Positions 1 to 64,000 of a stretch of 64,000 nt of DNA are shown here, piece by piece. The translations under genes and the position numbers were made by a program. Numbering within the stretch: the stretch's first letter is position 1; the number at the start of each line of letters is the position of its first letter. Origin of the DNA: Allosphingosinicella vermicomposti. Its GTDB lineage: Bacteria > Pseudomonadota > Alphaproteobacteria > Sphingomonadales > Sphingomonadaceae. The notes under the pieces are model-generated. The model was not told the origin of the DNA. It did not search any database and saw nothing but the letters and a program-made list of their open reading frames with translations. The stretch is taken from NCBI RefSeq assembly GCF_003012815.1, contig NZ_PXYJ01000001.1, positions 806,001 to 870,000 on the forward strand. The letters run 5' to 3'.

Positions 1-88
1 AGGGGCGGAGCGATCCGCCTCCTAGAGGAATGGTCGCACAGGCGGGGAACCGCTGGACAGAACCCGGCTTATAGACCCTCTGGTGATT
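1..88 (+). ncRNA. rnpB: RNase P RNA, 3' end (partial)
   Basis: This is the 3' end of the catalytic RNA of RNase P, which trims tRNA 5' leaders. The block AGAGGAATGGTCGC at 24-37 and the hallmark GACAGAACCCGGCTTAT at 56-72 match the conserved 3' domain of bacterial class A RNase P RNA. The 5' part lies outside the window. The 3' border is set roughly by the presumed P1 strand GACCCTCTGG after the hallmark, so it is uncertain by several bases. Confidence 0.9.
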
Positions 89-123
89 GTTTTTGCCGGT
101 TTTCCGGCTGGTATTGGGTGGTC

Positions 124-654
124 ATGGCACGTCCGACGCGATCGAATGACTGGGGTTTTCCGCGCTGGCGTGCCTACGGCAGCGAACGGGCGACGCAGCA
201 GGTGCGCCTGTGCGACCGCGAAGGCTGCGATGAGCCCGGCGACCGTCCCGCACCCAAATCGCCCAACCGTCCGGATCGCTGGTATTTCTGCGAACGTCAC
301 GCCGCTGAGTATAATAAGGGCTGGGACTATTTCGCCGGCCTGTCCAAGGAGGACGCCGAGGCTCGCGCCGCCAATGAAGAGCGCGACGCCAACGCCTATG
401 GCCAGGCGAAATTCTACGGCTGGGGCGGCGAGGGCGACGGCACCCGCAGCCGCGACGAAATGCGCGCGCTGGACATACTCGGCGTCGAGGTGGATGCGGG
501 TTTTGAGGAAATCAAAGCCGCCTATCGCCGACTCGCCAAGATCAATCACCCGGACGTTGCGCCGGACGATGCCGATGCGGCCAAACGGTTTCAGGCGATC
601 ACCGCGGCGTATGAAGTGCTTTCGAAGGCCGAAGAGCGGCGGGGCGCCTCATAA
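124..654 (+). CDS. J-domain (DnaJ-like) protein
   Basis: A 176-aa cytosolic co-chaperone-like protein. The C-terminal ~65 residues are a J domain: LDILGVEVDAGFEEIKAAYRRLAKINHPD contains the HPD tripeptide that stimulates the DnaK ATPase. The N-terminal half holds Cys-x4-Cys and Cys-x2-His pairs (LCDREGC, FCERH) that could bind zinc. There is no Gly/Phe region and no classical DnaJ zinc-finger repeat, so it is not DnaJ itself. ATG at 124 is chosen; GTG at 118 would add two residues. It lies just downstream of rnpB, and its stop abuts a palindromic repeat. The client and partner are not evident. Confidence 0.85.
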   Translation: MARPTRSNDWGFPRWRAYGSERATQQVRLCDREGCDEPGDRPAPKSPNRPDRWYFCERHAAEYNKGWDYFAGLSKEDAEARAANEERDANAYGQAKFYGWGGEGDGTRSRDEMRALDILGVEVDAGFEEIKAAYRRLAKINHPDVAPDDADAAKRFQAITAAYEVLSKAEERRGAS

Positions 655-655
655 T

Positions 656-736
656 CGTCACCCCGGCGAAAGCCGGGGTCTCAGGACGATTGAGGTGCGA
701 TCTGGTCACGAGATCCCGGCTTCCGCCGGGATGACG
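656..736. repeat. Family A imperfect palindrome (CACCCCGGCGAAAGCCGGGG type)
   Basis: Two GC-rich arms, GTCACCCCGGCGAAAGCCGGGG and its near complement CCCGGCTTCCGCCGGGATGAC, enclose about 40 bases. Each arm is itself a small hairpin. The unit recurs at 1631-1710, inside mtaB (10599-10683), 29638-29715, 44122-44200 and 50853-50932. Here it begins two bases after a stop codon and could act as a transcript end for both flanking convergent genes. Confidence 0.9.
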
Positions 737-741
737 TGTGG

Positions 742-1197
742 CTATTTCCGCTTTTCGGTAAACATGAACGTCCCCGTCACATTCGCCACCAGATCCTCCG
801 GGTCGCCGTCATGCGCCACGCCCCGGACGAAGGCGATCTTGCTGGTGATGCGGTAGCATTCCCCACGCCCGATGATCGTGCGGCCGGGCACGGCGGGACG
901 GAGGTAATCGATCCGCATGTCGAGCGTCGCCTGATGACGGAAGCGGTTGAGCTTGATCCAGATCGCCATACTCGTCGCCATGTCCATCAGGCTGATGATC
1001 GGGCCCGATGCAATGACGCCGGTTTCCTCGACGCCGATCAATTCCTCGCGGTAATCGAGGGATAATTCCGCCCAATCCGGCCCATGCGCGCGATAGTCGA
1101 TGCCCAGTGCTCCGCCATGCCCGACTTTCCCTGCCAAGTCCGCAAACAGCTTCGGATCGAAGCCCTGCATGTCGCGGAGGGCATCGGCGGCGTTCAT
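742..1197 (-). CDS. PaaI-family hotdog thioesterase
   Basis: A 151-aa single-domain hotdog-fold protein, the usual length for PaaI/YbgC-like acyl-CoA thioesterases. The segment ASGPIISLMDMATSMAIW is the hotdog helix carrying the catalytic Asp. It is followed by LDMRIDYLRPAVPG, the usual strand and turn. The ATG at 1197 overlaps the sufE stop codon (ATGA), so the two genes are probably translationally coupled. The open frame continues further upstream, but that part reads through sufE in another frame and is not coding. The substrate cannot be told from sequence. Confidence 0.88.
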   Translation of the reverse strand: MNAADALRDMQGFDPKLFADLAGKVGHGGALGIDYRAHGPDWAELSLDYREELIGVEETGVIASGPIISLMDMATSMAIWIKLNRFRHQATLDMRIDYLRPAVPGRTIIGRGECYRITSKIAFVRGVAHDGDPEDLVANVTGTFMFTEKRK

Positions 1198-1601
1198 ACG
1201 TCCATCCGCTCGGCCGTTTGGCGGATGAGCGAGATCATGTTCGGAATCCCTTGCGTACGGTTGGAACTGAGCTGATTCTTGAGATCGAAGGGGCCAAGCG
1301 CGGCCTCGATATCCGTCGCGAGAATATCCCTGGCGGTTCGATCCTGCACTGCCGCGAGAACAAGCGCGATGATGCCCTTCGTGATCGCGGCATTGCTGTC
1401 GGCGAGGAAGTGCAGGCGCCCGTTTTCCTGTGGCATCGGATAGACCCACACAGCCGCCGAACAGCCGCGCACAAGCGTAGCGTCGGTTTTCAATGCATCG
1501 GGCATCGGCTCGAGCGCGCGGCCAAGGTCGATCAGCAGCCGGTAGCGATCGTCGGCCTCAAGCAGTTCGTAATCGGCGTAAATATCGTCGAGCGCGGTCA
1601 T
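1194..1601 (-). CDS. sufE: SufE-family cysteine desulfuration protein
   Basis: A 135-aa protein of the SufE family, which accepts persulfide sulfur from the cysteine desulfurase SufS and delivers it for Fe-S cluster assembly. The family's active-site loop is seen as LVRGCSAAVW, with the acceptor Cys at residue 47, and the helical C-terminus is typical. No suf operon genes are adjacent; its only partner here is the overlapping thioesterase gene downstream. This stand-alone placement is common in alphaproteobacteria. The start ATG fits the normal family N-terminus. Confidence 0.92.
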   Translation of the reverse strand: MTALDDIYADYELLEADDRYRLLIDLGRALEPMPDALKTDATLVRGCSAAVWVYPMPQENGRLHFLADSNAAITKGIIALVLAAVQDRTARDILATDIEAALGPFDLKNQLSSNRTQGIPNMISLIRQTAERMDV

Positions 1602-1630
1602 GGGCGCGCGGTAACAGAGGATTGGGTGGA

Positions 1631-1710
1631 CGTCACCCCGGCGGAAGCCGGGGTCTCAGGACAAAAGGGTGCGATCTCGTCACGAGATCCCGGCTTCCGC
1701 CGGGATGACG
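1631..1710. repeat. Family A imperfect palindrome
   Basis: Second copy of the family A element, separated from the first by only the thioesterase and sufE genes. The left arm is CACCCCGGCGGAAGCCGGGG and the right arm CCCGGCTTCCGCCGGGATGAC. Even the inter-arm sequence GGTGCGATCT followed by CACGAGATC matches the copy at 656-736. It fills the gap between sufE and the end of the psp operon. Confidence 0.9.
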
Positions 1711-1719
1711 GCGAAGGGA

Positions 1720-1965
1720 TCAACGCTGATCCCGCAGCTTTTCGATCTCGCGCTCCAGGCTGCTTTCCTTGTCGGTCGCGATGCGCTCCAGCACGGCGAC
1801 GCGATCACGGAGCATCTTTACCTCGTCGCGCAGTCGCGCCGATTCCTGATCATTCACATGATATTCGTTACCATGGCGGTCGCGGCGGACGCCATATTTG
1901 GCCTTGAGGATCCCGGCGATGGAGACGATGGCGACAATGATCACCACCATTTCAAACGGATTCAT
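1720..1965 (-). CDS. Small membrane protein with PspB/PspC-like tail (psp operon, last gene)
   Basis: An 81-aa protein with one N-terminal transmembrane helix (about residues 5-22, MVVIIVAIVSIAGIL) and a charged, coiled-coil C-terminus. Its last ~25 residues, RVAVLERIATDKESSLEREI, follow the pattern R-x-x-x-x-E-R-I-x-T-D-x4-L-x-x-E-I-x-x-L-R. The two genes upstream in the operon share this pattern, and the C-terminus of PspC has a looser version. I do not recognise a named family. Its position 37 bp behind the previous psp-type gene suggests co-transcription and a role in envelope stress. That role is inferred from context only. Confidence 0.75.
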   Translation of the reverse strand: MNPFEMVVIIVAIVSIAGILKAKYGVRRDRHGNEYHVNDQESARLRDEVKMLRDRVAVLERIATDKESSLEREIEKLRDQR

Positions 1966-2002
1966 GCGACGAAGCTCCTTTTTCGCTTAGTCTATCAGCG
2001 AT

Positions 2003-2323
2003 TTAGTTTTTCGGAAGGCGTAGGGCTTCGATTTCCTGCGTCAGCCGGTGGCTGTCGTCCGTCACGATCCGCTCGACCGTTGCAAGCCGATCCTTGATCG
2101 AACCGAGTTCGGCGCGGAGCTGCGCATTTTCCTGTGTGATCAGTTTCACGCGCTCCACCATCTCGTCATTGATCTTCGGATAGATCGGCTTTCCCCAGCT
2201 GTTTTCGAGCGGATAGCCGTTCTTGATCCGAAGCCAAGTGGTGAAGATCCAGCCGCCGATGGCGAGAAGGCCCAAGATCCCGAAAAGCGGGAAGAATTGG
2301 GATATGAAGGTGAACTTATCCAT
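2003..2323 (-). CDS. Small membrane protein with PspB/PspC-like tail (psp operon)
   Basis: A 106-aa protein with a transmembrane helix at about residues 9-30 (FFPLFGILGLLAIGGWIF). A hydrophilic middle follows (YPLENSWGKPIYPKIND), then a coiled coil ending RLATVERIVTDDSHRLTQEI and EALR. The final motif matches its two operon neighbours and resembles the PspC tail. It starts 11 bp after the upstream small gene. No named family is recognised. One helix plus a cytoplasmic coiled coil resembles PspB, suggesting a duplicated or accessory member of the PspB class. Confidence 0.75.
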   Translation of the reverse strand: MDKFTFISQFFPLFGILGLLAIGGWIFTTWLRIKNGYPLENSWGKPIYPKINDEMVERVKLITQENAQLRAELGSIKDRLATVERIVTDDSHRLTQEIEALRLPKN

Positions 2324-2334
2324 GACGGGCGTCC

Positions 2335-2601
2335 TCAGTTCATGCGCTCGTCGCGCAAATCGTCAATCTGTGCGGCAAGGTCTCCGCCTTTGTCCGTTGC
2401 GATGCGTTCCAGCACCCGCATACGCTGCTCCAGCCGCTCGATATGCGCGGCCTGGGCCGCTGCCTTGTCTGCGGCGAGCTGAGCGGCATGATCGAGCTGC
2501 TTTTCCTTAAGGCGCATCCATCTTTTCAACAGGTCGCCGCACACCCCCAGGATGACGGGCAGGCCGATGACGATGAAAGCAAGTAGAACGGCTTTATCCA
2601 T
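2335..2601 (-). CDS. PspB-like small membrane protein (psp operon)
   Basis: An 88-aa protein closest in layout to PspB: an N-terminal helix (about residues 4-24, VLLAFIVIGLPVILGVCGDLL), a Lys/Ala-rich linker, then a heptad-patterned tail containing RMRVLERIATDKGGDLAAQI and DDLRDER. It lies 24 bp downstream of pspC. The ERIATDK core is identical to that of the last gene of the operon. It could be a PspB paralogue that interacts with PspA or PspC; direct evidence is lacking. Confidence 0.75.
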   Translation of the reverse strand: MDKAVLLAFIVIGLPVILGVCGDLLKRWMRLKEKQLDHAAQLAADKAAAQAAHIERLEQRMRVLERIATDKGGDLAAQIDDLRDERMN

Positions 2602-2625
2602 GTCCTTGTCCTTCGGTTGACGAAA

Positions 2626-3006
2626 TCAGCGCAGCTTTTCGATTTCATTGGCGAGCCGGTTGTTCGAACTCGTCACATAGGTTTCAATGTCGGCGAGGCG
2701 CCGGTCGATGTCGCGGAACTTGGAGCGCACCGCCTTCACCGTCCGGGTGGGATTGGCGCGGACGCCTTGCCAAAACTTTTTGTCGTCCGGCGTGCTATAC
2801 TCCAGCTCCCGGGGCTTCGACGGGGCGATGTAGCCCGCGATCAGATAAGCGACGATAAGCGCGCCGGAGCCAAGCACCGTGCCGATCAACACGGCGATTC
2901 GAACGACCGTCGCGTCGATACCGGTATAGTCTGCGATCCCCGCACAGACGCCCAACCATTTGGCATTTTGCTTGTCGAGGTAGAATTTTGTCTGGCTCGC
3001 GCTCAT
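2626..3006 (-). CDS. pspC: Phage-shock protein C
   Basis: A 126-aa inner-membrane protein of the Psp envelope-stress system. The PspC domain occupies the first ~65 residues: KFYLDKQNAKWLGVCAGIAD leads into a hydrophobic helix with TVLGSGALIVAYLIAGYIAP. The C-terminal half is cytoplasmic and coiled, ending RRLADIETYVTSSNNRLANE and IEKLR, like the tails of the small downstream genes. In characterised systems PspB and PspC sense membrane damage and release PspA from PspF. The ATG overlaps the pspB stop codon (ATGA at 3003-3006). Confidence 0.93.
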   Translation of the reverse strand: MSASQTKFYLDKQNAKWLGVCAGIADYTGIDATVVRIAVLIGTVLGSGALIVAYLIAGYIAPSKPRELEYSTPDDKKFWQGVRANPTRTVKAVRSKFRDIDRRLADIETYVTSSNNRLANEIEKLR

Positions 3007-3311
3007 TTCCGGAGGCTCCTCAGTTCGCTGAGATCGCGATCGATCTCGCTCATGTCACGGATGCCCAGCCGCTCCACAGGATCCTGCGTCATCGACCGCC
3101 AGCCGGGATTTTCCGCGGACATGATCCGCTCGATCGTCGACAGGCGTTCTTCCAGACGGCGTGCCGTGTCGTGCATGTCGTTTAGGAGGCTTTCGTCCTC
3201 AGTCGTGAGCGTTGCAGCGCTCTTCCACTTGGTAATGTAGTGAAAAACCAGCCAAGGCAGGCCGATGAAGAGCATGCCCACGACGAAAATGGGAACAAGG
3301 ACTTCTTCCAT
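3003..3311 (-). CDS. pspB: Phage-shock protein B
   Basis: A 102-aa PspB: an N-terminal membrane helix (residues ~5-24, VLVPIFVVGMLFIGLPWLVF) followed by HYITKW and a coiled coil with RRLEERLSTIERIMSAENPG. It is longer than the ~75-aa enterobacterial protein because of an extra tail (RSMTQDPVERLGIRDMSEID). It lies 4 bp behind pspA and overlaps pspC, so the three are almost certainly one transcript. PspB works with PspC in signalling membrane stress. Confidence 0.92.
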   Translation of the reverse strand: MEEVLVPIFVVGMLFIGLPWLVFHYITKWKSAATLTTEDESLLNDMHDTARRLEERLSTIERIMSAENPGWRSMTQDPVERLGIRDMSEIDRDLSELRSLRK

Positions 3312-3315
3312 CTGC

Positions 3316-3993
3316 TCAGCCCTCCTGGCCAGTGTTGCGGGTTTTGGCCTTCAAAGCTTCAAGCTCGGCCTCGATCTTCTCGGCATTGCGAAGCTCGGCA
3401 ATTTCTTCTTCCAGCGTTTTGGGCGGGGCGCCCAGCGCCAGCGCGTCGACATGGCCCTCGGCAATGTCCACGCGACGCTCCAGCACGTCAAAGCGGCTGA
3501 ACGCATCCTCGGTTTTGGGGCCGGCATACATTTCGCGGAGGCGGGCGCGGTTATGCGCGCTTTCCATGCGGCTGTTGATCGCATTCTGGCGGGTGCGGGC
3601 TTCACGCAGCTTGGTCTGAAGCTTCGCGATATCGGCTTCCGATGCGCGCAGGGCGTCGTCCAGCACGGCAATTTCAGTCTTCAAGCTATCGGCCATTTCG
3701 GCGGCTTTCTGCTTCTCCATCAGCGCGGCCTTGGCGAGATCCTCGCGATCTTTAGAGAGCGCCAGTTCGGCCTTTTCGACCCAGCCTTCCTGGATCTTGT
3801 CCAGCTTCGCGATCTGGCGACGCATTTCTTTCTGATCCGCGATCGAACGGGCGGCGGACGCGCGCACTTCGACCAGCGTTTCCTCCATTTCGAGGATGAT
3901 CATCCGGATCATCTTGCCCGGATCCTCCGCCTTGTCGAGCAGGTCGGTCACATTGGCGGCGATGATGTCGCGTGTCCGCGAAAAGATACCCAT
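3316..3993 (-). CDS. pspA: Phage-shock protein A
   Basis: A 225-aa PspA/IM30/Vipp1 family protein, a peripheral inner-membrane protein that stabilises damaged membranes and inhibits PspF. It begins with the typical amphipathic helix MGIFSRTRDIIAANVTDLLD, then EDPGKMIRMIILEMEETLVE, and is coiled-coil throughout. Length and start agree with the family. A purine-rich AAGGAG lies 11 bases before the ATG. It is preceded in the same direction by a small exported-peptide gene and a sigma-54-type promoter, and followed by pspB after 4 bp. Confidence 0.96.
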   Translation of the reverse strand: MGIFSRTRDIIAANVTDLLDKAEDPGKMIRMIILEMEETLVEVRASAARSIADQKEMRRQIAKLDKIQEGWVEKAELALSKDREDLAKAALMEKQKAAEMADSLKTEIAVLDDALRASEADIAKLQTKLREARTRQNAINSRMESAHNRARLREMYAGPKTEDAFSRFDVLERRVDIAEGHVDALALGAPPKTLEEEIAELRNAEKIEAELEALKAKTRNTGQEG

Positions 3994-4064
3994 CTAACTG
4001 AAACTCCTTGAGGTCTTCGGTGGCCCGCAGGCCTTGTCAGCCCCTATACCACATCGCTTCCGGC

Positions 4065-4208
4065 TCAGGCACTCAATACGGAAACCACTTGTGCCTGTTC
4101 CGCCGCTGCCGGAGCAACCGCCATGCCGATGCAGGTGGCGCTGAGAACGAGGGCGGCCACGGCAGAGGCTGCAACACGCTGAATGCTGTTGAGGTCGATG
4201 TTGAACAT
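4065..4208 (-). CDS. 47-aa exported peptide between the psp promoter and pspA
   Basis: A short open frame: MFNIDLNSIQRVAASAVAAL, then VLSATCIGMAVAPAAAEQ and AQVVSVLSA. It has a basic start, a hydrophobic core and an AxA-type cleavage site, so the mature product would be only about 10 residues, or the peptide stays membrane-anchored. AAGGAG lies 7 bases before the ATG at 4208; an in-frame ATG at 4214 is too close to it. The frame lies directly downstream of the sigma-54-type promoter and 71 bp ahead of pspA, so it would be the first cistron of the psp transcript. I know of no named family. It is too small to be sure without conservation data. Confidence 0.6.
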   Translation of the reverse strand: MFNIDLNSIQRVAASAVAALVLSATCIGMAVAPAAAEQAQVVSVLSA

Positions 4209-4263
4209 GGTCATTCTCCTTGAACCCTGGACCGCCTGTTCCGGCGGCTCTTGCCATTTACGC

Positions 4264-4279
4264 TACAAGAGCCGTGCCA
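4264..4279 (-). promoter_or_regulatory. Sigma-54 promoter for the psp operon
   Basis: On the minus strand the sequence reads TGGCACGGCTCTTGTA. Compared with the sigma-54 consensus TGGCACG-N4-TTGC(A/T), the -24 block matches fully and the -12 block has one change (TTGT for TTGC). Predicted transcription would start near 4254, about 46 bases before the 47-aa peptide gene. It faces pspA, and the activator gene pspF is divergent. PspF is a sigma-54 enhancer-binding protein, so the site makes functional sense. Confidence 0.75.
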
Positions 4280-4336
4280 AATTCATTTTTGGCGGAAATG
4301 CGTGGGTTTTACCGGAGACGCTCGGAGCATCATTCG

Positions 4337-4362
4337 ATTTCCCTTGCTAAGAGATGGGAAAT
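4337..4362. promoter_or_regulatory. Putative PspF upstream activating site
   Basis: A perfect inverted repeat ATTTCCC-N12-GGGAAAT centred near 4349.5. It lies about 95 bp upstream of the predicted psp start and 18 bp before the pspF ATG. In E. coli, PspF binds enhancer sites at roughly -80 to -126 of pspA and represses its own gene from them. Position and symmetry fit that model; binding is an inference. Confidence 0.5.
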
Positions 4363-4379
4363 GGTCCCAACATCTGGTC

Positions 4380-5411
4380 ATGGAGCGCACCACGCAGCTT
4401 GTTGGCCAATCCTCCTCCTTCCTTGATGCAATCGAGCGGGCGAGCCGTGCCGCGCCGCTGGACCGGCCGGTCCTGGTGATCGGCGAGCGCGGGACCGGTA
4501 AGGAGCTGGTGGCCGAGCGCCTCCATCACTTGTCTTCGCGCTGGGACGGGCCGTTGGTCGTCATGAACTGCGCGGCTTTGCCCGAGACGTTGATCGAAGC
4601 GGAATTGTTCGGCCATGAAGCGGGCGCCTTCACCGGCGCGTCCAAGGCGCGGGCAGGGCGGTTTGAGGAAGCGGACGGGGGAACCCTGTTTCTGGACGAA
4701 CTCGCGACCTTGTCCTCTGCCGCGCAGGACCGGCTTCTTCGGGCGGTCGAATATGGCGAGGTGACGCGGATCGGCGCCAGCCGTCCGATGCGGGTTGACG
4801 TGCGCATTGTTGCCGCGACCAACGAGCATCTGCCCAAATTGGTGGACGAGGGGCGGTTCCGCGCCGACCTTCTCGACCGCCTGTGTTTCGAAGTCGTGAC
4901 GCTGCCGCCGCTCCGCAACCGGATCAGCGACATCCCCGTCCTCGCCGATCATTTCGCCCGGCGTATGGCGCTGGAGCTCGATTGGCCGGAATGGCCGGGC
5001 TTCAGCACTAACGCCATCGACCGCATGCTGAGTTACGACTGGCCGGGCAATGTACGTGAGCTGCGCAATGTGATCGAGCGGGCCGTTTATCGCTGGGAGG
5101 ATTCGAAAAATCCGGTCGATTATATCCAGTTCGACCCTTTCGAATCGCCCTGGCGTCCCCAGCCGATGTCGCCGACGAAGACCGAGGCCAGCCCCGCCGA
5201 GGTGCAGGCGGTCGCAGCCATCTCCGCCGCTTATGATCCGTCCAATTGTGCGGATTTTCGCCTCGCCGTCGCCGAATATGAAAAGGCGATCCTCGCCGCC
5301 GCGCTCGATAAATGTCGCTGGAATCAGCGTGCGGCGGCGACCGCGCTTCAGTTGACCTACGATCAGCTCCGTCACGCGATGAAGCGGCACAAGCTCGGCG
5401 AGAAGGGCTGA
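4380..5411 (+). CDS. pspF: Psp operon transcriptional activator PspF
   Basis: A 343-aa sigma-54 enhancer-binding protein without a receiver domain, as expected for PspF. The AAA+ domain begins at once: Walker A GERGTGKE (35-42), the sigma-54 contact loop GAFTGA (82-87), Walker B GGTLFLDE (100-107), and WPGNVRELRNVIERAVYR. A Fis-type helix-turn-helix closes the protein (WNQRAAATALQLTYDQLRHA). ATG at 4380 is chosen because PspF proteins have only a few residues before LVGQS; the frame is open upstream but would run through the putative activator site. It is divergent from the psp operon it should control, with PspA as the likely inhibitor. Confidence 0.94.
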   Translation: MERTTQLVGQSSSFLDAIERASRAAPLDRPVLVIGERGTGKELVAERLHHLSSRWDGPLVVMNCAALPETLIEAELFGHEAGAFTGASKARAGRFEEADGGTLFLDELATLSSAAQDRLLRAVEYGEVTRIGASRPMRVDVRIVAATNEHLPKLVDEGRFRADLLDRLCFEVVTLPPLRNRISDIPVLADHFARRMALELDWPEWPGFSTNAIDRMLSYDWPGNVRELRNVIERAVYRWEDSKNPVDYIQFDPFESPWRPQPMSPTKTEASPAEVQAVAAISAAYDPSNCADFRLAVAEYEKAILAAALDKCRWNQRAAATALQLTYDQLRHAMKRHKLGEKG

Positions 5412-5427
5412 CGGCGCAACAACTTTG

Positions 5428-5500
5428 CCGTTCGTGTCGAGCGAAGTCGAGACACCCCCACCTGAGCTGGCGCTTCTCGACTTCGCTCGAAGCGAACGGG
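5428..5500. repeat. Family C imperfect palindrome (TCGAGCGAAGTCGAGA type)
   Basis: Arms CCGTTCGTGTCGAGCGAAGTCGAGA and TCTCGACTTCGCTCGAAGCGAACGG enclose a short spacer. The same design occurs at 16416-16499. It begins 16 bp after the pspF stop and could end the pspF transcript. No other feature is evident in the 220-bp gap before sodB. Confidence 0.85.
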
Positions 5501-5633
5501 CGTGGGGTTCCGATCGAGTCCCTCCAGCGCAAACCTGCTCTATCGCAATTCCCGCGCGGCTTTTTTGTGCGACAGCCATTCAAATCCGGCCCCGGAGCGT
5601 CTAGCTGCTGGTGATCCAAAAAGGAGAATACCC

Positions 5634-6260
5634 ATGGCTTTCACGCTCCCGGACCTGCCCTTCGCGAAAGACGCGCTTGGCGATTATATGTCCGCAGAGA
5701 CGCTCGACTACCATCATGGCAAGCATCACAAGGCCTATGTCGACAAAACGAACGGCATGGTGGGCGACAAGGGTCTGGCCGGCGCCTCGCTGATCGAAGT
5801 GATCCACGCCGCGAAGGAGAAGGGCGACAAGCCGCTGTTCAACAACAGCGCGCAGATCTGGAACCACAGCTTCTACTGGCAGTGCCTCGCGCCCGCGGAA
5901 GGGCAGAAGCCGACCGGCAAGCTCGCCGACATGATCGCCAGCGAATTCGGATCGACCGACGCCCTTCTCGAGAAGCTAAAGGCCGAAGCGGTCGGCCATT
6001 TTTCGAACGGCTGGGCCTGGCTGGTGCTTGATTCCGACAAGCTCAAGATCACGTCGCTCCACGATGCGGACAGCCCGGTCGTCTATGACGGCATGAAGCC
6101 GCTCCTGACGCTCGATGTGTGGGAGCATGCTTATTATATCGATTACCGCAACGCGCGGCCCGACTTCGCCGACAAGGTGCTGTCAAACATCGTGAACTGG
6201 GACTTCGTCGCCCAGAACCTCGACGGCAACGGCTTCGCCCGCGCCGATCAGGAGGGTTAA
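5634..6260 (+). CDS. sodB: Iron superoxide dismutase
   Basis: A 208-aa Fe/Mn-SOD that converts superoxide to hydrogen peroxide and oxygen. Metal ligands are visible in LDYHHGKHHKAYVDK (first His), WNHSFYW (second His) and DVWEHAYYIDYRNARPDF (Asp and third His). The Gln in FNNSAQIWNH is typical of iron enzymes, so SodB rather than SodA. There is no signal peptide, so it is cytosolic. A strong AAAAAGGAGAA precedes the ATG; in-frame codons further upstream are not needed. It is monocistronic, ending in a family E repeat. Confidence 0.96.
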   Translation: MAFTLPDLPFAKDALGDYMSAETLDYHHGKHHKAYVDKTNGMVGDKGLAGASLIEVIHAAKEKGDKPLFNNSAQIWNHSFYWQCLAPAEGQKPTGKLADMIASEFGSTDALLEKLKAEAVGHFSNGWAWLVLDSDKLKITSLHDADSPVVYDGMKPLLTLDVWEHAYYIDYRNARPDFADKVLSNIVNWDFVAQNLDGNGFARADQEG

Positions 6261-6266
6261 GGATAC

Positions 6267-6377
6267 GATCCCTCCCGCCTCGCGCGGGAGGGAGGCCCGG
6301 AGCCTTCGAGCGCCGGGATGGGTGAGGGATGAATGCGAACGGCGCTCGCCCCTCACCCAACCCTCCCTAGGGGGAGG
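6267..6377. repeat. Family E repeat and hairpin between convergent genes
   Basis: The stretch holds a compact hairpin CCTCCCGC-CTC-GCGCGGGAGG (from about 6270). Further on is CCCCTCACCCAACCCTCCCTAG with GGGGGAGG. It resembles the longer element at 15762-15930, which also carries CACCCAACCCTCCC. It separates sodB from the convergent ABC permease gene and may terminate both. Confidence 0.7.
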
Positions 6378-7157
6378 TTAGTTTTTCAGGCGATAACCCG
6401 TCTTGAAAATCCAGGCGACGGCGGAGAGGCAGACCAGGAACAGGCCCGCAGTGATCCCGAAGCTCATCCCGAACGAGACGTCCGCGGTGCCATAGAAGGT
6501 CCAGCGGAAGCCGTTGATCAGATAGACGATGGGGTTGAACAGGGTGACCGTCCGCCATGGCTCGGCCAGCATGTCGATCGAGTAGAAGGCGCCGCCAAGA
6601 AAGGTGAGCGGCGTGATGATGAGCAGCGGGATGATCTGAAGCTGCTCGAACCCCTTCGCCCATACGCCGATGATGAAACCCAAGAGGCAGAAGGTCGCCG
6701 CAATAAGCAGCAGGAAGGCGATCATCAGCACGGGATGGGCGATCTGGATGTCCACGAAGAGGTGCGCGGTCGCGAGAATGACGAGCGCGACGATGGTCGA
6801 CTTGGTCGCCGCCGCCCCGACATAGCCGAGTACCGTCTCGAATGCAGACAGCGGAGCCGACAGCAATTCATAAATGGTGCCGGTGAATTTCGGCATGTGA
6901 ATGCCGAAAGAGGCGTTGAAGATGCTTTCCGTGAAGAGCGAGAGCATCATCAGGCCCGGCACGATGAAGGCGGCATAGGGCACACCGCCAATTTCCGTCA
7001 TCCGCGATCCGATAGCGGAGCCGAACACGATGAAATAGAGCGAGGTCGTGATGACCGGCACCGCGAGGCCGGTCCACAAGGTCCGGAAGAAGCGGTGCAA
7101 TTCGAACTTGTATATGGCGAGGACGCCGTGGAGGTTGAAGGCGGGTACGCGCGTCAT
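6378..7157 (-). CDS. ABC-2 type transporter permease
   Basis: A 259-aa integral membrane protein with about six hydrophobic segments, the ABC-2 permease layout (N-terminal [42 protein letters not shown] near the fifth helix). It pairs with the ATP-binding protein encoded immediately upstream (ATGA overlap at 7154-7157) to form an exporter. The family includes drug, polysaccharide and lipid exporters. The cargo cannot be read from sequence. It is the last gene of the dapF-led operon. Confidence 0.92.
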
Positions 7158-8092
7158 TGGCCGTTCCTCCCATTGTTGTGGACAAGGCTGACGAAGATAT
7201 CCTCAAGCGAGCTTTGCCGCGTGTTCAAATCCTTGAAGCCGATGCCGAGGTCACCCATCCGGCGCAGAAGTGAGGGGATGCCCGTCCGCTCGTCATGCGT
7301 GTCGAAAATATACTCGAGTTCGTTACCGTCGGCCTTAAGAGTGAGCTTCCAGTCGGCGAGTTCCGCTGGGATCGCGGTCATCGGGTCGGCGAGGATGACG
7401 GTCAGCTCCTTCTTGCCGAGCTTCTGCATCAGGCGCGTCTTTTCCTCGACCAGGATCAGTTCGCCCTGGCTGATCACGCCCACACGGTCGGCCATTTCCT
7501 CGGCCTCCTCGATATAATGGGTGGTGAGGATGATGGTGACGCCATTTTCCCGAAGCTGGCGGACGAGGTTCCACATGTCGCGGCGCAGTTCCACGTCGAC
7601 GCCCGCGGTGGGCTCGTCGAGGAACAGGATTTCGGGCTCGTGGGAGAGCGCCTTGGCGATCATCACGCGGCGTTTCATGCCGCCCGACAATTCCTTTATC
7701 TTCGCCTTGCGCTTATCCCAGAGCGAGAGGTCGCGGAGGATCTTCTCGATCAGCGCCGGGTTTTTCGCGCGTCCGAACAGACCCCGGCTGAAGGACACGG
7801 TATCCCACACCGTTTCGAAGGCGTCGGTCGTCAACTCCTGCGGGACAAGGCCGATGCGGGCGCGGGCTTCGCGATAACCGTTTTGGATATCGAAGCCAGC
7901 GGCATGGATCGTGCCGGAGGAGGGCGTCACGATGCCGCAGATGATCGAAATGAGCGTCGTCTTGCCCGCGCCATTGGGGCCGAGCAGCGCAAAAATCTCG
8001 CCGCGGTTGATGGTGAGATCGACGGACTTCAGCGCCTGATGGCCGGACGTATAGGTCTTTGTGACGCCTTCAATCTGTATGATGGGCTGCAT
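7154..8092 (-). CDS. ABC transporter ATP-binding protein
   Basis: A 312-aa nucleotide-binding subunit with Walker [10 protein letters not shown], signature [10 protein letters not shown], Walker [13 protein letters not shown] and the switch His in [16 protein letters not shown]. The ~90-residue C-terminal region after the ATPase core ([20 protein letters not shown]) is the accessory domain common in ABC-2 exporters. ATG at 8092 is preceded by AAGGGGGG at good spacing; the much longer open frame upstream overlaps yciB in a wrong frame. It overlaps the permease gene by 4 bp. Confidence 0.95.
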
Positions 8093-8115
8093 GCATCCCC
8101 CCTTGTTTTTGACGA

Positions 8116-8727
8116 TCAGCCCTGCGGCGGGATCGGCGGTTCTTCCTTGGCTTCTTCGACGGAGAAGCCGTGGCGCATCAGCATCGGCAGGTTCGCCGCG
8201 CCAAAGACGAGCGAGAGGATGGTGATGCCCCAGACCTTGACGGTGAGCCAAGTGTCGAACGTGAGATAGGTGCGCATGACTTCGTTCAGAACCGCCATTG
8301 CCGCGAAGAAGATTGCCCAGTTGCGCGAGAGTTTGAGCCATCCGGTTTCGTTCAGCCCCTCGAACGCTGCGCCGAACACATATTTGAGCAAAGGACGGCC
8401 GAAAACGAGGCCCGCGAAGAGCAGAATCGAAAAACCGGCGTAGATAAGCGTCGGCTTCAGCTGAATGAAGCGCGGGTCGTTGAAGTAGAGGGTGAGGCCG
8501 CCAAACCCGAGAACGAGGATGGCCGAGAGCCAAGTCATCGGCGAGACGGTGCGGAATTTCACCAGCGACAGGACGAGCGCGATAACGATCGCGACCATGA
8601 AGGCGGCGGTCCCGGCGAAGATGCCCGCCCATTTGAAGGCGACGAAAAAGACCAGCAAGGGGCCGAAATCGACGAGGAAATTGAGCCAGCCGTGAGGTTT
8701 TGGCTTGGTTTGCGCAGTCGCGGTCAC
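8116..8727 (-). CDS. yciB: YciB/IspZ-like inner-membrane septation protein
   Basis: A 203-aa polytopic membrane protein of the YciB (septation protein A, IspZ) family. Family hallmarks include [20 protein letters not shown] at the start, [19 protein letters not shown] in the middle and [20 protein letters not shown] near the end. About six membrane helices are visible. It has been implicated in cell-envelope synthesis and division; its biochemical role is unsettled. The ATG overlaps the ftsY stop codon (8724-8727), so it belongs to the same operon. Confidence 0.93.
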
Positions 8728-9662
8728 GATTGGGTTTCTCCGGTCGCGCCGGCGATGGCGCGGGCGACGTCTGTGGGATTGAAGGGGCGAAGATCGCCGA
8801 CGCCTTCGCCGACGCCGATGGCGTGGATGGGAAGGCCATATTGCTCGGCGGCGGCGACGAGGACGCCGCCGCGCGCGGTGCCGTCGAGCTTGGTCATGAC
8901 GAGGCCGGTGACGCCAGCCACTTCCTTGAACACTTCGATCTGGTTGAGGGCGTTCTGCCCGGTCGTCGCGTCGAGGACGAGGACGACATTGTGCGGCGCT
9001 GCCGGATTGAGGCGGCCGAGGACACGGCGGATTTTCGCCAGTTCGTCCATCAGCTCCCGCTTGTTCTGGAGGCGGCCCGCCGTGTCGACGATCAGCACGT
9101 CGATCCCTTCCGCCGTCGCTTTCTTCACGCCGTCGAACACGATGGCGGATGGATCGCCGCCTTCGGGACCGGAGATGATCGGAACGCCGATGCGTTCGGC
9201 CCAGATTTTGAGTTGTCCGATGGCGGCCGCGCGGAACGTGTCGCCTGCGGCGAGAAGCACGCCATAATCCTGTTCGAGGAACAGGCTGGCGAGTTTAGCG
9301 ATGGTCGTGGTCTTGCCCGAACCGTTCACGCCCACGACGAGGATCACCTGTGGACGCGGAAAGGCGTCGATTTCGAGCGGCTTGGCGACGGGGGCGAGGA
9401 TCTTGGCGAGTTCGTCCGCCACCACTTCGCGCACGCCTGCTTCGGTTAGGCCGCGTTCGAACCGCTCGTTCGCGAGCCGCTCACGCACCCGCGCGGCGGT
9501 GGACGGGCCGAGGTCGGACGCGACGAGCGCATCCTCGATCTCGTCCAGCGTCTCCTTGTCGAGCGTGGATTTGGTGAAGAGGCCGGTGAGGTTGTCGCCG
9601 AGGCGATCGGAAGTTTTCTTGAAGCCGCCGCGCAGCCGCTCAAGCCAGGGTGTCTCACTCAA
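8724..9662 (-). CDS. ftsY: Signal recognition particle receptor FtsY
   Basis: A 312-aa SRP receptor GTPase that docks Ffh-bound ribosomes at the membrane translocon. The NG domain is complete: [15 protein letters not shown] (G1), [34 protein letters not shown] (G3), [10 protein letters not shown] (G4) and [12 protein letters not shown]. The acidic A domain of E. coli FtsY is absent, leaving a short N-terminal helix region ([16 protein letters not shown]), normal for alphaproteobacteria. It overlaps mtaB upstream and yciB downstream by 4 bp each. Its partner Ffh is encoded at 13706-15172. Confidence 0.97.
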
Positions 9663-10969
9663 GCGGCCTCTCCGATCAGCATTTCGTTTTCCAAACCTGT
9701 GACTTTCACTTCCACGATCTTACCAACTTCGCGGGCCTGACGGATGAGGACGGGCGCGAAGCTCTCCGCATGGCCTTTGACGCCGCTGCGTTCGATCAAC
9801 ACCTTCTGGCGGGTGCCGATCATGCTTTCCAGCCATTTCACTTTCTGCCGCGCCGTTGCCTCCCGCATGCGGGCCGCGCGTTCTTTCACCTGCTTCGGAT
9901 CGACCTGCGGCATACGCGCGGCCGGGGTGCCTTGCCGGGGCGAGAAGGGAAAGATGTGGCCCATCACGATTTCGCAATCGTCGATGAGGCGCAGGCTGTT
10001 TTCGGCCATCTCTTCGGTTTCGGTCGGGAAGCCAGCGATGAGGTCCGCGCCGATGGCGATTTCCGGCCGCTTGGCTTTAAGGCGCTGGACCATCTCGACG
10101 GCCTGGGCACGGCTGTGGCGGCGCTTCATCCTTTTCAGGATCATGTCGTCGCCCGCCTGAAAGGACATGTGGAGGTGCGGCATGAAGCGCGGCTCGCCGG
10201 TAATGATGTCGAACAAGCGATCGTCGATCTCCACGCTGTCGAGGGATGAGAGGCGAAGGCGGGGGAGGACGGGGACGTGGCGGAGGATGCGCTCGACAAG
10301 CTGGCCCAATGTCGGTGCGCCGGGGAGATCGGGGCCGTAGCTGGTCACGTCGACGCCGGTCAGGACGATTTCGTTATAGCCCTCGTCCACCAATGCCTTG
10401 ATCTTGTCGATGACTAGGCCGGCGGGGACCGAGCGGCTGTTTCCCCGGCCGTAGGGGATGATGCAGAAGGTGCAGCGATGATCGCAGCCATTCTGCACTT
10501 CGACAAAGGCGCGGCTGTGTTCGGCAAAGCCCGTGACGAGGTGGGGGGCGGTTTCGCGGACGGCCATGATGTCCGACACGCGGATTTCGGCATGATCCGT
10601 CATCCCGGCGAAAGCCGGGATCTCTTGGATGGTGGGTTCGGTGTTTTTTCTTTCCTGAGATTCCGGCTTTCGCCGGAATGACGATGAGAGGAACTTCTCG
10701 CGGTTCCCGATCACCCCCGATACTTCGGGCATTGCCGCGAAGCTTGCGGGGTCGACCTGTGCGGCGCAGCCGGTGACGATGACGCGAGCGTCGGGGCGGG
10801 CCTTCTTGGCGCGGCGGATGGCTTGGCGCGTTTGACGGACGGCTTCGTTGGTGACGGCGCAGCTGTTGACGATGACGAGATCGTCCTGCCCGCCGGCAAG
10901 CGCTCGCATCGTTTCGCTTTCCGCCATGTTGAGGCGGCAGCCCATGGTGATGATCTCGGGGCTGGTCAC
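9659..10969 (-). CDS. mtaB: tRNA t6A37 methylthiotransferase MtaB with an in-frame repeat-derived insert
   Basis: A 436-aa radical-SAM enzyme that adds a methylthio group to t6A at tRNA position 37. The N-terminal cluster Cys are C11, C37 and C68 (MGCRLN, NSCAVT, TGCAAQ). The radical-SAM CxxxCxxC is C162-C166-C169 (NGCDHRCTFC), and a TRAM-like C-terminus follows. The GTG start at 10969 overlaps the dapF stop (GTGA). Residues about 95-125 (SSFRRKPESQERKNTEPTIQ, then EIPAFAGMTD) are encoded by a family A palindrome and look foreign. They lie in the linker between the N-terminal and radical-SAM domains, so the enzyme may still work. Confidence 0.93.
   Translation of the reverse strand: MTSPEIITMGCRLNMAESETMRALAGGQDDLVIVNSCAVTNEAVRQTRQAIRRAKKARPDARVIVTGCAAQVDPASFAAMPEVSGVIGNREKFLSSSFRRKPESQERKNTEPTIQEIPAFAGMTDHAEIRVSDIMAVRETAPHLVTGFAEHSRAFVEVQNGCDHRCTFCIIPYGRGNSRSVPAGLVIDKIKALVDEGYNEIVLTGVDVTSYGPDLPGAPTLGQLVERILRHVPVLPRLRLSSLDSVEIDDRLFDIITGEPRFMPHLHMSFQAGDDMILKRMKRRHSRAQAVEMVQRLKAKRPEIAIGADLIAGFPTETEEMAENSLRLIDDCEIVMGHIFPFSPRQGTPAARMPQVDPKQVKERAARMREATARQKVKWLESMIGTRQKVLIERSGVKGHAESFAPVLIRQAREVGKIVEVKVTGLENEMLIGEAA
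10599..10683. repeat. Family A palindrome inside mtaB
   Basis: Arms GTCATCCCGGCGAAAGCCGGGA and TTCCGGCTTTCGCCGGAATGAC lie within the mtaB reading frame, which stays open through them. They encode the peptide SFRRKPES...EIPAFAGMT on the minus strand. The other copies in the window are intergenic. This is the same outcome as palindromic elements known to sit inside Rickettsia genes. Confidence 0.93.
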
Positions 10970-11769
10970 CGCAACCCTTCCAGGTCGATTTCGCCGGTAA
11001 AGACGTAGGTCGCGGCGCCCGACATGCGGATCGTGCGGCCCGGGGCCCAATCGATCGTCAGCGCGCCGCCGGGGAGATCGACTTCCACCGGCGAGGGCGC
11101 CAATCCCCGGGAAATAGCGGCAACAGCCGTGGCGCAAGCGCCCGTTCCGCAGGCGCGCGTCAGGCCCACGCCCCGCTCCCAGACGCGAAGCTTGATCCGT
11201 CCATCCGCGACGCTCGCAACGTTCACATTGATGCGTTCGGGAAAAAGCGGGTCACATTCGATCAGGGGGCCGAGGCGGGCAAGATCGATGGCGTCGGCGT
11301 CACTGACAAAGAAGATCACATGCGGGTTGCCGACATTGACCGCGAAGGGCCGTTCCAAGCCGTCCCACCCAACCGGCATAACTGCGGTATCCATCGGGTA
11401 GGCGAGGGGGATCTCGTCCCAGCCAAACCGAGGCGCGCCCATGTCGACACTGGCGCCCGCGCCGTCAGCCTGGGCGAGGAGCAAGCCGCCCAGTGTCTCG
11501 ATCCGGGTGGGGCCGCCCAGCAAGGCCGCGACGCAGCGCGTTGCATTGCCGCAGGATTCTACTTCGCTTCCATCGGCATTGAATATCCGCATCCGGACGT
11601 CCGCCACCACCGAGGGCTCGATCACGATTAACTGATCGCAGCCGATGCCCCGGTGCCGGTCGGCCACGGCCCGGGCCAAGGCGGCATCCATGGCCAAGGG
11701 CTCTTCGCGTGCATCGAACACCACGAAATCGTTGCCCAGACCATGCATTTTATGAAAGCGGCGCATCAT
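10966..11769 (-). CDS. dapF: Diaminopimelate epimerase
   Basis: A 267-aa enzyme converting LL- to meso-diaminopimelate for lysine and peptidoglycan. Both catalytic cysteines are in their motifs, ESCGNATRC and RACGTGACA. The N-terminus FHKMHGLGNDFVVFD is typical. Two adjacent ATG codons (11769 and 11766) can start it; the second gives slightly better spacing to GGCAGG. It heads a six-gene leftward operon with mtaB, ftsY, yciB and an ABC exporter, in which most genes overlap. Confidence 0.96.
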   Translation of the reverse strand: MMRRFHKMHGLGNDFVVFDAREEPLAMDAALARAVADRHRGIGCDQLIVIEPSVVADVRMRIFNADGSEVESCGNATRCVAALLGGPTRIETLGGLLLAQADGAGASVDMGAPRFGWDEIPLAYPMDTAVMPVGWDGLERPFAVNVGNPHVIFFVSDADAIDLARLGPLIECDPLFPERINVNVASVADGRIKLRVWERGVGLTRACGTGACATAVAAISRGLAPSPVEVDLPGGALTIDWAPGRTIRMSGAATYVFTGEIDLEGLR

Positions 11770-11819
11770 CCTGCCGCGATCTAGGGGGCGCAGGGCCCCA
11801 AGTCTACACTCGCGGCGCT

Positions 11820-13466
11820 TTACCGCGCAGGGCCTGCGGAGCGGCGCGGCATGGGCCGGGACACAGGCTCCTGCGCTGCTGGAGCGGCGATGCGGGCGGA
11901 GAGCAAAAGGCCCCGGCTGGCAAGGAGTGTTCGAACGGCGTCGATCCCGATCGGACGGCCATAGAGCCACCCCTGACCCTTGAACGCGCCAATGCTTTTG
12001 ACGCGCGCCTCAATTTCCCGCGTCGCAATGCCTTCTGCGGTGATGGCGAGGCCAAGGCTTTCGCCAAGCCGCGCAATTGCAGTCACGAAATCGGCGGAAT
12101 CGGCGCTGTCGGTCACCGTTTCGATCAGGCTGCGATCGATTTTCAAGCGGTCGAGCGGGAGGGCGCGAAGGTGCGAGAGCGATGAATAGCCGCTTCCAAA
12201 ATCGTCCAGGGCGATGCGGATGCCCTGATTTTTGAGGCTTCCGACGATCGATTGCGCGAGACCAAGATTTTCGAACAAGGCGGCTTCGGTGATTTCGATT
12301 TCCAGCCGGTCCGGCGGAAAGCCGGTCTCGACCAGCAATTTCACCAGCTTTTGGGCGAGCCAGGGATCCTTGAGCTGCGCAGGCGACATATTGATCGAAA
12401 GCGTGATGGTCGGATCCCAGCTGCGCGCTTCTTCCAACGCCTGCCGGATGACTGCCATGGACAGATCGCCGATGAGGCCGCAATCCTCGGCCACCGGAAT
12501 GAATTCGTCGGGCAGGACGAGCCCGCGTTCTGGGTGGTTCCAGCGGGCAAGCACTTCAAAGCCCATCAACCTGCCGGTCGCCAGATCGCGCTGTTCTTCG
12601 AAATAAGGGACGAACTGGCCAGTGGGAATGCCATCGCGCAGGCCCGCCTCGATCGCGTTGCGCTTTTCGAGTTCGGCCTCCATCGTCGCGTCGAACCAGA
12701 GATAGCGTCCGCGCCCAAGCTTACGTGCGGCGCGGAGGGCGATGTCGGCGCGGCGGGCCAGCGCTTCGAACTCCGAACAGCCGATGTCGGATTGGGCAAG
12801 GCCGCCCGACGCGCTGACTTCGGTATAAGCGCCGCCAAGATTGAACGGTTTGCCAAGGCGATCGAGGATGCGTTCCGCGACGGCATTGGCGGCCCAGGGT
12901 GCCTTTGGATCGCACGGGAAGATCGCCGCGAACGTATCGCCGCCGATGCGGGCCACCACGGCCTCATTGGGGAGGGCGGTGCGCATGACGGCGGCGACGG
13001 CGCGCAGTAAACCGTCACCTGCGAGATGGCCGTACAAATCGTTGATCGTTCGAAAGCCGTCTATGTCAATGGTCAGCATCGCCACCGTCCGTCCGGCAGG
13101 GCGGGTGATCGCGAACATGTGATCGGACGCTTCGCCTAAAGACGCTCGATTGAGGAAGCCGGTGAGCGGATCGGTGGCGGTGAGAGTGAGCGATTGGCGT
13201 TCGGCCGCGCGGCGGATCGCGACTTCATGCGCGGCATCCCGCCACCTGCGCCAGCCATAAACACCGAAGGCGAGACTAAGGAGAAGCAAGGCGGAGAGCG
13301 CATTGATATTGATCAGGGCAGGGTGTGCAGCTCTAGCCAAATCGTAGCCCGTGACGTGCGCGAAAAGGAACAATGCCGTAACGGCAAGTGTGATCGCCGC
13401 CGCGTCGCGCACCGCCACCGAGCTTTTTGGGCTGCCGCCCGATATGGTTTTCTTTCCCCCGGCCAT
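11820..13466 (-). CDS. Membrane GGDEF/EAL protein, likely c-di-GMP phosphodiesterase
   Basis: A 548-aa protein with two N-terminal membrane helices (about 22-42 and 52-70), a GGDEF domain and an EAL domain. The GGDEF active site reads RIGGDTF, so the catalytic Glu is replaced by Thr and no RxxD inhibitory site precedes it; cyclase activity is unlikely. The EAL side looks intact: FEVLARW (EVL form), SINMSP, IEITE, ALDDFGSGYSS, LKIDRS, AEGIATRE and GQGWLYGRP. The most likely role is c-di-GMP hydrolysis, with the degenerate GGDEF as a regulatory domain. It is transcribed away from ffh. Confidence 0.92.
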   Translation of the reverse strand: MAGGKKTISGGSPKSSVAVRDAAAITLAVTALFLFAHVTGYDLARAAHPALININALSALLLLSLAFGVYGWRRWRDAAHEVAIRRAAERQSLTLTATDPLTGFLNRASLGEASDHMFAITRPAGRTVAMLTIDIDGFRTINDLYGHLAGDGLLRAVAAVMRTALPNEAVVARIGGDTFAAIFPCDPKAPWAANAVAERILDRLGKPFNLGGAYTEVSASGGLAQSDIGCSEFEALARRADIALRAARKLGRGRYLWFDATMEAELEKRNAIEAGLRDGIPTGQFVPYFEEQRDLATGRLMGFEVLARWNHPERGLVLPDEFIPVAEDCGLIGDLSMAVIRQALEEARSWDPTITLSINMSPAQLKDPWLAQKLVKLLVETGFPPDRLEIEITEAALFENLGLAQSIVGSLKNQGIRIALDDFGSGYSSLSHLRALPLDRLKIDRSLIETVTDSADSADFVTAIARLGESLGLAITAEGIATREIEARVKSIGAFKGQGWLYGRPIGIDAVRTLLASRGLLLSARIAAPAAQEPVSRPMPRRSAGPAR

Positions 13467-13549
13467 CGATCATCTTGGTAAGGGAAAGGAGTAAAAAGCT
13501 GATTAAGACACGGTCCGATTTGGCGCGATCGGCAAACCTGCCATCTGGC

Positions 13550-13578
13550 TTGACCAATACAGGCGCGAAAGCTATGGG
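13550..13578 (+). promoter_or_regulatory. Candidate sigma-70 promoter for ffh
   Basis: TTGACC at 13550-13555 and TATGGG at 13573-13578 are separated by 17 bp. They lie about 130 bp before the ffh start in the 239-bp gap between the divergent GGDEF/EAL gene and ffh. The -10 match is partial. This would drive ffh-rpsP-rimM. Confidence 0.4.
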
Positions 13579-13705
13579 CGCTGCGAACCGTTTCCTTGGG
13601 AATGGATCGATATCCGGTGTCCACGGACACGCGCTGGCCGGCGAGGTTTCGCCCGCCGGCGCTTTCGTGCTTGTGGGCAGCGGTGCATTTTAAGGAGCCG
13701 CGCGC

Positions 13706-15172
13706 ATGTTTGAAAGTCTGAGCGATCGCCTTGGCGGCGTGTTCGACCGTCTGCGTGGCCGTGGCGCTCTCAACGAAGCCGATGTCCGCGCCGCGATGCG
13801 CGAAGTGCGGATCGCGCTGCTCGAAGCCGACGTGGCCTTGCCGGTCGCCCGCGATTTCATCGACAAGGTTACTGAGAAGGCCGTCGGCCAGCAGGTTCTG
13901 AAGTCGGTCACCCCGGGCCAGCAGGTCGTCAAGATCGTCAACGATGCCCTCGTCGAGATGCTGGGTGCGGACGAATCCGAGCTTAATATCGATGTGACGC
14001 CCCCCGCGGTCGTGATGATGGTGGGTCTGCAGGGCTCCGGTAAGACCACGACGACCGCGAAGATCGCCAAGCGACTTACCGAGAAGAACCGCAAGAAGGT
14101 GATGATGGCGTCGCTCGACGTCAATCGCCCGGCGGCGCAGGAGCAGCTTGCCGTCCTCGGCACGCAAACCAACGTCGCGACGCTGCCGATCGTCGCTGGC
14201 CAGCAGCCGGTGGATATCGCCCGCCGCGCGATGCAGGCGGCGAAACTGCAGGGCTATGATGTGCTGCTGCTCGACACGGCGGGCCGCCTCCATGTCGATC
14301 AGGCGTTGATGGACGAGATGAAGGCGGTGGCCGAAGTCTCCAGCCCGGCGGAAATCCTGCTCGTCGTCGATGCGCTGACCGGTCAGGACGCGGTGAACGT
14401 CGCGCAGAGCTTTGCGGGGCAGGTGGACCTGACCGGCGTCGTCCTCACCCGCATGGACGGCGATGCGCGCGGCGGTGCGGCGCTTTCCATGCGCGCCGTC
14501 ACCGGCAAGCCGATCAAATTCGCGGGCGTTGGCGAGGGGATGGACAAGCTGGAAGGCTTCCATCCCGATCGCGTCGCGGGCCGCATCCTCGGCATGGGCG
14601 ACGTCGTCAGCCTCGTCGAGCGCGCGGCGGAAAGCGTTCAGGCCGAAGAGGCCGAGGCGATGGCCCGCAAGATGGCCAAGGGGCAGTTCGATTTGAACGA
14701 TCTGCGCACCCAGATCGCGCAGATGCAGCGCATGGGCGGCCTCGGCGCGCTTGCCTCCATGCTTCCGGGCATGAAGAAGATGGCGGGCGCGGTGAAGGCG
14801 GCGCAGGACGATAAGGCGCTCAATCGCCTCGACGCGATGATCTCCTCCATGACGCCGAAGGAGCGGGCCAAACCCGAACTCCTCAACGCAAAGCGCAAGA
14901 TTCGCGTCGCCAATGGCTCGGGCACCACGGTGCAGGACGTCAACCGGTTGCTCAAGATGCATCAGGAAATGGCGACGATGATGAAGAAGGTCCGCAAAAT
15001 GGGCGGCTTCGGCAAGCTCGGCGCCTTGTTCGGCGGGGGGGGTATGCCCGACCTCGGCGGCCTGATGGGCGGCGGTGCGGGTGGCGCTGCGCCGGGAGGG
15101 CTTCCGGGCCTTCCGGGCGGGAACACGCCGTTCAATCTGCCCCCGGGCTTCGACAAATTTATCAAGAAATAA
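13706..15172 (+). CDS. ffh: Signal recognition particle protein Ffh (SRP54)
   Basis: A 488-aa SRP GTPase that binds signal sequences on ribosomes and targets them through FtsY. The N and G domains show GLQGSGKTTTTAKIAK (G1), DVNRPAAQEQL, LLDTAGRLHVDQALMDE (G3), LTRMDGDARGGAA (G4) and GVGEGMDKLEGFHPDR. The methionine-rich M domain follows (LRTQIAQMQRMGGLGALASM), and a Gly/Pro tail ends the protein. TAAGGAG precedes the ATG. It leads the ffh-rpsP-rimM-trmD-rplS translation cluster. Confidence 0.97.
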   Translation: MFESLSDRLGGVFDRLRGRGALNEADVRAAMREVRIALLEADVALPVARDFIDKVTEKAVGQQVLKSVTPGQQVVKIVNDALVEMLGADESELNIDVTPPAVVMMVGLQGSGKTTTTAKIAKRLTEKNRKKVMMASLDVNRPAAQEQLAVLGTQTNVATLPIVAGQQPVDIARRAMQAAKLQGYDVLLLDTAGRLHVDQALMDEMKAVAEVSSPAEILLVVDALTGQDAVNVAQSFAGQVDLTGVVLTRMDGDARGGAALSMRAVTGKPIKFAGVGEGMDKLEGFHPDRVAGRILGMGDVVSLVERAAESVQAEEAEAMARKMAKGQFDLNDLRTQIAQMQRMGGLGALASMLPGMKKMAGAVKAAQDDKALNRLDAMISSMTPKERAKPELLNAKRKIRVANGSGTTVQDVNRLLKMHQEMATMMKKVRKMGGFGKLGALFGGGGMPDLGGLMGGGAGGAAPGGLPGLPGGNTPFNLPPGFDKFIKK

Positions 15173-15199
15173 GCACAAGTATCTAGAAAGGAATATTAA

Positions 15200-15739
15200 A
15201 TGGCAGTTGCAATTCGCCTTGCGCGCGGTGGTTCGAAGAAGCGTCCTTATTACAAGGTCGTCGTGTCCGACGTCCGCGCCCCGCGTGACGGCAAGTTCAT
15301 CGAGCGCGTCGGCAGCTACAATCCGCTGCTTTCCAAGGACAATCCCGAGCGCGTGAAGCTCGACACCGATCGCGTGAAGCATTGGCTGTCGGTTGGCGCG
15401 AAGCCGACGGACCGCGTCCATCGCTTCCTCGACGCCGCTGGCCTCCTCGAGCGTACCGCGCGCAACAACCCGAAGAAGGCCGAGCCGGGCGAAAAGGCCA
15501 AGGAACGCGCCGAAGAACGCGCCGCCAAGGAAGCCGAAGCCGCTGAAGCAGCTGCCGCAGCCGCTGCCGCTCCGGCCGAAGAAGCTCCGGCCCAGGAAGA
15601 AACCGTCGAAGTAGCTGCTGAAGCCGTCGAAGAAGCCACCCCGGCTTCGGAAGCTGCCAACGAAGGTGAATCGACCAGCGAACCGGCTGAAGGCGCCGCT
15701 GAAGATGCTCCGGCCGAAGGCGCTGAAAAGGCTGAGTAA
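15200..15739 (+). CDS. rpsP: 30S ribosomal protein S16 with long Ala/Glu tail
   Basis: Residues 1-85 are a complete S16 ([49 protein letters not shown]). S16 is normally 80-100 aa, but here the product is 179 aa. The extra C-terminal ~90 residues consist mostly of Ala, Glu, Pro and Lys in short repeats ([20 protein letters not shown], then acidic AEEAPAQEE-like runs). Such tails occur in several alphaproteobacterial S16 proteins; their role is unknown. It lies 27 bp after ffh with its own Shine-Dalgarno AGAAAGG. Confidence 0.96.
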
Positions 15740-15761
15740 TTGAGGCTGATTCATGACATAG

Positions 15762-15930
15762 CCCCTCCCCTTGATGGAGTGGCGGGTAAACAGCGCCCCG
15801 CGCTGTTCAGGTCATGCCGGGGGCATGACCGACCCGCCACTGGGTTGGGGTGGGGTGATGTTTCCGGAAGGAACGCGCTCTACGTCGTAGATCACCCCCA
15901 CCCAACCCTCCCCCATCGAGGGGAGGGGCT
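15762..15930. repeat. Family E long inverted repeat between rpsP and rimM
   Basis: Outer arms CCCCTCCCCTTGATGGAG and CCCCATCGAGGGGAGGGG bracket nested pairs: GGCGGGT with GACCCGCCACTG, and GTTGGGGTGGGGTGAT with ATCACCCCCACCCAAC. It could fold into a large hairpin within the ribosomal operon transcript. Its last bases, AGGGGAGGGGCT, lie directly before the rimM ATG and form its ribosome-binding site. Confidence 0.85.
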
Positions 15931-16410
15931 ATGACTGATGTCACCCTCGCCGCCATAGCTGGTGCGCATGGCATATCGGGCGAGGTGCGCCTGAAGCTCT
16001 TCGCCGAAAGTGCGGAGAGCCTGCGTCAGCACAAGGTGGTTCAGGCAGGCGAGCGAACGCTGACCCTGAAATCGGTGAAGGAAGGCAGCGGCATGCCGAT
16101 CGCCCGCTTCGTCGAAATCGCGGACCGCAACGCCGCTGAGGCGCTCCGCGGCACTGTCCTCACCGTCCCCCGCTCAGCGCTTCCGCCGCTGGAAGAGGGG
16201 GAATATTACCATGCCGATATCATCGGCTTGCTCTGCGCGACGCGTGAGGGGGAGGCTGTCGGCACCGTCGCCGCCGTCGAGAATTTCGGCGCGGGCGACA
16301 TTCTCGAGATCGAGCGGCCCGATGGGAAGAAGGTGATGGTGCCCTTCAATCCGACGATTGCCGACTTTGTGGACGGTAAGATCATCGTCGATCCCGCTTT
16401 CTTGGCTTAA
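15931..16410 (+). CDS. rimM: Ribosome maturation factor RimM
   Basis: A 159-aa protein needed for 16S rRNA processing and S19 assembly of the 30S head. The N-terminal barrel begins VTLAAIAGAHGISGEVRLKL, the family signature, and includes GTVLTVPRSALPPL. The PRC-barrel half carries EGEYYHADIIGL and PDGKKVMVPFNPTIADFVD. The length is normal. The ATG sits immediately after the family E repeat, whose right arm provides the purine-rich AGGGGAGGGG. It is normally co-transcribed with trmD, but here the next gene on this strand begins more than 1.1 kb away. Confidence 0.95.
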   Translation: MTDVTLAAIAGAHGISGEVRLKLFAESAESLRQHKVVQAGERTLTLKSVKEGSGMPIARFVEIADRNAAEALRGTVLTVPRSALPPLEEGEYYHADIIGLLCATREGEAVGTVAAVENFGAGDILEIERPDGKKVMVPFNPTIADFVDGKIIVDPAFLA

Positions 16411-16415
16411 TTCCT

Positions 16416-16499
16416 AAACCCGTTCGCTTCGAGCGCAGTCGAGAAGCGCTGCACGTCCTTGTAGAACGCTTCTCGACTGCGCTCGAAGCGAACGGGGTT
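16416..16499. repeat. Family C imperfect palindrome
   Basis: Arms AACCCGTTCGCTTCGAGCGC followed by AGTCGAGAAGCG, and CGCTTCTCGACTGCGCTCGA followed by AGCGAACGGGTT, are almost perfectly complementary over about 30 bases around a 20-base loop. It lies between the convergent rimM and thioredoxin-reductase-like genes and would form a strong hairpin in either transcript. Confidence 0.92.
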
Positions 16500-16503
16500 G
16501 GGG

Positions 16504-17427
16504 CTATCTCAATAGCGGCCTCTCTCTAGCCAGATCGTTGCGGATTGTCGTCGCCGCCCCGCCGCCTTCGCCCATGGCATGGCTGATCTGATCGAGGCCG
16601 ATGACGACATCGCCTGCCGCATAAAGGCCGGGCACTCGCGTCCGCTGATGATCGTCGACGAGAATGCATCCAGCTTCGGAGAGCGAGGCGCCGACCTGCT
16701 CGGCAAGCTCCGTATGCGTGTCCGATCCCAGGGCCGGATAAACGCTGTCGAATGTGTAGAAGCCCGCCGCGGTGGCGACCGTGATGCAATCCTTGTCGAT
16801 CGCGACGGCCTGACAGGGGCCATCCACCGTCTCGATCCCAAACTCCCGTAACTGCGCCTGATCCTCTGCACTCAACTGATGTGCCTGGTCGGGCGCGATC
16901 AGGGTGATGTCGGCGGTGTAGCTGCGCAGGAATACCGCCTCCGCGACGCCATTCGACCCGCTGCCGATCACGCCGACCTTTTTGTCCGTCACCTCATAGC
17001 CGTCGCAGATCGGGCAGTAGCGGATGAGACCGCGCGACAGCGCCTCCTCGTGCAGATCCTCGTCCATCGGCGGGCGGCGATTGGTGACGCCGGTGGCGAG
17101 CAGCACCGTGCGTGCCGTGACCGGCCCACTGCCCCATTCCGCCTCGAAACCGCCCTCGATCCTGTCGAGCCGGGTCACACGGCCGGTTTCGATCGAAGCA
17201 TCAAATTTCTGCGCCTGCGCCTTCATCGCGGCGAGAAGGTCCTTGCCGGAAATACCGTCCGGATAGCCGGCATGGTTGCGGGTGAGGGGGATCCAGCTTG
17301 CACGGCTCTTCCCGGCATCGACCACCTTCAGCTTGAGGTGGAAGCGGGCGAGATAGATGGCTGCGGTGAGGCCCGCAGGCCCGCCGCCGATGATGAGGCA
17401 ATCAAGGTCGAAGTCGTTCATGCTCAT
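16504..17427 (-). CDS. Thioredoxin-reductase-like FAD/NAD(P) oxidoreductase
   Basis: A 307-aa pyridine nucleotide-disulfide oxidoreductase of the TrxB fold: FAD motif LIIGGGPAGLTAAIYLARF, redox pair YCPICDGYE (CxxC followed by DG, as in TrxB), second nucleotide motif VGVIGSGSNGVAEAVFL and closing FAD motif PGLYAAGDVVIGLDQISHAM. The CPIC centre differs from the usual CATC, so it may be a TrxB paralogue with another partner. ATG at 17427 is chosen because GAGGG lies 6 bases before it. It lies antisense between rimM and trmD, an unusual place, flanked by two different palindromes. Confidence 0.88.
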   Translation of the reverse strand: MSMNDFDLDCLIIGGGPAGLTAAIYLARFHLKLKVVDAGKSRASWIPLTRNHAGYPDGISGKDLLAAMKAQAQKFDASIETGRVTRLDRIEGGFEAEWGSGPVTARTVLLATGVTNRRPPMDEDLHEEALSRGLIRYCPICDGYEVTDKKVGVIGSGSNGVAEAVFLRSYTADITLIAPDQAHQLSAEDQAQLREFGIETVDGPCQAVAIDKDCITVATAAGFYTFDSVYPALGSDTHTELAEQVGASLSEAGCILVDDHQRTRVPGLYAAGDVVIGLDQISHAMGEGGGAATTIRNDLARERPLLR

Positions 17428-17437
17428 GCCCAACCCT

Positions 17438-17522
17438 CGTCATGCTGAACTTGTTTCAGCATCCATGCAGGTGGCGGCTGGGCAGGCGGATAGATAGACC
17501 CTGAAACAAGTTCAGGGTGACG
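17438..17522. repeat. Family B imperfect palindrome (GAACTTGTTTCAG type)
   Basis: Arms CGTCATGCTGAACTTGTTTC with AGCATCC, and CCCTGAAACAAGTTCAGGGT with GACG, enclose about 35 bases. A second copy is at 23300-23382. It separates the divergent thioredoxin-reductase-like gene and trmD, so promoters for both must lie in or around it. Confidence 0.92.
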
Positions 17523-17566
17523 ATGCTTTGGGTTGCGACGTTGAGCCTTTCCGGCGAAAGGGGCGC

Positions 17567-18304
17567 ATGACTTGGGCCGCAACCGTCCTCACCCTTTATC
17601 CTGAGATGTTTCCGGGGCCGCTCGGACTCAGCCTGGCAGGCAGGGCGATGTCCGAAGGCAAATGGTCACTCGATGCCGTGCAGATCCGCGATTTCGCGAC
17701 GGACAAGCATCGTTCGGTTGACGATACGCCCGCTGGCGGCGGCGCTGGGATGGTGATGCGCGCGGACATTCTTGGCGCGGCGGTGGATCATGTGCTTGCG
17801 CGCCAGCCTCAGGCGCCGCTCCTAGCCATGACGCCGCGCGGAAAGCCGCTTACTCAGGACTTCGTGCGGGAGCTTGCTGCCGGGCTCGGCGTCTCGATCC
17901 TTTGCGGCCGGTTCGAGGGAATGGACGAGCGGTTGTTCGAGGCCAGGCCGATCATTCCCGTCTCGATCGGCGACTATGTTCTGTCCGGCGGCGAGACGGC
18001 AGCGATCGTGCTGCTCGACGCTTGCGTTCGCCTGCTTCCTGGCGTAATGGGCGCGGCTTCGAGCGGTGAGGAGGAAAGCTTTGAAGGCGGCCTCCTCGAA
18101 TACCCTCAATATACCCGACCTAATTTGTGGGAAGGGCGCACGATCCCCGAAGTGCTGCGATCGGGGGATCATGCGAAGATCGCCGCCTGGCGGAAAGCCA
18201 GGTCGATCGAAGACACACGGCTAAGGCGGCCGGACTTGATGGAGCGTCATGGGGATGCTTCCGGTCGGTCGCCCTCTGGTGCGCGGCGCGAAGACGAAGG
18301 TTAA
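17567..18304 (+). CDS. trmD: tRNA (guanine37-N1)-methyltransferase
   Basis: A 245-aa SPOUT enzyme that methylates G37 of tRNAs and so prevents frameshifting. Typical segments are [15 protein letters not shown], the flexible loop [26 protein letters not shown], and the knot [20 protein letters not shown] and [22 protein letters not shown] at 17567 has AAAGGGG upstream; an open frame before it is not needed. The C-terminal tail ([16 protein letters not shown]) is slightly extended. rplS begins 4 bp after the stop. Confidence 0.96.
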
Positions 18305-18308
18305 GTAC

Positions 18309-18692
18309 ATGAACCTCATCCAGACGCTCGAGGCCGAAGCCATCGAGCAGTTCAACTCCGCCAAGAAAATTCCCGAATTCCGCCCAGGTGACACGCTGAA
18401 GGTCGGCGTGAAGGTCGTCGAAGGCGAACGCACCCGCGTGCAGAATTATGAAGGCGTATGCATCGCCCGCGCCAATAAGGGCCTCGGCTCCTCCTTCACC
18501 GTCCGCAAGATCAGCTTCGGCGAAGGTGTCGAGCGCGTATTCCCGCTCTACAGCCCGAACATCGATTCGATCGAGGTCGTGCGCCGCGGCGCCGTCCGTC
18601 GCGCGAAGCTCTATTATCTGCGCGGCCGCACCGGCAAATCGGCCCGTATCGCCGAGCGTCGCGACACGCGCGGGGAAGCCAACCAGGGCTGA
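18309..18692 (+). CDS. rplS: 50S ribosomal protein L19
   Basis: A 127-aa L19, which lies at the 30S-50S interface. Family motifs: [60 protein letters not shown] and [18 protein letters not shown] at 18309 gives the standard N-terminus [10 protein letters not shown]; the longer frame upstream overlaps trmD. It closes the ffh to rplS cluster and is followed by a strong terminator. Confidence 0.97.
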
Positions 18693-18715
18693 TCCGACTT
18701 TCAGGCAAAAAATAG

Positions 18716-18752
18716 AAAGGGCGCGGGAGCATTGGCTTCCGCGCCCTTTTTC
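18716..18752 (+). terminator. Rho-independent terminator after rplS
   Basis: Stem AAAGGGCGCGG (18716-18726) pairs with CCGCGCCCTTT (18739-18749) around a 12-base loop, followed by TT. It lies 24 bp after the rplS stop, in front of a convergent gene, and can serve both strands because of the flanking A and T runs. Confidence 0.85.
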
Positions 18753-18769
18753 GTGGGGGGCGCCAGCTG

Positions 18770-19573
18770 TCAGCGCGGCGCGGTCCTCTCCACGGTTCGG
18801 GTATAGAGGTGCCAAGTGGCATAGCCGAGCCATGGTAGCACCACGGCAAGGCCAATGAAGAAGGGGATGGAACCCAGCATCAGCAACGCCCCCACCATCA
18901 CGCCCCAGCGCAGCATGACCGAACGGTTCTCCCGGAACGCCGCGAGCGAGGTACGGACGGCGGCACTGGCCGAGCCGCCGCGGTCAACCAACATGGGAAA
19001 AGAAACCACGCTGATGGCAAGCACCGCCACCGCGAACAGGGCACCGGCAAGGTTGCCGCATAGGATGAGCGCCCACCCCTCAGTGGTTGTGAACAGCCTT
19101 TCCGCAAATGCGGCGAAAGAGGCCGGCACATCCCAACCCCAGAGCAGGATGTAGAGTGTGGCGGCGGCCAGCACCCACAAGGCAAAGATCAGGAGCAGGA
19201 GGAGGGCAATGGACAGGATTTCTCCCGCCGCGCCACTGCGTTCGACGTCGAAAAAATGGCGCCAGTCGGATTCCATACCCAGCTCCCGCCTCCGCGCCAA
19301 TTCGTAATAGCCGACGGCCGCGACCGGCCCCATCAGGCTGAGGCCCGCGGCCACCGGGAAAAAGAGCGGCAGGAATGGCCCGCCAAGCATGATCACGGCC
19401 GCGAATACGCCAATCAGCGGGTAGAGCAGCCCGGCAATCAGGATATCGCCGCGCTTTGCCATAAAATCGTCCATCCCCTGGCGGAGGGCAAATCGAAGGT
19501 CGTCATTACTAATCCTGCGCACCGGCAAAGCGCCTGTTGCAGGGGCGGCTGGGTAGCGGTGAGCAACGGCCAT
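18770..19573 (-). CDS. DUF2189 integral membrane protein
   Basis: A 267-aa protein with about six hydrophobic helices, matching the DUF2189 family: RRISNDDLRFALRQGMDDFM at the start, then GLLYPLIGVFAAVIMLGG and PVAAGLSLMGPVAAVGYYEL, and SFPMLVDRGGSASAAVRTSL in the second half. The function of the family is unknown. It stands alone, convergent with rplS. The N-terminal MAVAHRYPAAPATGALP is soluble and variable. Confidence 0.85.
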   Translation of the reverse strand: MAVAHRYPAAPATGALPVRRISNDDLRFALRQGMDDFMAKRGDILIAGLLYPLIGVFAAVIMLGGPFLPLFFPVAAGLSLMGPVAAVGYYELARRRELGMESDWRHFFDVERSGAAGEILSIALLLLLIFALWVLAAATLYILLWGWDVPASFAAFAERLFTTTEGWALILCGNLAGALFAVAVLAISVVSFPMLVDRGGSASAAVRTSLAAFRENRSVMLRWGVMVGALLMLGSIPFFIGLAVVLPWLGYATWHLYTRTVERTAPR

Positions 19574-19878
19574 GCCTCTCTCCTTCGCGAAGCAGGCGGC
19601 GGGTCCGGCGCCGAGGCGGGCCGGGGGCCGCCATGACTCACCTTTACCATGAAATAGCCTTGAGGGCGAGCATGTGATCTGAGCTATCTAACGAAAGTTA
19701 GAGGACTTTTCGCTATTTTGCAGATGGCGGGAATCACTCAGAGAAACTACATAGGAAGGGACTCGAGAGCAGGGGCAGCCACGAGCCAGGGCCCCGTCCG
19801 CGTTTCCTCCCTTTGCGCGGATGGGCCCCTTCACTTTCCGCCATCTTTACACCGGGCCAGCGTGCGCTACGAAGCGGC
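19574..19878. other. 305-bp intergenic region with hairpins, possible leader or small RNA
   Basis: No convincing coding frame is present. A small hairpin CTAAC-GAAA-GTTAG lies near 19687-19700. A strong stem GGGCCCCGTCCGCG (19788-19801) pairs with CGCGGATGGGCCCC (19815-19828), with one mismatch and one G-U pair. A short TTCACTTT stretch follows. The second hairpin could end a short RNA or act in the 5' leader of the peptidase gene that starts at 19879. Confidence 0.4.
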
Positions 19879-22077
19879 ATGCGTTTCCTCCCCCTGGTTT
19901 TGGCCGCCGCAATGGCCTCCGCCGCCTTTCCCGCTTCTGCCGAAGATCTCACGCTCGATCGGGTATTCCAAAGCCCCGATCTCAATGGACCGAGTCCGCG
20001 CCTGGCACGGCTGTCGCCGGACGGGCGTCTCGTGACCCTGTTGCGCAACCGGGCAGAGGATAAGGATCGCTATGATCTTTGGGCGATCGACGCCGATACG
20101 GGCGAAGCGCGCATGCTGGTGGATTCCCTGAAATTCGGATCGGGCGCCGAACTGTCCGAAGAAGAGAAGATGCGCCGCGAGCGCGCCCGGGTGAGCGGCA
20201 CCAAGGGCATCGTCGCTTATGATTGGGCGCCCGACGGCAAGGCGATCCTCGTCCCGCTGGACGGCGACCTGTTCGTCGCTGATCTTGGCGGCGCCGTGCG
20301 GCGGATCACCGAAACGCCCGAAACAGAGGTAGACGCGCAGGTCTCGGAAACCGGCCGTTACGTATCCTTCGTGCGCGACCAGAATTTGTTCGTGTCCGAC
20401 CTTGCCGGCAAGGCAAAGCAGCTCACCAACGACGGTGGCGGCACCCTGTCCTGGGGTTCGGCGGAGTTCGTAGCGCAGGAGGAAATGGACAGGACGACCG
20501 GCCATTGGTGGTCGCCGGACGATCGCTATCTCGCCGTTGCGCGGGTCGATGAAAGCCCCGTGAAGGTCGTTACGCGCGCCGCCATCGGCGCTGGCGGGAC
20601 GCGCGTCTATGAACAGCGCTATCCGGCGGCGGGCACGCCCAATGCCATTGTCGACCTCTATGTCATGCGGCCGGACGGGTCGGGGCAGACGAAGGTCGAT
20701 CTCGGGCCCGACAAGGACATCTATCTCGCCCGCGTCGATTGGACGCCGGATGGCAAGTCATTGCTCGTCCAGCGCGAAAGCCGCGACCAGAAGAGGCTCG
20801 ATCTCCTCGCCGTCGATCCCGACACGGGCGCGTCGAAGATATTGTTCACGGAAACCGCCAAGACTTGGGTCAACCTCCACGACAATCTGCGCGCGCTGAA
20901 GGACGGCAGCCTGCTCTGGTCGTCGGAGCGGTCCGGCTACAACCACCTCTATCGCTGGAAGAATGGCAAGTGGACGCAGCTCACCTCCGGCAACTGGGCG
21001 GTGAGCGCGGTTGAGGGCGTCGATGAGGGGAAGGGCCTTGTCTACTTCACCGCGAACAAGGACTCGCCGCTCGAGCAGCATCTTTATGTCGCGCGCCTTG
21101 ACCGCAAGGTCGAGCCAAGGCGGCTAACGGAGAGCGGTTATTGGAATGGCGCCGCAATGGATCAGGCGGCGCGGCGGGCGCTCGTTACCCGGTCGGGGCC
21201 CTCCCAGCCGGGCCAAGTCTATCTCGCTGACACGAGCGGCAAGAGGATCGCGTGGATCGAAGAAAATGCCGTCCGCGGCGACCACCCTTATGCGCCCTAT
21301 CTCGACAGCCACGTCGTTCCGCAATTCGGGACGATCAAGGCCGAAGATGGCAGCCATCTCTACTACAAGATGATGACGCCGAAGATGGAGCCCGGGAAGC
21401 GTTACCCCGTGTTCGTGCAGGTCTATGGCGGCCCGGGAACGGGGCGCCAGGTGACGCGCGGCTGGACGGGGGCGCTTCAGCAATATCTGGTCGACAAGGG
21501 CTGGATCGTCTTTTCGGTGGACGGGCGCGGCACGCCCCAGCGTGGCAAGGCGTTCGAGGATCAGATCTACCGCGCCATGGGCAGTGTGGAAGTACAGGAT
21601 CAGCTTGCGGGCGTGAATTTCCTGAAAACCCAATCCTTCGTCGATCCAGACCGGATTGCTGTCAACGGATGGTCGTACGGCGGTTATATGGCGTTGAAGC
21701 TTCTCGAGAACCTTCCCGGGGTCTTCGCGGCAGGCGTATCGGGGGCGCCTGTGACGAGGTGGGAGCTTTACGACACCCATTATACCGAGCGTTACATGGG
21801 CAATCCCCTGGGCGCGGATGCCGCGGCTTATGCGGCGTCGAGCGCGATCCCGAACGCTTCGAAGATAGCCGATCCTATCCTCCTCATCCACGGCATGGCG
21901 GACGACAATGTCGTGTTCGACAATATGACCGCTTTGATGGGCGAGATGCAGGGTAAGAAGGTGCCGTTCGAGCTGATGGTTTATCCCGGCGCGACCCATC
22001 GCGTGTCGGGCGAAGGGCCGCAGGTTCATATGTGGAAGACGATCGAGCGCTTTCTTGAGCGCGAGGTGAAGAACTGA
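19879..22077 (+). CDS. Exported dipeptidyl-peptidase IV-like S9 peptidase
   Basis: A 732-aa serine peptidase of family S9. A signal peptide (MRFLPLVLAAAMASAAFPAS, cut near ASAED) sends it to the periplasm. The N-terminal beta-propeller includes TGHWWSPDDRYLAVARVDES, the DPP-IV region with the N-terminus-binding Glu pattern. The hydrolase domain has Ser599 (GWSYGGY), Asp675/676 (GMADDNVVFDN) and His707 (GATHRVSG). The expected activity is release of Xaa-Pro dipeptides. ATG at 19879 is chosen because it starts the signal peptide. It is monocistronic. Confidence 0.94.
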   Translation: MRFLPLVLAAAMASAAFPASAEDLTLDRVFQSPDLNGPSPRLARLSPDGRLVTLLRNRAEDKDRYDLWAIDADTGEARMLVDSLKFGSGAELSEEEKMRRERARVSGTKGIVAYDWAPDGKAILVPLDGDLFVADLGGAVRRITETPETEVDAQVSETGRYVSFVRDQNLFVSDLAGKAKQLTNDGGGTLSWGSAEFVAQEEMDRTTGHWWSPDDRYLAVARVDESPVKVVTRAAIGAGGTRVYEQRYPAAGTPNAIVDLYVMRPDGSGQTKVDLGPDKDIYLARVDWTPDGKSLLVQRESRDQKRLDLLAVDPDTGASKILFTETAKTWVNLHDNLRALKDGSLLWSSERSGYNHLYRWKNGKWTQLTSGNWAVSAVEGVDEGKGLVYFTANKDSPLEQHLYVARLDRKVEPRRLTESGYWNGAAMDQAARRALVTRSGPSQPGQVYLADTSGKRIAWIEENAVRGDHPYAPYLDSHVVPQFGTIKAEDGSHLYYKMMTPKMEPGKRYPVFVQVYGGPGTGRQVTRGWTGALQQYLVDKGWIVFSVDGRGTPQRGKAFEDQIYRAMGSVEVQDQLAGVNFLKTQSFVDPDRIAVNGWSYGGYMALKLLENLPGVFAAGVSGAPVTRWELYDTHYTERYMGNPLGADAAAYAASSAIPNASKIADPILLIHGMADDNVVFDNMTALMGEMQGKKVPFELMVYPGATHRVSGEGPQVHMWKTIERFLEREVKN

Positions 22078-22078
22078 T

Positions 22079-22145
22079 CGCCATCGCGAGGAGCGGAGCG
22101 ACGTGGTGATCCAGCCGATGGATTGCTTCGCTTCGCTCGCGATGA
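22079..22145. repeat. Family D imperfect palindrome (GCGAAGCAATCC type)
   Basis: GCCATCGCGAGGAGCGGAGC and CTTCGCTTCGCTCGCGATGA are inverted, around GATCCAGC and GGATTGCTTCG. A related copy is at 28374-28443. It begins 2 bp after the peptidase stop codon. Confidence 0.8.
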
Positions 22146-22260
22146 CGGGAAGAGCGCGATGTGTTCGAGCAGGGCCGGAACACAATAGTGGCGATGCTAC
22201 TTTCCCTCAGGCTCGTCACACCCTAGATGGCGTCAAACCTTCTAATTGGAGCTTGTGACC

Positions 22261-23289
22261 ATGGGATACCGGGTCGTCGTTGTCGGCGCGACAGGGAATG
22301 TCGGCCGCGAAATGCTGAACATTCTTGCCGAACGTCAATTTCCGCTGGCGGAGATCGCGGCGGTCGCCTCGGCCCGTTCCACGGGCGACGAGATCGATTT
22401 CGGCGACAGCGGCGAGACGCTGAAGGTCAAAAATCTCGAGCATTTTGACTTTTCCGGCTGGGACATCGCCTTATTCGCGGCGGGTTCGGAAGCCTCGAGA
22501 ACCTATGCGCCCAAGGCGGCGGCGGCCGGCTGCATCGTCATCGACAACAGCTCGCTCTACCGCATGGATCCGGACGTACCGCTGATCGTGCCGGAGGTGA
22601 ATCCAGAAGCGATTGCGGGCTACAAAAAGAAGAACATCATCGCGAACCCGAATTGCTCGACCGCGCAGATGGTGGTGGCGCTGAAGCCGCTTCACGACGC
22701 CGCGAAGATCAAGCGTGTGGTGGTCGCGACCTATCAGTCGGTTTCCGGCGCGGGCAAGGACGGCATGGATGAGCTGTTCGAGCAGAGCCGCAACATCTTC
22801 GTTGGCGATAGCGCGGAACCCAAGAAGTTTACCAAGCAGATCGCCTTCAACGTCATCCCGCATATCGACAGCTTCCTCGACGATGGTTCGACCAAGGAAG
22901 AATGGAAGATGGTGGTGGAGACGAAGAAGATTCTCGATCCCAAGATCAAGGTGACGGCGACTTGCGTCCGCGTACCCGTGTTCGTCGGTCATAGCGAAGC
23001 GATCAATATCGAGTTCGAGGATGAAATCAGCGCCGCCGACGCGCAGAAGATCCTTCGCGAAGCGCCAGGCGTGATGCTCGTCGATAAGCGCGAGGATGGC
23101 GGCTACGTGACCCCCGTCGAAGCGGTGGGCGAATATGCCACTTATGTGAGCCGCGTACGCGAAGACAGCACGGTCGACAACGGCCTGTCGCTCTGGTGCG
23201 TATCCGACAATCTGCGCAAGGGCGCCGCGCTGAACGCGGTGCAGATCGCGGAACTTCTCGGCCGCAAGCACCTTCAGAAGGCGGCTTGA
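22261..23289 (+). CDS. asd: Aspartate-semialdehyde dehydrogenase
   Basis: A 342-aa NADPH enzyme making aspartate semialdehyde for lysine, threonine, methionine and diaminopimelate. The nucleotide loop is VVVVGATGNVGREML and the active-site Cys lies in NPNCSTAQMVVAL. The catalytic His is in RVPVFVGHSEAINIEF, and SYQSVSGAGKDGMDELFEQS-like sequence is typical of the family. ATG at 22261 is chosen, with GGAG 9 bases upstream. It stands alone in this window; dapF, a later step of the same pathway, is at 10966-11769. Confidence 0.96.
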   Translation: MGYRVVVVGATGNVGREMLNILAERQFPLAEIAAVASARSTGDEIDFGDSGETLKVKNLEHFDFSGWDIALFAAGSEASRTYAPKAAAAGCIVIDNSSLYRMDPDVPLIVPEVNPEAIAGYKKKNIIANPNCSTAQMVVALKPLHDAAKIKRVVVATYQSVSGAGKDGMDELFEQSRNIFVGDSAEPKKFTKQIAFNVIPHIDSFLDDGSTKEEWKMVVETKKILDPKIKVTATCVRVPVFVGHSEAINIEFEDEISAADAQKILREAPGVMLVDKREDGGYVTPVEAVGEYATYVSRVREDSTVDNGLSLWCVSDNLRKGAALNAVQIAELLGRKHLQKAA

Positions 23290-23299
23290 CCCGCTCCAC

Positions 23300-23382
23300 C
23301 GTCATGCTGAACTTGTTTCAGCATCCATGTTGGAAGGTTTCGGGAGTTGGGAGATGAACCCTGAAACAAGTTCAGGGTGACG
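23300..23382. repeat. Family B imperfect palindrome
   Basis: Second family B copy: CGTCATGCTGAACTTGTTTC with AGCATCCATG, and CCCTGAAACAAGTTCAGGGT with GACG. The spacer differs from the copy at 17438-17522. It starts 11 bp after asd and ends 15 bp before the next start codon. Confidence 0.92.
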
Positions 23383-23397
23383 GCTGGTGAGGTGGCA

Positions 23398-23841
23398 ATG
23401 ACGCAGAACATGACCGGCGGCTGCATGTGCGGGAAAATCCGTTACACCGCATCGATCGAGAATGACGAAGCCTATCTTTGCCATTGCCGCATGTGCCAGC
23501 GTGCGTCGGGCAACGTGTCGCTTGCGATGAAGAATGCGAAGAAGGCCGATGTCAGCTGGAAACGGGAGCCGGATTATTATCAATCTTCTCCGATCGCGCG
23601 GCGCGGCTTCTGTTCGACCTGCGGCACGTCGCTCACGTTTGAATTTCCGGACAGCGAGAATATGGACCTGATCGTCGGGACGTTCGACGATCCATCGCGC
23701 TTTCGCCCTTTCCACCATTTCGGCGCGGAAAATATTCACCGCGCCTGGCTCAACACCGAAGGCTTGAAGGAAATCCGCACGGACGAACATCAGGGCCTCG
23801 TCGACCGCTGGATGAAGACCGTTGGCAAACTCCCAGACTGA
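23398..23841 (+). CDS. GFA-domain (glutathione-dependent formaldehyde-activating family) protein
   Basis: A 147-aa zinc-binding protein of the GFA/CENP-V family. Zinc ligands are in GGCMCGKIRY (CxC), CHCRMCQRASG (CxCxxC) and GFCSTCGTSLTF (CxxC). Members are annotated as formaldehyde-activating enzymes, but most have no proven activity. ATG at 23398 has GGTGAGGTGG upstream. The end of the gene overlaps the start of the hydrolase gene by 20 bp, so they are probably co-expressed. Confidence 0.9.
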   Translation: MTQNMTGGCMCGKIRYTASIENDEAYLCHCRMCQRASGNVSLAMKNAKKADVSWKREPDYYQSSPIARRGFCSTCGTSLTFEFPDSENMDLIVGTFDDPSRFRPFHHFGAENIHRAWLNTEGLKEIRTDEHQGLVDRWMKTVGKLPD

Positions 23842-24589
23842 CATTCCCGTTCGCTACTTTTCCGGTCGCGATGGTGTGAGGCTCGCTTATCGGGAAATGG
23901 GCGAAGGGCGCCCGCTCGTCCTTATCCACGGCTATTTCTCGAACGCCTTCGTGAATTGGATACGCTACGGTCATGCGGAGAAGCTTGCCGCGGCGGGCTT
24001 TCGAGTCATCATGCCGGATCTGCGTGCTCACGGGGATAGCGACAAACCGCATGATCCCGCCGCTTATCCCAAGGATGTGCTGGCTGACGATGGCTTCGCG
24101 CTGATCGATCATCTCGGCCTCACCGACTATGACCTTGCCGGTTATTCGCTCGGCGCGCGGACGTCGGTGCGTATGATGGTGAAGGGCGCGCGTCCGCGAC
24201 GGGCAGTTCTTTCCGGAATGGGTCTGGAGGGTATTCTTCATACGCAGGGGCGGGGAGGGTATTTCCACAACGTCCTCACCAATCTCGGCACCTTTCCGCG
24301 TGGCACGTCCGAATGGATGACCGAAGCGTTCCTCAAAACCACTGGCGGCGATCCTCAGGCCCTTCTCCTGATCCTCAACACTTTCGCGGATACGTCGGCC
24401 CAGGAGTTAGCGGCGATCGAAACGCCCATTCTGGTTGTGACGGGCGCGGACGACGACGATAATGGTTCGGGCGAAGAGTTGGCCCGAGCCATAAAAGGGG
24501 CTCGTTTTCAAACCATTCCAGGCAATCACATGAACGCCGTCACGAAGCCCGAACTGGGTCAGGCGATTCTCGGCTTCCTCTCGGCTTGA
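23822..24589 (+). CDS. Alpha/beta hydrolase
   Basis: A 255-aa alpha/beta-hydrolase fold enzyme. The oxyanion region is VLIHGYFSN, the nucleophile elbow is AGYSLGART (Ser), an acid candidate lies in VTGADDDDN, and the His is in IPGNHMNAV. There is no signal peptide, so it is cytosolic. No ATG or GTG exists before the conserved YFSGRDGVRLAYREMGEG segment except within it, so the TTG at 23822, inside the end of the GFA gene, is the likely start. The substrate is unknown; esterase and haloperoxidase-like members are the nearest matches. Confidence 0.9.
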   Translation: MANSQTDIPVRYFSGRDGVRLAYREMGEGRPLVLIHGYFSNAFVNWIRYGHAEKLAAAGFRVIMPDLRAHGDSDKPHDPAAYPKDVLADDGFALIDHLGLTDYDLAGYSLGARTSVRMMVKGARPRRAVLSGMGLEGILHTQGRGGYFHNVLTNLGTFPRGTSEWMTEAFLKTTGGDPQALLLILNTFADTSAQELAAIETPILVVTGADDDDNGSGEELARAIKGARFQTIPGNHMNAVTKPELGQAILGFLSA

Positions 24590-24645
24590 CGTTGGGGCGC
24601 GGGCACGCTCAATTGGCGGCAACCCATGAACCGAGAGGATTCCCG

Positions 24646-26496
24646 ATGAAAGTCACGATCTCCGCTGCCTCCGCCGCGGCCATTGCTGCCTGCCTGGCGT
24701 TCAGCGCGCCTGCCGCAGCACAAAATCAAACCCCGGCCCGGGCAGCGCCAGCTGCGGCGCTCACGGCTGCGGACGCCGATGCCTTCGTTGCGGCGGCGGA
24801 AAAGGAGCTTGGCGATTTTAGTGTGATCAGCGCGCGCGCCGCCTGGGTCAACAACACCTATATCACCGATGATACCGACGCGCTCTCCGCCTATTTCGGC
24901 ACCATCGGCACGGAAAAGTCCGTTCGGCTCGCCAATGAGGCGGCGAAGTTCAACGATGTAAAGGGTCTCAGCTACGACACGCGCCGCAAGCTCGACATCC
25001 TTAAGGGCGGGCTCGTTCTTCCGGCGCCGACGACGGACGGGGCTGCCGCGGAGCTCAACGAGATTTCGACCCGCCTCAATTCCACCTACGGCAAAGGCCG
25101 TGGCACGCTGAATGGCGAGGTAAAGACCGGGAACGACCTCGAAGCCCTGATGGGCACGACGCGGGATCCGGAAGACCTGAAGGAAATGTGGACGAGCTGG
25201 CACACCAATGTCGGCACGCCGATGCGCGAGGATTATGCGCGCCTCGTTGAAATCGCGAACCAGGGCGCGAAGGAACTTGGCTTCAAGGATACGGGCGCCA
25301 TGTGGCGTTCGGGCTATGACATGCCCGCCGACGAATTCGCGGCAATGATGGACAAATTGTGGGGCGAGGTGAAGCCGCTCTATGACGATCTCCATTGCTA
25401 CGCGCGTACTAAGCTCAACGAAAAATATGGCGATGAGGTACAGGCGAAGACTGGCCCCATTCGTGCCGACCTCCTCGGCAACATGTGGGCTCAGGAATGG
25501 GGCAATATTTACGACATCGTCGCGCCGCAGGGTGCCGGAGATATCGGCTACGACTTGACCGACCTGCTGGTTGAAAACGGCTATGACGCGACGAAGATCG
25601 TGAAGACGGGCGAAGGGTTCTTCAGTTCGCTGGGCTTCGCCCCGCTTCCCGAAACCTTCTGGCAGCGTTCGATGATCACCGCCCCGCGTGACCGCGAAGT
25701 CGTCTGCCATGCCTCGGCCTGGGATCTCGACAATAAGGACGATCTGCGCATCAAAATGTGCACGAAGGTCAATGCCGCCGATTTCGTGACCGTCCACCAC
25801 GAGCTTGGGCACAATTACTATCAGCGGGCTTATAATAAGCAGCCGTTCCTCTACCTCAACAGCGCGAATGATGGTTTCCACGAAGCGATCGGTGACACAA
25901 TCGCGCTTTCGGTGACGCCGGAATATCTGACGCAGATCGGTCTTCTCGATAAATCGAAGGTGCCGTCGGCTGACAAGGATATCGGCCTGCTTCTCAACCA
26001 GGCGATGGATAAGGTTGCATTCCTGCCGTTCGGCCTGCTGGTCGACAAATGGCGGTGGGGCGTATTCGACGGCTCCATCACGCCCGTAAATTACAACAAG
26101 GCGTGGAACGACCTTCGTCTGCAATATCAGGGCATCGTGCCTCCGGTTGAGCGTACCGAGGCTCAATTCGATCCGGGCGCCAAATACCATATTCCTGGTA
26201 ACACGCCTTATGCGCGCTACTTCCTCGCCCGTATCTTGCAGTTCCAATTCTATAAGGCGGCCTGCGATCAGGCCGGTTGGAAGGGCCCGCTTCACCGCTG
26301 CTCCTTCTATGGCAACAAGGACGTCGGAACGAAGCTGAACGCGATGCTTGAAATGGGCGCCTCGCGCCCTTGGCCGGAAGCGCTTCAAAGCTTCACCGGG
26401 ACCAAGCAGATGTCCGGCAAGGCGATGCTCGAATATTTCCGCCCGCTGCAGACCTGGCTCAAGCGCCAGAACAAGGGCAAGAGCTGTGGCTGGTAA
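24646..26496 (+). CDS. Exported M2-family (ACE-like) dicarboxypeptidase
   Basis: A 616-aa zinc metallopeptidase resembling angiotensin-converting enzyme. A signal peptide (MKVTISAASAAAIAACLAFS, cut after AAAQ) directs export. The zinc site is HELGH at 385-389 with the third ligand Glu413 in NDGFHEAIGDT. Other family features are MWAQEWGNIYD and FLPFGLLVDKWRWGVFDG. It would cleave dipeptides from peptide C-termini in the periplasm. ATG at 24646 starts the signal peptide. A terminator follows it. Confidence 0.95.
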   Translation: MKVTISAASAAAIAACLAFSAPAAAQNQTPARAAPAAALTAADADAFVAAAEKELGDFSVISARAAWVNNTYITDDTDALSAYFGTIGTEKSVRLANEAAKFNDVKGLSYDTRRKLDILKGGLVLPAPTTDGAAAELNEISTRLNSTYGKGRGTLNGEVKTGNDLEALMGTTRDPEDLKEMWTSWHTNVGTPMREDYARLVEIANQGAKELGFKDTGAMWRSGYDMPADEFAAMMDKLWGEVKPLYDDLHCYARTKLNEKYGDEVQAKTGPIRADLLGNMWAQEWGNIYDIVAPQGAGDIGYDLTDLLVENGYDATKIVKTGEGFFSSLGFAPLPETFWQRSMITAPRDREVVCHASAWDLDNKDDLRIKMCTKVNAADFVTVHHELGHNYYQRAYNKQPFLYLNSANDGFHEAIGDTIALSVTPEYLTQIGLLDKSKVPSADKDIGLLLNQAMDKVAFLPFGLLVDKWRWGVFDGSITPVNYNKAWNDLRLQYQGIVPPVERTEAQFDPGAKYHIPGNTPYARYFLARILQFQFYKAACDQAGWKGPLHRCSFYGNKDVGTKLNAMLEMGASRPWPEALQSFTGTKQMSGKAMLEYFRPLQTWLKRQNKGKSCGW

Positions 26497-26538
26497 GGAA
26501 AACGGCTGACAAACGGGCTGTAAATGGTTAATTCAGAT

Positions 26539-26570
26539 GGGGCGGGGCAGGGATGCGCCGCCCCTTCTTT
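26539..26570 (+). terminator. Rho-independent terminator after the M2 peptidase gene
   Basis: Stem GGGGCGG (26539-26545) with CCGCCCC (26558-26564) is followed by TTCTTT. It lies 42 bp after the stop codon. It also argues that the next gene begins after it, at 26592, rather than at the upstream ATG at 26553. Confidence 0.75.
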
Positions 26571-26591
26571 ATCAGCTGGAGAATGCCGCCG

Positions 26592-27125
26592 ATGATCGCG
26601 GCCCGCATCGTAATTCTTTCTTCTCTCGCCCTTGCCACATCCGTCACCGCCGCGCCGCCGGTGTGGAATCCCAAGGCGCCCGAAAACCGGCAGCTTATCG
26701 CCGGATTCAATGCGGATACGGTGGGCGGCGTATTGCGATCTATCGGTGCGCGCTATCAGGCGGGCGGGACGGCGGCGGCACCGCGCCTCCTCGTCACCTT
26801 CCCGAATGGCCGGAAGGCGACCCTGCTGCTCAGTTCATGCGTTGGGGGAAGCTGCAAGGCATTGAGCATGCAGGCGTCCTGGACGAAAATCGCCAACACG
26901 CCGCAGCCACAGGTCGCAGACGCGATTGCCCGCTTCAATCACAAATATGCCTTTGCGAAGGTCTATTTATCGCCGGAAGGCAATCCATCCATGCAGCGTT
27001 ATCTGACAGCGGACTATGGCTTCATTCGCGGTGACCTTGCCGTCAATTTCCTCGTTTTCGCGAGCCAGGCTGAAACCTTTGCAACCGAAGTGCTGGGACC
27101 GCTGGAAAAGAAGCGCTCTTCCTGA
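26592..27125 (+). CDS. Exported YbjN-domain protein
   Basis: A 177-aa protein with a signal peptide (MIAARIVILSSLALATSVTA, cut at TAAPP). The body resembles the YbjN family, which has a fold like type III secretion chaperones: TLLLSSCVGGSCKALSMQAS, then IARFNHKYAFAKVYLSPEGN and YLTADYGFIRGDLAVNFLVF. Two Cys in SSCVGGSC could form a disulfide in the periplasm. ATG at 26592 has GGAG 9 bases upstream; 26583 is an alternative start. The function is unknown. Confidence 0.75.
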   Translation: MIAARIVILSSLALATSVTAAPPVWNPKAPENRQLIAGFNADTVGGVLRSIGARYQAGGTAAAPRLLVTFPNGRKATLLLSSCVGGSCKALSMQASWTKIANTPQPQVADAIARFNHKYAFAKVYLSPEGNPSMQRYLTADYGFIRGDLAVNFLVFASQAETFATEVLGPLEKKRSS

Positions 27126-27126
27126 G

Positions 27127-28278
27127 TTAGCCGACATGGATGTCGGCTGCGTCCGGCTCCCTATAAGGTGTCGCCTCAAGAATCTCGATCATCGACGGGT
27201 CGTGACCGGTGATATTATTGTCGGTCAGGTCGTGAAGTTGACGCGGTTCGAAGGCTGAACGACGCGACATGGCGCGCCGACCAAGGATCAGTCCCGCCGC
27301 AGCCATTATCGCGCCGCCGGCGATTGCCGCAGTGGCGAGTGGGTGCATTTGTGCCTTTAGCGTTAAACTCCGGCGGCGGACATACTGGTCATGGCTGGAT
27401 TCGATGTCGCCATCGCGGCGCGGTTCGAACAAATTGTCCTTGGTGCCGGCCGGTGGACGCCGGTCGATGCTTTGTAATTCTTCGCCAAAAAAGCGTTCCA
27501 TGATTTTGTCCGTGCTGCGCGGGAAAATGTTCGCGAGCTTCGTCAGCACGATGCCCTGACCGCCAACGATCATGGCCCGTTTCGAATGTTCGGCGGCATG
27601 GCAGATCGCCTCCGCAGTGAGGCGCGGGTCGTAAACGGTAGGCGGGATGGCCGCAGGCTTGTCCATCTTGTTGCGGGCGTGATCGGGATAGGGGGTGTGC
27701 ATGCCGGTCGGCTTGATCAAAGTTACGGAGATGGGCGCATTTTCCATCTCCAATTCCATGCGGAGCGCTTCGGTAAATCCCTGGACGGCGTGCTTCATCG
27801 CCGAATAGGCGCCCTGGACCGGGACCGAACGGTCGGACAGGATCGAGCCGACATTGATGATCGCTCCGCCCCGTTCGCGGAGGCGGCGGGCCGCGAGGAG
27901 TGAGGCATTGACGAGCCCGAAATAGCCGATGTCGAAGATTTGGCGATGCTCGCCCATCGTTGTGTCGTCGAGGCGGGCGAACATTGCGACTGCGGCGTTG
28001 TTGATCCAGGTGTCGAAGCCGCCAAATTCGCGTGTCGCAAGATCGGCGATCCTGTGCGGCGCGCCTTCGTCCGCCAAATCGGCGGCGAGGAAGGCGGCGC
28101 GACCGCCTTTGGCCCTGATCTCGCCGGTTATTTGCTGAAGCGCATCCTGATTGCGGGCAACGAGCACGACGGCGGCGCCGCGTTCAGCCGCCAGGAGAGC
28201 AGTTGCAAGACCGATGCCGCTCGACGCCCCGGTGACTACGATGACCTGTTCTTCGATGGGTTTAAGTCGCGCCGCCAT
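27127..28278 (-). CDS. Short-chain dehydrogenase/reductase with a membrane tail
   Basis: A 383-aa SDR. The NAD(P) loop is TGASSGIG (16-23), NNAA is in place, and the catalytic Ser145, Tyr158 and Lys162 are in VGSILSDRSVPVQGAYSAMK. Classical SDRs end near 250-270 aa. This one continues with a basic region, a hydrophobic segment (MHPLATAAIAGGAIMAAAGL) and a polar tail with a YREPD motif, suggesting a membrane-anchored enzyme. The substrate is unknown. It is convergent with the YbjN-like gene, with one base between the stop codons. Confidence 0.9.
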   Translation of the reverse strand: MAARLKPIEEQVIVVTGASSGIGLATALLAAERGAAVVLVARNQDALQQITGEIRAKGGRAAFLAADLADEGAPHRIADLATREFGGFDTWINNAAVAMFARLDDTTMGEHRQIFDIGYFGLVNASLLAARRLRERGGAIINVGSILSDRSVPVQGAYSAMKHAVQGFTEALRMELEMENAPISVTLIKPTGMHTPYPDHARNKMDKPAAIPPTVYDPRLTAEAICHAAEHSKRAMIVGGQGIVLTKLANIFPRSTDKIMERFFGEELQSIDRRPPAGTKDNLFEPRRDGDIESSHDQYVRRRSLTLKAQMHPLATAAIAGGAIMAAAGLILGRRAMSRRSAFEPRQLHDLTDNNITGHDPSMIEILEATPYREPDAADIHVG

Positions 28279-28373
28279 TTTACTCTCCTCGATCTAGGGG
28301 GAGGAATGCGACCGGGACGCTGGAGTTGCTGGAAGACCGATGAGCAGAGGCGGAACGAAGCTAAAACGCCCTT

Positions 28374-28443
28374 CGTCTCGTTGCGAGCGTAGCGAAGCAA
28401 TCCAGCGGCCACCGAATTTGGTGGCCGGATAGATTGCTTCGCT
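28374..28443. repeat. Family D imperfect palindrome
   Basis: GAGCGTAGCGAAGCAATCCA and GATAGATTGCTTCGCT are inverted, with an inner stem CGGCCACC-GAATTT-GGTGGCCG. It lies in the 180-bp gap between the SDR start and the peroxiredoxin stop, and could terminate the peroxiredoxin transcript. Confidence 0.85.
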
Positions 28444-28458
28444 CTAATCTAAAGACAA

Positions 28459-28941
28459 TTAAAGGCGTTCGGTGAGATAATCCGCGCTGCTGACGTTGAA
28501 TGCACCGGGTTCCTCGACATTCAGCTGTTCGACGACGCCATCGTTGACGACCATCGAATAACGCTGTCCGCGCGTACCCATGCCGAATTTGGAGCCGTCC
28601 ATGGTGAGGCCCACCGCTTTGGCGAAGTCGCCATTGCCGTCGGCGAGCATGGTGACTTTGTCGCCAACTTCGGCATTATTGCCCCATGCGCCCATAACGA
28701 AAGCGTCGTTGACGGCGGTACAGGCGATTTCGTCAACGCCCTTGCCCTTGATATCCTCCGCTTTTTCGATGAACCCTGGAAGGTGGCGGGCCGAGCAGGT
28801 GGGGGTGAAGGCGCCGGGAACCGAGAAAAGCGCGACACGACGGCCCGCGAAATAATCTTCGCTGCCAATTTGTTCGGGGCCATCCGGCGTGACTTTCGTA
28901 AGGGTCACGGACGGAATGCGATCGCCAACGGAAATGGTCAT
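28459..28941 (-). CDS. Peroxiredoxin (Prx5/AhpE-like thiol peroxidase)
   Basis: A 160-aa peroxiredoxin of the Prx5 class, which reduces peroxides with glutathione, glutaredoxin or thioredoxin. The peroxidatic Cys is in PGAFTPTCSARHLPGF and the family segment TAVNDAFVMGAWG follows. The conserved Arg lies in GTRGQRYSMVVNDG. ATG at 28941 starts MTISVGDRIPS with AAAGGA upstream; the longer frame reads through the next gene's opposite strand. It is divergent from yqgE. Confidence 0.95.
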   Translation of the reverse strand: MTISVGDRIPSVTLTKVTPDGPEQIGSEDYFAGRRVALFSVPGAFTPTCSARHLPGFIEKAEDIKGKGVDEIACTAVNDAFVMGAWGNNAEVGDKVTMLADGNGDFAKAVGLTMDGSKFGMGTRGQRYSMVVNDGVVEQLNVEEPGAFNVSSADYLTERL

Positions 28942-29053
28942 GAAACTGATCCTTTGATGTGAAGATAAAGCTGCAAATCGTTCCGGCCGCATAACAGGGC
29001 GGATCGCCCGCGAACAGGGGCGATGCGGTTTGGAAAACGGCAGGCCTGCGCCT

Positions 29054-29626
29054 ATGTTCCGTATCATGGACGGGCCCATTTTTCTTGCAGGACAGTTCCT
29101 TCTTGCCATGCCGGGCATCGGCGATCCACGGTTCGACAAGGCTGTGCTCGCCATCTGCGCGCATGATGAAGATGGCGCGTTGGGTATCGGGCTGGGGCGC
29201 GTGATGCCGCGCATCCGCTTCCACGATCTCCTAGGCCAACTCGGCATCGATCCGGGCGACGCACCCAATGCGGTGATCCACCAGGGCGGACCGGTGGAGC
29301 CTCAGCGTGGCTTTGTCCTTCACTCATCCGATTGGGGCGGGGAGGGCACTGTCGATGTCGCTGGACGCTGGCGGCTTACCGGAACGCTCGATATTTTGAA
29401 GGCCATCGCAGCTGGAAAGGGTCCGACCCGATGGGTCTCCGCGCTCGGCTACGCCGGTTGGAGCGCCGGACAACTCGACGAGGAAATGACCCGCCATGGC
29501 TGGTTCTCGGTTCAGGGCGATGAAGCGCTGATGTTCGATTGCGGAGTGGATCAGCGCTGGGACCGCGGTTTTGCAAGCGCGGGTATCGACCCCCGATTGC
29601 TGACCAGCAGTTTCGGCACGGCTTAA
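29054..29626 (+). CDS. yqgE: YqgE/AlgH family protein (UPF0301)
   Basis: A 190-aa protein of the YqgE/AlgH family. Conserved features: FLAGQFLLAMPGIGDPRFDK, IHQGGPVEPQRGFVLHS, VSALGYAGWSAGQLDEEMTR and GWFSVQGDEALMFD. The biochemical role is unknown; AlgH was linked to alginate regulation in Pseudomonas. Start codons at 29054 or 29066 are both possible because no clear Shine-Dalgarno is present. It is divergent from the peroxiredoxin gene, a frequent association of redox genes but not proof of a link. Confidence 0.92.
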   Translation: MFRIMDGPIFLAGQFLLAMPGIGDPRFDKAVLAICAHDEDGALGIGLGRVMPRIRFHDLLGQLGIDPGDAPNAVIHQGGPVEPQRGFVLHSSDWGGEGTVDVAGRWRLTGTLDILKAIAAGKGPTRWVSALGYAGWSAGQLDEEMTRHGWFSVQGDEALMFDCGVDQRWDRGFASAGIDPRLLTSSFGTA

Positions 29627-29637
29627 ATCCTGCTTCC

Positions 29638-29715
29638 GTTACCCGGCGAAAGCGGGGGGCTAGCGACGAAATTGCATCAAATGGTCCTGAGATCCCGGCT
29701 TTCGCCGGGATGACG
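29638..29715. repeat. Family A palindrome, degenerate left arm
   Basis: The left arm ACCCGGCGAAAGCGGGGGGC has lost symmetry; the right arm GATCCCGGCTTTCGCCGGGA with TGACG is intact. It starts 11 bp after yqgE. The degenerate arm suggests an older, decaying copy. Confidence 0.85.
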
Positions 29716-29733
29716 GGGTGGGGCGTGAGGGGC

Positions 29734-29753
29734 ATATAAAGATGTCTTTATAT
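29734..29753. promoter_or_regulatory. Perfect 20-bp palindrome upstream of ahcY (putative operator)
   Basis: ATATAAAGA-TG-TCTTTATAT is a perfect inverted repeat of 9-bp arms, about 85 bp before the ahcY start and AT-rich in a GC-rich genome. Its shape is typical of ArsR-family operators. ArsR-type SahR regulators are known to control S-adenosylhomocysteine recycling genes, so ahcY is a fitting target. The assignment is inference. Confidence 0.6.
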
Positions 29754-29836
29754 TTGCCTTGCGGCGCGTGCGCGGCTAGGAGCGCGCTCATGCTGGCCGC
29801 CCTCAAGCGGCCTTCCGTCATTTTAGGAGACCCATC

Positions 29837-31249
29837 GTGGCGACTCAGGCCCAGACCCGCTCGAATGATTATGTGATCAAGGATATCAGCCTCGCCGCTT
29901 TCGGCCGCAAGGAAATCGAAATCGCCGAAACCGAAATGCCGGGCTTGATGGCGCTCCGGGCCGAATATGGTGCGTCGAAGCTTTTGAAGGGTGCGCGCAT
30001 CACCGGCTCGCTCCACATGACCATCCAGACGGCCGTGCTTATCGAGACGCTGACCGCGCTCGGCGCCGACGTGCGCTGGGCGTCGTGCAACATCTTCTCG
30101 ACTCAGGACCACGCCGCCGCCGCAATCGCCGCGACCGGCGTTCCGGTTTTCGCCGTGAAGGGCGAAACGCTGGAAGAATATTGGGATTATGTCGTGCGCA
30201 TCTTCGATTGGGGCCAGGACCAGGTCTGCAACATGATCCTCGACGATGGCGGCGATGCCACCATGTTCGCCCTCTGGGGCGCGCGCGTCGAAGCCGGTGA
30301 AGAGCTGTTCACCCCGACCAACGAGGAAGAGGAAATCTTCGCCGCGACGCTGAAGAAGTTCCTCGCCGAACGTCCCGGCTACCTCACCAAGACCGTGCAG
30401 GCGATCAAGGGCGTGTCGGAAGAAACCACGACGGGCGTTCACCGCCTTTACGATCTCGCCAAGAAGGGCAAGCTCCCTTTCCCGGCGATCAACGTCAACG
30501 ACAGCGTGACCAAGTCGAAGTTCGACAATCTCTATGGCTGCAAGGAAAGCCTCGTCGACGCCATCCGCCGCGCCACCGACGTGATGCTTGCCGGCAAAGT
30601 TGCGGTCGTCGCGGGCTTCGGCGATGTCGGCAAGGGGTCGGCCCAGTCGCTCCGTAACGGCGGCGCCCGCGTTCTGGTCACCGAAATCGACCCGATCTGC
30701 GCACTACAGGCGGCGATGGAAGGCTTTGAAGTCGTGACGATGGAAGAGGCGACCAAGCGCGCCGACATCTTCGTCACCGCGACGGGCAATGCCGACGTCA
30801 TCACGCTCGATCACATGCGCGCGATGAAGAATATGGCGATCGTCTGCAACATCGGCCACTTCGACAGCGAGATTCAGATCGGCGCGCTCAGCAACATGAA
30901 ATGGACCGAGATCAAGCCGCAGGTCGACGAAGTCGAATTTCCGGACGGCAAGAAGATCATCGTCCTTTCGAAGGGCCGCCTCGTCAACCTCGGCAACGCC
31001 ACCGGCCACCCGAGCTTCGTGATGAGCAGCAGCTTCACGAACCAGGTGATTGCCCAGATCGAACTGTGGACGAGCTCTGACAAGTATAAGAACGACGTCT
31101 ACGTGCTTCCCAAGCACCTCGACGAAAAGGTCGCCGCCCTCCACCTCGAAAAGCTCGGCGTCAAACTCACGACCCTGACGCAGCAACAGGCTGATTATAT
31201 CGGCGTGCCGGTTGAAGGCCCGTTCAAGCCGGATCACTATCGTTACTGA
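29837..31249 (+). CDS. ahcY: Adenosylhomocysteinase
   Basis: A 470-aa NAD-dependent enzyme that splits S-adenosylhomocysteine to adenosine and homocysteine, removing a product that inhibits methyltransferases. Conserved pieces include [20 protein letters not shown], the NAD loop [16 protein letters not shown], the Cys in [12 protein letters not shown] and the C-terminal [13 protein letters not shown]. It starts at GTG 29837 with TTAGGAGA upstream. A hairpin GGCCGC-CCTCAA-GCGGCC lies in the leader (29795-29812). It has its own terminator and is followed by divL, as in many alphaproteobacteria. Confidence 0.97.
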
Positions 31250-31297
31250 TTTCCGGCTCACTTCATGGTTGTGGAATCGGCCGTGACATTCGCTAAG

Positions 31298-31336
31298 AAA
31301 AAGGCGGGGTGGCTTAGCCATTCCGCCTTTTTCTTT
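31298..31336 (+). terminator. Rho-independent terminator after ahcY
   Basis: AAAAAGGCGG (31298-31307) pairs with CCGCCTTTTT (31323-31332), with an inner TGGC-TTA-GCCA stem, followed by CTTT. It is a classic intrinsic terminator about 50 bp past the ahcY stop, so divL needs its own promoter. Confidence 0.9.
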
Positions 31337-31419
31337 GCCGGTCACGTCGACCGTTGCTGTGGCCGGATTTCCTTTTATGCTTGGACCGGGCCCGGTGTTG
31401 GCCGTTTGCTGTATTTTGA

Positions 31420-31680
31420 AGGGGCGGACCGATCAGTTTTTCATCGTCGACCCTGACATTTTTTGGCGCGGCCACCGGCATCTGGCTCGCTGGGCTCTCC
31501 TGGCTGACCTATCGCGGCGCGCGGGGCGCTGCCATCGCCGCTGGTTCCGAGCAACAAGCGCTGTCGGCATTTGCGCTGCTCGCTAACGGTCCCGCTCTAC
31601 CAGTTATCGTCACTGCCAAAGGTGAACTCGATGCCAGCCGGGCGTTTGAAGAGCGCCTGGGCATCCACGGCAGTGGCGCG
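31420..31680 (+). other. In-frame upstream extension of divL without ATG, GTG or TTG
   Basis: Reading backwards in the divL frame, the sequence stays open from 31681 to a TGA at 31417. It encodes a good membrane helix (FFGAATGIWLAGLSWLTYRG) and then AAGSEQQALSAFALLANGPA, which continues smoothly into the downstream domain. No ATG, GTG or TTG occurs in this frame here. GAAGGGG stands 7 bases before an ATC at 31432 (ISFSSSTLTFF). The real start may be this ATC, a CTG (31453), or a sequence error. Confidence 0.6.
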
Positions 31681-33765
31681 ATGCGACTGGAAGAGATCGA
31701 TGCCGAGCTCGCCGAAGAGGCTGACGCAATCCGGCGGTCCGGCGGCGCATTCACCAGGATCATCAGGCCGATCACAACCTCCCGCGTGTTTCTCGTCAAG
31801 GCTGGGCCGGCGCCGCATCCTTATCCGGTCGGAACGCAGCTTCTGTGGTTTATCGACATCACGGAAAGCGAACGGAAGATGGAGGCGCTGCATGGGCAGA
31901 ATCAGCGGCTCTCCGGGACGCTCGATGCCCTTTCCGCGCTGATCGAGGCGGCGCCGTTTCCGATGTGGTATCGGGGCCCCGACCTTCGCCTTGCCATGGT
32001 GAACGGCGCTTATGTTGCCGCTGTCGAGGCGCCGGATGCCCTGACGGCAGTGCAATCGGGTCTAGAACTGGTTGACGAAACGGACGGGCGGAGCCCGCTC
32101 AGTCAGGCCGCGTCGGTTCGCGAAAAGGGTGAGGCGGTGGCACGGACTGTTCCCGCGACCGTTGCCGGGCAGAGACGCATGATGCGGGTCGTCGAATTGC
32201 CACTCGGCGAAACGGGTGTCGCGGGCTATGCGATCGATGTCGAAGAACGCGAACAGGCGCGCGCCGACCTTGCCCGCTTTGCACGGACGCAGCGCGATCT
32301 GCTCGATCGGCTGTCTGCAGGTGTGGTTCAATTCGGGCGGGATAGAAGCCTCACTTTCTACAATCAGCCGTTTGCGCGTTTGTTCAATCTCCCCATCGAT
32401 TGGCTGGCCGAGCGGCCGGAATTCGACCGCGTGCTCGACCGTATGCGCGAAAACAGGCAGCTTCCCGAGGTGCGAGATTACCCGCAGTGGAAGGAAGAGC
32501 ATCGGGCCTGGTTCATTGCGGGCGTCTCTGCGGAGGAAGAGGATTGGCTGCTGCCGGGGGGGCGGCACTTGCGCGTCGTCGCGCAGCCGCTGCCTGATGG
32601 AGGCCTGCTGCTGATCTTCGAGGATCGGACCGAGCAGATCCAGCTCGCCAGCGCGCGCGACACATTGCTACGCGTCCGAACCGCCACGTTTGACAATCTG
32701 TTCGAGGCAGTGGGCGTATTCGCGTCCGACGGGCGGCTCCAATTGTGGAACAATCGCTTCCGCGAGGTCTGGCACCTGGAGGAGGAGGAACTCGTTGCTC
32801 ATCCGCGCATCGACGCGCTCGCCAACCGGCTTGGCAAGAGGCTGAAAAACCGCAGCCAAGCCTCGCTTATTCGCGAAATGGTGCGAAGCGCGACAGTGGA
32901 GCGCAAGCAGCGCACCGGCAATGTCCAGCTGACCGGTGGCCGCGACTTTGAATTCGCCGCCGTTCCGCTGCCGGACGGCAATGCGCTTTTCACCATGATC
33001 GACGTCACGGACAGCCGCACGATCGAAGCGGCATTGCGCGAGAGGAACGAGGCGCTGGTCGAGGCGGACAAGCTCAAGACGGCCTTTGTCTCGAACATGA
33101 GCTACGAGCTGCGCACGCCGCTGACCTCCATTGCCGGATTTACCGAGATGCTGGCGAACGGCTATGCGGGCGAACTGTCCGCATCGGCGCATGATTATGT
33201 GCGGGCAATTCTCGATTCCGTATCGCGCTTGTCGAGCCTGATCGACAATGTGCTGGACCTCACGCAGAGCGATACAGGCGGCCTCTTGCTGGCCGAGGAT
33301 CAGGTGGACCTGGAGCATATCTGCGCCGCCTCCGCCGAGGGCGTGCGTGCGGCCGCGGAGCGTAAGGCGATCATCTTCGACATCGTGATCGATCCTTCGG
33401 CGGGCAAGGTGGCGGGGGACCAGAGGCGCCTGCGGCAGGCGCTGGACAATATCCTCACCAATGCGGTGGGCTATACCGATCTTGGCGGCAAGGTGAGCCT
33501 GCGGGCCGAGGGCAATGGGAAGAGCGCGACGATCATCGTTACCGACAATGGCCGGGGGATCGCAACCGCGGATCGTGACCGCGTGTTCGACCGCTTCCAC
33601 CGTACGGGCGCAGCGATGGGCGAGGGGGATTCGGCGCTCGGCCTCGGCCTGCCGCTCGCCAAGCAGTTTATCGAAGCTCATGGCGGCCAGATCACGCTGG
33701 AATCTGAACTTGGCGCCGGAACGAAGGTCACCATTCACATTCCGCGCTCGGGGGAGGCGGCATGA
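31681..33765 (+). CDS. divL: DivL-type histidine-kinase-like cell-cycle regulator
   Basis: At least 694 aa from the first canonical ATG, but the true protein probably begins upstream near 31432. Several PAS-like domains precede a HisKA/HATPase pair. The H-box reads NMSYELRTPL, so Tyr replaces the phosphorylated His, the defining feature of Caulobacter DivL (Tyr550). With the ATC start the Tyr would be residue 558. The ATP-site boxes remain (N: RLRQALDNILTNAVGYT; G1: IIVTDNGRGI; G2: GLGLPLAKQF). Known DivL acts in the DivK-CckA-CtrA pathway that sets asymmetric division. Its stop overlaps tsaE (ATGA). Confidence 0.88.
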   Translation: MRLEEIDAELAEEADAIRRSGGAFTRIIRPITTSRVFLVKAGPAPHPYPVGTQLLWFIDITESERKMEALHGQNQRLSGTLDALSALIEAAPFPMWYRGPDLRLAMVNGAYVAAVEAPDALTAVQSGLELVDETDGRSPLSQAASVREKGEAVARTVPATVAGQRRMMRVVELPLGETGVAGYAIDVEEREQARADLARFARTQRDLLDRLSAGVVQFGRDRSLTFYNQPFARLFNLPIDWLAERPEFDRVLDRMRENRQLPEVRDYPQWKEEHRAWFIAGVSAEEEDWLLPGGRHLRVVAQPLPDGGLLLIFEDRTEQIQLASARDTLLRVRTATFDNLFEAVGVFASDGRLQLWNNRFREVWHLEEEELVAHPRIDALANRLGKRLKNRSQASLIREMVRSATVERKQRTGNVQLTGGRDFEFAAVPLPDGNALFTMIDVTDSRTIEAALRERNEALVEADKLKTAFVSNMSYELRTPLTSIAGFTEMLANGYAGELSASAHDYVRAILDSVSRLSSLIDNVLDLTQSDTGGLLLAEDQVDLEHICAASAEGVRAAAERKAIIFDIVIDPSAGKVAGDQRRLRQALDNILTNAVGYTDLGGKVSLRAEGNGKSATIIVTDNGRGIATADRDRVFDRFHRTGAAMGEGDSALGLGLPLAKQFIEAHGGQITLESELGAGTKVTIHIPRSGEAA

Positions 33766-34208
33766 TCCGCCTGACCGGCGAGGCCGAAACCGAAGCCTTG
33801 GGGCGTGCATTGGCCGCGCGGTTGCAGCCGGGCGAGGTTGTCGCGCTTCATGGCGATCTTGGGGCGGGCAAGACCAGCCTGGCGCGCGGCATCCTGCGCG
33901 GCCTTGGTTTCGAAGGCGATGTCGCGAGCCCGACCTTTCCGATCATCCAGGTTTATGAGGCGCCGGACGTCCGCATTCCTGTCTGGCATATCGACCTCTA
34001 CCGGATCGAGGATGAGAGCGAGCTCGAGGAACTGGCGTTGGACGATGCGCGCTGGGACACGGCATTGATCGTCGAATGGCCCGAGCGGCTTGGCGCGGCG
34101 CTTTGGCCTGACAGCCTGCAATTGTTTCTCGAACGCGACGGAGAGGGCGCGCGCGCCTTGACAGCCCAGGTGCCGCCCGCTTGGAAAGACAGATGGCCGC
34201 TTCCATGA
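33762..34208 (+). CDS. tsaE: tRNA t6A biosynthesis ATPase TsaE
   Basis: A 148-aa P-loop ATPase that works with TsaB, TsaC and TsaD to make threonylcarbamoyl-adenosine at tRNA position 37. Walker A is GDLGAGKTSLARG; SPTFPIIQVYEAP and WHIDLYRIEDESELEEL are family hallmarks, as is VEWPERLG. The ATG overlaps the divL stop. The 3' end overlaps amgK by a few codons. The operon divL-tsaE-amgK-murU-addB is compact. Confidence 0.95.
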   Translation: MIRLTGEAETEALGRALAARLQPGEVVALHGDLGAGKTSLARGILRGLGFEGDVASPTFPIIQVYEAPDVRIPVWHIDLYRIEDESELEELALDDARWDTALIVEWPERLGAALWPDSLQLFLERDGEGARALTAQVPPAWKDRWPLP

Positions 34209-35194
34209 TTCCGCCGCAATCCGCGCCCGCTTTCCTCGCCGCTCACGGATGGGAAGGGGCGGATATCCGCCCGCTTGCCGGCGACGCGTCCTTCCGCCGC
34301 TATTTTCGCGTGCATTTGGGAGAGAACACGGCGGTGCTGATGGACGCGCCGCCAGAGCACGAGGATGTGGGGCCGTTTCTCTCCGTGGCGGGGCATCTTC
34401 TCGATCGGGGCTTCCTGCCGCCGCGCCCGCTTGCAGTGGATCGCGAGAGGGGGCTGCTCCTTCTCGAGGACTTCGGCGATCACCGCGTCGGCCCGCTGCT
34501 TCTGCGCGAACCGGAACGCGAGGAAGCAATTTACGAAGCGGCGGTCGATATCCTGGCCCAGTTGGTTTCGACGCCCGCACCCGGCGACATCCCGCCTTAT
34601 GATGAAGCCGCTATGGCGCGGGAGGTCGCGCTGTTCCCGGAATGGTATGCGCCCGCGCTCGATATGAACCTCGACGAGGAAGGGTATCGGGCCGCCTGGG
34701 CAGAGGCATGGGCCGATGTGGCGCGGGACGTCGCGGCGCGCCCCGTCCTCGTGCTTCGCGACTATCATGCCGACAATCTGATGGTGCTCGAGGGGCGCCG
34801 CGAGCTTGGCCTGCTCGATTTCCAGGATGCGCTTGCCGGTCATGCGGCCTACGACCTCGTTTCGCTGCTTCAGGACGCCCGCCGCGACGTTGCGCCCGAT
34901 CTTGAAGAGCGGATGTTGGCCCGCTTCGTGAAGGCGGCGGGCATTTCCGACGCGGCTCGCTTCCGTGCCCATTATGAAGTGCTCGGCGCACAGCGGAACA
35001 CCAAGATCCTTGGCATCTTCACACGCCTGTGGAAGCGGGACGGCAAGGCCCATTATCTCGATTTCCAGCCGCGCGTCTGGGGCTATCTTGAGCGCAACCT
35101 TGCGCATCCTGCGCTGATCCCAATCAAGGCGTGGTTCGATGCGAACGTGCCATCCGACAAGCGCGCCGCCGCCTGGGAGGGGGGCGAACGATGA
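34193..35194 (+). CDS. amgK: N-acetylmuramate/N-acetylglucosamine anomeric kinase (AmgK-like phosphotransferase)
   Basis: A 333-aa aminoglycoside-phosphotransferase-fold kinase. The N-lobe shows LAGDASFRRYFRV; the catalytic loop is VLRDYHADNLMVL (HxDxxxxN type) and the metal Asp is in LGLLDFQDALAGHAAYDLVS. With the adjacent murU it matches the cell-wall recycling pair that phosphorylates MurNAc at C1 and then makes UDP-MurNAc, bypassing fosfomycin-sensitive MurA. Start candidates are ATG 34193 (GGAAAG upstream) and ATG 34205, which would overlap the tsaE stop by four bases. The murU ATG overlaps its own stop. Confidence 0.85.
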   Translation: MAASMIPPQSAPAFLAAHGWEGADIRPLAGDASFRRYFRVHLGENTAVLMDAPPEHEDVGPFLSVAGHLLDRGFLPPRPLAVDRERGLLLLEDFGDHRVGPLLLREPEREEAIYEAAVDILAQLVSTPAPGDIPPYDEAAMAREVALFPEWYAPALDMNLDEEGYRAAWAEAWADVARDVAARPVLVLRDYHADNLMVLEGRRELGLLDFQDALAGHAAYDLVSLLQDARRDVAPDLEERMLARFVKAAGISDAARFRAHYEVLGAQRNTKILGIFTRLWKRDGKAHYLDFQPRVWGYLERNLAHPALIPIKAWFDANVPSDKRAAAWEGGER

Positions 35195-35949
35195 CGCTGA
35201 AGCCGCCGCTCTCGCTTCGGCCCGACCCTGAAGGGAGGGTGCCGCGGACCGCGATGGTCATGGCGGCGGGGCTCGGCAAGAGAATGCGTCCGCTGACCGC
35301 GACCCGGCCCAAGCCGTTGGTCGAAGTCGCAGGCAAGCCGCTCATCGATCATTGCTTCGATCGCCTGCGTGCAAGCGGGGTCGAAAAGGCGGTGGTCAAT
35401 GTACATTATCTCGCGGATGCGCTCGAAGCGCATTTGAAGAACCGCGTGCAAGGCATTGAAATAGCGGTGTCCGATGAGCGCGATCAGCTGCTCGAAACGG
35501 GCGGAGGACTGGTTCGCGCGCTGCCGTTGATCGACGCCGATCCCTTCCTGGCCGTCAATTCCGACAATTTGTGGATCGACGGCCCTGTCGACACGCTGCG
35601 CCTGCTCGCCTCCCATTGGGATGCGGAGCATATGGACGCGCTTTTGCTGCTGGTCCCCTTCGCCCGGGCGAATTGCCATGGTGGGCAGGGTGACTTCCAT
35701 ATGGATGCCGCAGGCCGGGTTCGCCGCCGCAAAGCCGGAACCGTGGCGCCCTTCGTTTATACGGGCATCCAGATGCTGGCGAAGAGACTGATCGCGGATA
35801 CTCCGGATGGGCCTTTCTCAACCAATATCCTGTGGGACAGGGCGATTGCGGAAGGACGATGCTTCGGCGCGGTTCATCAGGGGCTTTGGTTTGATGTCGG
35901 CACTCCGCAGGCGGTGAAGATCACGGAATCCCTTCTTTCCAATGAGTGA
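35191..35949 (+). CDS. murU: N-acetylmuramate-1-phosphate uridylyltransferase (MurU-like)
   Basis: A 252-aa nucleotidyltransferase. The signature AMVMAAGLGKRMRPLTATRPKP is the NTP-binding loop, with LVEVAGKPLIDHC next, SDNLWIDG as the metal-binding region and TETGGGL-like ETGGGLVRALPLI typical of sugar nucleotidylyltransferases. In Pseudomonas, MurU uses the AmgK product to make UDP-MurNAc; the operon position here supports that role. GGGAGGGGGGCGAACG gives a good ribosome-binding site. addB starts 8 bp inside its end. Confidence 0.88.
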   Translation: MTLKPPLSLRPDPEGRVPRTAMVMAAGLGKRMRPLTATRPKPLVEVAGKPLIDHCFDRLRASGVEKAVVNVHYLADALEAHLKNRVQGIEIAVSDERDQLLETGGGLVRALPLIDADPFLAVNSDNLWIDGPVDTLRLLASHWDAEHMDALLLLVPFARANCHGGQGDFHMDAAGRVRRRKAGTVAPFVYTGIQMLAKRLIADTPDGPFSTNILWDRAIAEGRCFGAVHQGLWFDVGTPQAVKITESLLSNE

Positions 35950-38908
35950 CGGGGCGATGGGCGCCGCCGTGGAGCGTGAAAGAGAGGCGGCCTCTCGGCT
36001 TCGCCTGAATCTCTTCACGATTCCGCCGCACCGCGCCTTTGCCGATGCATTGGCGGCGGGCCTCATCGCCCGGTTTGGACAGTCGCCCACGGGGCTAGCC
36101 CACGGCGTCATCCTCCTTCCCAGCAATCGCGCGGTGCGCGCGGTGTCGGATGCCTTCGTACGGCAATCGGGCGGCGGGCTACTTTTGCCCCGTCTGGTGC
36201 CGATCGGCGATCCCGATCTCGACGAACGAATTGGCGGCGCGCTCGAAGGCATGGACGCGCCGGTGCCGCCAGCCGTCGCCCCCATGCGGCGGCTGATGAT
36301 CCTCGCCCGCCTCGTCACCCAACATGTGCCCGGCACCGATCCAGCAGAGGCATTTCGCCTTGCGGCGGACCTTGGCCGCACGCTTGATCAATTGTTGGTC
36401 GAGGAGGTCGATCCGGCCCGCCTCGCGGGCGCGGCTGACGTGGAGCCGGACCTGTCCGCCCATTGGCAGGTGTCACTCGATCGGCTCAGGGTTATTCTGA
36501 AAGAGTGGCCGGAATATATTCTAAAATCAGGCGAAATAGAACTTGCCGATCGCCGCAACCGGTTGCTCGCCACGGTCGCGCGGCAGTGGCGCAAGGCGCC
36601 GCCGGATGGCTTCGTGGTTGCTGCGGGCATCACCACGACAGCGCCCGCCATTGCCCGGCTGCTTCGCGTAGTATCGAGCCTCGATCGCGGCATGGTCGTC
36701 TTTCCGGGCCTTGATGCCGCGATGCCTGAGGAGGAGTGGACCGCGTTGGGCGGCGCGGAGGATGGGAGCCGTCCGATCGAAACCCATCCGCAATATCAGC
36801 TAAAGCTTCTCCTCGACCGCATGGGCGCACACCGGGACGAAGTGAAAATTTGGCGCCATAGCGGCGGCCACGATGCGCCCGCCGCGCGCAGCAGGGCCAT
36901 CGCCAATGCCATGGCCCCCGCTTACGCTACGGGCAAATGGAACGATCTGCCGCCCGCCGAACGTCGATTGTCGGGCGTCCGTGCCGCCATATTCACCGAT
37001 CCCGCCGAGGAAGCGCAGGGCATCGCCATCCTTCTGCGCGAGGCGGTGGAAACGGAAGGAAGAACGGCGGCGCTCGTTACGCCCGATCGCCTCCTTGCGC
37101 GGCGTGTATCCGCTCATCTTGAACGGTGGGGTATCGTCGCCGACGACAGCGCCGGGCGCCCGCTCTCCGAAACGCCCCCGGGCACCTTGCTCCTTGCGTT
37201 GGCGACGGCGGCTGCCGAACGCTTCGCGCCCGTGCCGCTTCTTGCTCTGCTCAAGCATCCTCTGGTGCGGAAAGGTGAGGAGCGCGCGGCGTGGCTGGAC
37301 GGCGTGCGGCTGCTCGACCTCGCGCTGCGCGGGCCGCGTCCTCCAGCGGGGCTTCACGCTATCGCGGATTTTCTGGAAAAGGGCGACAAACGCACGCGCG
37401 ATCTTCGTATGCTCGCCCTCGCGTGGTGGCGCACAGTCCTGCCGCTGCTCGAGCCGTTCGAACATCGTAGCGAGGGGGGGCGACTGTCCGATGGTTTGGC
37501 GGCAATTCGCGAAGCCGCGACCCGGTTAGCGGGTGATGCAGCATGGTCAGGCCCGGCGGGCCGCGCCGCCGCCGATCTGTTGGCAGAAGCGGAAGCGCAG
37601 GCCGAAGCGGGCCCTGACGCGGTCGACCGGCGCGCTATGCCCGCCATTCTTGGCCAGCTTCTGTCCGGCGAAGCGGTGCGACCGCCTTATGGTCAGCATC
37701 CCCGCATCTTCATCTGGGGCCTCATCGAGGCGCGATTGCAGCATGCCGACCTGATGATATTGAGCGGGCTCAACGAAGGCACCTGGCCCGCCTTGCCGTC
37801 GCCCGATCCCTGGCTCGCGCCGCGCATTCGCGCCGATCTCGGCCTGCCAGGGTTGGAGCGGCGCATCGGGCTTGCCGCGCACGATTTTGCGAGCGCGCTT
37901 GGAGCGCCGCAGGTAATCGTCACCCGCGCCAGCCGCGACGCGCGCGCGCCCGCCGTCGCGTCGCGTTTTTGGCTCCGGCTGGAGGCAATGACCGGCGGTA
38001 TGACCCGCGCGCCGCTCGCCCAGCGTTGGGCACGCGCGATCGACCGGCCAGAGGCGCATCGTCCTGCCGATCGCCCCGCGCCGCGTCCGCCGGTCAAGGA
38101 CCGTCCGCAGTCGCTTTCGGTGACGGATGTGGACCGTCTGAAGGCCGACCCCTTCGCTTTCTATGCCCGTTCGATGCTCAGGCTTTCCGCAATCGAGGAT
38201 GTCGATGCAGACCCCGGCGCGGCATGGCGGGGAACGGCGGTCCATGCAATCCTGGAAGCCTGGGCGAAGGAGGATGGCTGCGATCCCGCGCGTCTTCGCC
38301 TCCGCGCCGAGGCCCTGCTCAAGGATCAGGCGGCACGTCCGCTGATGCAGGCGCTGTGGGAGCCGCGCCTGCTCGAAGCCATTGACTGGATCGCCGAGGA
38401 AGTGACCCGGCTGGCTGCGGAAGGACGGCGACCGATCGCCGCCGAGCATCGCGGATCGATAGAGTTCGACGGCATCACTTTGCGCGGTATCGCAGACCGG
38501 ATCGATCGCGCCGCCGATGGCAGCCTTGTCATCGTCGACTATAAGACGGGCATGCCTCCCCGGTCCAAGGCGGTAGCGGAAGGCTATGCAATGCAGCTTG
38601 GACTCCTGGGCCTCATCGCCGAGCGTGGCGGCTTTGGAGAGGCCTCGGGAAGGCCCCTAGGGTTCGAATATTGGTCGCTCGCGAAGAAGGCCGGGACGAT
38701 CGGCCATGTCGCGAGCCCGGTGGGCGGACGGAGTGCCATCGATCCCGCCGATTTCACCACGCTCGCCGCGCGCCAGATCGCCGACGCGATATCGGAATGG
38801 CTGACCGGCGACGCGCCCTTCACGGCGAAGCTTCACCCGGAATATGCACCTTATGGCGATTATGACCAGCTGATGCGTCTCGACGAATGGTATGGTCGGG
38901 AGGACTGA
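35942..38908 (+). CDS. addB: Double-strand break repair protein AddB
   Basis: A 988-aa subunit of the AddAB helicase-nuclease that processes DNA breaks for RecA. The N-terminus LFTIPPHRAFADALAAGLIA is typical of alphaproteobacterial AddB, which lacks a working Walker A. The C-terminal nuclease domain (PD-(D/E)XK) shows GTAVHAILEAW, IADRIDRAADGSLVIVDYKT and then GMPP. It follows murU with an 8-bp overlap. Its usual partner addA begins 1.4 kb further on, after an opposite-strand peptidase gene. Confidence 0.95.
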   Translation: MSDGAMGAAVEREREAASRLRLNLFTIPPHRAFADALAAGLIARFGQSPTGLAHGVILLPSNRAVRAVSDAFVRQSGGGLLLPRLVPIGDPDLDERIGGALEGMDAPVPPAVAPMRRLMILARLVTQHVPGTDPAEAFRLAADLGRTLDQLLVEEVDPARLAGAADVEPDLSAHWQVSLDRLRVILKEWPEYILKSGEIELADRRNRLLATVARQWRKAPPDGFVVAAGITTTAPAIARLLRVVSSLDRGMVVFPGLDAAMPEEEWTALGGAEDGSRPIETHPQYQLKLLLDRMGAHRDEVKIWRHSGGHDAPAARSRAIANAMAPAYATGKWNDLPPAERRLSGVRAAIFTDPAEEAQGIAILLREAVETEGRTAALVTPDRLLARRVSAHLERWGIVADDSAGRPLSETPPGTLLLALATAAAERFAPVPLLALLKHPLVRKGEERAAWLDGVRLLDLALRGPRPPAGLHAIADFLEKGDKRTRDLRMLALAWWRTVLPLLEPFEHRSEGGRLSDGLAAIREAATRLAGDAAWSGPAGRAAADLLAEAEAQAEAGPDAVDRRAMPAILGQLLSGEAVRPPYGQHPRIFIWGLIEARLQHADLMILSGLNEGTWPALPSPDPWLAPRIRADLGLPGLERRIGLAAHDFASALGAPQVIVTRASRDARAPAVASRFWLRLEAMTGGMTRAPLAQRWARAIDRPEAHRPADRPAPRPPVKDRPQSLSVTDVDRLKADPFAFYARSMLRLSAIEDVDADPGAAWRGTAVHAILEAWAKEDGCDPARLRLRAEALLKDQAARPLMQALWEPRLLEAIDWIAEEVTRLAAEGRRPIAAEHRGSIEFDGITLRGIADRIDRAADGSLVIVDYKTGMPPRSKAVAEGYAMQLGLLGLIAERGGFGEASGRPLGFEYWSLAKKAGTIGHVASPVGGRSAIDPADFTTLAARQIADAISEWLTGDAPFTAKLHPEYAPYGDYDQLMRLDEWYGRED

Positions 38909-38931
38909 AGTTGGATAGTCTGCGGTAGCTG

Positions 38932-40188
38932 CTAACCGATCGGATCGTCGATCGATGTGGGCGGCGTCGAGAACCAGCGCGGTCCGCCTTCCGCCATGTA
39001 GAAACAATCCTCGATCCTGACGCCGAACTTGCCCCGGAAGTAGAGGCCCGGTTCGTTGGAAAAGCACATGCCAGCGGCAAGCGGCGTCGTTTCGCCGTGC
39101 ACGAGGTTAACCGGCTCGTGCCCCTCCAGCCCGATGCCGTGACCTGTGCGGTGGGAAAGGCCGGGAAGGGCATAACGCGGGCCGTAGCCGATGCTCTCGT
39201 ACCATCCGCGAACGGCATCATCGACGCTTCCAGCGGGCCGGCCGATCTGCGCGGCTTCATAGGCGATGGCCTGGCCGCGGCGGACATGTTCCCACACCGT
39301 CCTTTGCTCCTTGCTCGGCGTGCCGAAAACGAAAGTGCGCGACACGTCGGCCTGATAACCATGGACGGTGCAGCCGCAATCCATCAGGACGATGCCGCCC
39401 TCAACGACCTTTTGCGGCTTGTCCGACCCATGGGGATAGGCTGCAGCGTCGTTCAGGAGGACGAGCGCGAATTCCGGATTGGCACCGCGTTCCCGCATGG
39501 CTGCGGTCATCAGGGCCGAAACCTCGCGTGACGTCATGCCTGCAACCACCTTTTTGTGGACGTCGTGATAGGCGGCGAGCGTGATGTCGCTCGCGACCTG
39601 CATCAGCGCGAGTTCGGCAGGCGACTTGATCATCCGGCAGGCGCGCACGACTGGTGCGCCCGGGACAATCGTTGCGTCCGGCAAGGCGCGGCCGAGGCCG
39701 TCGCTCGCAAAGAAGCGCACACTTCCCTCGATCCCGATCCGGCCGGTTCCGAGCTTGCGATCCCTCAGCCAACCCGCGACAAGGGCGATCGGATCTTCAT
39801 CTTCTTGCCACACCCGCACATCGCCGGGCACGCCGAGGCTCTCCTGAATAGATGATTCCTCGAAGAACGGCGTGACGATACCAATCTCGCCCTCGAGGGG
39901 AATGATCGCCGCGGTGAGGCGCTCGCTGCGCCACCACTGGATGCCGGTGAAATAAACGAGCGAGGCCCCCGGTTCGATGAGGAGCGCGGACATGCCTTGC
40001 TCGCGCATCAGCCGCTGAGCCTTAGCGATGCGCCGCAGCCGCTCTTCGCGGGTAATCGGAACTGCGCGGGCGGCAAGATTAGACGGGCCCGGATCGGCCG
40101 CCACTGCCATCGAAGGCGCCAACGCGCTGACCGCCAACGCGCCTCCAGTCTGCGCGAGAAATTGCCTGCGGTTCGCGATCATGGTCAT
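38932..40188 (-). CDS. Tat-exported M24 metallopeptidase (Xaa-Pro aminopeptidase-like)
   Basis: A 418-aa M24 peptidase with a twin-arginine signal: NRRQFLAQTGGALAVSALAP, cut near AVAAD. An N-terminal creatinase domain precedes the catalytic pita-bread fold. Metal ligands are in MDCGCTVHGYQADVSRTF (two Asp), HRTGHGIGLEGHE (His), FSNEPGLY (Glu) and RIEDCF (Glu). Tat export suggests folding with metals before secretion. ATG at 40188 has GGAG 9 bases upstream. It lies antisense between addB and addA, which are usually adjacent. Confidence 0.93.
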   Translation of the reverse strand: MTMIANRRQFLAQTGGALAVSALAPSMAVAADPGPSNLAARAVPITREERLRRIAKAQRLMREQGMSALLIEPGASLVYFTGIQWWRSERLTAAIIPLEGEIGIVTPFFEESSIQESLGVPGDVRVWQEDEDPIALVAGWLRDRKLGTGRIGIEGSVRFFASDGLGRALPDATIVPGAPVVRACRMIKSPAELALMQVASDITLAAYHDVHKKVVAGMTSREVSALMTAAMRERGANPEFALVLLNDAAAYPHGSDKPQKVVEGGIVLMDCGCTVHGYQADVSRTFVFGTPSKEQRTVWEHVRRGQAIAYEAAQIGRPAGSVDDAVRGWYESIGYGPRYALPGLSHRTGHGIGLEGHEPVNLVHGETTPLAAGMCFSNEPGLYFRGKFGVRIEDCFYMAEGGPRWFSTPPTSIDDPIG

Positions 40189-40303
40189 AGTGTCTCCTGC
40201 AACCGCACTGTTAGGGTATCGCCCGTGCAAGGCAAGCTTCGCGCTCCGCTTGGCTGGAGCTTCGGGTTTTCCTATAGAAGCGCGATGGGCGGGAGCTTTC
40301 TTG

Positions 40304-43300
40304 ATGTCCGGTAGATTAAGGCCGCTCGACCGCTTGGAGGGCGATCAGCTCCGTGCGTCCCATCCCGCCGAACATGCGGCGCTGTCCGCCTCGGCGGGAA
40401 CCGGCAAAACCCATGTGCTGACCGCTCGCGTGCTGCGCCTGTTGCTGCGCGGCGCCGATCCATCCTCTATCCTGTGCCTGACCTTTACGAAGGCGGGCGC
40501 GGCCGAAATGGCCGACCGTATTCATGCGCGGCTGGCCCATTGGGTGCGGCTCAAGGATGCGGACCTCGGCGTCGAGCTGATGGCGCTGGGCGAAGATCCG
40601 GGGCCCGAGGGGCGTGCACGGGCGCGCACCCTGTTTGCCCGTGTACTCGACGCGCGCGGCGGGGGGCTGCGTATCCAGACCATCCACGCTTTCGCCCAAG
40701 CCTTGCTCGCCGCTTTTCCGGCCGAAGCGGGGATGACACCCGGCTTCCGGCCCCTTGAGGGGCGTGAGGAGAAGCAATTGGCGCGGCAGGCGCTTGCCGA
40801 TCTGCTCGTGCGCGCGGATGCTGGCGGCGACCTTGGCCTTATCCGCGACATGCAGGCATTGAGCCATCGCTTGGGGGAAAGCGGGGCGGAGGATTTCCTG
40901 ACTCAATGCGCCCGCGCGCCTGATGCGATGGAGGCGCTCGGGCCTGCTCCCGGGATCGAGGCGCGGCTGCGAAGGGCCTTCGATCTTCCTTCCGGGGATA
41001 TTGAAGAACGCATTGCAAGCCTTTGCGATAACGACACATTTGACTTAGGCTTGATTGACCGTATCTCGTCCGCAAACAGCATGTGGGGAACCGCGACCGG
41101 GCAGAGATGCTGCGCCGCGATCACCGCCTGGCGCGGCCGTACCGCCGCCGACCGTGCCGAGACCCTGAGCGAGCTGGCCGATGTCGTGCTTCGCAAGGAT
41201 GGCGAGCCGCGTGCTATCACCGCCGGGCAGTTGAAGGCCGATGCCGATTACGAACGCCTCGCCGGCGACCTCGCCGAATGTTGCAAGGCGCTGATTGAAA
41301 TGCGGGCCAAGGCGCGCCTCGTCACGTTGGTCGCGGCCGGGCTTCGCGCGGGGCAGGCCTTTGCCTTCGCTTATACCGATGCCAAACGCAGGGCGGGCGC
41401 GGTCGATTTCGATGATCTCATCCGCAAGGCCGAGGCATTGCTGCTCGAACCCGGCATGGGCGACTGGGTGCGCTTCAAGCTCGACCAGCGCACCGATCAT
41501 GTGCTGATCGATGAAGCTCAGGACACAAACGAAAAGCAGTGGAACATCGTCCGCGCGCTTACCCTGGAATTCTTCGCGGGTGAGGGCGCGCGGGGCGGGG
41601 GGGATTACGATCCTCCCGGCCGCCGCACGATTTTCACCGTCGGCGACTACAAGCAGGCGATCTTCGGCTTCCAGGGTACGGATCCGCAGTCATTCGAAAT
41701 CGCCCGTGCCTGGTTCGCCCGGGAAGCCGATGGGGTCGAAGCGCGCTTCCTCGACCTGTCGATCAGCCGCAGCTTCCGTTCATCGCCCGCCATCCTGTCC
41801 CTCGTCGACAATTGGCTGGAGGATTTCGGCCCCGCGCCGCTCGGCCTTCCCAGTCCGGCTGCCGAACATGAGAGCCACCATCGGCTCCGTGGCGGCTCCG
41901 TGACATTATGGGCTCCGTTCACCGCTGAAAGCCAGGCGGAGGTGGATGAAGGGGAGGAAGGCTGGATCGGCGATGCGGCCCGCCTCTACGCCGCCACCCT
42001 TGCCCGGCAGATCAAGACTTGGCTCGATGCCCCTTTCATGGTCGAAGCCAAGAAACGTCCGTTACGGCCGGAAGACATCCTCATCCTCGTCCGCCGCCGC
42101 AGTGAGCTAGCCGGATTGATCGTCGCGCGGCTCTACGCGGAAGGCGTCCCGGTTGCGGGCATCGACCGGCTGCTTCTCAACGCGCCGCTTGCCGTGCGCG
42201 ATCTGGTCGCCGCGATCCGCTTCGCGCTCCAGCCGCTCGACGATCTCAACCTCGCCGGCCTGCTCGTGTCGCCCCTATTCGGCTGGTCGCAAGATGAGCT
42301 TTATGAAGTAGCGCACGGCCGGACGGGCGCGCTTTGGCCGCTGCTCCGGACAAGGACGGCTGCGAGCGGCAAGGCCGCCGAAACGCTTCAGGGTCTGCTC
42401 GCTATCCTTGCCATGGCCGATTATGCGACGCCGCACCAATTTCTCGAAACAATCCTGTCTGGCCCGATAGGGGGGCGGCGCAAGCTGATCGAGCGACTGG
42501 GCGCCGAAGCGCGCGATCCGATCGAACTGCTTCTCGCCAGCGCGCTCGATTTCGAGGGCAAGGGCGCTCTTTCGCTCCAGCACTTCCTCGACTGGTTCGC
42601 GCGCGGCGATGTCGAGGTCGTACGCGATCCCTCCGCCCCCTCCGATGCTGTACGGGTCATGACGGTTCATGGTTCGAAGGGCCTACAGGCGCCGCTCGTC
42701 ATCCTCGCGGACGCAACGGTCGATCCGGCGCGCAAGCGGGAAAGCTTTGCGAACCTACCGCTGGAGAATGGCCTCAGCGTTCCTATCTTCCGCCCGCGAA
42801 AGGACGAATTGACCGAGCCGCTGCGATCGCAGGTCGAGGCCCGGGAAAGACGCGACCGCGAGGAGCATTGGCGCCTTCTTTACGTCGCGCTTACCCGCGC
42901 CGAGGAACGGCTTTATATCGGCGGCGCCCTCGGTCCCGCCGATCGCAACGGACCGCCGCAGGAAAGCTGGTATCGCGCAATCGAAAGCACGCTGGACCGG
43001 ATGGGGGCGGCATGGGACGATGATCCGCTTTGGGGCAAGGCTCGCCTTCACGGCAGCGCCCCGCTTCCGGGCCGGAAGCCTGATCCGGTTGACCAGCGCG
43101 CCGACGCGCAACTTCCCGGCTGGCTCTATCGATCGCCCCCTCAAGAGGCCCGTCCACCCCGGCCGCTCGCACCCTCTGCCTTGGGAGACGATGATGTCGC
43201 CGATCCGCCGCCTTCGCCCGCCATGCGCCAGGCGGCGGAGCGCGGGCGGCTGCTCCACCAATTGTTCGAACGCTTGCCAGCCATTGCACCAGCTGAGCGA

Positions 43301-43735
43301 AAAGAGGTTGCCGACCAGTGGCTGCTGAAAGCGCGCGGTGTAGCGGATGAAGCCCTACGCGGCGCCCTGATCGACGCCGCCTGCACTGTGATCGACGACC
43401 CCCGCTTTCGCGAGCTGTTCGGACAAAACGCGCTTGCCGAGGCGCCGATCGCCGCCGTCCTTGGCGACGGATCGGTCATCTCGGGCACCACCGACCGCCT
43501 GCTCATCACCGAAAGCCGCATTCTGGTCGCCGATTTCAAGACGGGGAGAGCGGTGCCCCGCAGCCGAGATGCTATTCCCGTGCCGCATCTCCGGCAGATG
43601 GCGGCCTATGTCGCGGCCCTTGAAGTCGTTTTTCCTGATCGCGCCGTCGACGCGGCTTTGCTTTACACCGCAGGCCCCACCTTGTTCGCTCTTTCAGACG
43701 ACGAGATTGGACGTTACCGGCCAATCGCGACTTGA
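40304..43735 (+). CDS. addA: Double-strand break repair helicase-nuclease AddA
   Basis: A 1143-aa UvrD-like helicase and nuclease. Walker A is SASAGTGKTHVLT, followed by FTKAGAAEMADRI (Ia), VLIDEAQDTNEKQW (II), VGDYKQAIFGFQGTDP (III), MTVHGSKGLQAPLVIL (V) and LLYVALTRAEERLYIG (VI). The C-terminal nuclease has TDRLLITESRILVADFKTGR. ATG at 40304 is chosen (GGGAG upstream, MSGRLRPLDRLEGDQ fits the family); the open frame further upstream is antisense to the M24 gene. It works with AddB. trxA follows 51 bp later. Confidence 0.96.
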   Translation: MSGRLRPLDRLEGDQLRASHPAEHAALSASAGTGKTHVLTARVLRLLLRGADPSSILCLTFTKAGAAEMADRIHARLAHWVRLKDADLGVELMALGEDPGPEGRARARTLFARVLDARGGGLRIQTIHAFAQALLAAFPAEAGMTPGFRPLEGREEKQLARQALADLLVRADAGGDLGLIRDMQALSHRLGESGAEDFLTQCARAPDAMEALGPAPGIEARLRRAFDLPSGDIEERIASLCDNDTFDLGLIDRISSANSMWGTATGQRCCAAITAWRGRTAADRAETLSELADVVLRKDGEPRAITAGQLKADADYERLAGDLAECCKALIEMRAKARLVTLVAAGLRAGQAFAFAYTDAKRRAGAVDFDDLIRKAEALLLEPGMGDWVRFKLDQRTDHVLIDEAQDTNEKQWNIVRALTLEFFAGEGARGGGDYDPPGRRTIFTVGDYKQAIFGFQGTDPQSFEIARAWFAREADGVEARFLDLSISRSFRSSPAILSLVDNWLEDFGPAPLGLPSPAAEHESHHRLRGGSVTLWAPFTAESQAEVDEGEEGWIGDAARLYAATLARQIKTWLDAPFMVEAKKRPLRPEDILILVRRRSELAGLIVARLYAEGVPVAGIDRLLLNAPLAVRDLVAAIRFALQPLDDLNLAGLLVSPLFGWSQDELYEVAHGRTGALWPLLRTRTAASGKAAETLQGLLAILAMADYATPHQFLETILSGPIGGRRKLIERLGAEARDPIELLLASALDFEGKGALSLQHFLDWFARGDVEVVRDPSAPSDAVRVMTVHGSKGLQAPLVILADATVDPARKRESFANLPLENGLSVPIFRPRKDELTEPLRSQVEARERRDREEHWRLLYVALTRAEERLYIGGALGPADRNGPPQESWYRAIESTLDRMGAAWDDDPLWGKARLHGSAPLPGRKPDPVDQRADAQLPGWLYRSPPQEARPPRPLAPSALGDDDVADPPPSPAMRQAAERGRLLHQLFERLPAIAPAERKEVADQWLLKARGVADEALRGALIDAACTVIDDPRFRELFGQNALAEAPIAAVLGDGSVISGTTDRLLITESRILVADFKTGRAVPRSRDAIPVPHLRQMAAYVAALEVVFPDRAVDAALLYTAGPTLFALSDDEIGRYRPIAT

Positions 43736-43786
43736 GGCGGGCCACGCTCGGCCCTACATCGGCGCCAACACATTACGGAGATCATC

Positions 43787-44107
43787 ATGGCGACCAAGAC
43801 CGTTACCGACGCTTCCTTCCAGCAAGATGTGCTGGGCGCTTCCGAGCCCGTTCTCGTCGATTTCTGGGCGGAATGGTGTGGTCCGTGCAAGATGATCGCG
43901 CCGGCGCTTGAGGAAATCAGTAACGACCTCAATGGCAAGGTTACGATCGCGAAGATCAACATCGATGAAAATCCCGATGCCCCGGCCAAATATGGCGTGC
44001 GCGGCATCCCGACGATGATCCTCTTCAAGGACGGCCGGCCGGCTGCGACCAAGGTCGGCGCAGCACCCAAAGGCTCGATCCAGAATTGGTTGGAAGGCGA
44101 ACTTTAA
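43787..44107 (+). CDS. trxA: Thioredoxin 1
   Basis: A 106-aa classical thioredoxin with the redox site [14 protein letters not shown], cis-Pro in [11 protein letters not shown], and the standard length. It reduces disulfides in the cytosol using thioredoxin reductase; a reductase-like gene is at 16504-17427. The addA-trxA order is widespread in alphaproteobacteria. There is no signal peptide. A family A repeat follows it. Confidence 0.97.
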
Positions 44108-44121
44108 GCTTATCCTCACAG

Positions 44122-44200
44122 GTCACCCCGGCGAAAGCCGGGGTCTCCCAATGGAGAGGCGCATTCCCGGCATGAGATTCCGGCTCTCGCCGGAATGACA
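44122..44200. repeat. Family A imperfect palindrome
   Basis: GTCACCCCGGCGAAAGCCGG with GGTCTC, and GAGATTCCGGCTCTCGCCGG with AATGAC, 14 bp after trxA. It probably ends the addA-trxA transcript. Confidence 0.92.
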
Positions 44201-44217
44201 TGGAGAGGGCCCTTCAA

Positions 44218-44246
44218 TTGACTTGGTCCCTGCGCGATCCTACATC
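44218..44246 (+). promoter_or_regulatory. Candidate sigma-70 promoter for secA
   Basis: TTGACT (44218-44223), a 17-bp spacer and TACATC (44241-44246) match the vegetative consensus at four or more positions each. The site lies about 77 bp ahead of the secA ATG and just after the family A repeat. Confidence 0.5.
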
Positions 44247-44322
44247 GCGCGGCAGCATTTCGCGGGGGCGTCCGCATGACGGACGCATGTGAAATCACAC
44301 AATAGAATAGACAGGATCGCCC

Positions 44323-47061
<2,739 letters not shown>

Positions 47062-47105
47062 TCAGATCGGGAAGTCATGCCGGTGAAACCGGCATCTCCC
47101 GGAAA

Positions 47106-47141
47106 AAGGGGCGTCGGTGCGCACACCGGCGCCCTTCTTTT
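47106..47141 (+). terminator. Rho-independent terminator after secA
   Basis: AAGGGGCGTCGGTG (47106-47119) pairs with CACCGGCGCCCTT (47124-47136) around CGCA, followed by CTTTT. A single family A-like half-arm (GTCATGCCGGTGAAACCGGCAT, trimmed) lies just before it at 47075-47094. Confidence 0.85.
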
Positions 47142-47331
47142 ATGATCGATCCAGCGCAGCCTTTACGAAGAGTGTGGCCTCTGGCTCATGCTACTTTCTG
47201 GAAAACAGCTAAAAAACGGAGTAAGGGTTTCGGAACGGCCCCGAACTGAACTTCGGGCCAATGCATGGGAACGGATTATGGCTCACCCTCACGCATCACT
47301 TTCCGGTCGCCAACGGACAAAGGGAAATGGG

Positions 47332-48222
47332 ATGAAGGCGGTTTTCCTGCTGACTCTTCTGTGGGCATCGCCAGCGTCCCTGGCGATCGCGCAGGAAACG
47401 GCGGGGCCGCCGGTGACTGTCGACATCAACGGCCTTCGCCTTGGCATGACTCCTGCTGAAGCCACGGCGGCGATCGGCGCCGCCGGGCTGCCGAACGTTC
47501 ATCGCGGGGGCAAGGATTTCTATATCGACAAGGTGCGGCTCAATAATCGCGACGATCTTATCTTTACTTCAGCCATGCGTTCGGAGGTTTTCGGCGATCC
47601 ATCCCCGTTCACCGGAGGCGAGCGCCTTGGCCGCCGTATCATGGCGGTGAGCTTCTTGCCCGACACCAATCGCGAACGCGCGTGGGGTATCTATCATTAC
47701 CGCACCTTCCGACCGGGGGAGGGGCCGCTCGTCGCCAACACGATCGAAGGACTGGTCGACAAATATGGCGAACCCAATCTCCATAAAGGGCTCGCCAAGG
47801 CGAACTTTATCCGTGGCGTTCCCGCAAGTGAGGGCACATCGGGCGGAACGATGCTCTGGTATTGGAATGACGCCGGTAAACCCATGGATACACGCGTCGG
47901 CGAAAATTGCCGCGCTGCACTCAGCAACAGCATGATCGGTTCCGGCGGTCCGGATATCGGCCTCTACAATGGCGTGACGCTCGACAGTTCGATGACGAAG
48001 CGAGATTGGGAGGCAGGCCGCCGCGCGGGTTGCGGACGTGTGATCGAAGCGCAGCTTGGCTGGAACCGCGACGGCGTATTGACGAGGATGAGCGTGTCTG
48101 CGGTTGATCTCGGCCCGGCTTGGGACGCAGCGGTCAATCTCTCACGCAAAATTCAGGGTCATGAGGCAGAGGCGCAACGCGAACGCGTGCGTAAGGCCAA
48201 TGAGAATAAGCCCGAACTCTAG
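47332..48222 (+). CDS. Exported protein of unknown function
   Basis: A 296-aa protein with a clear signal peptide (MKAVFLLTLLWASPASLAIA, cut near AQET). The mature N-terminus VDINGLRLGMTPAEATAAIG resembles the short G-x-x-x-G-M-T/S repeat found in BamE-like and other envelope proteins, but no family is recognised over the full length. Four or more Cys in the second half (ENCRAAL, RAGCGRV) could form disulfides. ATG at 47332 starts the signal peptide and has AAAGGGAAA upstream; in-frame codons before it are unlikely to be translated. It stands alone. Confidence 0.75.
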   Translation: MKAVFLLTLLWASPASLAIAQETAGPPVTVDINGLRLGMTPAEATAAIGAAGLPNVHRGGKDFYIDKVRLNNRDDLIFTSAMRSEVFGDPSPFTGGERLGRRIMAVSFLPDTNRERAWGIYHYRTFRPGEGPLVANTIEGLVDKYGEPNLHKGLAKANFIRGVPASEGTSGGTMLWYWNDAGKPMDTRVGENCRAALSNSMIGSGGPDIGLYNGVTLDSSMTKRDWEAGRRAGCGRVIEAQLGWNRDGVLTRMSVSAVDLGPAWDAAVNLSRKIQGHEAEAQRERVRKANENKPEL

Positions 48223-48231
48223 TGCGGGAGG

Positions 48232-48255
48232 CCCTCTCCCTTGAAAGGGAGAGGG
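48232..48255. terminator. Short palindrome between convergent genes
   Basis: CCCTCTCCCTT-GA-AAGGGAGAGGG is a perfect 11-bp inverted repeat with a 2-base centre. It lies between the stops of the exported unknown and the hemerythrin gene and may terminate both. There is no clear T run. Confidence 0.5.
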
Positions 48256-48265
48256 TATCAGGGCA

Positions 48266-48952
48266 TCAAGCGAGCTTCAGCCCTTCCTTGTGCATAGCGG
48301 CCGTCAGCTTCTTGTTTTGCTCTTCGCTCAGCGAAGCGTGGAATTCCGGGAAGATGCGCTCCTCCTCTTCCTCCATATGCGTTTCCAGCATCGTGCGGAA
48401 CTCGCGGACCTTGGCGATCCATTCCGGGCTTGTCTTTTCGATATTGTCGAGTTCGTAAAGGAACGTCTTCACATAGCCGTGGTCGGAATTGAGGTGATCG
48501 GCCTCCGCTCCTTCGTTGGCTTCGCGAAGCGCCGGATAGATAACATTTTCCTCTTCCATCGCATGTTTGCTGAGTGCGTGTTTCAGCTGCATCAGCAGCA
48601 TACCGCGCATCATCGTCTGATCGTCGCGCGTCGCTTCAATCTTGTCGAAAATGGCGAGCGTCATTTCATGTTCGTTCTTAAGGCTTTCCATCCAATCGCC
48701 GCGGCCCGTGGCGAACTGGACGATGAACTTGCGGCCGATATTGGCCGCAAAGCCTGCCGCGACCCCGGCTACCGCCGCGCCGATCACTGCGGTGCGGCCG
48801 CCATTGTCCCAGCTGAAAGCGCTGCTTTCAGATCCCGAGCGCGGGCTGCTGCCTGTGCTCGACCCATTGTTGTTGCTGCTCCGGTTGTTCGTCCGGCTGC
48901 GGCTCGTTCCGCCACTCCGGCTTGTGCTTCTGCTCGTTTCACGGGTTGCCAT
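48266..48952 (-). CDS. Hemerythrin-like HHE-domain protein with low-complexity N-terminus
   Basis: A 228-aa protein. The first ~45 residues are Ser/Arg/Asn/Gly-rich (RSTSRSGGTSRSRTNNRSSN) and look disordered. A hydrophobic stretch follows (TAVIGAAVAGVAAGFAANIG), possibly a membrane contact. The C-terminal helical bundle carries iron-ligand patterns of HHE proteins: NEHEMTLAIFDKI, KHALSKHAMEEENVIYP, DHGYVKTF and ETHMEEEEERIFPEF. A strong AAGGAGGT precedes the ATG. It may bind oxygen or nitric oxide or sense iron. Proteins of this layout are often stress-induced, and a GGAAC-type promoter candidate supports that. Confidence 0.88.
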   Translation of the reverse strand: MATRETSRSTSRSGGTSRSRTNNRSSNNNGSSTGSSPRSGSESSAFSWDNGGRTAVIGAAVAGVAAGFAANIGRKFIVQFATGRGDWMESLKNEHEMTLAIFDKIEATRDDQTMMRGMLLMQLKHALSKHAMEEENVIYPALREANEGAEADHLNSDHGYVKTFLYELDNIEKTSPEWIAKVREFRTMLETHMEEEEERIFPEFHASLSEEQNKKLTAAMHKEGLKLA

Positions 48953-48978
48953 CTATGACCTCCTTCTTTGGCGATTGA

Positions 48979-49004
48979 AACTGACTTGGTCAGGGGGCGG
49001 TTCC
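48979..49004 (-). promoter_or_regulatory. Candidate EcfG (general stress) promoter for the hemerythrin gene
   Basis: On the minus strand GGAAC (49004-49000) is followed 17 bp later by AGTT (48982-48979). The alphaproteobacterial EcfG consensus is GGAAC-N16-17-CGTT, so the -35 is perfect and the -10 has one mismatch. It would start transcription about 20 bases before the ATG. Confidence 0.45.
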
Positions 49005-49129
49005 GGCTGATCGCGCCCTGATATTCCGGAACCGGGCCTGAAACGGCGAGCCGGTGTTTCCCTGCGACGGCAGCAACGGGCGATCCGCCAGACCGTGCGT
49101 TGCTTCTCCAACCTCGAAGGGAGACGGTC

Positions 49130-50299
49130 ATGAAGGCATTGGTTTGGCACGGAAAACAGGACATCAGGTACGATACCGTACCCGATCCGGAGATCGAGGA
49201 TGGCCGCGACGCCATCATAAAGGTGACGAGCTGCGCGATCTGCGGATCGGACCTTCACCTCTTCCACAACCTCATGCCCGGCATGAAGCCCGGCGACATC
49301 GTGGGTCATGAAACGATGGGGGAAGTGGTCGAGGTCGGTAAAGACAACAAGGCGCTCAAGAAAGGGGACCGCATCGTCGTTCCCTTCACCATCATCTGTG
49401 GCGAATGCCATCAGTGCCGAAAGGGCAATTTCTCGGTTTGCGAGCGCACGAACCGCAACAAGGATCTTGGCGACAAGGTGTTTGGCCACGCCACGGCGGG
49501 GCTGTTCGGCTACACGCACCTCACCGGCGGCTATTCAGGCGGTCAGGCCGAATATCTCCGCGTTCCGTTCGCCGACGCCACGCACATCAAGGTGCCGGAC
49601 AGCATGACCGATGAGCAGGCCCTGTTCCTCAGCGACATCTTTCCGACAGGCTGGCAGGCTGCCGTCTATTGCGACATCGAGCCAACCGACACGGTGGCCG
49701 TCTGGGGCTGTGGCCCGGTTGGCCAGATGACGATCCGCAGCGCGATCCTTCTCGGAGCCAAACAAGTGATTGCGATTGATCGGCTGCCGGAACGGCTCGC
49801 CATGGCAGCTGCCGCCGGAGCGATCCCGATCAATTTTGAGGAAGAGAGCGTCATCGAGCGCCTCAATGAGCTCACGAATGGCAAGGGCCCCGAAAAGTGC
49901 ATCGACGCCGTCGGCATGGAGGCGCACGCCACTTCATCGGTCGACGCTCTCTACGACCGCGCTAAGCAGATGACGATGATGGAAACCGATCGCCCCCATG
50001 TTCTGCGCGAGATGATGTATGTCTGCCGCCCGGGCGGCACGCTCTCCATCCCCGGCGTTTATGGCGGCGTCCTCGACAAGGTGCCGTTCGGCATGGTGAT
50101 GAACAAGGGCCTCACCATCCGCACCGGCCAGACCCACGTCAATCGCTGGGCCGACGATCTCGTCCGCCGGATCGAGGAAGGGCAAATCGACCCTTCCTTC
50201 GTCATCACCCACACGACCGGCCTTGATGAAGGGCCCGGCATGTACCGCACATTCGAACATAAGCAGGACGACTGCATCAAAGTCGTGCTGAAGCCTTAA
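49130..50299 (+). CDS. Zinc-dependent alcohol dehydrogenase (formaldehyde dehydrogenase-like)
   Basis: A 389-aa medium-chain dehydrogenase. Catalytic zinc ligands are in [11 protein letters not shown] (Cys) and GHETMGEV (His, Glu). The structural-zinc lobe has four Cys in [15 protein letters not shown]. The NAD loop is [12 protein letters not shown]. Overall it resembles the glutathione-independent formaldehyde dehydrogenase group, but the substrate is not certain. ATG at 49130 has AAGGGAG upstream. A small membrane-protein gene begins 14 bp after its stop. It is divergent from the hemerythrin gene. Confidence 0.93.
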
Positions 50300-50313
50300 A
50301 AGGAGATACGGAC

Positions 50314-50844
50314 ATGGAAGCTTCCACTTTGGCGACCGCGCGCCCCGACAAGAGCCTGACCCTTACCGACCGCATGGCTCGCAATCTCGGCTGGTTCAGT
50401 ATCGGCCTTGGCATTGCCGAACTCGTTGCTCCCGGCAAGGTCGGCCGCGCCGTCGGTCTCGATGGCCAGGAGAATGTCCTGCGGGCTTATGGCGTGCGCG
50501 AAATCGGCGCGGGCGTTGGCGCGCTTTCGATCGATCCCGCCCCATTCATCTGGAGCCGCGTTGCGGGCGATCTTCTAGACCTCGGCACGCTGGCGCAGGG
50601 GTTGAAGGGGCAGGGTGAGGCCAAACGCAATGCGGCGATCGCGATCGGCGCGGTTGCGGCCATCACGCTGATCGACGTCGCTGTCGCGCTATCGCTCGGC
50701 AAGGAACGCGCGCGCGAACGCGGAGAAACGCGCGATTACAGCGACCGCAGCGGTTTCCCCAGCGGTGCCGCTAAAGCCCGTGGCGCAGGCCGGCCAAAGG
50801 AGGAGAAAAAGATCGCAACCCGCGAGCTTGAGGTCACCACCTAA
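50314..50844 (+). CDS. Small membrane protein downstream of the alcohol dehydrogenase
   Basis: A 176-aa protein with several weak hydrophobic segments: RNLGWFSIGLGIAELVAPGK, YGVREIGAGVGALSI and AAIAIGAVAAITLIDVAVAL. The C-terminal ~50 residues are basic, charged and probably disordered. It resembles uncharacterised proteins often paired with this type of dehydrogenase. AAAAGGAG lies just before the ATG, 14 bp past the dehydrogenase stop, so the two form an operon. The function is unknown. Confidence 0.78.
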   Translation: MEASTLATARPDKSLTLTDRMARNLGWFSIGLGIAELVAPGKVGRAVGLDGQENVLRAYGVREIGAGVGALSIDPAPFIWSRVAGDLLDLGTLAQGLKGQGEAKRNAAIAIGAVAAITLIDVAVALSLGKERARERGETRDYSDRSGFPSGAAKARGAGRPKEEKKIATRELEVTT

Positions 50845-50852
50845 CCTCATTC

Positions 50853-50932
50853 CGTCACCCCGGCGAAAGCCGGGGGCTCCTGCCGGAAAAGCGCCTTCTC
50901 GTCACGAGATACTGGCCTACGCCGGTATGACG
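50853..50932. repeat. Family A palindrome, degenerate right arm
   Basis: The left arm GTCACCCCGGCGAAAGCCGG is intact; the right arm GATACTGGCCTACGCCGGTA with TGACG carries several changes. The inter-arm GTCACGAGAT matches the copies at 656-736 and 1631-1710. Confidence 0.88.
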
Positions 50933-50968
50933 CAGACGCAACCGAACTGGCGAAGATCACACAAACGA

Positions 50969-50998
50969 AAAAGCCCCGGCGATTTTGCCGGGGCTTTT
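50969..50998. terminator. Bidirectional terminator between the membrane-protein gene and tRNA-Asn
   Basis: AAAAGCCCCGGC (50969-50980) pairs with GCCGGGGCTTTT (50987-50998) around GATTTT. A and T runs on both sides let it work for the rightward operon and for the leftward tRNA gene. Confidence 0.88.
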
Positions 50999-51024
50999 CA
51001 TGCCTGAGAGACTGCAAGGGAGTG

Positions 51025-51099
51025 TGGCTCCCCGGGCCTGATTCGAACAGGCGGCCGTCCGATTAACAGTCGGATGCTCTACCGCTGAGCTACCGGGGA
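51025..51099 (-). tRNA. tRNA-Asn (anticodon GTT)
   Basis: A complete 75-nt cloverleaf including an encoded CCA. The acceptor stem is TCCCCGG/CCGGGGA, the D arm GCTC-AGCGGTA-GAGC, the anticodon arm TCCGA-CTGTTAA-TCGGA with anticodon GTT, and the T arm GCCTG-TTCGAAT-CAGGC. The discriminator base is G. It is transcribed leftward into the terminator at 50969-50998. Confidence 0.97.
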
Positions 51100-51163
51100 G
51101 CAGCCTCTTGGGCGAGCGGGGCTATAGCAGCGCTTTTTTCGGGAAGGCAAGCGCCTTTCCGGG

Positions 51164-51940
51164 TCAGATGTTAAATTGTTCCATCGCGATCCGCTCATCG
51201 AGCGCATGTTCGGGATCGAAGAGCAACGTCAGTGCCTCGGCGCGGTCCGCCTTGATCTCCACGCGTTCGACTTCGCGAACCTCGAACTGATCCGCCACGG
51301 CGGAAACCGGGCGCTTTTCCGGATCGAGAACGCGGAAAGTGATCGTCATATCATCGGGCAGCACCGCCCCGCGCCAGCGCCGGGGGCGAAAGGGGCTGAT
51401 CGGCGTCAATGCGACAAGCTTCGATCCCAAAGGCAGGATCGGTCCCTGCGCGGAGAAATTATAAGCGGTGGAGCCCGCTGGCGTCGCCACCAGCACGCCG
51501 TCGCAGACCAGCTCCTGCATCACCACGCGGCCGTTCACCGATACTTCGATTCCCGCCGTCTGGCGCGTCTCGCGGAGCAGCGAAACTTCATTGATGGCTG
51601 GACTGCGATAGGTCTTCCCCGCCGCTGTCACCGCCTTCATCGATAAGGGTGTCACCGCGAAGGATTTTGCGTTTGCGATCCGCGCGTCGAGCCCGTTCGG
51701 CCGCCACTCGTTCATCAAGAAGCCATACGTGCCCCGGTTCATGCCGAAGACCGGCTTCAATTTCTTCTTCCGGAGCATTGCGTGCAGCGTCTCGAGCATG
51801 AACCCATCGCCACCCAGCGCAACCACAATCTCCGCTTCGTCCATCGGGACAAAGGGGTGACGGGCCTTCAGCAGCGCTCCGGCCTCCTTCGCTACGGGAG
51901 ATTTCGACGTTACCAACGCCAGTTTTTTAGAGCCGGTCAT
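51164..51940 (-). CDS. nadK: NAD kinase
   Basis: A 258-aa enzyme phosphorylating NAD to NADP. Signatures: ALGGDGFMLETLH (GGDG), MNRGTYGFLMNE, SPAINEVSLLRE (NE/D) and CDGVLVATPAGSTAYNFSAQ. The length is normal for alphaproteobacteria. It stands alone between tRNA-Asn and a divergent EAL gene. Confidence 0.96.
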   Translation of the reverse strand: MTGSKKLALVTSKSPVAKEAGALLKARHPFVPMDEAEIVVALGGDGFMLETLHAMLRKKKLKPVFGMNRGTYGFLMNEWRPNGLDARIANAKSFAVTPLSMKAVTAAGKTYRSPAINEVSLLRETRQTAGIEVSVNGRVVMQELVCDGVLVATPAGSTAYNFSAQGPILPLGSKLVALTPISPFRPRRWRGAVLPDDMTITFRVLDPEKRPVSAVADQFEVREVERVEIKADRAEALTLLFDPEHALDERIAMEQFNI

Positions 51941-52044
51941 AGCGCTCTAGTTATGGGCGTGACGCCCATCCGGCAAGCAAAGGAAATATTGACGTTGGCG
52001 GAACGTTCTCTGCCCGATAGAGCGACCCCCCGGGGAAGTATTGA

Positions 52045-53268
52045 ATGCCAGAATCCAAGTCGCCGCTTTTCATTTTCTCTCCGCGTCACGGCGCTGATCT
52101 TGTGCGGATGAGCGAAGGCGCCGGTTGGCGACCCGTCCTTGCCGAAGATATCGAAAGCAGCCCGGATACGTTCAGGCGCTCCGGCGCGTGGGTCATCGTC
52201 ATCGACGCGCGCGATGCCATGGGGCCCGCGCGCAAGGCTGTTGTGGCCCTTGCCGAGATTGCGGAGAAGGAGCGCAGTGCAATTCTCCTCATCCTCCCCG
52301 CCGAATGCGATCATCTGCCCTGGTTCCGGCGTAACGGCGTCACGCATTTCATCTTCGCGCCGTTCGAGACACGCAATTTTGTCGAGGCCGTCCATTTCGC
52401 CGCGCGCTTTGCCGAACAGGTTTCCGGTGGCCGCCGCCGTGGTCTTCGCGGCCGCAAGAGCCCCGCTGCGCTTTTCCTTACCGACAGCAAGCGCAAACGG
52501 CGCCGCAAGCGGCTGGAAATCGATCTCAAGCCCGCACTCGAACGCGATGAAATTCATATTCTTTTCCAGCCGCAAGTTTCCATTGCCACCGGCAAGATCG
52601 TCGGCGTGGAAGCGCTGGCCCGCTGGCACCATCCGGAATTAGGCGAAGTCGGCGCTGAGGCCCTGTTCGACGCGGCCGAGCACTCCGACCTCAACCTTGA
52701 ATTGTCCCGCCACGTTCATGCCAAGGCACTGCGGGAAGTGGCCGCTTGGCCAGCGCTCCTTTCGAACCTTCGCGTGTCGCTCAACATCACGGCGGGGGAC
52801 ATCATGGCGCCGGGTTTCGTGCGCAATTTCCTCGCGCTGATCGACGCATCCGGCGCACCGCGCGCGCGCGTCACCGTGGAGGTCACCGAGAGCGGCCTGA
52901 TGCACAATCTCGACACCGCCTCCTCCTTGCTCGGCCAGCTTCGCGAGGCGGGCCTTTGTGTCGCGATCGATGATTTCGGCACCGGTTATTCGAGTCTTGC
53001 TTATCTCAAGATACTGCCGCTCGATTACCTCAAGATCGACAAGCGCATGTCGGTCGATATCCTGGGATCGACCCGCGACAGCGTCGTCGTCCGCAGCGTC
53101 ATCGATATGGCCCGCTCCCTCGATCTCGCCGTTGTCGCGGAAGGGGTGGAAACGCAGGAGCAGCTCGATCTTCTGGCAGCGGAAGGTTGCACCTATTCAC
53201 AGGGCTTCCTCCATTCGCCGCCGATCAACAGCGCCGCTTTGCAAGATTTGGTCGCTGCACGGAATTAG
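52045..53268 (+). CDS. EAL-domain c-di-GMP phosphodiesterase with receiver-like N-terminus
   Basis: A 407-aa cytosolic protein. Residues ~8-130 look like a degenerate receiver-type fold (WVIVIDARDAMGPARKAVVA, ILLILPAECDHLPWFRRNGV). A very basic linker, SKRKRRRKR, leads to an EAL domain with all catalytic patterns: GVEALARW, SLNITAG, VEVTES, AIDDFGTGYSS, LKIDKRM, AEGVETQEQ and YSQGFLHSP. It should hydrolyse c-di-GMP. There is no GGDEF domain. Related proteins often carry a GGDEF where the basic linker is here. GGGGAAG precedes the ATG. Confidence 0.92.
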   Translation: MPESKSPLFIFSPRHGADLVRMSEGAGWRPVLAEDIESSPDTFRRSGAWVIVIDARDAMGPARKAVVALAEIAEKERSAILLILPAECDHLPWFRRNGVTHFIFAPFETRNFVEAVHFAARFAEQVSGGRRRGLRGRKSPAALFLTDSKRKRRRKRLEIDLKPALERDEIHILFQPQVSIATGKIVGVEALARWHHPELGEVGAEALFDAAEHSDLNLELSRHVHAKALREVAAWPALLSNLRVSLNITAGDIMAPGFVRNFLALIDASGAPRARVTVEVTESGLMHNLDTASSLLGQLREAGLCVAIDDFGTGYSSLAYLKILPLDYLKIDKRMSVDILGSTRDSVVVRSVIDMARSLDLAVVAEGVETQEQLDLLAAEGCTYSQGFLHSPPINSAALQDLVAARN

Positions 53269-53290
53269 CGCTCCAGCCTTAGCCGGAACG

Positions 53291-56200
53291 TCACCCCAAA
53301 ATCTTCGCCAACCCCTTCGATAGCTGCACCGCACCATTGATCCGCGCTTGCGGGTCCGGCCAGTTGCGGGTGATGACGAGCTTTGAATCCGGTCGCAATT
53401 TTGCTGTACCCTTCAGACGCTGCACATAGGCGATGAGCCCTTGAAGGTCGGGAAATTCGTCATTCTGGAACGAGACAAGCGCGCCCTTCGGCCCAACATC
53501 GAGCTTCACGATGCACGCCTTGCGGCAATTATTCTTCGTCTCGATGATCTTGAGGAGATTATCCGTTGCCTCCGGGAGCTTGCCGAAGCGGTCGATCAGC
53601 TCCGCCGCGAATTCCTCGATCTCCGCGCGAGTCTCAAGTTCGTTCATGCGGCGATAGAGGCCCATGCGAAGGTCGAGGTCCGGCACATAAGTGTCCGGGA
53701 TCATGATCGGCGCATCGACGGTGATCTGGGGCGAGAATTCCTCCTGCCGCGCTTCCAGGCCTACGTCGCCCGCTTTGGCCGCGACGATCGCATCTTCCAG
53801 CATCGACTGGTAAAGCTCGAAGCCCACTTCCTTGATGTGCCCCGATTGCTCGTCGCCGAGCAGATTGCCCGCGCCCCGTATGTCGAGATCGTGACTGGCA
53901 AGCTGGAAGCCCGCGCCCAAGCTGTCGAGATTGGCGAGCACCTGCAGGCGCTTGTCCGCATTTTCGGTGACGGTGCGCGTCTCGGGCGTCGTGAAATAGG
54001 CGTAGGCGCGCGTCTTTGCCCGTCCTACGCGCCCCCGCAGCTGATAGAGCTGGGCAAGGCCGAAGCGATCGGCGCGGTGCATGATGAGCGTGTTCGCCGT
54101 CGGGATGTCGATCCCGCTCTCGATGATGGTGGTCGACAGCAGCACCTCATATTTCCGATCGTAGAAAGCGGACATCCGCTCTTCCACTTCCGTTGCCGAC
54201 ATCTGTCCGTGCGCGACGACGTAGCGCACCTCCGGCACTTCGTTGCGCAGAAACTCCTCGATGTCCGGAAGGTCCGCGATACGCGGCACGACAAAATAGC
54301 TCTGCCCGCCGCGATAATGTTCGCGCAGCAGCGCCTCGCGCAGCACCACCGGATCCCAGGGCATAACATAGGTGCGCACGGCCAGGCGATCGACCGGCGG
54401 AGTCTGGATGACGGAAAGCTCGCGCAGCCCCGACATCGCCATCTGCAGCGTGCGCGGGATCGGCGTCGCGGTGAGCGTCAGGACGTGAACGTCCGCCCGC
54501 ATCGCCTTCAGCCTTTCCTTGTGCGTCACGCCGAAGCGTTGTTCCTCGTCAACGATGACGAGGCCCAGTTTTTTGAATTCCACACCCTTGGCGAGCAGGG
54601 CGTGGGTGCCGATGACGATATCCGTATGTCCTTCGGCCAGCCGCTCCTTAGTGAGCTTCGCTTCGGCGGCGGGAACAAGCCGAGACAGACGGCCGATCTC
54701 CACCGGGAAACCCTGAAACCGCTCCTGGAAGCTGTTATAATGCTGACGGGCGAGGAGGGTGGTCGGGCAGACGAGCGCAACCTGATAGCCCGCCATCGCC
54801 GCCACGAAAGCTGCGCGCAGGGCCACCTCGGTCTTGCCGAAGCCGACATCCCCGCAGACCAAACGGTCCATTGGCCGCCCGGCGCCTAAATCCTCGATCA
54901 CGTCCGCAATGGCGCGGTCCTGATCCTCGGTTTCCTCATAAGGGAAGCGGTCGACGAAGGCGGCATAGCTTGTGTCGGGTTCCGCCACCACGCCGGGACG
55001 GAGCGCGCGTTCTGCGGCGGTCTTGATGAGCTCGTTCGCAATCTCGCGAATCCGCTCCTTCATCCGCGCCTTGCGCCGCTGCCAGGCCTCGCCGCCTAAT
55101 TTGTCGAGGCTGACGCCTTCCTCACCGCTGCCGTAGCGGGAGAGGACGTCGATATTCTCGACCGGCACGTAGAGCTTGTCGCCGCCCGCATATTCGAGCG
55201 CGACGCAATCGTGCGGGGACGTGCCGACCGGGATCTGCGTCAGCCCCTCATAGCGTCCAATGCCATGGTCGGCGTGCACGACAAGATCGCCGGGGCTAAG
55301 CGTCGCGAGCTCAGACAGAAAGGCGTCCGCGCTCTTCTTCCGCTTGCGCCGCCGGACGAGACGGTCGCCGAGCATGTCCTGCTCGGTGAGAAGCGCCACA
55401 TCCTTGGTCGTGAAACCATGGTCCAACTGGACGACGGTCAGCGCGACCTGATTCTTCGCTGCGGCGCCCAGCGCCTCCTGCCAGCCATCGGTCTCGACCG
55501 TCTTGGTCAGGCCATGATCGGCGAGCAGGCCTTTCAAGCGCTCCCGCGCGCCGCTCGTATAGCTGGCGAGGACAACCTTCTTTCCCGCCCGACGAAGCGC
55601 GGTCACATGCTCAACCACTGCTTCATAGACATTGGCATTCTGCGCGCGCTCCGGCGCGAAGTCGCGGGGGCCATCCACTTCGAAGTCGACGACGCTGGAG
55701 CTTTCCGGCTCGTGGAACGGTGTCGCGAGGTGAAGCGGCCGTTCCGCGATCAGTGCCTGCCACTCGTCCCGTGTCAGATAGAGTGTCTTGGGCTCGAGCG
55801 GGCGGTAGCTGCCGGGATCGTTCGACTGCGCGCGCTTGCGGTTTTCGAAATAATCCTCGACCGCCTCGAACCGCGCTTCGGCCGCACCGGCATCGCCCGC
55901 ATCGCGAACCACGATATCCTCGTCGGACAGGTGATCAAAGAGCGTCGCCAGCCTTTCTTCGAACAAGGGCAGCCAATGGTCCAGTCCGGCAAGGCGCCGT
56001 CCTTCCGAAATCGCCTGATAAAGCGGATCGCCGGTCGCGGTCGCCCCGAACAATTCACGGTAGCGCGAGCGGAACCGCTTAATGCTCTCTTCGTCCAGCA
56101 AAGCTTCGGACGCGGGAAGGAGGGTAAAGCCCTCGACCGTCCCCGTCGTCCGCTGCGTCGCCGGATCGAAGCGCCGCACCGTCTCGATCTCGTCGCCGAA

Positions 56201-56752
56201 AAAGTCGAGGCGCAAGGCCTCTTCCTCGCCCGAGGGAAAGAGGTCGACGAGGCCGCCGCGCACCGCATATTCTCCAGCGTCCTGAACGCTTTCGACGCGG
56301 ACATAGCCATTGGCGTTGAGGAGTACAGCTAGCCGGTCCCGGTCGATCCGTTCGCCCGGCGCCAGCCGTGCGACCAACTGCCGGATGCGAAATGGCGTCA
56401 GCGTCCGCTGCGTCGCGGCGTTGACCGTGGTGACGAGCAATTGCGGCTTGTCGCTCTTGCGCTGAAGCGCATGCAGCGCCGCCAGCCGCTCCGAAGACGC
56501 GCGAAGGTAAGGGGAGGAGCGATCGTAGGGAAGGCAGTCCCAGGCCGGGAAGGACAAGGTCTCGAGCTCCGGCGCGAAATAATGCGCCGCATCCACAATC
56601 GCCCGCATCGCCGCTTCATCGGGCGCAATGAACACCGCTCGCCCCTTGGCTGCCCGCGCGAGATCGGCGGCAAGCCAGGGCATGAAGCCGGAAGGCGCAC
56701 CGGCGAGGGTGATCGACGCCTTGGCCGAAAGGATCTTCTTGAGGCCGCTCAT
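53291..56752 (-). CDS. mfd: Transcription-repair coupling factor
   Basis: A 1153-aa Mfd, which removes stalled RNA polymerase and recruits UvrA. The UvrB-like N-terminal part, an RNA polymerase-interaction domain (VHADHGIGRYEGLTQIPVG, YVPVENIDVLSRY), the RecG-like motor (VCGDVGFGKTEVALRAAF, IVDEEQRFGVTHKERLK, TATPIPRTLQMAMSG) and the TRG plus C-terminal domain are all present. ATG at 56752 is chosen; a TTG six codons earlier is less likely. sdhE lies upstream on the same strand and recG is divergent beyond that. Confidence 0.97.
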   Translation of the reverse strand: MSGLKKILSAKASITLAGAPSGFMPWLAADLARAAKGRAVFIAPDEAAMRAIVDAAHYFAPELETLSFPAWDCLPYDRSSPYLRASSERLAALHALQRKSDKPQLLVTTVNAATQRTLTPFRIRQLVARLAPGERIDRDRLAVLLNANGYVRVESVQDAGEYAVRGGLVDLFPSGEEEALRLDFFGDEIETVRRFDPATQRTTGTVEGFTLLPASEALLDEESIKRFRSRYRELFGATATGDPLYQAISEGRRLAGLDHWLPLFEERLATLFDHLSDEDIVVRDAGDAGAAEARFEAVEDYFENRKRAQSNDPGSYRPLEPKTLYLTRDEWQALIAERPLHLATPFHEPESSSVVDFEVDGPRDFAPERAQNANVYEAVVEHVTALRRAGKKVVLASYTSGARERLKGLLADHGLTKTVETDGWQEALGAAAKNQVALTVVQLDHGFTTKDVALLTEQDMLGDRLVRRRKRKKSADAFLSELATLSPGDLVVHADHGIGRYEGLTQIPVGTSPHDCVALEYAGGDKLYVPVENIDVLSRYGSGEEGVSLDKLGGEAWQRRKARMKERIREIANELIKTAAERALRPGVVAEPDTSYAAFVDRFPYEETEDQDRAIADVIEDLGAGRPMDRLVCGDVGFGKTEVALRAAFVAAMAGYQVALVCPTTLLARQHYNSFQERFQGFPVEIGRLSRLVPAAEAKLTKERLAEGHTDIVIGTHALLAKGVEFKKLGLVIVDEEQRFGVTHKERLKAMRADVHVLTLTATPIPRTLQMAMSGLRELSVIQTPPVDRLAVRTYVMPWDPVVLREALLREHYRGGQSYFVVPRIADLPDIEEFLRNEVPEVRYVVAHGQMSATEVEERMSAFYDRKYEVLLSTTIIESGIDIPTANTLIMHRADRFGLAQLYQLRGRVGRAKTRAYAYFTTPETRTVTENADKRLQVLANLDSLGAGFQLASHDLDIRGAGNLLGDEQSGHIKEVGFELYQSMLEDAIVAAKAGDVGLEARQEEFSPQITVDAPIMIPDTYVPDLDLRMGLYRRMNELETRAEIEEFAAELIDRFGKLPEATDNLLKIIETKNNCRKACIVKLDVGPKGALVSFQNDEFPDLQGLIAYVQRLKGTAKLRPDSKLVITRNWPDPQARINGAVQLSKGLAKILG

Positions 56753-56822
56753 GCCCTGCCACCCGCGCAAGAAATCCCTCCCCCATCAAGGCGGAGGGGA
56801 CGAACCGCTTCCGCCACCGCCA

Positions 56823-57092
56823 TCACCGCAAATGCCTGATATAATCGAGGGTCTGGAGCTTCTTCATCATCGGCCCCCCGTAACGCTCCGGAGGCGTCTG
56901 GGTGCCAATCGCCCAGGCCATGATCTCGACATCCTCTTCGCCGAGCAACGTCTCGAACCATTCGATCTCCGCATCGCCCCACGCTTCGTGATGCGCATTG
57001 AAATAGCCGCCGATCAGCAAATCGGCCTCCTTCGTTCCGCGGTGCCAGGCACGAAAGCGCAGGCGTTTCAGGCGGTTGTCGCGGTCCATCAT
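56823..57092 (-). CDS. sdhE: Succinate dehydrogenase assembly factor SdhE
   Basis: An 89-aa member of the SdhE/SDHAF2 (DUF339) family, which helps attach FAD to the succinate dehydrogenase flavoprotein. The signature RAWHRGTKEADLLIGGYF (an RGxxE motif) and WFETLLGEEDVEIMAW are visible. TTGGAG precedes two adjacent ATG codons. It is upstream of mfd with a 70-bp gap and is divergent from recG. This sdhE-mfd-recG neighbourhood is frequent in alphaproteobacteria. Confidence 0.93.
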   Translation of the reverse strand: MMDRDNRLKRLRFRAWHRGTKEADLLIGGYFNAHHEAWGDAEIEWFETLLGEEDVEIMAWAIGTQTPPERYGGPMMKKLQTLDYIRHLR

Positions 57093-57163
57093 GGCTCCAA
57101 TAGGAAAAGAGCCGGCGGGCGCTGGCGGTGCCCGTCGACTTTGATTAGGACACGCATCTAGTC

Positions 57164-59221
57164 ATGCGGCCCGACATACTCAATCCGCTGTTCGCCGAAG
57201 TGGAGGTGCTGAAGGGCATCGGCCCCGGTTTGGCCAAGCCGCTCAAGCGGCTGGGGCTGGAGAAGGTCGCCGATATCCTGTTTCACCTGCCGGTGAGTTG
57301 GATCGAGCGCCGCCGCGTCGCGGAGCTGGACGAAGCCGATGTCGGCTGCATCATCGTCGTCGAGGTGACGCCCGTCGATTACCGCCACAGTGGGGGCAGG
57401 GGGCCGTTCCGCGTCCACGCCAAGGACAACGCGGGCAATTACATTACCCTCACTTATTTCAACAATCCGGGCTGGGCGAAAAAGCAGCTCCCCTTGGGTG
57501 AGCCCAAGATCATCTCCGGCAAGCTCGATCGCTACGGCCAGGAATTGCAGATGGTCCATCCGGACTATGTCCTGCCGCCCGCCGAAGCCGGAACGCTGCC
57601 TCTCCGCGAGCCAGTCTATCCGCTGTCGGAAGGGCTCACGAACAACCGCATGGGTCAGCTTGTGGCGCAGGCGCTCGACCGCTTGCCAAATCTTGGTGAA
57701 TGGATCGAGCCCAGCCTGATGGCGAAACGCGGCTGGCCGGACTGGCAGAAGGCGCTCAATCTCGCCCATCGCGATCCGGAAGCCGACGCCGCCCGCTATC
57801 GCCTCGCTTATGACGAAATCTTCGCCAACCAGTTGGCTTTGAGCCTCGTCCGTGCCTCGTCCCGCAAGCGCAAGGGCATGCCGCTGAAGGGCGACGGGCG
57901 CCTCCGCGCCCTGCTAAATCTGCCTTACGCGCCCACCGGCGCCCAGCGCCGCGCGATGGGCGAGATTGAGGGCGACATGCAGCAGGATATGCCGATGCTC
58001 CGCCTGCTTCAGGGTGACGTCGGCTCCGGCAAGACGCTCGTGGCGCTGGAAGCCCTGCTCATCGCTGTGGAGGCCGGTGCTCAGGGGGCCATGCTCGCCC
58101 CCACCGAAATCCTCGCTCGCCAGCATTTCGAAACCCTTATTCGCCAACTTTCCGGGCTGCCCGTCAACATCGCAATCCTCACCGGCCGCGAGAAGGGCAG
58201 GGCGCGCGACGCGACGCTCATGGCGCTAGCCGACGGTTCGATCCACATCCTCGTCGGCACCCACGCCATCTTCCAGGAAGCGGTGGGCTATAAAAATCTC
58301 GGCCTCGCGGTGGTGGACGAACAGCACCGCTTCGGCGTAGCTCAGCGCATGATGCTCGCGCAAAAGGCCACGCATCCGCCGCATCTTCTCGTCATGACCG
58401 CGACGCCGATCCCGCGCACACTGACGCTCACCCAATATGGCGAGATGGACGTGAGCCGCCTCGACGAAATGCCGCCCGGCCGCCAGCCGATCGAGACCCG
58501 CGTGCTGAGCGTCGACCGTCTCGTCGAAGTCGTCGACGCGCTCGGCCGCCACATGGAAGGCGGCGGGCAAGCCTATTGGGTCTGCCCGCTCGTCGAGGAA
58601 AGCGAAGCCTCCGATCAGGCCGCCGCCGAAGAACGCGCTCGCACGCTGCGCCAGCGCTTCGGCGACCGCGTCGGTCTGGTCCACGGCCGCATGAAGGGGC
58701 CGGAAAAGGATGCGGTCATGGCCGCCTTTCAGCGCGGCGACCTTTCCGTTCTGGTCGCCACAACGGTGATCGAAGTGGGCGTTGACGTGCCCAACGCGAC
58801 GCTGATGATTATCGAAGGCGCCGACCGCTTCGGCCTCGCTCAGCTTCATCAGCTTCGCGGCCGAGTAGGGCGCGGCGACCAGAAATCCATCTGCCTCCTC
58901 CTGCGCGGCAATACGTTAAGCGAAACCGCCCGCGCTCGCCTCGCCCTGATGCGCGAAACCAATGACGGCTTCCGCATCGCCGAAGAAGACCTCCGCCTCC
59001 GCGGCGCGGGCGAAATCCTCGGTACTCGCCAGTCCGGCGAAGCCCAGTTCCGCGTTGCGACGCCCGAATTGTTACAGGAACTTGCCCCCATCGCGGCAGG
59101 AGACGCCCGCCTCCTCATCGACCGCAACGGCGGCCTGAAGGGCGAGCGCGGGCAAGCGGCTCGCAACCTCCTTTATCTCTTCGAGAGGGATGCCGCGGTG
59201 GACCTCATCCGTTCCGGTTAA
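57164..59221 (+). CDS. recG: ATP-dependent DNA helicase RecG
   Basis: A 685-aa helicase that remodels stalled replication forks and recombination intermediates. The wedge (OB) domain is at the N-terminus (FHLPVSWIERRRVAEL onward). Helicase motifs: LLQGDVGSGKTLVALEALL (I), VVDEQHRFGVAQR (II), TATPIPRTLTLTQYGEMDVS (III), TTVIEVGVDVPNATLMI (V) and QLRGRVGRG (VI). The C-terminal TRG region follows. The ATG at 57164 has no strong Shine-Dalgarno. Confidence 0.97.
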   Translation: MRPDILNPLFAEVEVLKGIGPGLAKPLKRLGLEKVADILFHLPVSWIERRRVAELDEADVGCIIVVEVTPVDYRHSGGRGPFRVHAKDNAGNYITLTYFNNPGWAKKQLPLGEPKIISGKLDRYGQELQMVHPDYVLPPAEAGTLPLREPVYPLSEGLTNNRMGQLVAQALDRLPNLGEWIEPSLMAKRGWPDWQKALNLAHRDPEADAARYRLAYDEIFANQLALSLVRASSRKRKGMPLKGDGRLRALLNLPYAPTGAQRRAMGEIEGDMQQDMPMLRLLQGDVGSGKTLVALEALLIAVEAGAQGAMLAPTEILARQHFETLIRQLSGLPVNIAILTGREKGRARDATLMALADGSIHILVGTHAIFQEAVGYKNLGLAVVDEQHRFGVAQRMMLAQKATHPPHLLVMTATPIPRTLTLTQYGEMDVSRLDEMPPGRQPIETRVLSVDRLVEVVDALGRHMEGGGQAYWVCPLVEESEASDQAAAEERARTLRQRFGDRVGLVHGRMKGPEKDAVMAAFQRGDLSVLVATTVIEVGVDVPNATLMIIEGADRFGLAQLHQLRGRVGRGDQKSICLLLRGNTLSETARARLALMRETNDGFRIAEEDLRLRGAGEILGTRQSGEAQFRVATPELLQELAPIAAGDARLLIDRNGGLKGERGQAARNLLYLFERDAAVDLIRSG

Positions 59222-59225
59222 AAAC

Positions 59226-60425
59226 TCAATAACGGAGGTAGGGGCGCCGTTCCTCCGCCCAAGCTTCCTCATCTGCCGCCGTCAACGCATCGAGCCCTGC
59301 GGGTGTCGCGGCCGGATCGTCCACCCATAAGCGCAAAAGCGGGCTGCCGTTGATGACGTCGATGGGGAGCTTCCCGAATTCATATTCGTAAGGAAAGTCG
59401 CGCCAGAGGTCGTAATCCGGGTAGAGGTTGCGGATAGCCTTGAAGGCGAGCGCCTGGATGCGCCACGGCTTGAAGGCGGCGTGATCGTAGAAAGCGCCTT
59501 CGGCATGGATGTGAACACCGCTGCATAAGGTACCGACATGTTTGTGGAATGTCGGTTCGAACCAGCAATCGCGGAGCTTGCAGCCAGTGAGCCATTCGGG
59601 CGCGACGGCCTGCATTTCGGCGATGACGGCGCGGGCGTCTATATCGGGTGCGCCGAACAGTTCGAGCGGACGGGTCGTGCCCCTCCCCTCCGACAATGTA
59701 GCGCCTTCGAGCATCACGGTTCCGGCATAAGCGCGGGCCATGTTGAGGTTAGGCGCATTGGGGCTCGGGTTGATCCAGAGGCGATCCGTCGGCCAGCCGA
59801 AGCCGGGCGCGGCGTCGGGTTCGTACCCTTCCATCCCAATCACCTTATAGGCGACGTCGAGTTTGTAGTGCGCGATGAACCAGAGACCCAATTCGCCGAG
59901 CGTCAGGCCGTGGCGCATCGGCATCGGTCCTGCTCCGACGAAGCTTTCCCAGCCCGGCCGAAGGGTGAGACCTTCGATCGGGCGCCCCGCGGGATTGGGA
60001 CGATCGAGCACCCAGACTTCCTTGCCATGTTCTGCAGCGGCTTCGAGCACGTAGAGCAAGGTGGTGATGAAGGTGTAGATGCGGCAGCCCAGGTCCTGGA
60101 GATCGATGAGGATCACGTCGAACGTGTCCATCATCGCCTCGGTCGGGCGGCGCACTTCGCCATAGAGGCTGAAGATCGGGATGTTATGGACGGGATCCCG
60201 GAAATCCGGCGATTCCACCATATTGTCCTGCTTGTCGCCGCGCAGGCCATGTTGCGGGCCGAAGGCTGCACTGAGCGTCACATCACCCAGCGCCGCCAGC
60301 GCATCGAGACTGTGGGTGAGGTCTTCCGTCACCGAGGCGGGGTGGGCGAGCAGCGCGACGCGCTTGCCCTCGAGCGGAGCGCGGAGGGCTGGATCAGCGA
60401 GGAGGCGGTCGATTCCGAATTTCAT
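59226..60425 (-). CDS. NamZ-like exo-beta-N-acetylmuramidase (DUF1343)
   Basis: A 399-aa DUF1343 protein. Typical segments: GKRVALLAHPASVTEDLTHS, AFGPQHGLRGDKQDNMVES, DLQDLGCRIYTFITTLLYVL, DRPNPAGRPIEG and MLEGATLSEGRGTTRPLELF. In Bacillus, NamZ of this family releases MurNAc from peptidoglycan fragments. No signal peptide is visible, so cytosolic action on imported fragments is plausible here. MurNAc would feed AmgK-MurU (34193-35949). The ATG overlaps the stop of the DOMON-like gene (ATGA). Confidence 0.85.
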   Translation of the reverse strand: MKFGIDRLLADPALRAPLEGKRVALLAHPASVTEDLTHSLDALAALGDVTLSAAFGPQHGLRGDKQDNMVESPDFRDPVHNIPIFSLYGEVRRPTEAMMDTFDVILIDLQDLGCRIYTFITTLLYVLEAAAEHGKEVWVLDRPNPAGRPIEGLTLRPGWESFVGAGPMPMRHGLTLGELGLWFIAHYKLDVAYKVIGMEGYEPDAAPGFGWPTDRLWINPSPNAPNLNMARAYAGTVMLEGATLSEGRGTTRPLELFGAPDIDARAVIAEMQAVAPEWLTGCKLRDCWFEPTFHKHVGTLCSGVHIHAEGAFYDHAAFKPWRIQALAFKAIRNLYPDYDLWRDFPYEYEFGKLPIDVINGSPLLRLWVDDPAATPAGLDALTAADEEAWAEERRPYLRY

Positions 60426-61060
60426 GATGGCATCGCTGCCGGGAGTTCGAGCGCAAAGCAATCCTCATGATGGAAATCCGGCTTTCCCGAGGGGTGTTTC
60501 AGTGCCCAATAGGAAACGCGGTCGTTCTTTTCCTCAATTACGGCCGAGAGGGCGAGATGCCAGGGCTGATCAAGGGGAAGCATGGCGGATTGAAGCTCGA
60601 GCGTGGCGGTGAGCATCAGGAAAGGCGCTTCGAAGCGGTCGAGCGGGCCGATGCTCGAGCTGTGGCCGTCATCGCCCGGGCCCAGCGGTTCGCGGCGCAT
60701 ATAGGTCTGGATCGCCGGATCTCCCACATGATTTTCCGGCGCCATATTCTCACGATAACCGGTGAAATGGTAGCAATTCCAATTGCCGGACGGTGCGAGG
60801 TTGAACTCGCGATAGGCGTTGTCATCGCCGACCCGCAGGAAGGCTTCGAAACAGGTGGTGCGCCAGAGCTCGTCTTTTCGCGCGTGGCTCGTGACGTGAT
60901 GAGGAAAGCGGACAGCGTCGATATTGCCGCTCGCCACGAAACGGAGCGCGATGCGGCGGAGGCCCGATCGAGAGCCGTGGCGGGTTACCTCTACATCGAT
61001 GCCGGTCAGCGGACCGCAGGGTGTATCGGGATGGCATTGGAGAGCGACGCGTTTGGCCAT
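60422..61060 (-). CDS. DOMON-like domain protein
   Basis: A 212-aa protein similar to uncharacterised DOMON-like beta-sandwich proteins of sphingomonads: TTCFEAFLRVGDDNAYREFN, LAPSGNWNCYHFTGYRENMA and HLALSAVIEEKNDRVSYWAL. DOMON domains bind haem or sugars; which applies here is unknown. No signal peptide is evident. Its stop overlaps the start of the NamZ-like gene, so a shared role with muropeptides or sugars is possible (inference). Confidence 0.78.
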   Translation of the reverse strand: MAKRVALQCHPDTPCGPLTGIDVEVTRHGSRSGLRRIALRFVASGNIDAVRFPHHVTSHARKDELWRTTCFEAFLRVGDDNAYREFNLAPSGNWNCYHFTGYRENMAPENHVGDPAIQTYMRREPLGPGDDGHSSSIGPLDRFEAPFLMLTATLELQSAMLPLDQPWHLALSAVIEEKNDRVSYWALKHPSGKPDFHHEDCFALELPAAMPS

Positions 61061-61150
61061 GAGTTCGGATTAAGAGGAGGACTGGGCTTCGGCAAGCTCA
61101 GCCCGAACGGTGTTGGTCGCAAGCGAAGGGCGTGCTAACCGCGCGTCGCT

Positions 61151-62374
61151 ATGACCGAATATAAGTCCGATCTCCTTCGCCTGCTTTCCGAGCGCGGTTA
61201 CATCCATCAGGTTACGGATGCGGAGGGCCTCGATGCGCTCGCCGCGAAGCAGATCATTCCGGCCTATATCGGCTTTGACCCAACCGCGCCCTCGCTCCAC
61301 GTCGGCAGCCTTGTGCAGATCATGATGTTGCGGCGGCTTCAGCAGGCCGGGCACAAACCGATCGTGCTGATGGGCGGCGGCACGGGCAAGATTGGCGATC
61401 CGAGCTTCAAGGACGAAGCCCGCAAGCTGATGACGGATGAGGTGATCGCGGGCAACGTCGCGTCGATCAAGCGCGTGTTCGAGAATTTCCTGACCTTCGG
61501 CGATGGGCCGACGGACGCGGTGATGGCCGACAATGCCGAGTGGCTCGACAAGCTCGAATATATCCCGTTCCTGCGCGACATCGGCCAGCATTTCTCGGTC
61601 AATCGGATGCTGAGCTTCGACAGCGTGAAGCTGCGGCTCGACCGGGAGCAATCGCTCTCCTTCCTCGAATTCAATTACATGATCCTTCAGGCTTACGATT
61701 TTCTGGAGCTGTCGCGACGGGCGGAATGCCGGCTGCAGATGGGCGGATCGGACCAGTGGGGAAATATCGTCAACGGCGTGGAGCTTTCCCGCCGGGTGGA
61801 CGGAACGCATGTGTTCGGGCTTACGACGCCGCTCATCACGACGGCGGACGGCGGCAAGATGGGCAAGACGATGGCGGGCGCGGTGTGGCTCAATGCCGAC
61901 CAGCTTAGTGCGTACGATTACTGGCAATTCTGGCGGAATACGCAGGATGCCGATGTCGGTCGCTTCCTGAAATTGTTTACCGATCTGCCGCTGGACGAAA
62001 TCGCGCGGCTTGAGGCGCTGCAGGGCAGCGAGATCAACGAGGCCAAGAAGGTGCTGGCCGATGCGGCCACGGCGATGTGCCATGGCGAAGATGCCGCTCA
62101 GGAAGCGGCAGAGACCGCGCGCAAGACCTTTGAGGAAGGCGCTGCGGGTGAAGCGTTGCCGACCTTTGCCGTGCCTTCGGGCGAGATCGGAATTCTCGAC
62201 GCGATGGTGGCTTTGGGCCTGTGCGCGTCCAAGGGCGAAGCCAAGCGCCTGATCGCGGGCGGCGGCGCAAAGGTAGATGGCGATAAGGTCGACAGCGAGA
62301 CAGCCGTAGTCGCTGTGAATGGGCCGGTCCGTATTTCCGCCGGTAAGAAGAAGCATGGAATTTTAATACGATAA
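61151..62374 (+). CDS. tyrS: Tyrosyl-tRNA synthetase
   Basis: A 407-aa class I synthetase. The HIGH-type motif is [15 protein letters not shown] and the KMSKS-type motif is [15 protein letters not shown] tyrosine-binding [11 protein letters not shown] is present, and an S4 RNA-binding domain closes the protein ([20 protein letters not shown]). It belongs to the proteobacterial TyrRS type with Gly in the KMSKS loop. It stands alone. Confidence 0.97.
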
Positions 62375-62424
62375 CTATTCCGATCGTTATCGGCGGCAGT
62401 CCGGCACTCAATTGGGCCGGCCGG

Positions 62425-63603
62425 TCAACTCTTCCGGCTTAATTCCCGCATTGCATTGTCCAGCCCGTCGAGCGTCAGCGGGAACATGCGCCCGCGCATC
62501 AACTCGCGGATCATGCCGATCGAGTGGGAATAACCCCAATGCTGCTCGCCAAGCGGGTTGAGCCACACGGCGGCAGGATAGGTGGTCGTGAGCCGCTGCA
62601 TCCAGGCGGCGCCCGCTTCCTCATTATAATGTTCCACCGATCCGCCGGCATGGCTGATTTCATAGGGGCTCATTGACGCGTCGCCGACAAAGACGAGTTT
62701 ATAGTCATGCCCGTATTTGTGGAGCACGTCCCAAGTCGGCGTCCGCTCGGTGAAGCGGCGGGCATTGTCCTTCCACACGCCTTCATAGACGCAATTGTGG
62801 AAGTAGAAGAATTCGAGGTTCTTGAACTCAGCAGTCGCTGCGGAGAATAGCTCCTCGCACACGCGGACATGCGGGTCCATCGATCCGCCAATGTCGAGGA
62901 AGAGGAGCAGTTTCACCGCATTGTGCCGTTCGGGTCGCATGCGGATGTCGAGCCAGCCCTTGCGAGCCGTCCCGTCGATTGTGCCGTCAATATCTAGTTC
63001 GTCTGCCGCGCCTTCACGGGCGAAGCGGCGGAGGCGGCGGAGCGCAACCTTGATGTTGCGGGTGCCGAGTTCCTTCGAACTGTCGAGGTTGCGGAATTCG
63101 CGCTTGTCCCACACCTTCAGCGCGCGCCCGTGCCGCCCTTCGCCACCAATCCGTACGCCTTCGGGATTATAGCCGCCATGGCCGAAAGGGGAGGTGCCGC
63201 CGGTGCCGATCCATTTCGACCCACCCTGATGCCGCTCCTTCTGCTCCTCGAGCCGCTTCTTCAGCGTCTCCATAATCTCTTCCCAGGAACCAAGAGACTT
63301 GATCTCCGCCATCTGCTCCGGGGTGAGGTAAAGTTCGGCGATCTTCCTCAGCCATTCTTCGGGGATCGGCGCTTCTTCCGTTCCGTAGGTCGTTTCCAGG
63401 CCCTTGAAGACCTTGCCGAACACCTGATCGAAGCGGTCGATCAGGCTCTCATCCTTCACGAAAGTGGCGCGGGCGAGATAATAGAAATCCTCCGGCCGCG
63501 TGGCGATCACCTCGGCATCCAGCGCCTCGAGCAGGGTCAGATGCTCCTTCAGGGAAGCAGGGATCCCGGCCGCGCGCAGTTCATCGACGAAGGAGAAAAA
63601 CAT
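62425..63603 (-). CDS. VWA-domain (CoxE-like) protein
   Basis: A 392-aa cytosolic protein with a helical N-terminal half and a C-terminal von Willebrand A domain. The metal site is LLFLDIGGSMDPHVR (DxGxSM instead of DxSxS). The middle carries GHGGYNPEGVRIGGEGRHGR, typical of the CoxE/DUF58-like group that works with MoxR AAA ATPases. No moxR gene is adjacent, although it could lie elsewhere. The molecular target is unknown. Confidence 0.88.
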   Translation of the reverse strand: MFFSFVDELRAAGIPASLKEHLTLLEALDAEVIATRPEDFYYLARATFVKDESLIDRFDQVFGKVFKGLETTYGTEEAPIPEEWLRKIAELYLTPEQMAEIKSLGSWEEIMETLKKRLEEQKERHQGGSKWIGTGGTSPFGHGGYNPEGVRIGGEGRHGRALKVWDKREFRNLDSSKELGTRNIKVALRRLRRFAREGAADELDIDGTIDGTARKGWLDIRMRPERHNAVKLLLFLDIGGSMDPHVRVCEELFSAATAEFKNLEFFYFHNCVYEGVWKDNARRFTERTPTWDVLHKYGHDYKLVFVGDASMSPYEISHAGGSVEHYNEEAGAAWMQRLTTTYPAAVWLNPLGEQHWGYSHSIGMIRELMRGRMFPLTLDGLDNAMRELSRKS

Positions 63604-63703
63604 AGGCAGATATTAGACCAGGGTGGTCGCCGTTTCCACGGTTAACGCCCTTTCAACTTTTCCCTTCTAACCGAGCCAGTTGAGATTGAAAAAGGGGTGT
63701 GCC

Positions 63704-64000
63704 GTGGCAACTTCCGCCGTGGAGCAGTTGGATAGCAGCGCAATCAACGACGTCGCGCGCAGTTGCGGGTCGCTGGCAATCGAATGCAGTGATGTGTCGG
63801 GCTATGTGTCTGTCGTGTCCGGCCGCATCGCCGAAAACCTTCAAACGCTCGATAAATTGGAAGAGATTACGAAACGTCTGCTCCTCGATCAGGCGCGCGT
63901 GTCGGAATCCACGGATGAAGCGAAGCTCCTATCCGAACGCGCCCGCGAAAAACTCGAAAATGGCCGCGCGGCCATTGCCGACACGATCGGCATTTTCAGC
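63704..64000 (+). CDS. Coiled-coil chemoreceptor-like protein, N-terminal part (cut by the window end)
   Basis: An open frame from GTG 63704 (AAGGGG 6 bases upstream) to the window end gives 99 residues: VATSAVEQLDSSAINDVARS, CGSLAIECSDVSGYVSVVSG, then a helical region RIAENLQTLDKLEEITKRLL and SERAREKLENGRAAIADTIG. The heptad pattern and spacing resemble the start of cytoplasmic methyl-accepting chemotaxis proteins. The signalling tip is not in the window, so the assignment is tentative. Confidence 0.6.
   Translation, partial: MATSAVEQLDSSAINDVARSCGSLAIECSDVSGYVSVVSGRIAENLQTLDKLEEITKRLLLDQARVSESTDEAKLLSERAREKLENGRAAIADTIGIFS

Follow-up and report, generated by a model that had tools for sequence, protein, structure and literature searches.

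An array of divergent PspB-like proteins with PspC-type tails in the psp operon of Sphingomonadaceae

Beyond pspC, the psp operon of Allosphingosinicella vermicomposti continues with three small genes, here called X1, X2 and X3, and the locus raises the question of what their products are and whether they belong to the Psp system. In the window, a stretch of 64,000 nucleotides from a genome of 2.5 Mb, the order is leader ORF-pspA-pspB-pspC-X1-X2-X3, with pspF divergent upstream (Table 1). Downstream lie two genes that we take, by recognition rather than by family search, to encode a SufE-like and a thioesterase-like protein. PspA, PspB, PspC and PspF of the window all score above the curated cut-offs of their families. 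An initial annotation of this DNA had given the coordinates and lengths of pspB, pspC and the X genes correctly, and the single N-terminal helix and coiled-coil tail that it assigned to each X protein were found in all three.

Table 1. Positions of features in the window and of the zinc-ribbon-like tailed protein in other loci.
Feature	Position	Strand	Description
SufE-like and thioesterase-like genes	1194-1601 and 742-1449	-	downstream border of the array
Palindromic repeat pair	1631..1710	.	directly after X3, between psp array and sufE
Palindromic repeat copies	709-736, 1631-1658, 1683-1710, 10598-10625, 29688-29715	.	one inverted pair just after X3
X3	1720..1965	-	81 aa; single N-terminal TM helix, Lys/Arg-rich juxtamembrane segment, coiled coil, tail RVAVLERIATDKESSLEREIEKLR
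X2	2003..2323	-	106 aa; TM helix, conserved juxtamembrane motif WLRIKNGYPL-x3-WG, coiled coil, tail RLATVERIVTDDSHRLTQEIEALR
X1	2335..2601	-	88 aa; TM helix, coiled coil, tail RMRVLERIATDKGGDLAAQIDDLR
pspC	2626..3006	-	126 aa; TIGR02978 E 2e-33, above cut-off; C-terminal tail RLADIETYVTSSNNRLANEIEKLR
pspB	3003..3311	-	102 aa; PF06667 E 5e-27, TIGR02976 E 2e-23
pspA	3316..3993	-	225 aa; TIGR02977 E 1.5e-80, above cut-off
Leader ORF	4065..4214	-	49 aa with a single hydrophobic segment; first gene downstream of the sigma-54 site, ahead of pspA
Candidate sigma-54 promoter	4265..4279	-	TGGCACGGCTCTTGT, 1 mismatch vs TGGCACGNNNNTTGC
pspF	4380..5411	+	divergent sigma-54 activator; TIGR02974 E 3.5e-146, above cut-off; start 4380 chosen
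Zinc-ribbon-like tailed protein	L145:5766-6260, L146:5228-5617, L147:5513-5905		near SDR-type and IMP dehydrogenase-like genes

The tails of the X proteins resemble one another more than random coiled coils would. A profile (A3) was built from 28 X proteins, comprising the window's three and a random draw from 226, and its search of the whole source genome in six frames returned six places at E<=1. These were X3 (1.9e-25), X1 (5.8e-24), X2 (2.3e-21), the PspC of a second psp locus (6e-6), the PspC of the window (1.4e-4) and, weakly, PspB (0.03). Likewise, a profile restricted to subfamilies X2 and X4 recovered X1, X3, both PspC tails and nothing else from this genome at E<=1e-3. When scored with a matrix of the X tail, all 23 PspC tails tested exceeded the 99.9% level of shuffled sequences with an unchanged hydrophobic pattern, a result that is partly selected because these tails were chosen from 80 PspC sequences by the motif [LIVM]E.Y[VLAM]T, which itself lies within the tail. 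The coiled coil of PspA scored at chance level with the same matrix. A single TM helix followed by a coiled coil is a common design, and FtsB, FtsL and DivIC are among the weak matches of the X proteins, as might be expected if unrelated small membrane proteins had come to look alike by convergence. However, FtsL, FtsB and the other coiled coils of the source genome go unmatched by profile A3 at E<=1, the tail matches exceed pattern-preserving shuffles, and the location and order of the genes are kept across Sphingomonadaceae. We therefore disfavor convergence, which appears very improbable.

The initial annotation had held that one tail is common to five consecutive gene products. This stands for X1, X2, X3 and PspC, whose own tail aligns to the X tails ungapped over its full length of about 30 residues, but it was overstated for PspB. 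What PspB has in common with the X tails is the first half of the module, a RL-x2-(I/L)ERI core that reads RLSTIERI in the window. Because PspB carries this half only, most PspB sequences fail the ungapped tail test, in which 2% of them beat the null.

Comparisons of whole proteins point to the same two families. By hhalign, the X subfamilies match one another with probabilities of 95-99.8%, the PspC tail with 73-95% (92-95% for X2-X5) and PspB with 49-91%. Among the 28 X proteins, 18 matched the PspB model TIGR02976 (best 1.1e-6), 11 the Pfam PspB family (best 2.9e-6) and 16 the PspC model TIGR02978 (best 1.7e-4), and PspB is the family matched by most of them in both Pfam and NCBIfam. The Pfam cut-off for PspB (25.6 bits) is even exceeded inside the X arrays of three genomes (G145, 32.8; G084, 27.5; G058, 26.2). 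The window's own X proteins have sub-threshold matches to PspB or PspC and lie below every curated cut-off. With PspB models, X1 and X3 reach 13.9-15.4 bits at best, compared to cut-offs of 25.6 (Pfam) and of 51.7 and 90 (NCBIfam). X2 matches neither PF06667 nor TIGR02976, and its sub-threshold match is to positions 72-121 of TIGR02978 (E 6e-4), approximately the part of that model that represents the PspC tail. Since X1-X3 miss the curated cut-offs, we limit our claim to divergent PspB-family paralogues. That the X proteins are such paralogues with a PspC-type end is well supported by the whole-protein profiles together with the tail tests and the conservation of the genes in other psp loci.

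Like PspB, the X proteins have one N-terminal TM helix and a short helical part, predicted to be cytoplasmic, that contains RL-x2-(I/L/M)ERI, and their genes adjoin those of PspB and PspC. Unlike PspB, which ends in E-x-P-x-W, they continue after ERI with TD-x4-L-x2-EI-x2-LR, and an authentic PspB is present beside them. They share the tail of PspC, but a Pfam search found no PspC domain (PF04024) in X1-X3. PspD and PspG are small accessory proteins of the gammaproteobacterial psp regulon, and the PspG model (TIGR02975) yielded one weak match (0.023) in a single X protein of the 28. Hydropathy predicts a TM helix for 225 of the 226 X genes, and the Lys/Arg residues that follow it suggest an orientation with the tail in the cytoplasm. 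An AlphaFold2 model of X2 (mean pLDDT 73), with a long first helix at residues 2-35 and a second helix at 53-102 comprising the coiled coil and the tail, fits a design of TM helix plus cytoplasmic helix, although such a model discriminates between no roles. The corresponding model of PspC was too poor for use (mean pLDDT 56.8), and a search of solved structures returned generic helical or coiled-coil chains and no relative of PspB, PspC or X. An origin from phage holins (PF09682, E 0.039) was rejected, as were matches to bZIP, BicD, DivIC and similar families, all being weak and inconsistent.

To determine how widely the X genes occur, we searched 120 genomes of Sphingomonadaceae (Sphingomonas, Sphingopyxis, Sphingobium, Sphingorhabdus, Blastomonas and others) and 237 other alphaproteobacterial genomes. 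The X2/X4 profile found a match in 110 of the 120 family members, which was strong (E<1e-15) in 86. PspA is present in 113, and all seven genomes that lack it are among the ten that lack an X match. By eye, strong matches share a contig with pspA, the sole exception being a fragmented assembly (G091). Outside the family, none of the 237 genomes gave a strong match and two (G299, G383) gave weak ones, whereas PspB exceeds the Pfam cut-off in 25 of them and matches weakly in one more (G269). Among these outside genomes, the X3 profile matched strongly once, in G299 at a distance of 81 kb from PspB, and weakly in G247 and G353. Conservation of X genes in other psp loci and their co-occurrence with PspA, for which the initial annotation had proposed a search, are thus borne out by this search and by the operons described below. 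Two minor observations concern other alphaproteobacterial families. A tandem pair of small X3-like genes forms the distant locus of G299 (L148:5227-5709), and two genomes of another family carry PspB duplicates, each with two above-cut-off places about 1.2 kb apart (G292:C1:2862397-2863801 and G372:C15:120574-121979).

We examined the anatomy of the array in 63 Sphingomonadaceae operons that have pspF and a downstream sufE or thioesterase gene in view. Between pspC and sufE, 61 of the 63 carry X genes, from one to eight each (mean 3.6, usually three to five), and these counts come from a classifier that may miss divergent copies. Five subfamilies recur: X3 in 56 operons, X1 in 49, X2 in 46, X4 in 30 and X5 in 16. 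X3 closes the run of X genes in 56 of the 61 X-bearing operons, and a small gene, Y, whose end is related but shorter, follows the X genes in 51. The SufE-like and thioesterase-like genes border the array in most operons of the family. Given two operons of the Sphingomonadaceae type that have no X gene (L096, L130), the set is apparently dispensable somewhere. In other families of the order, a psp operon is present at nine loci (L031-L036, L038-L040), none of which has X genes, and in seven of them pspA, pspB and pspC are followed by a sufE-like gene with no recognized X or Y gene between. Two loci without a recognized psp gene were left out, the third pspA match of a same-genus genome (L037) and the second of an other-family genome (L066). 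Another of the nine loci, beside these seven, has an extra gene between pspA and pspB for a short protein with a PspC domain (L038:5043-5261). The source genome also has a second psp locus (G000:C2:412281-415925; L022, L053) with pspA, pspC and a Y-type gene but no recognized pspF, which in several relatives lies upstream of 2-oxoacid dehydrogenase genes.

The X genes of one operon are old relatives. For 224 of the 226, the best match lies outside their own operon, and for 212 it belongs to the same subfamily; the subfamilies are therefore older than the sampled genera. Recent tandem duplication, with only two genes matching their own operon best, was rejected as the main source. Within operons, mean identity is 49% for the tails and 24% for the N-terminal parts, and judged by these values constraint falls on the tail, whereas the membrane part varies. 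These data bear on the possibility that the X proteins are effectors, that is, extra membrane anchors that would bind PspA oligomers once induced and add docking capacity while having no part in the release of PspF. A variable number of genes placed after pspC in an induced operon is what gene dosage predicts, and the PspC tail that the X tail resembles binds PspA in Yersinia (PMC5596341). However, pure dosage also predicts recent and similar copies, whereas five old subfamilies with different N-terminal parts have been kept, and we consider this role unlikely.

We instead favor, as probable, the interpretation that X1-X3 are old PspB paralogues that join the PspBC complex as accessory subunits distinct from one another, with their tails taking part in interactions among PspC, PspB and PspA. 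What the data establish is that the X genes are paralogues with homologous tails that keep their order, co-occur with PspA and are conserved and old. Joining the PspBC complex is the simplest role, because these proteins combine a PspB-like membrane part with a PspC-like tail and are encoded in the same operon. Hetero-assembly and a part in sensing or docking are what we infer from this. Similarly, the proposals of the initial annotation that the proteins co-assemble, act as alternative sensors or form a scaffold for PspA would draw on their kinship with the cytoplasmic portions of PspB and PspC, for which binding to each other and to PspA is reported in Yersinia and E. coli (PMC5596341, PMC3068692). 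The weak tail match to PspB itself would count against a subunit role, and sequence cannot tell sensing from docking or damping.

If the X proteins are accessory subunits, they would be expressed with PspA, PspB and PspC behind the PspF/sigma-54 control region and inserted by one TM helix with the tail in the cytoplasm. Their tails might then join the contacts among the PspC tail, PspB and PspA that restrain or release PspF and bring PspA to the membrane, while differing TM and juxtamembrane segments could feed different membrane states or partners into one PspA pool. In Yersinia, it is in the on state that the cytoplasmic C-terminus of PspC binds PspA, which frees PspF (PMC5596341), and in E. 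coli a putative leucine zipper of PspC is required for interaction with PspA and for induction (PMC3068692). E. coli PspB associates with itself and, through putative membrane regions, with PspC (PMC3068692). Because of this association, and because PspC is still bound by PspB with a mutated leucine zipper (PMC2764110), contact between tails is not the sole route to assembly. The means by which PspB and PspC sense membrane damage are still under debate, and the X sets of Sphingomonadaceae may be regarded as natural variants in which the tail stays constant and the membrane part changes. Sensing and docking should therefore be separable by gene deletion and chimeras.

The same tail could also act in the opposite direction. 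If the X proteins were decoys or brakes, their PspC-like tails would engage PspB or PspA and, after induction, dampen or terminate the response. Homology of the tail to both PspC and PspB agrees with this, a late position in the operon suits feedback, and cytoplasmic contact between PspB and PspC reportedly silences the psp response of Yersinia (a 2016 paper cited by PMC5596341, by its title). Nevertheless, the sequence holds nothing that separates a brake from an activator, and to us such a function seems improbable.

Tails of the X type are also found outside the psp locus. A soluble, roughly 130-residue protein starts with a zinc-ribbon-like segment (PF20097, DUF6487, E 7e-5, just under the cut-off) and ends in ...RLQERVGTLEEIATDPAERTAREIEALR. 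It has a strong match in 4 of the 120 Sphingomonadaceae genomes. The tail thus need not imply membrane co-assembly, as far as can be read from such a protein. It is conceivable, although rather doubtful, that the tail works as a transferable docking module recognized by a shared hub, either PspA or PspC, with the array forming a species-variable hetero-oligomeric membrane platform and the same module present on the soluble protein. If the tail is a docking module, then the zinc-ribbon-like protein may be another client.

Copies of PspB in psp operons were already known, whereas we have not found a conserved multi-gene set, its size or its orthologous subfamilies described. The initial annotation was right that a single PspB is present in the canonical system, but duplicates in psp operons had already been noted. 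The part of Ravi et al. 2024 (PMC11237479) considered here reports PspB duplicates in psp operons, with one example accession (AOL22920.1), as well as fusions of PspC with a divergent PspB at the C-terminus. This resembles the present locus, with its extra PspB-like genes and the PspB-like end of PspC. That same part says nothing of an array of several genes, of orthologous subfamilies, of a distribution across a whole family or of separate proteins that bear a PspC-type tail. Paralogues of PspA and PspC are mentioned in a 2022 survey of where psp genes occur, and the portion considered does not describe this array (PMC9239133). A limited check of open-licence literature found no study of the psp operon of sphingomonads.

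The gaps of 24, 11 and 37 bp downstream of pspC suggest that X1-X3 are co-transcribed with the psp genes, and a weak scan for terminator-like sites on the minus strand, which found fewer sites than in shuffles, gave none from pspC to X3. Within the window alone the candidate sigma-54 match is no better than chance, with three matches at <=1 mismatch versus two expected, but sites of this form (<=2 mismatches) lie 5' of pspA in every scanned psp locus with a divergent pspF. The leader ORF had no match in Pfam or NCBIfam searches, and a small ORF of similar size and look occupies its position in most Sphingomonadaceae operons, while in the other families of the order a different small ORF precedes pspA. 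Finally, the palindromic repeat CGAGATCCCGGCTTCCGCCGGGATGACG occurs in five copies in the window (<=3 mismatches) versus none expected by chance, and the pair that follows X3 may mark the end of the operon.
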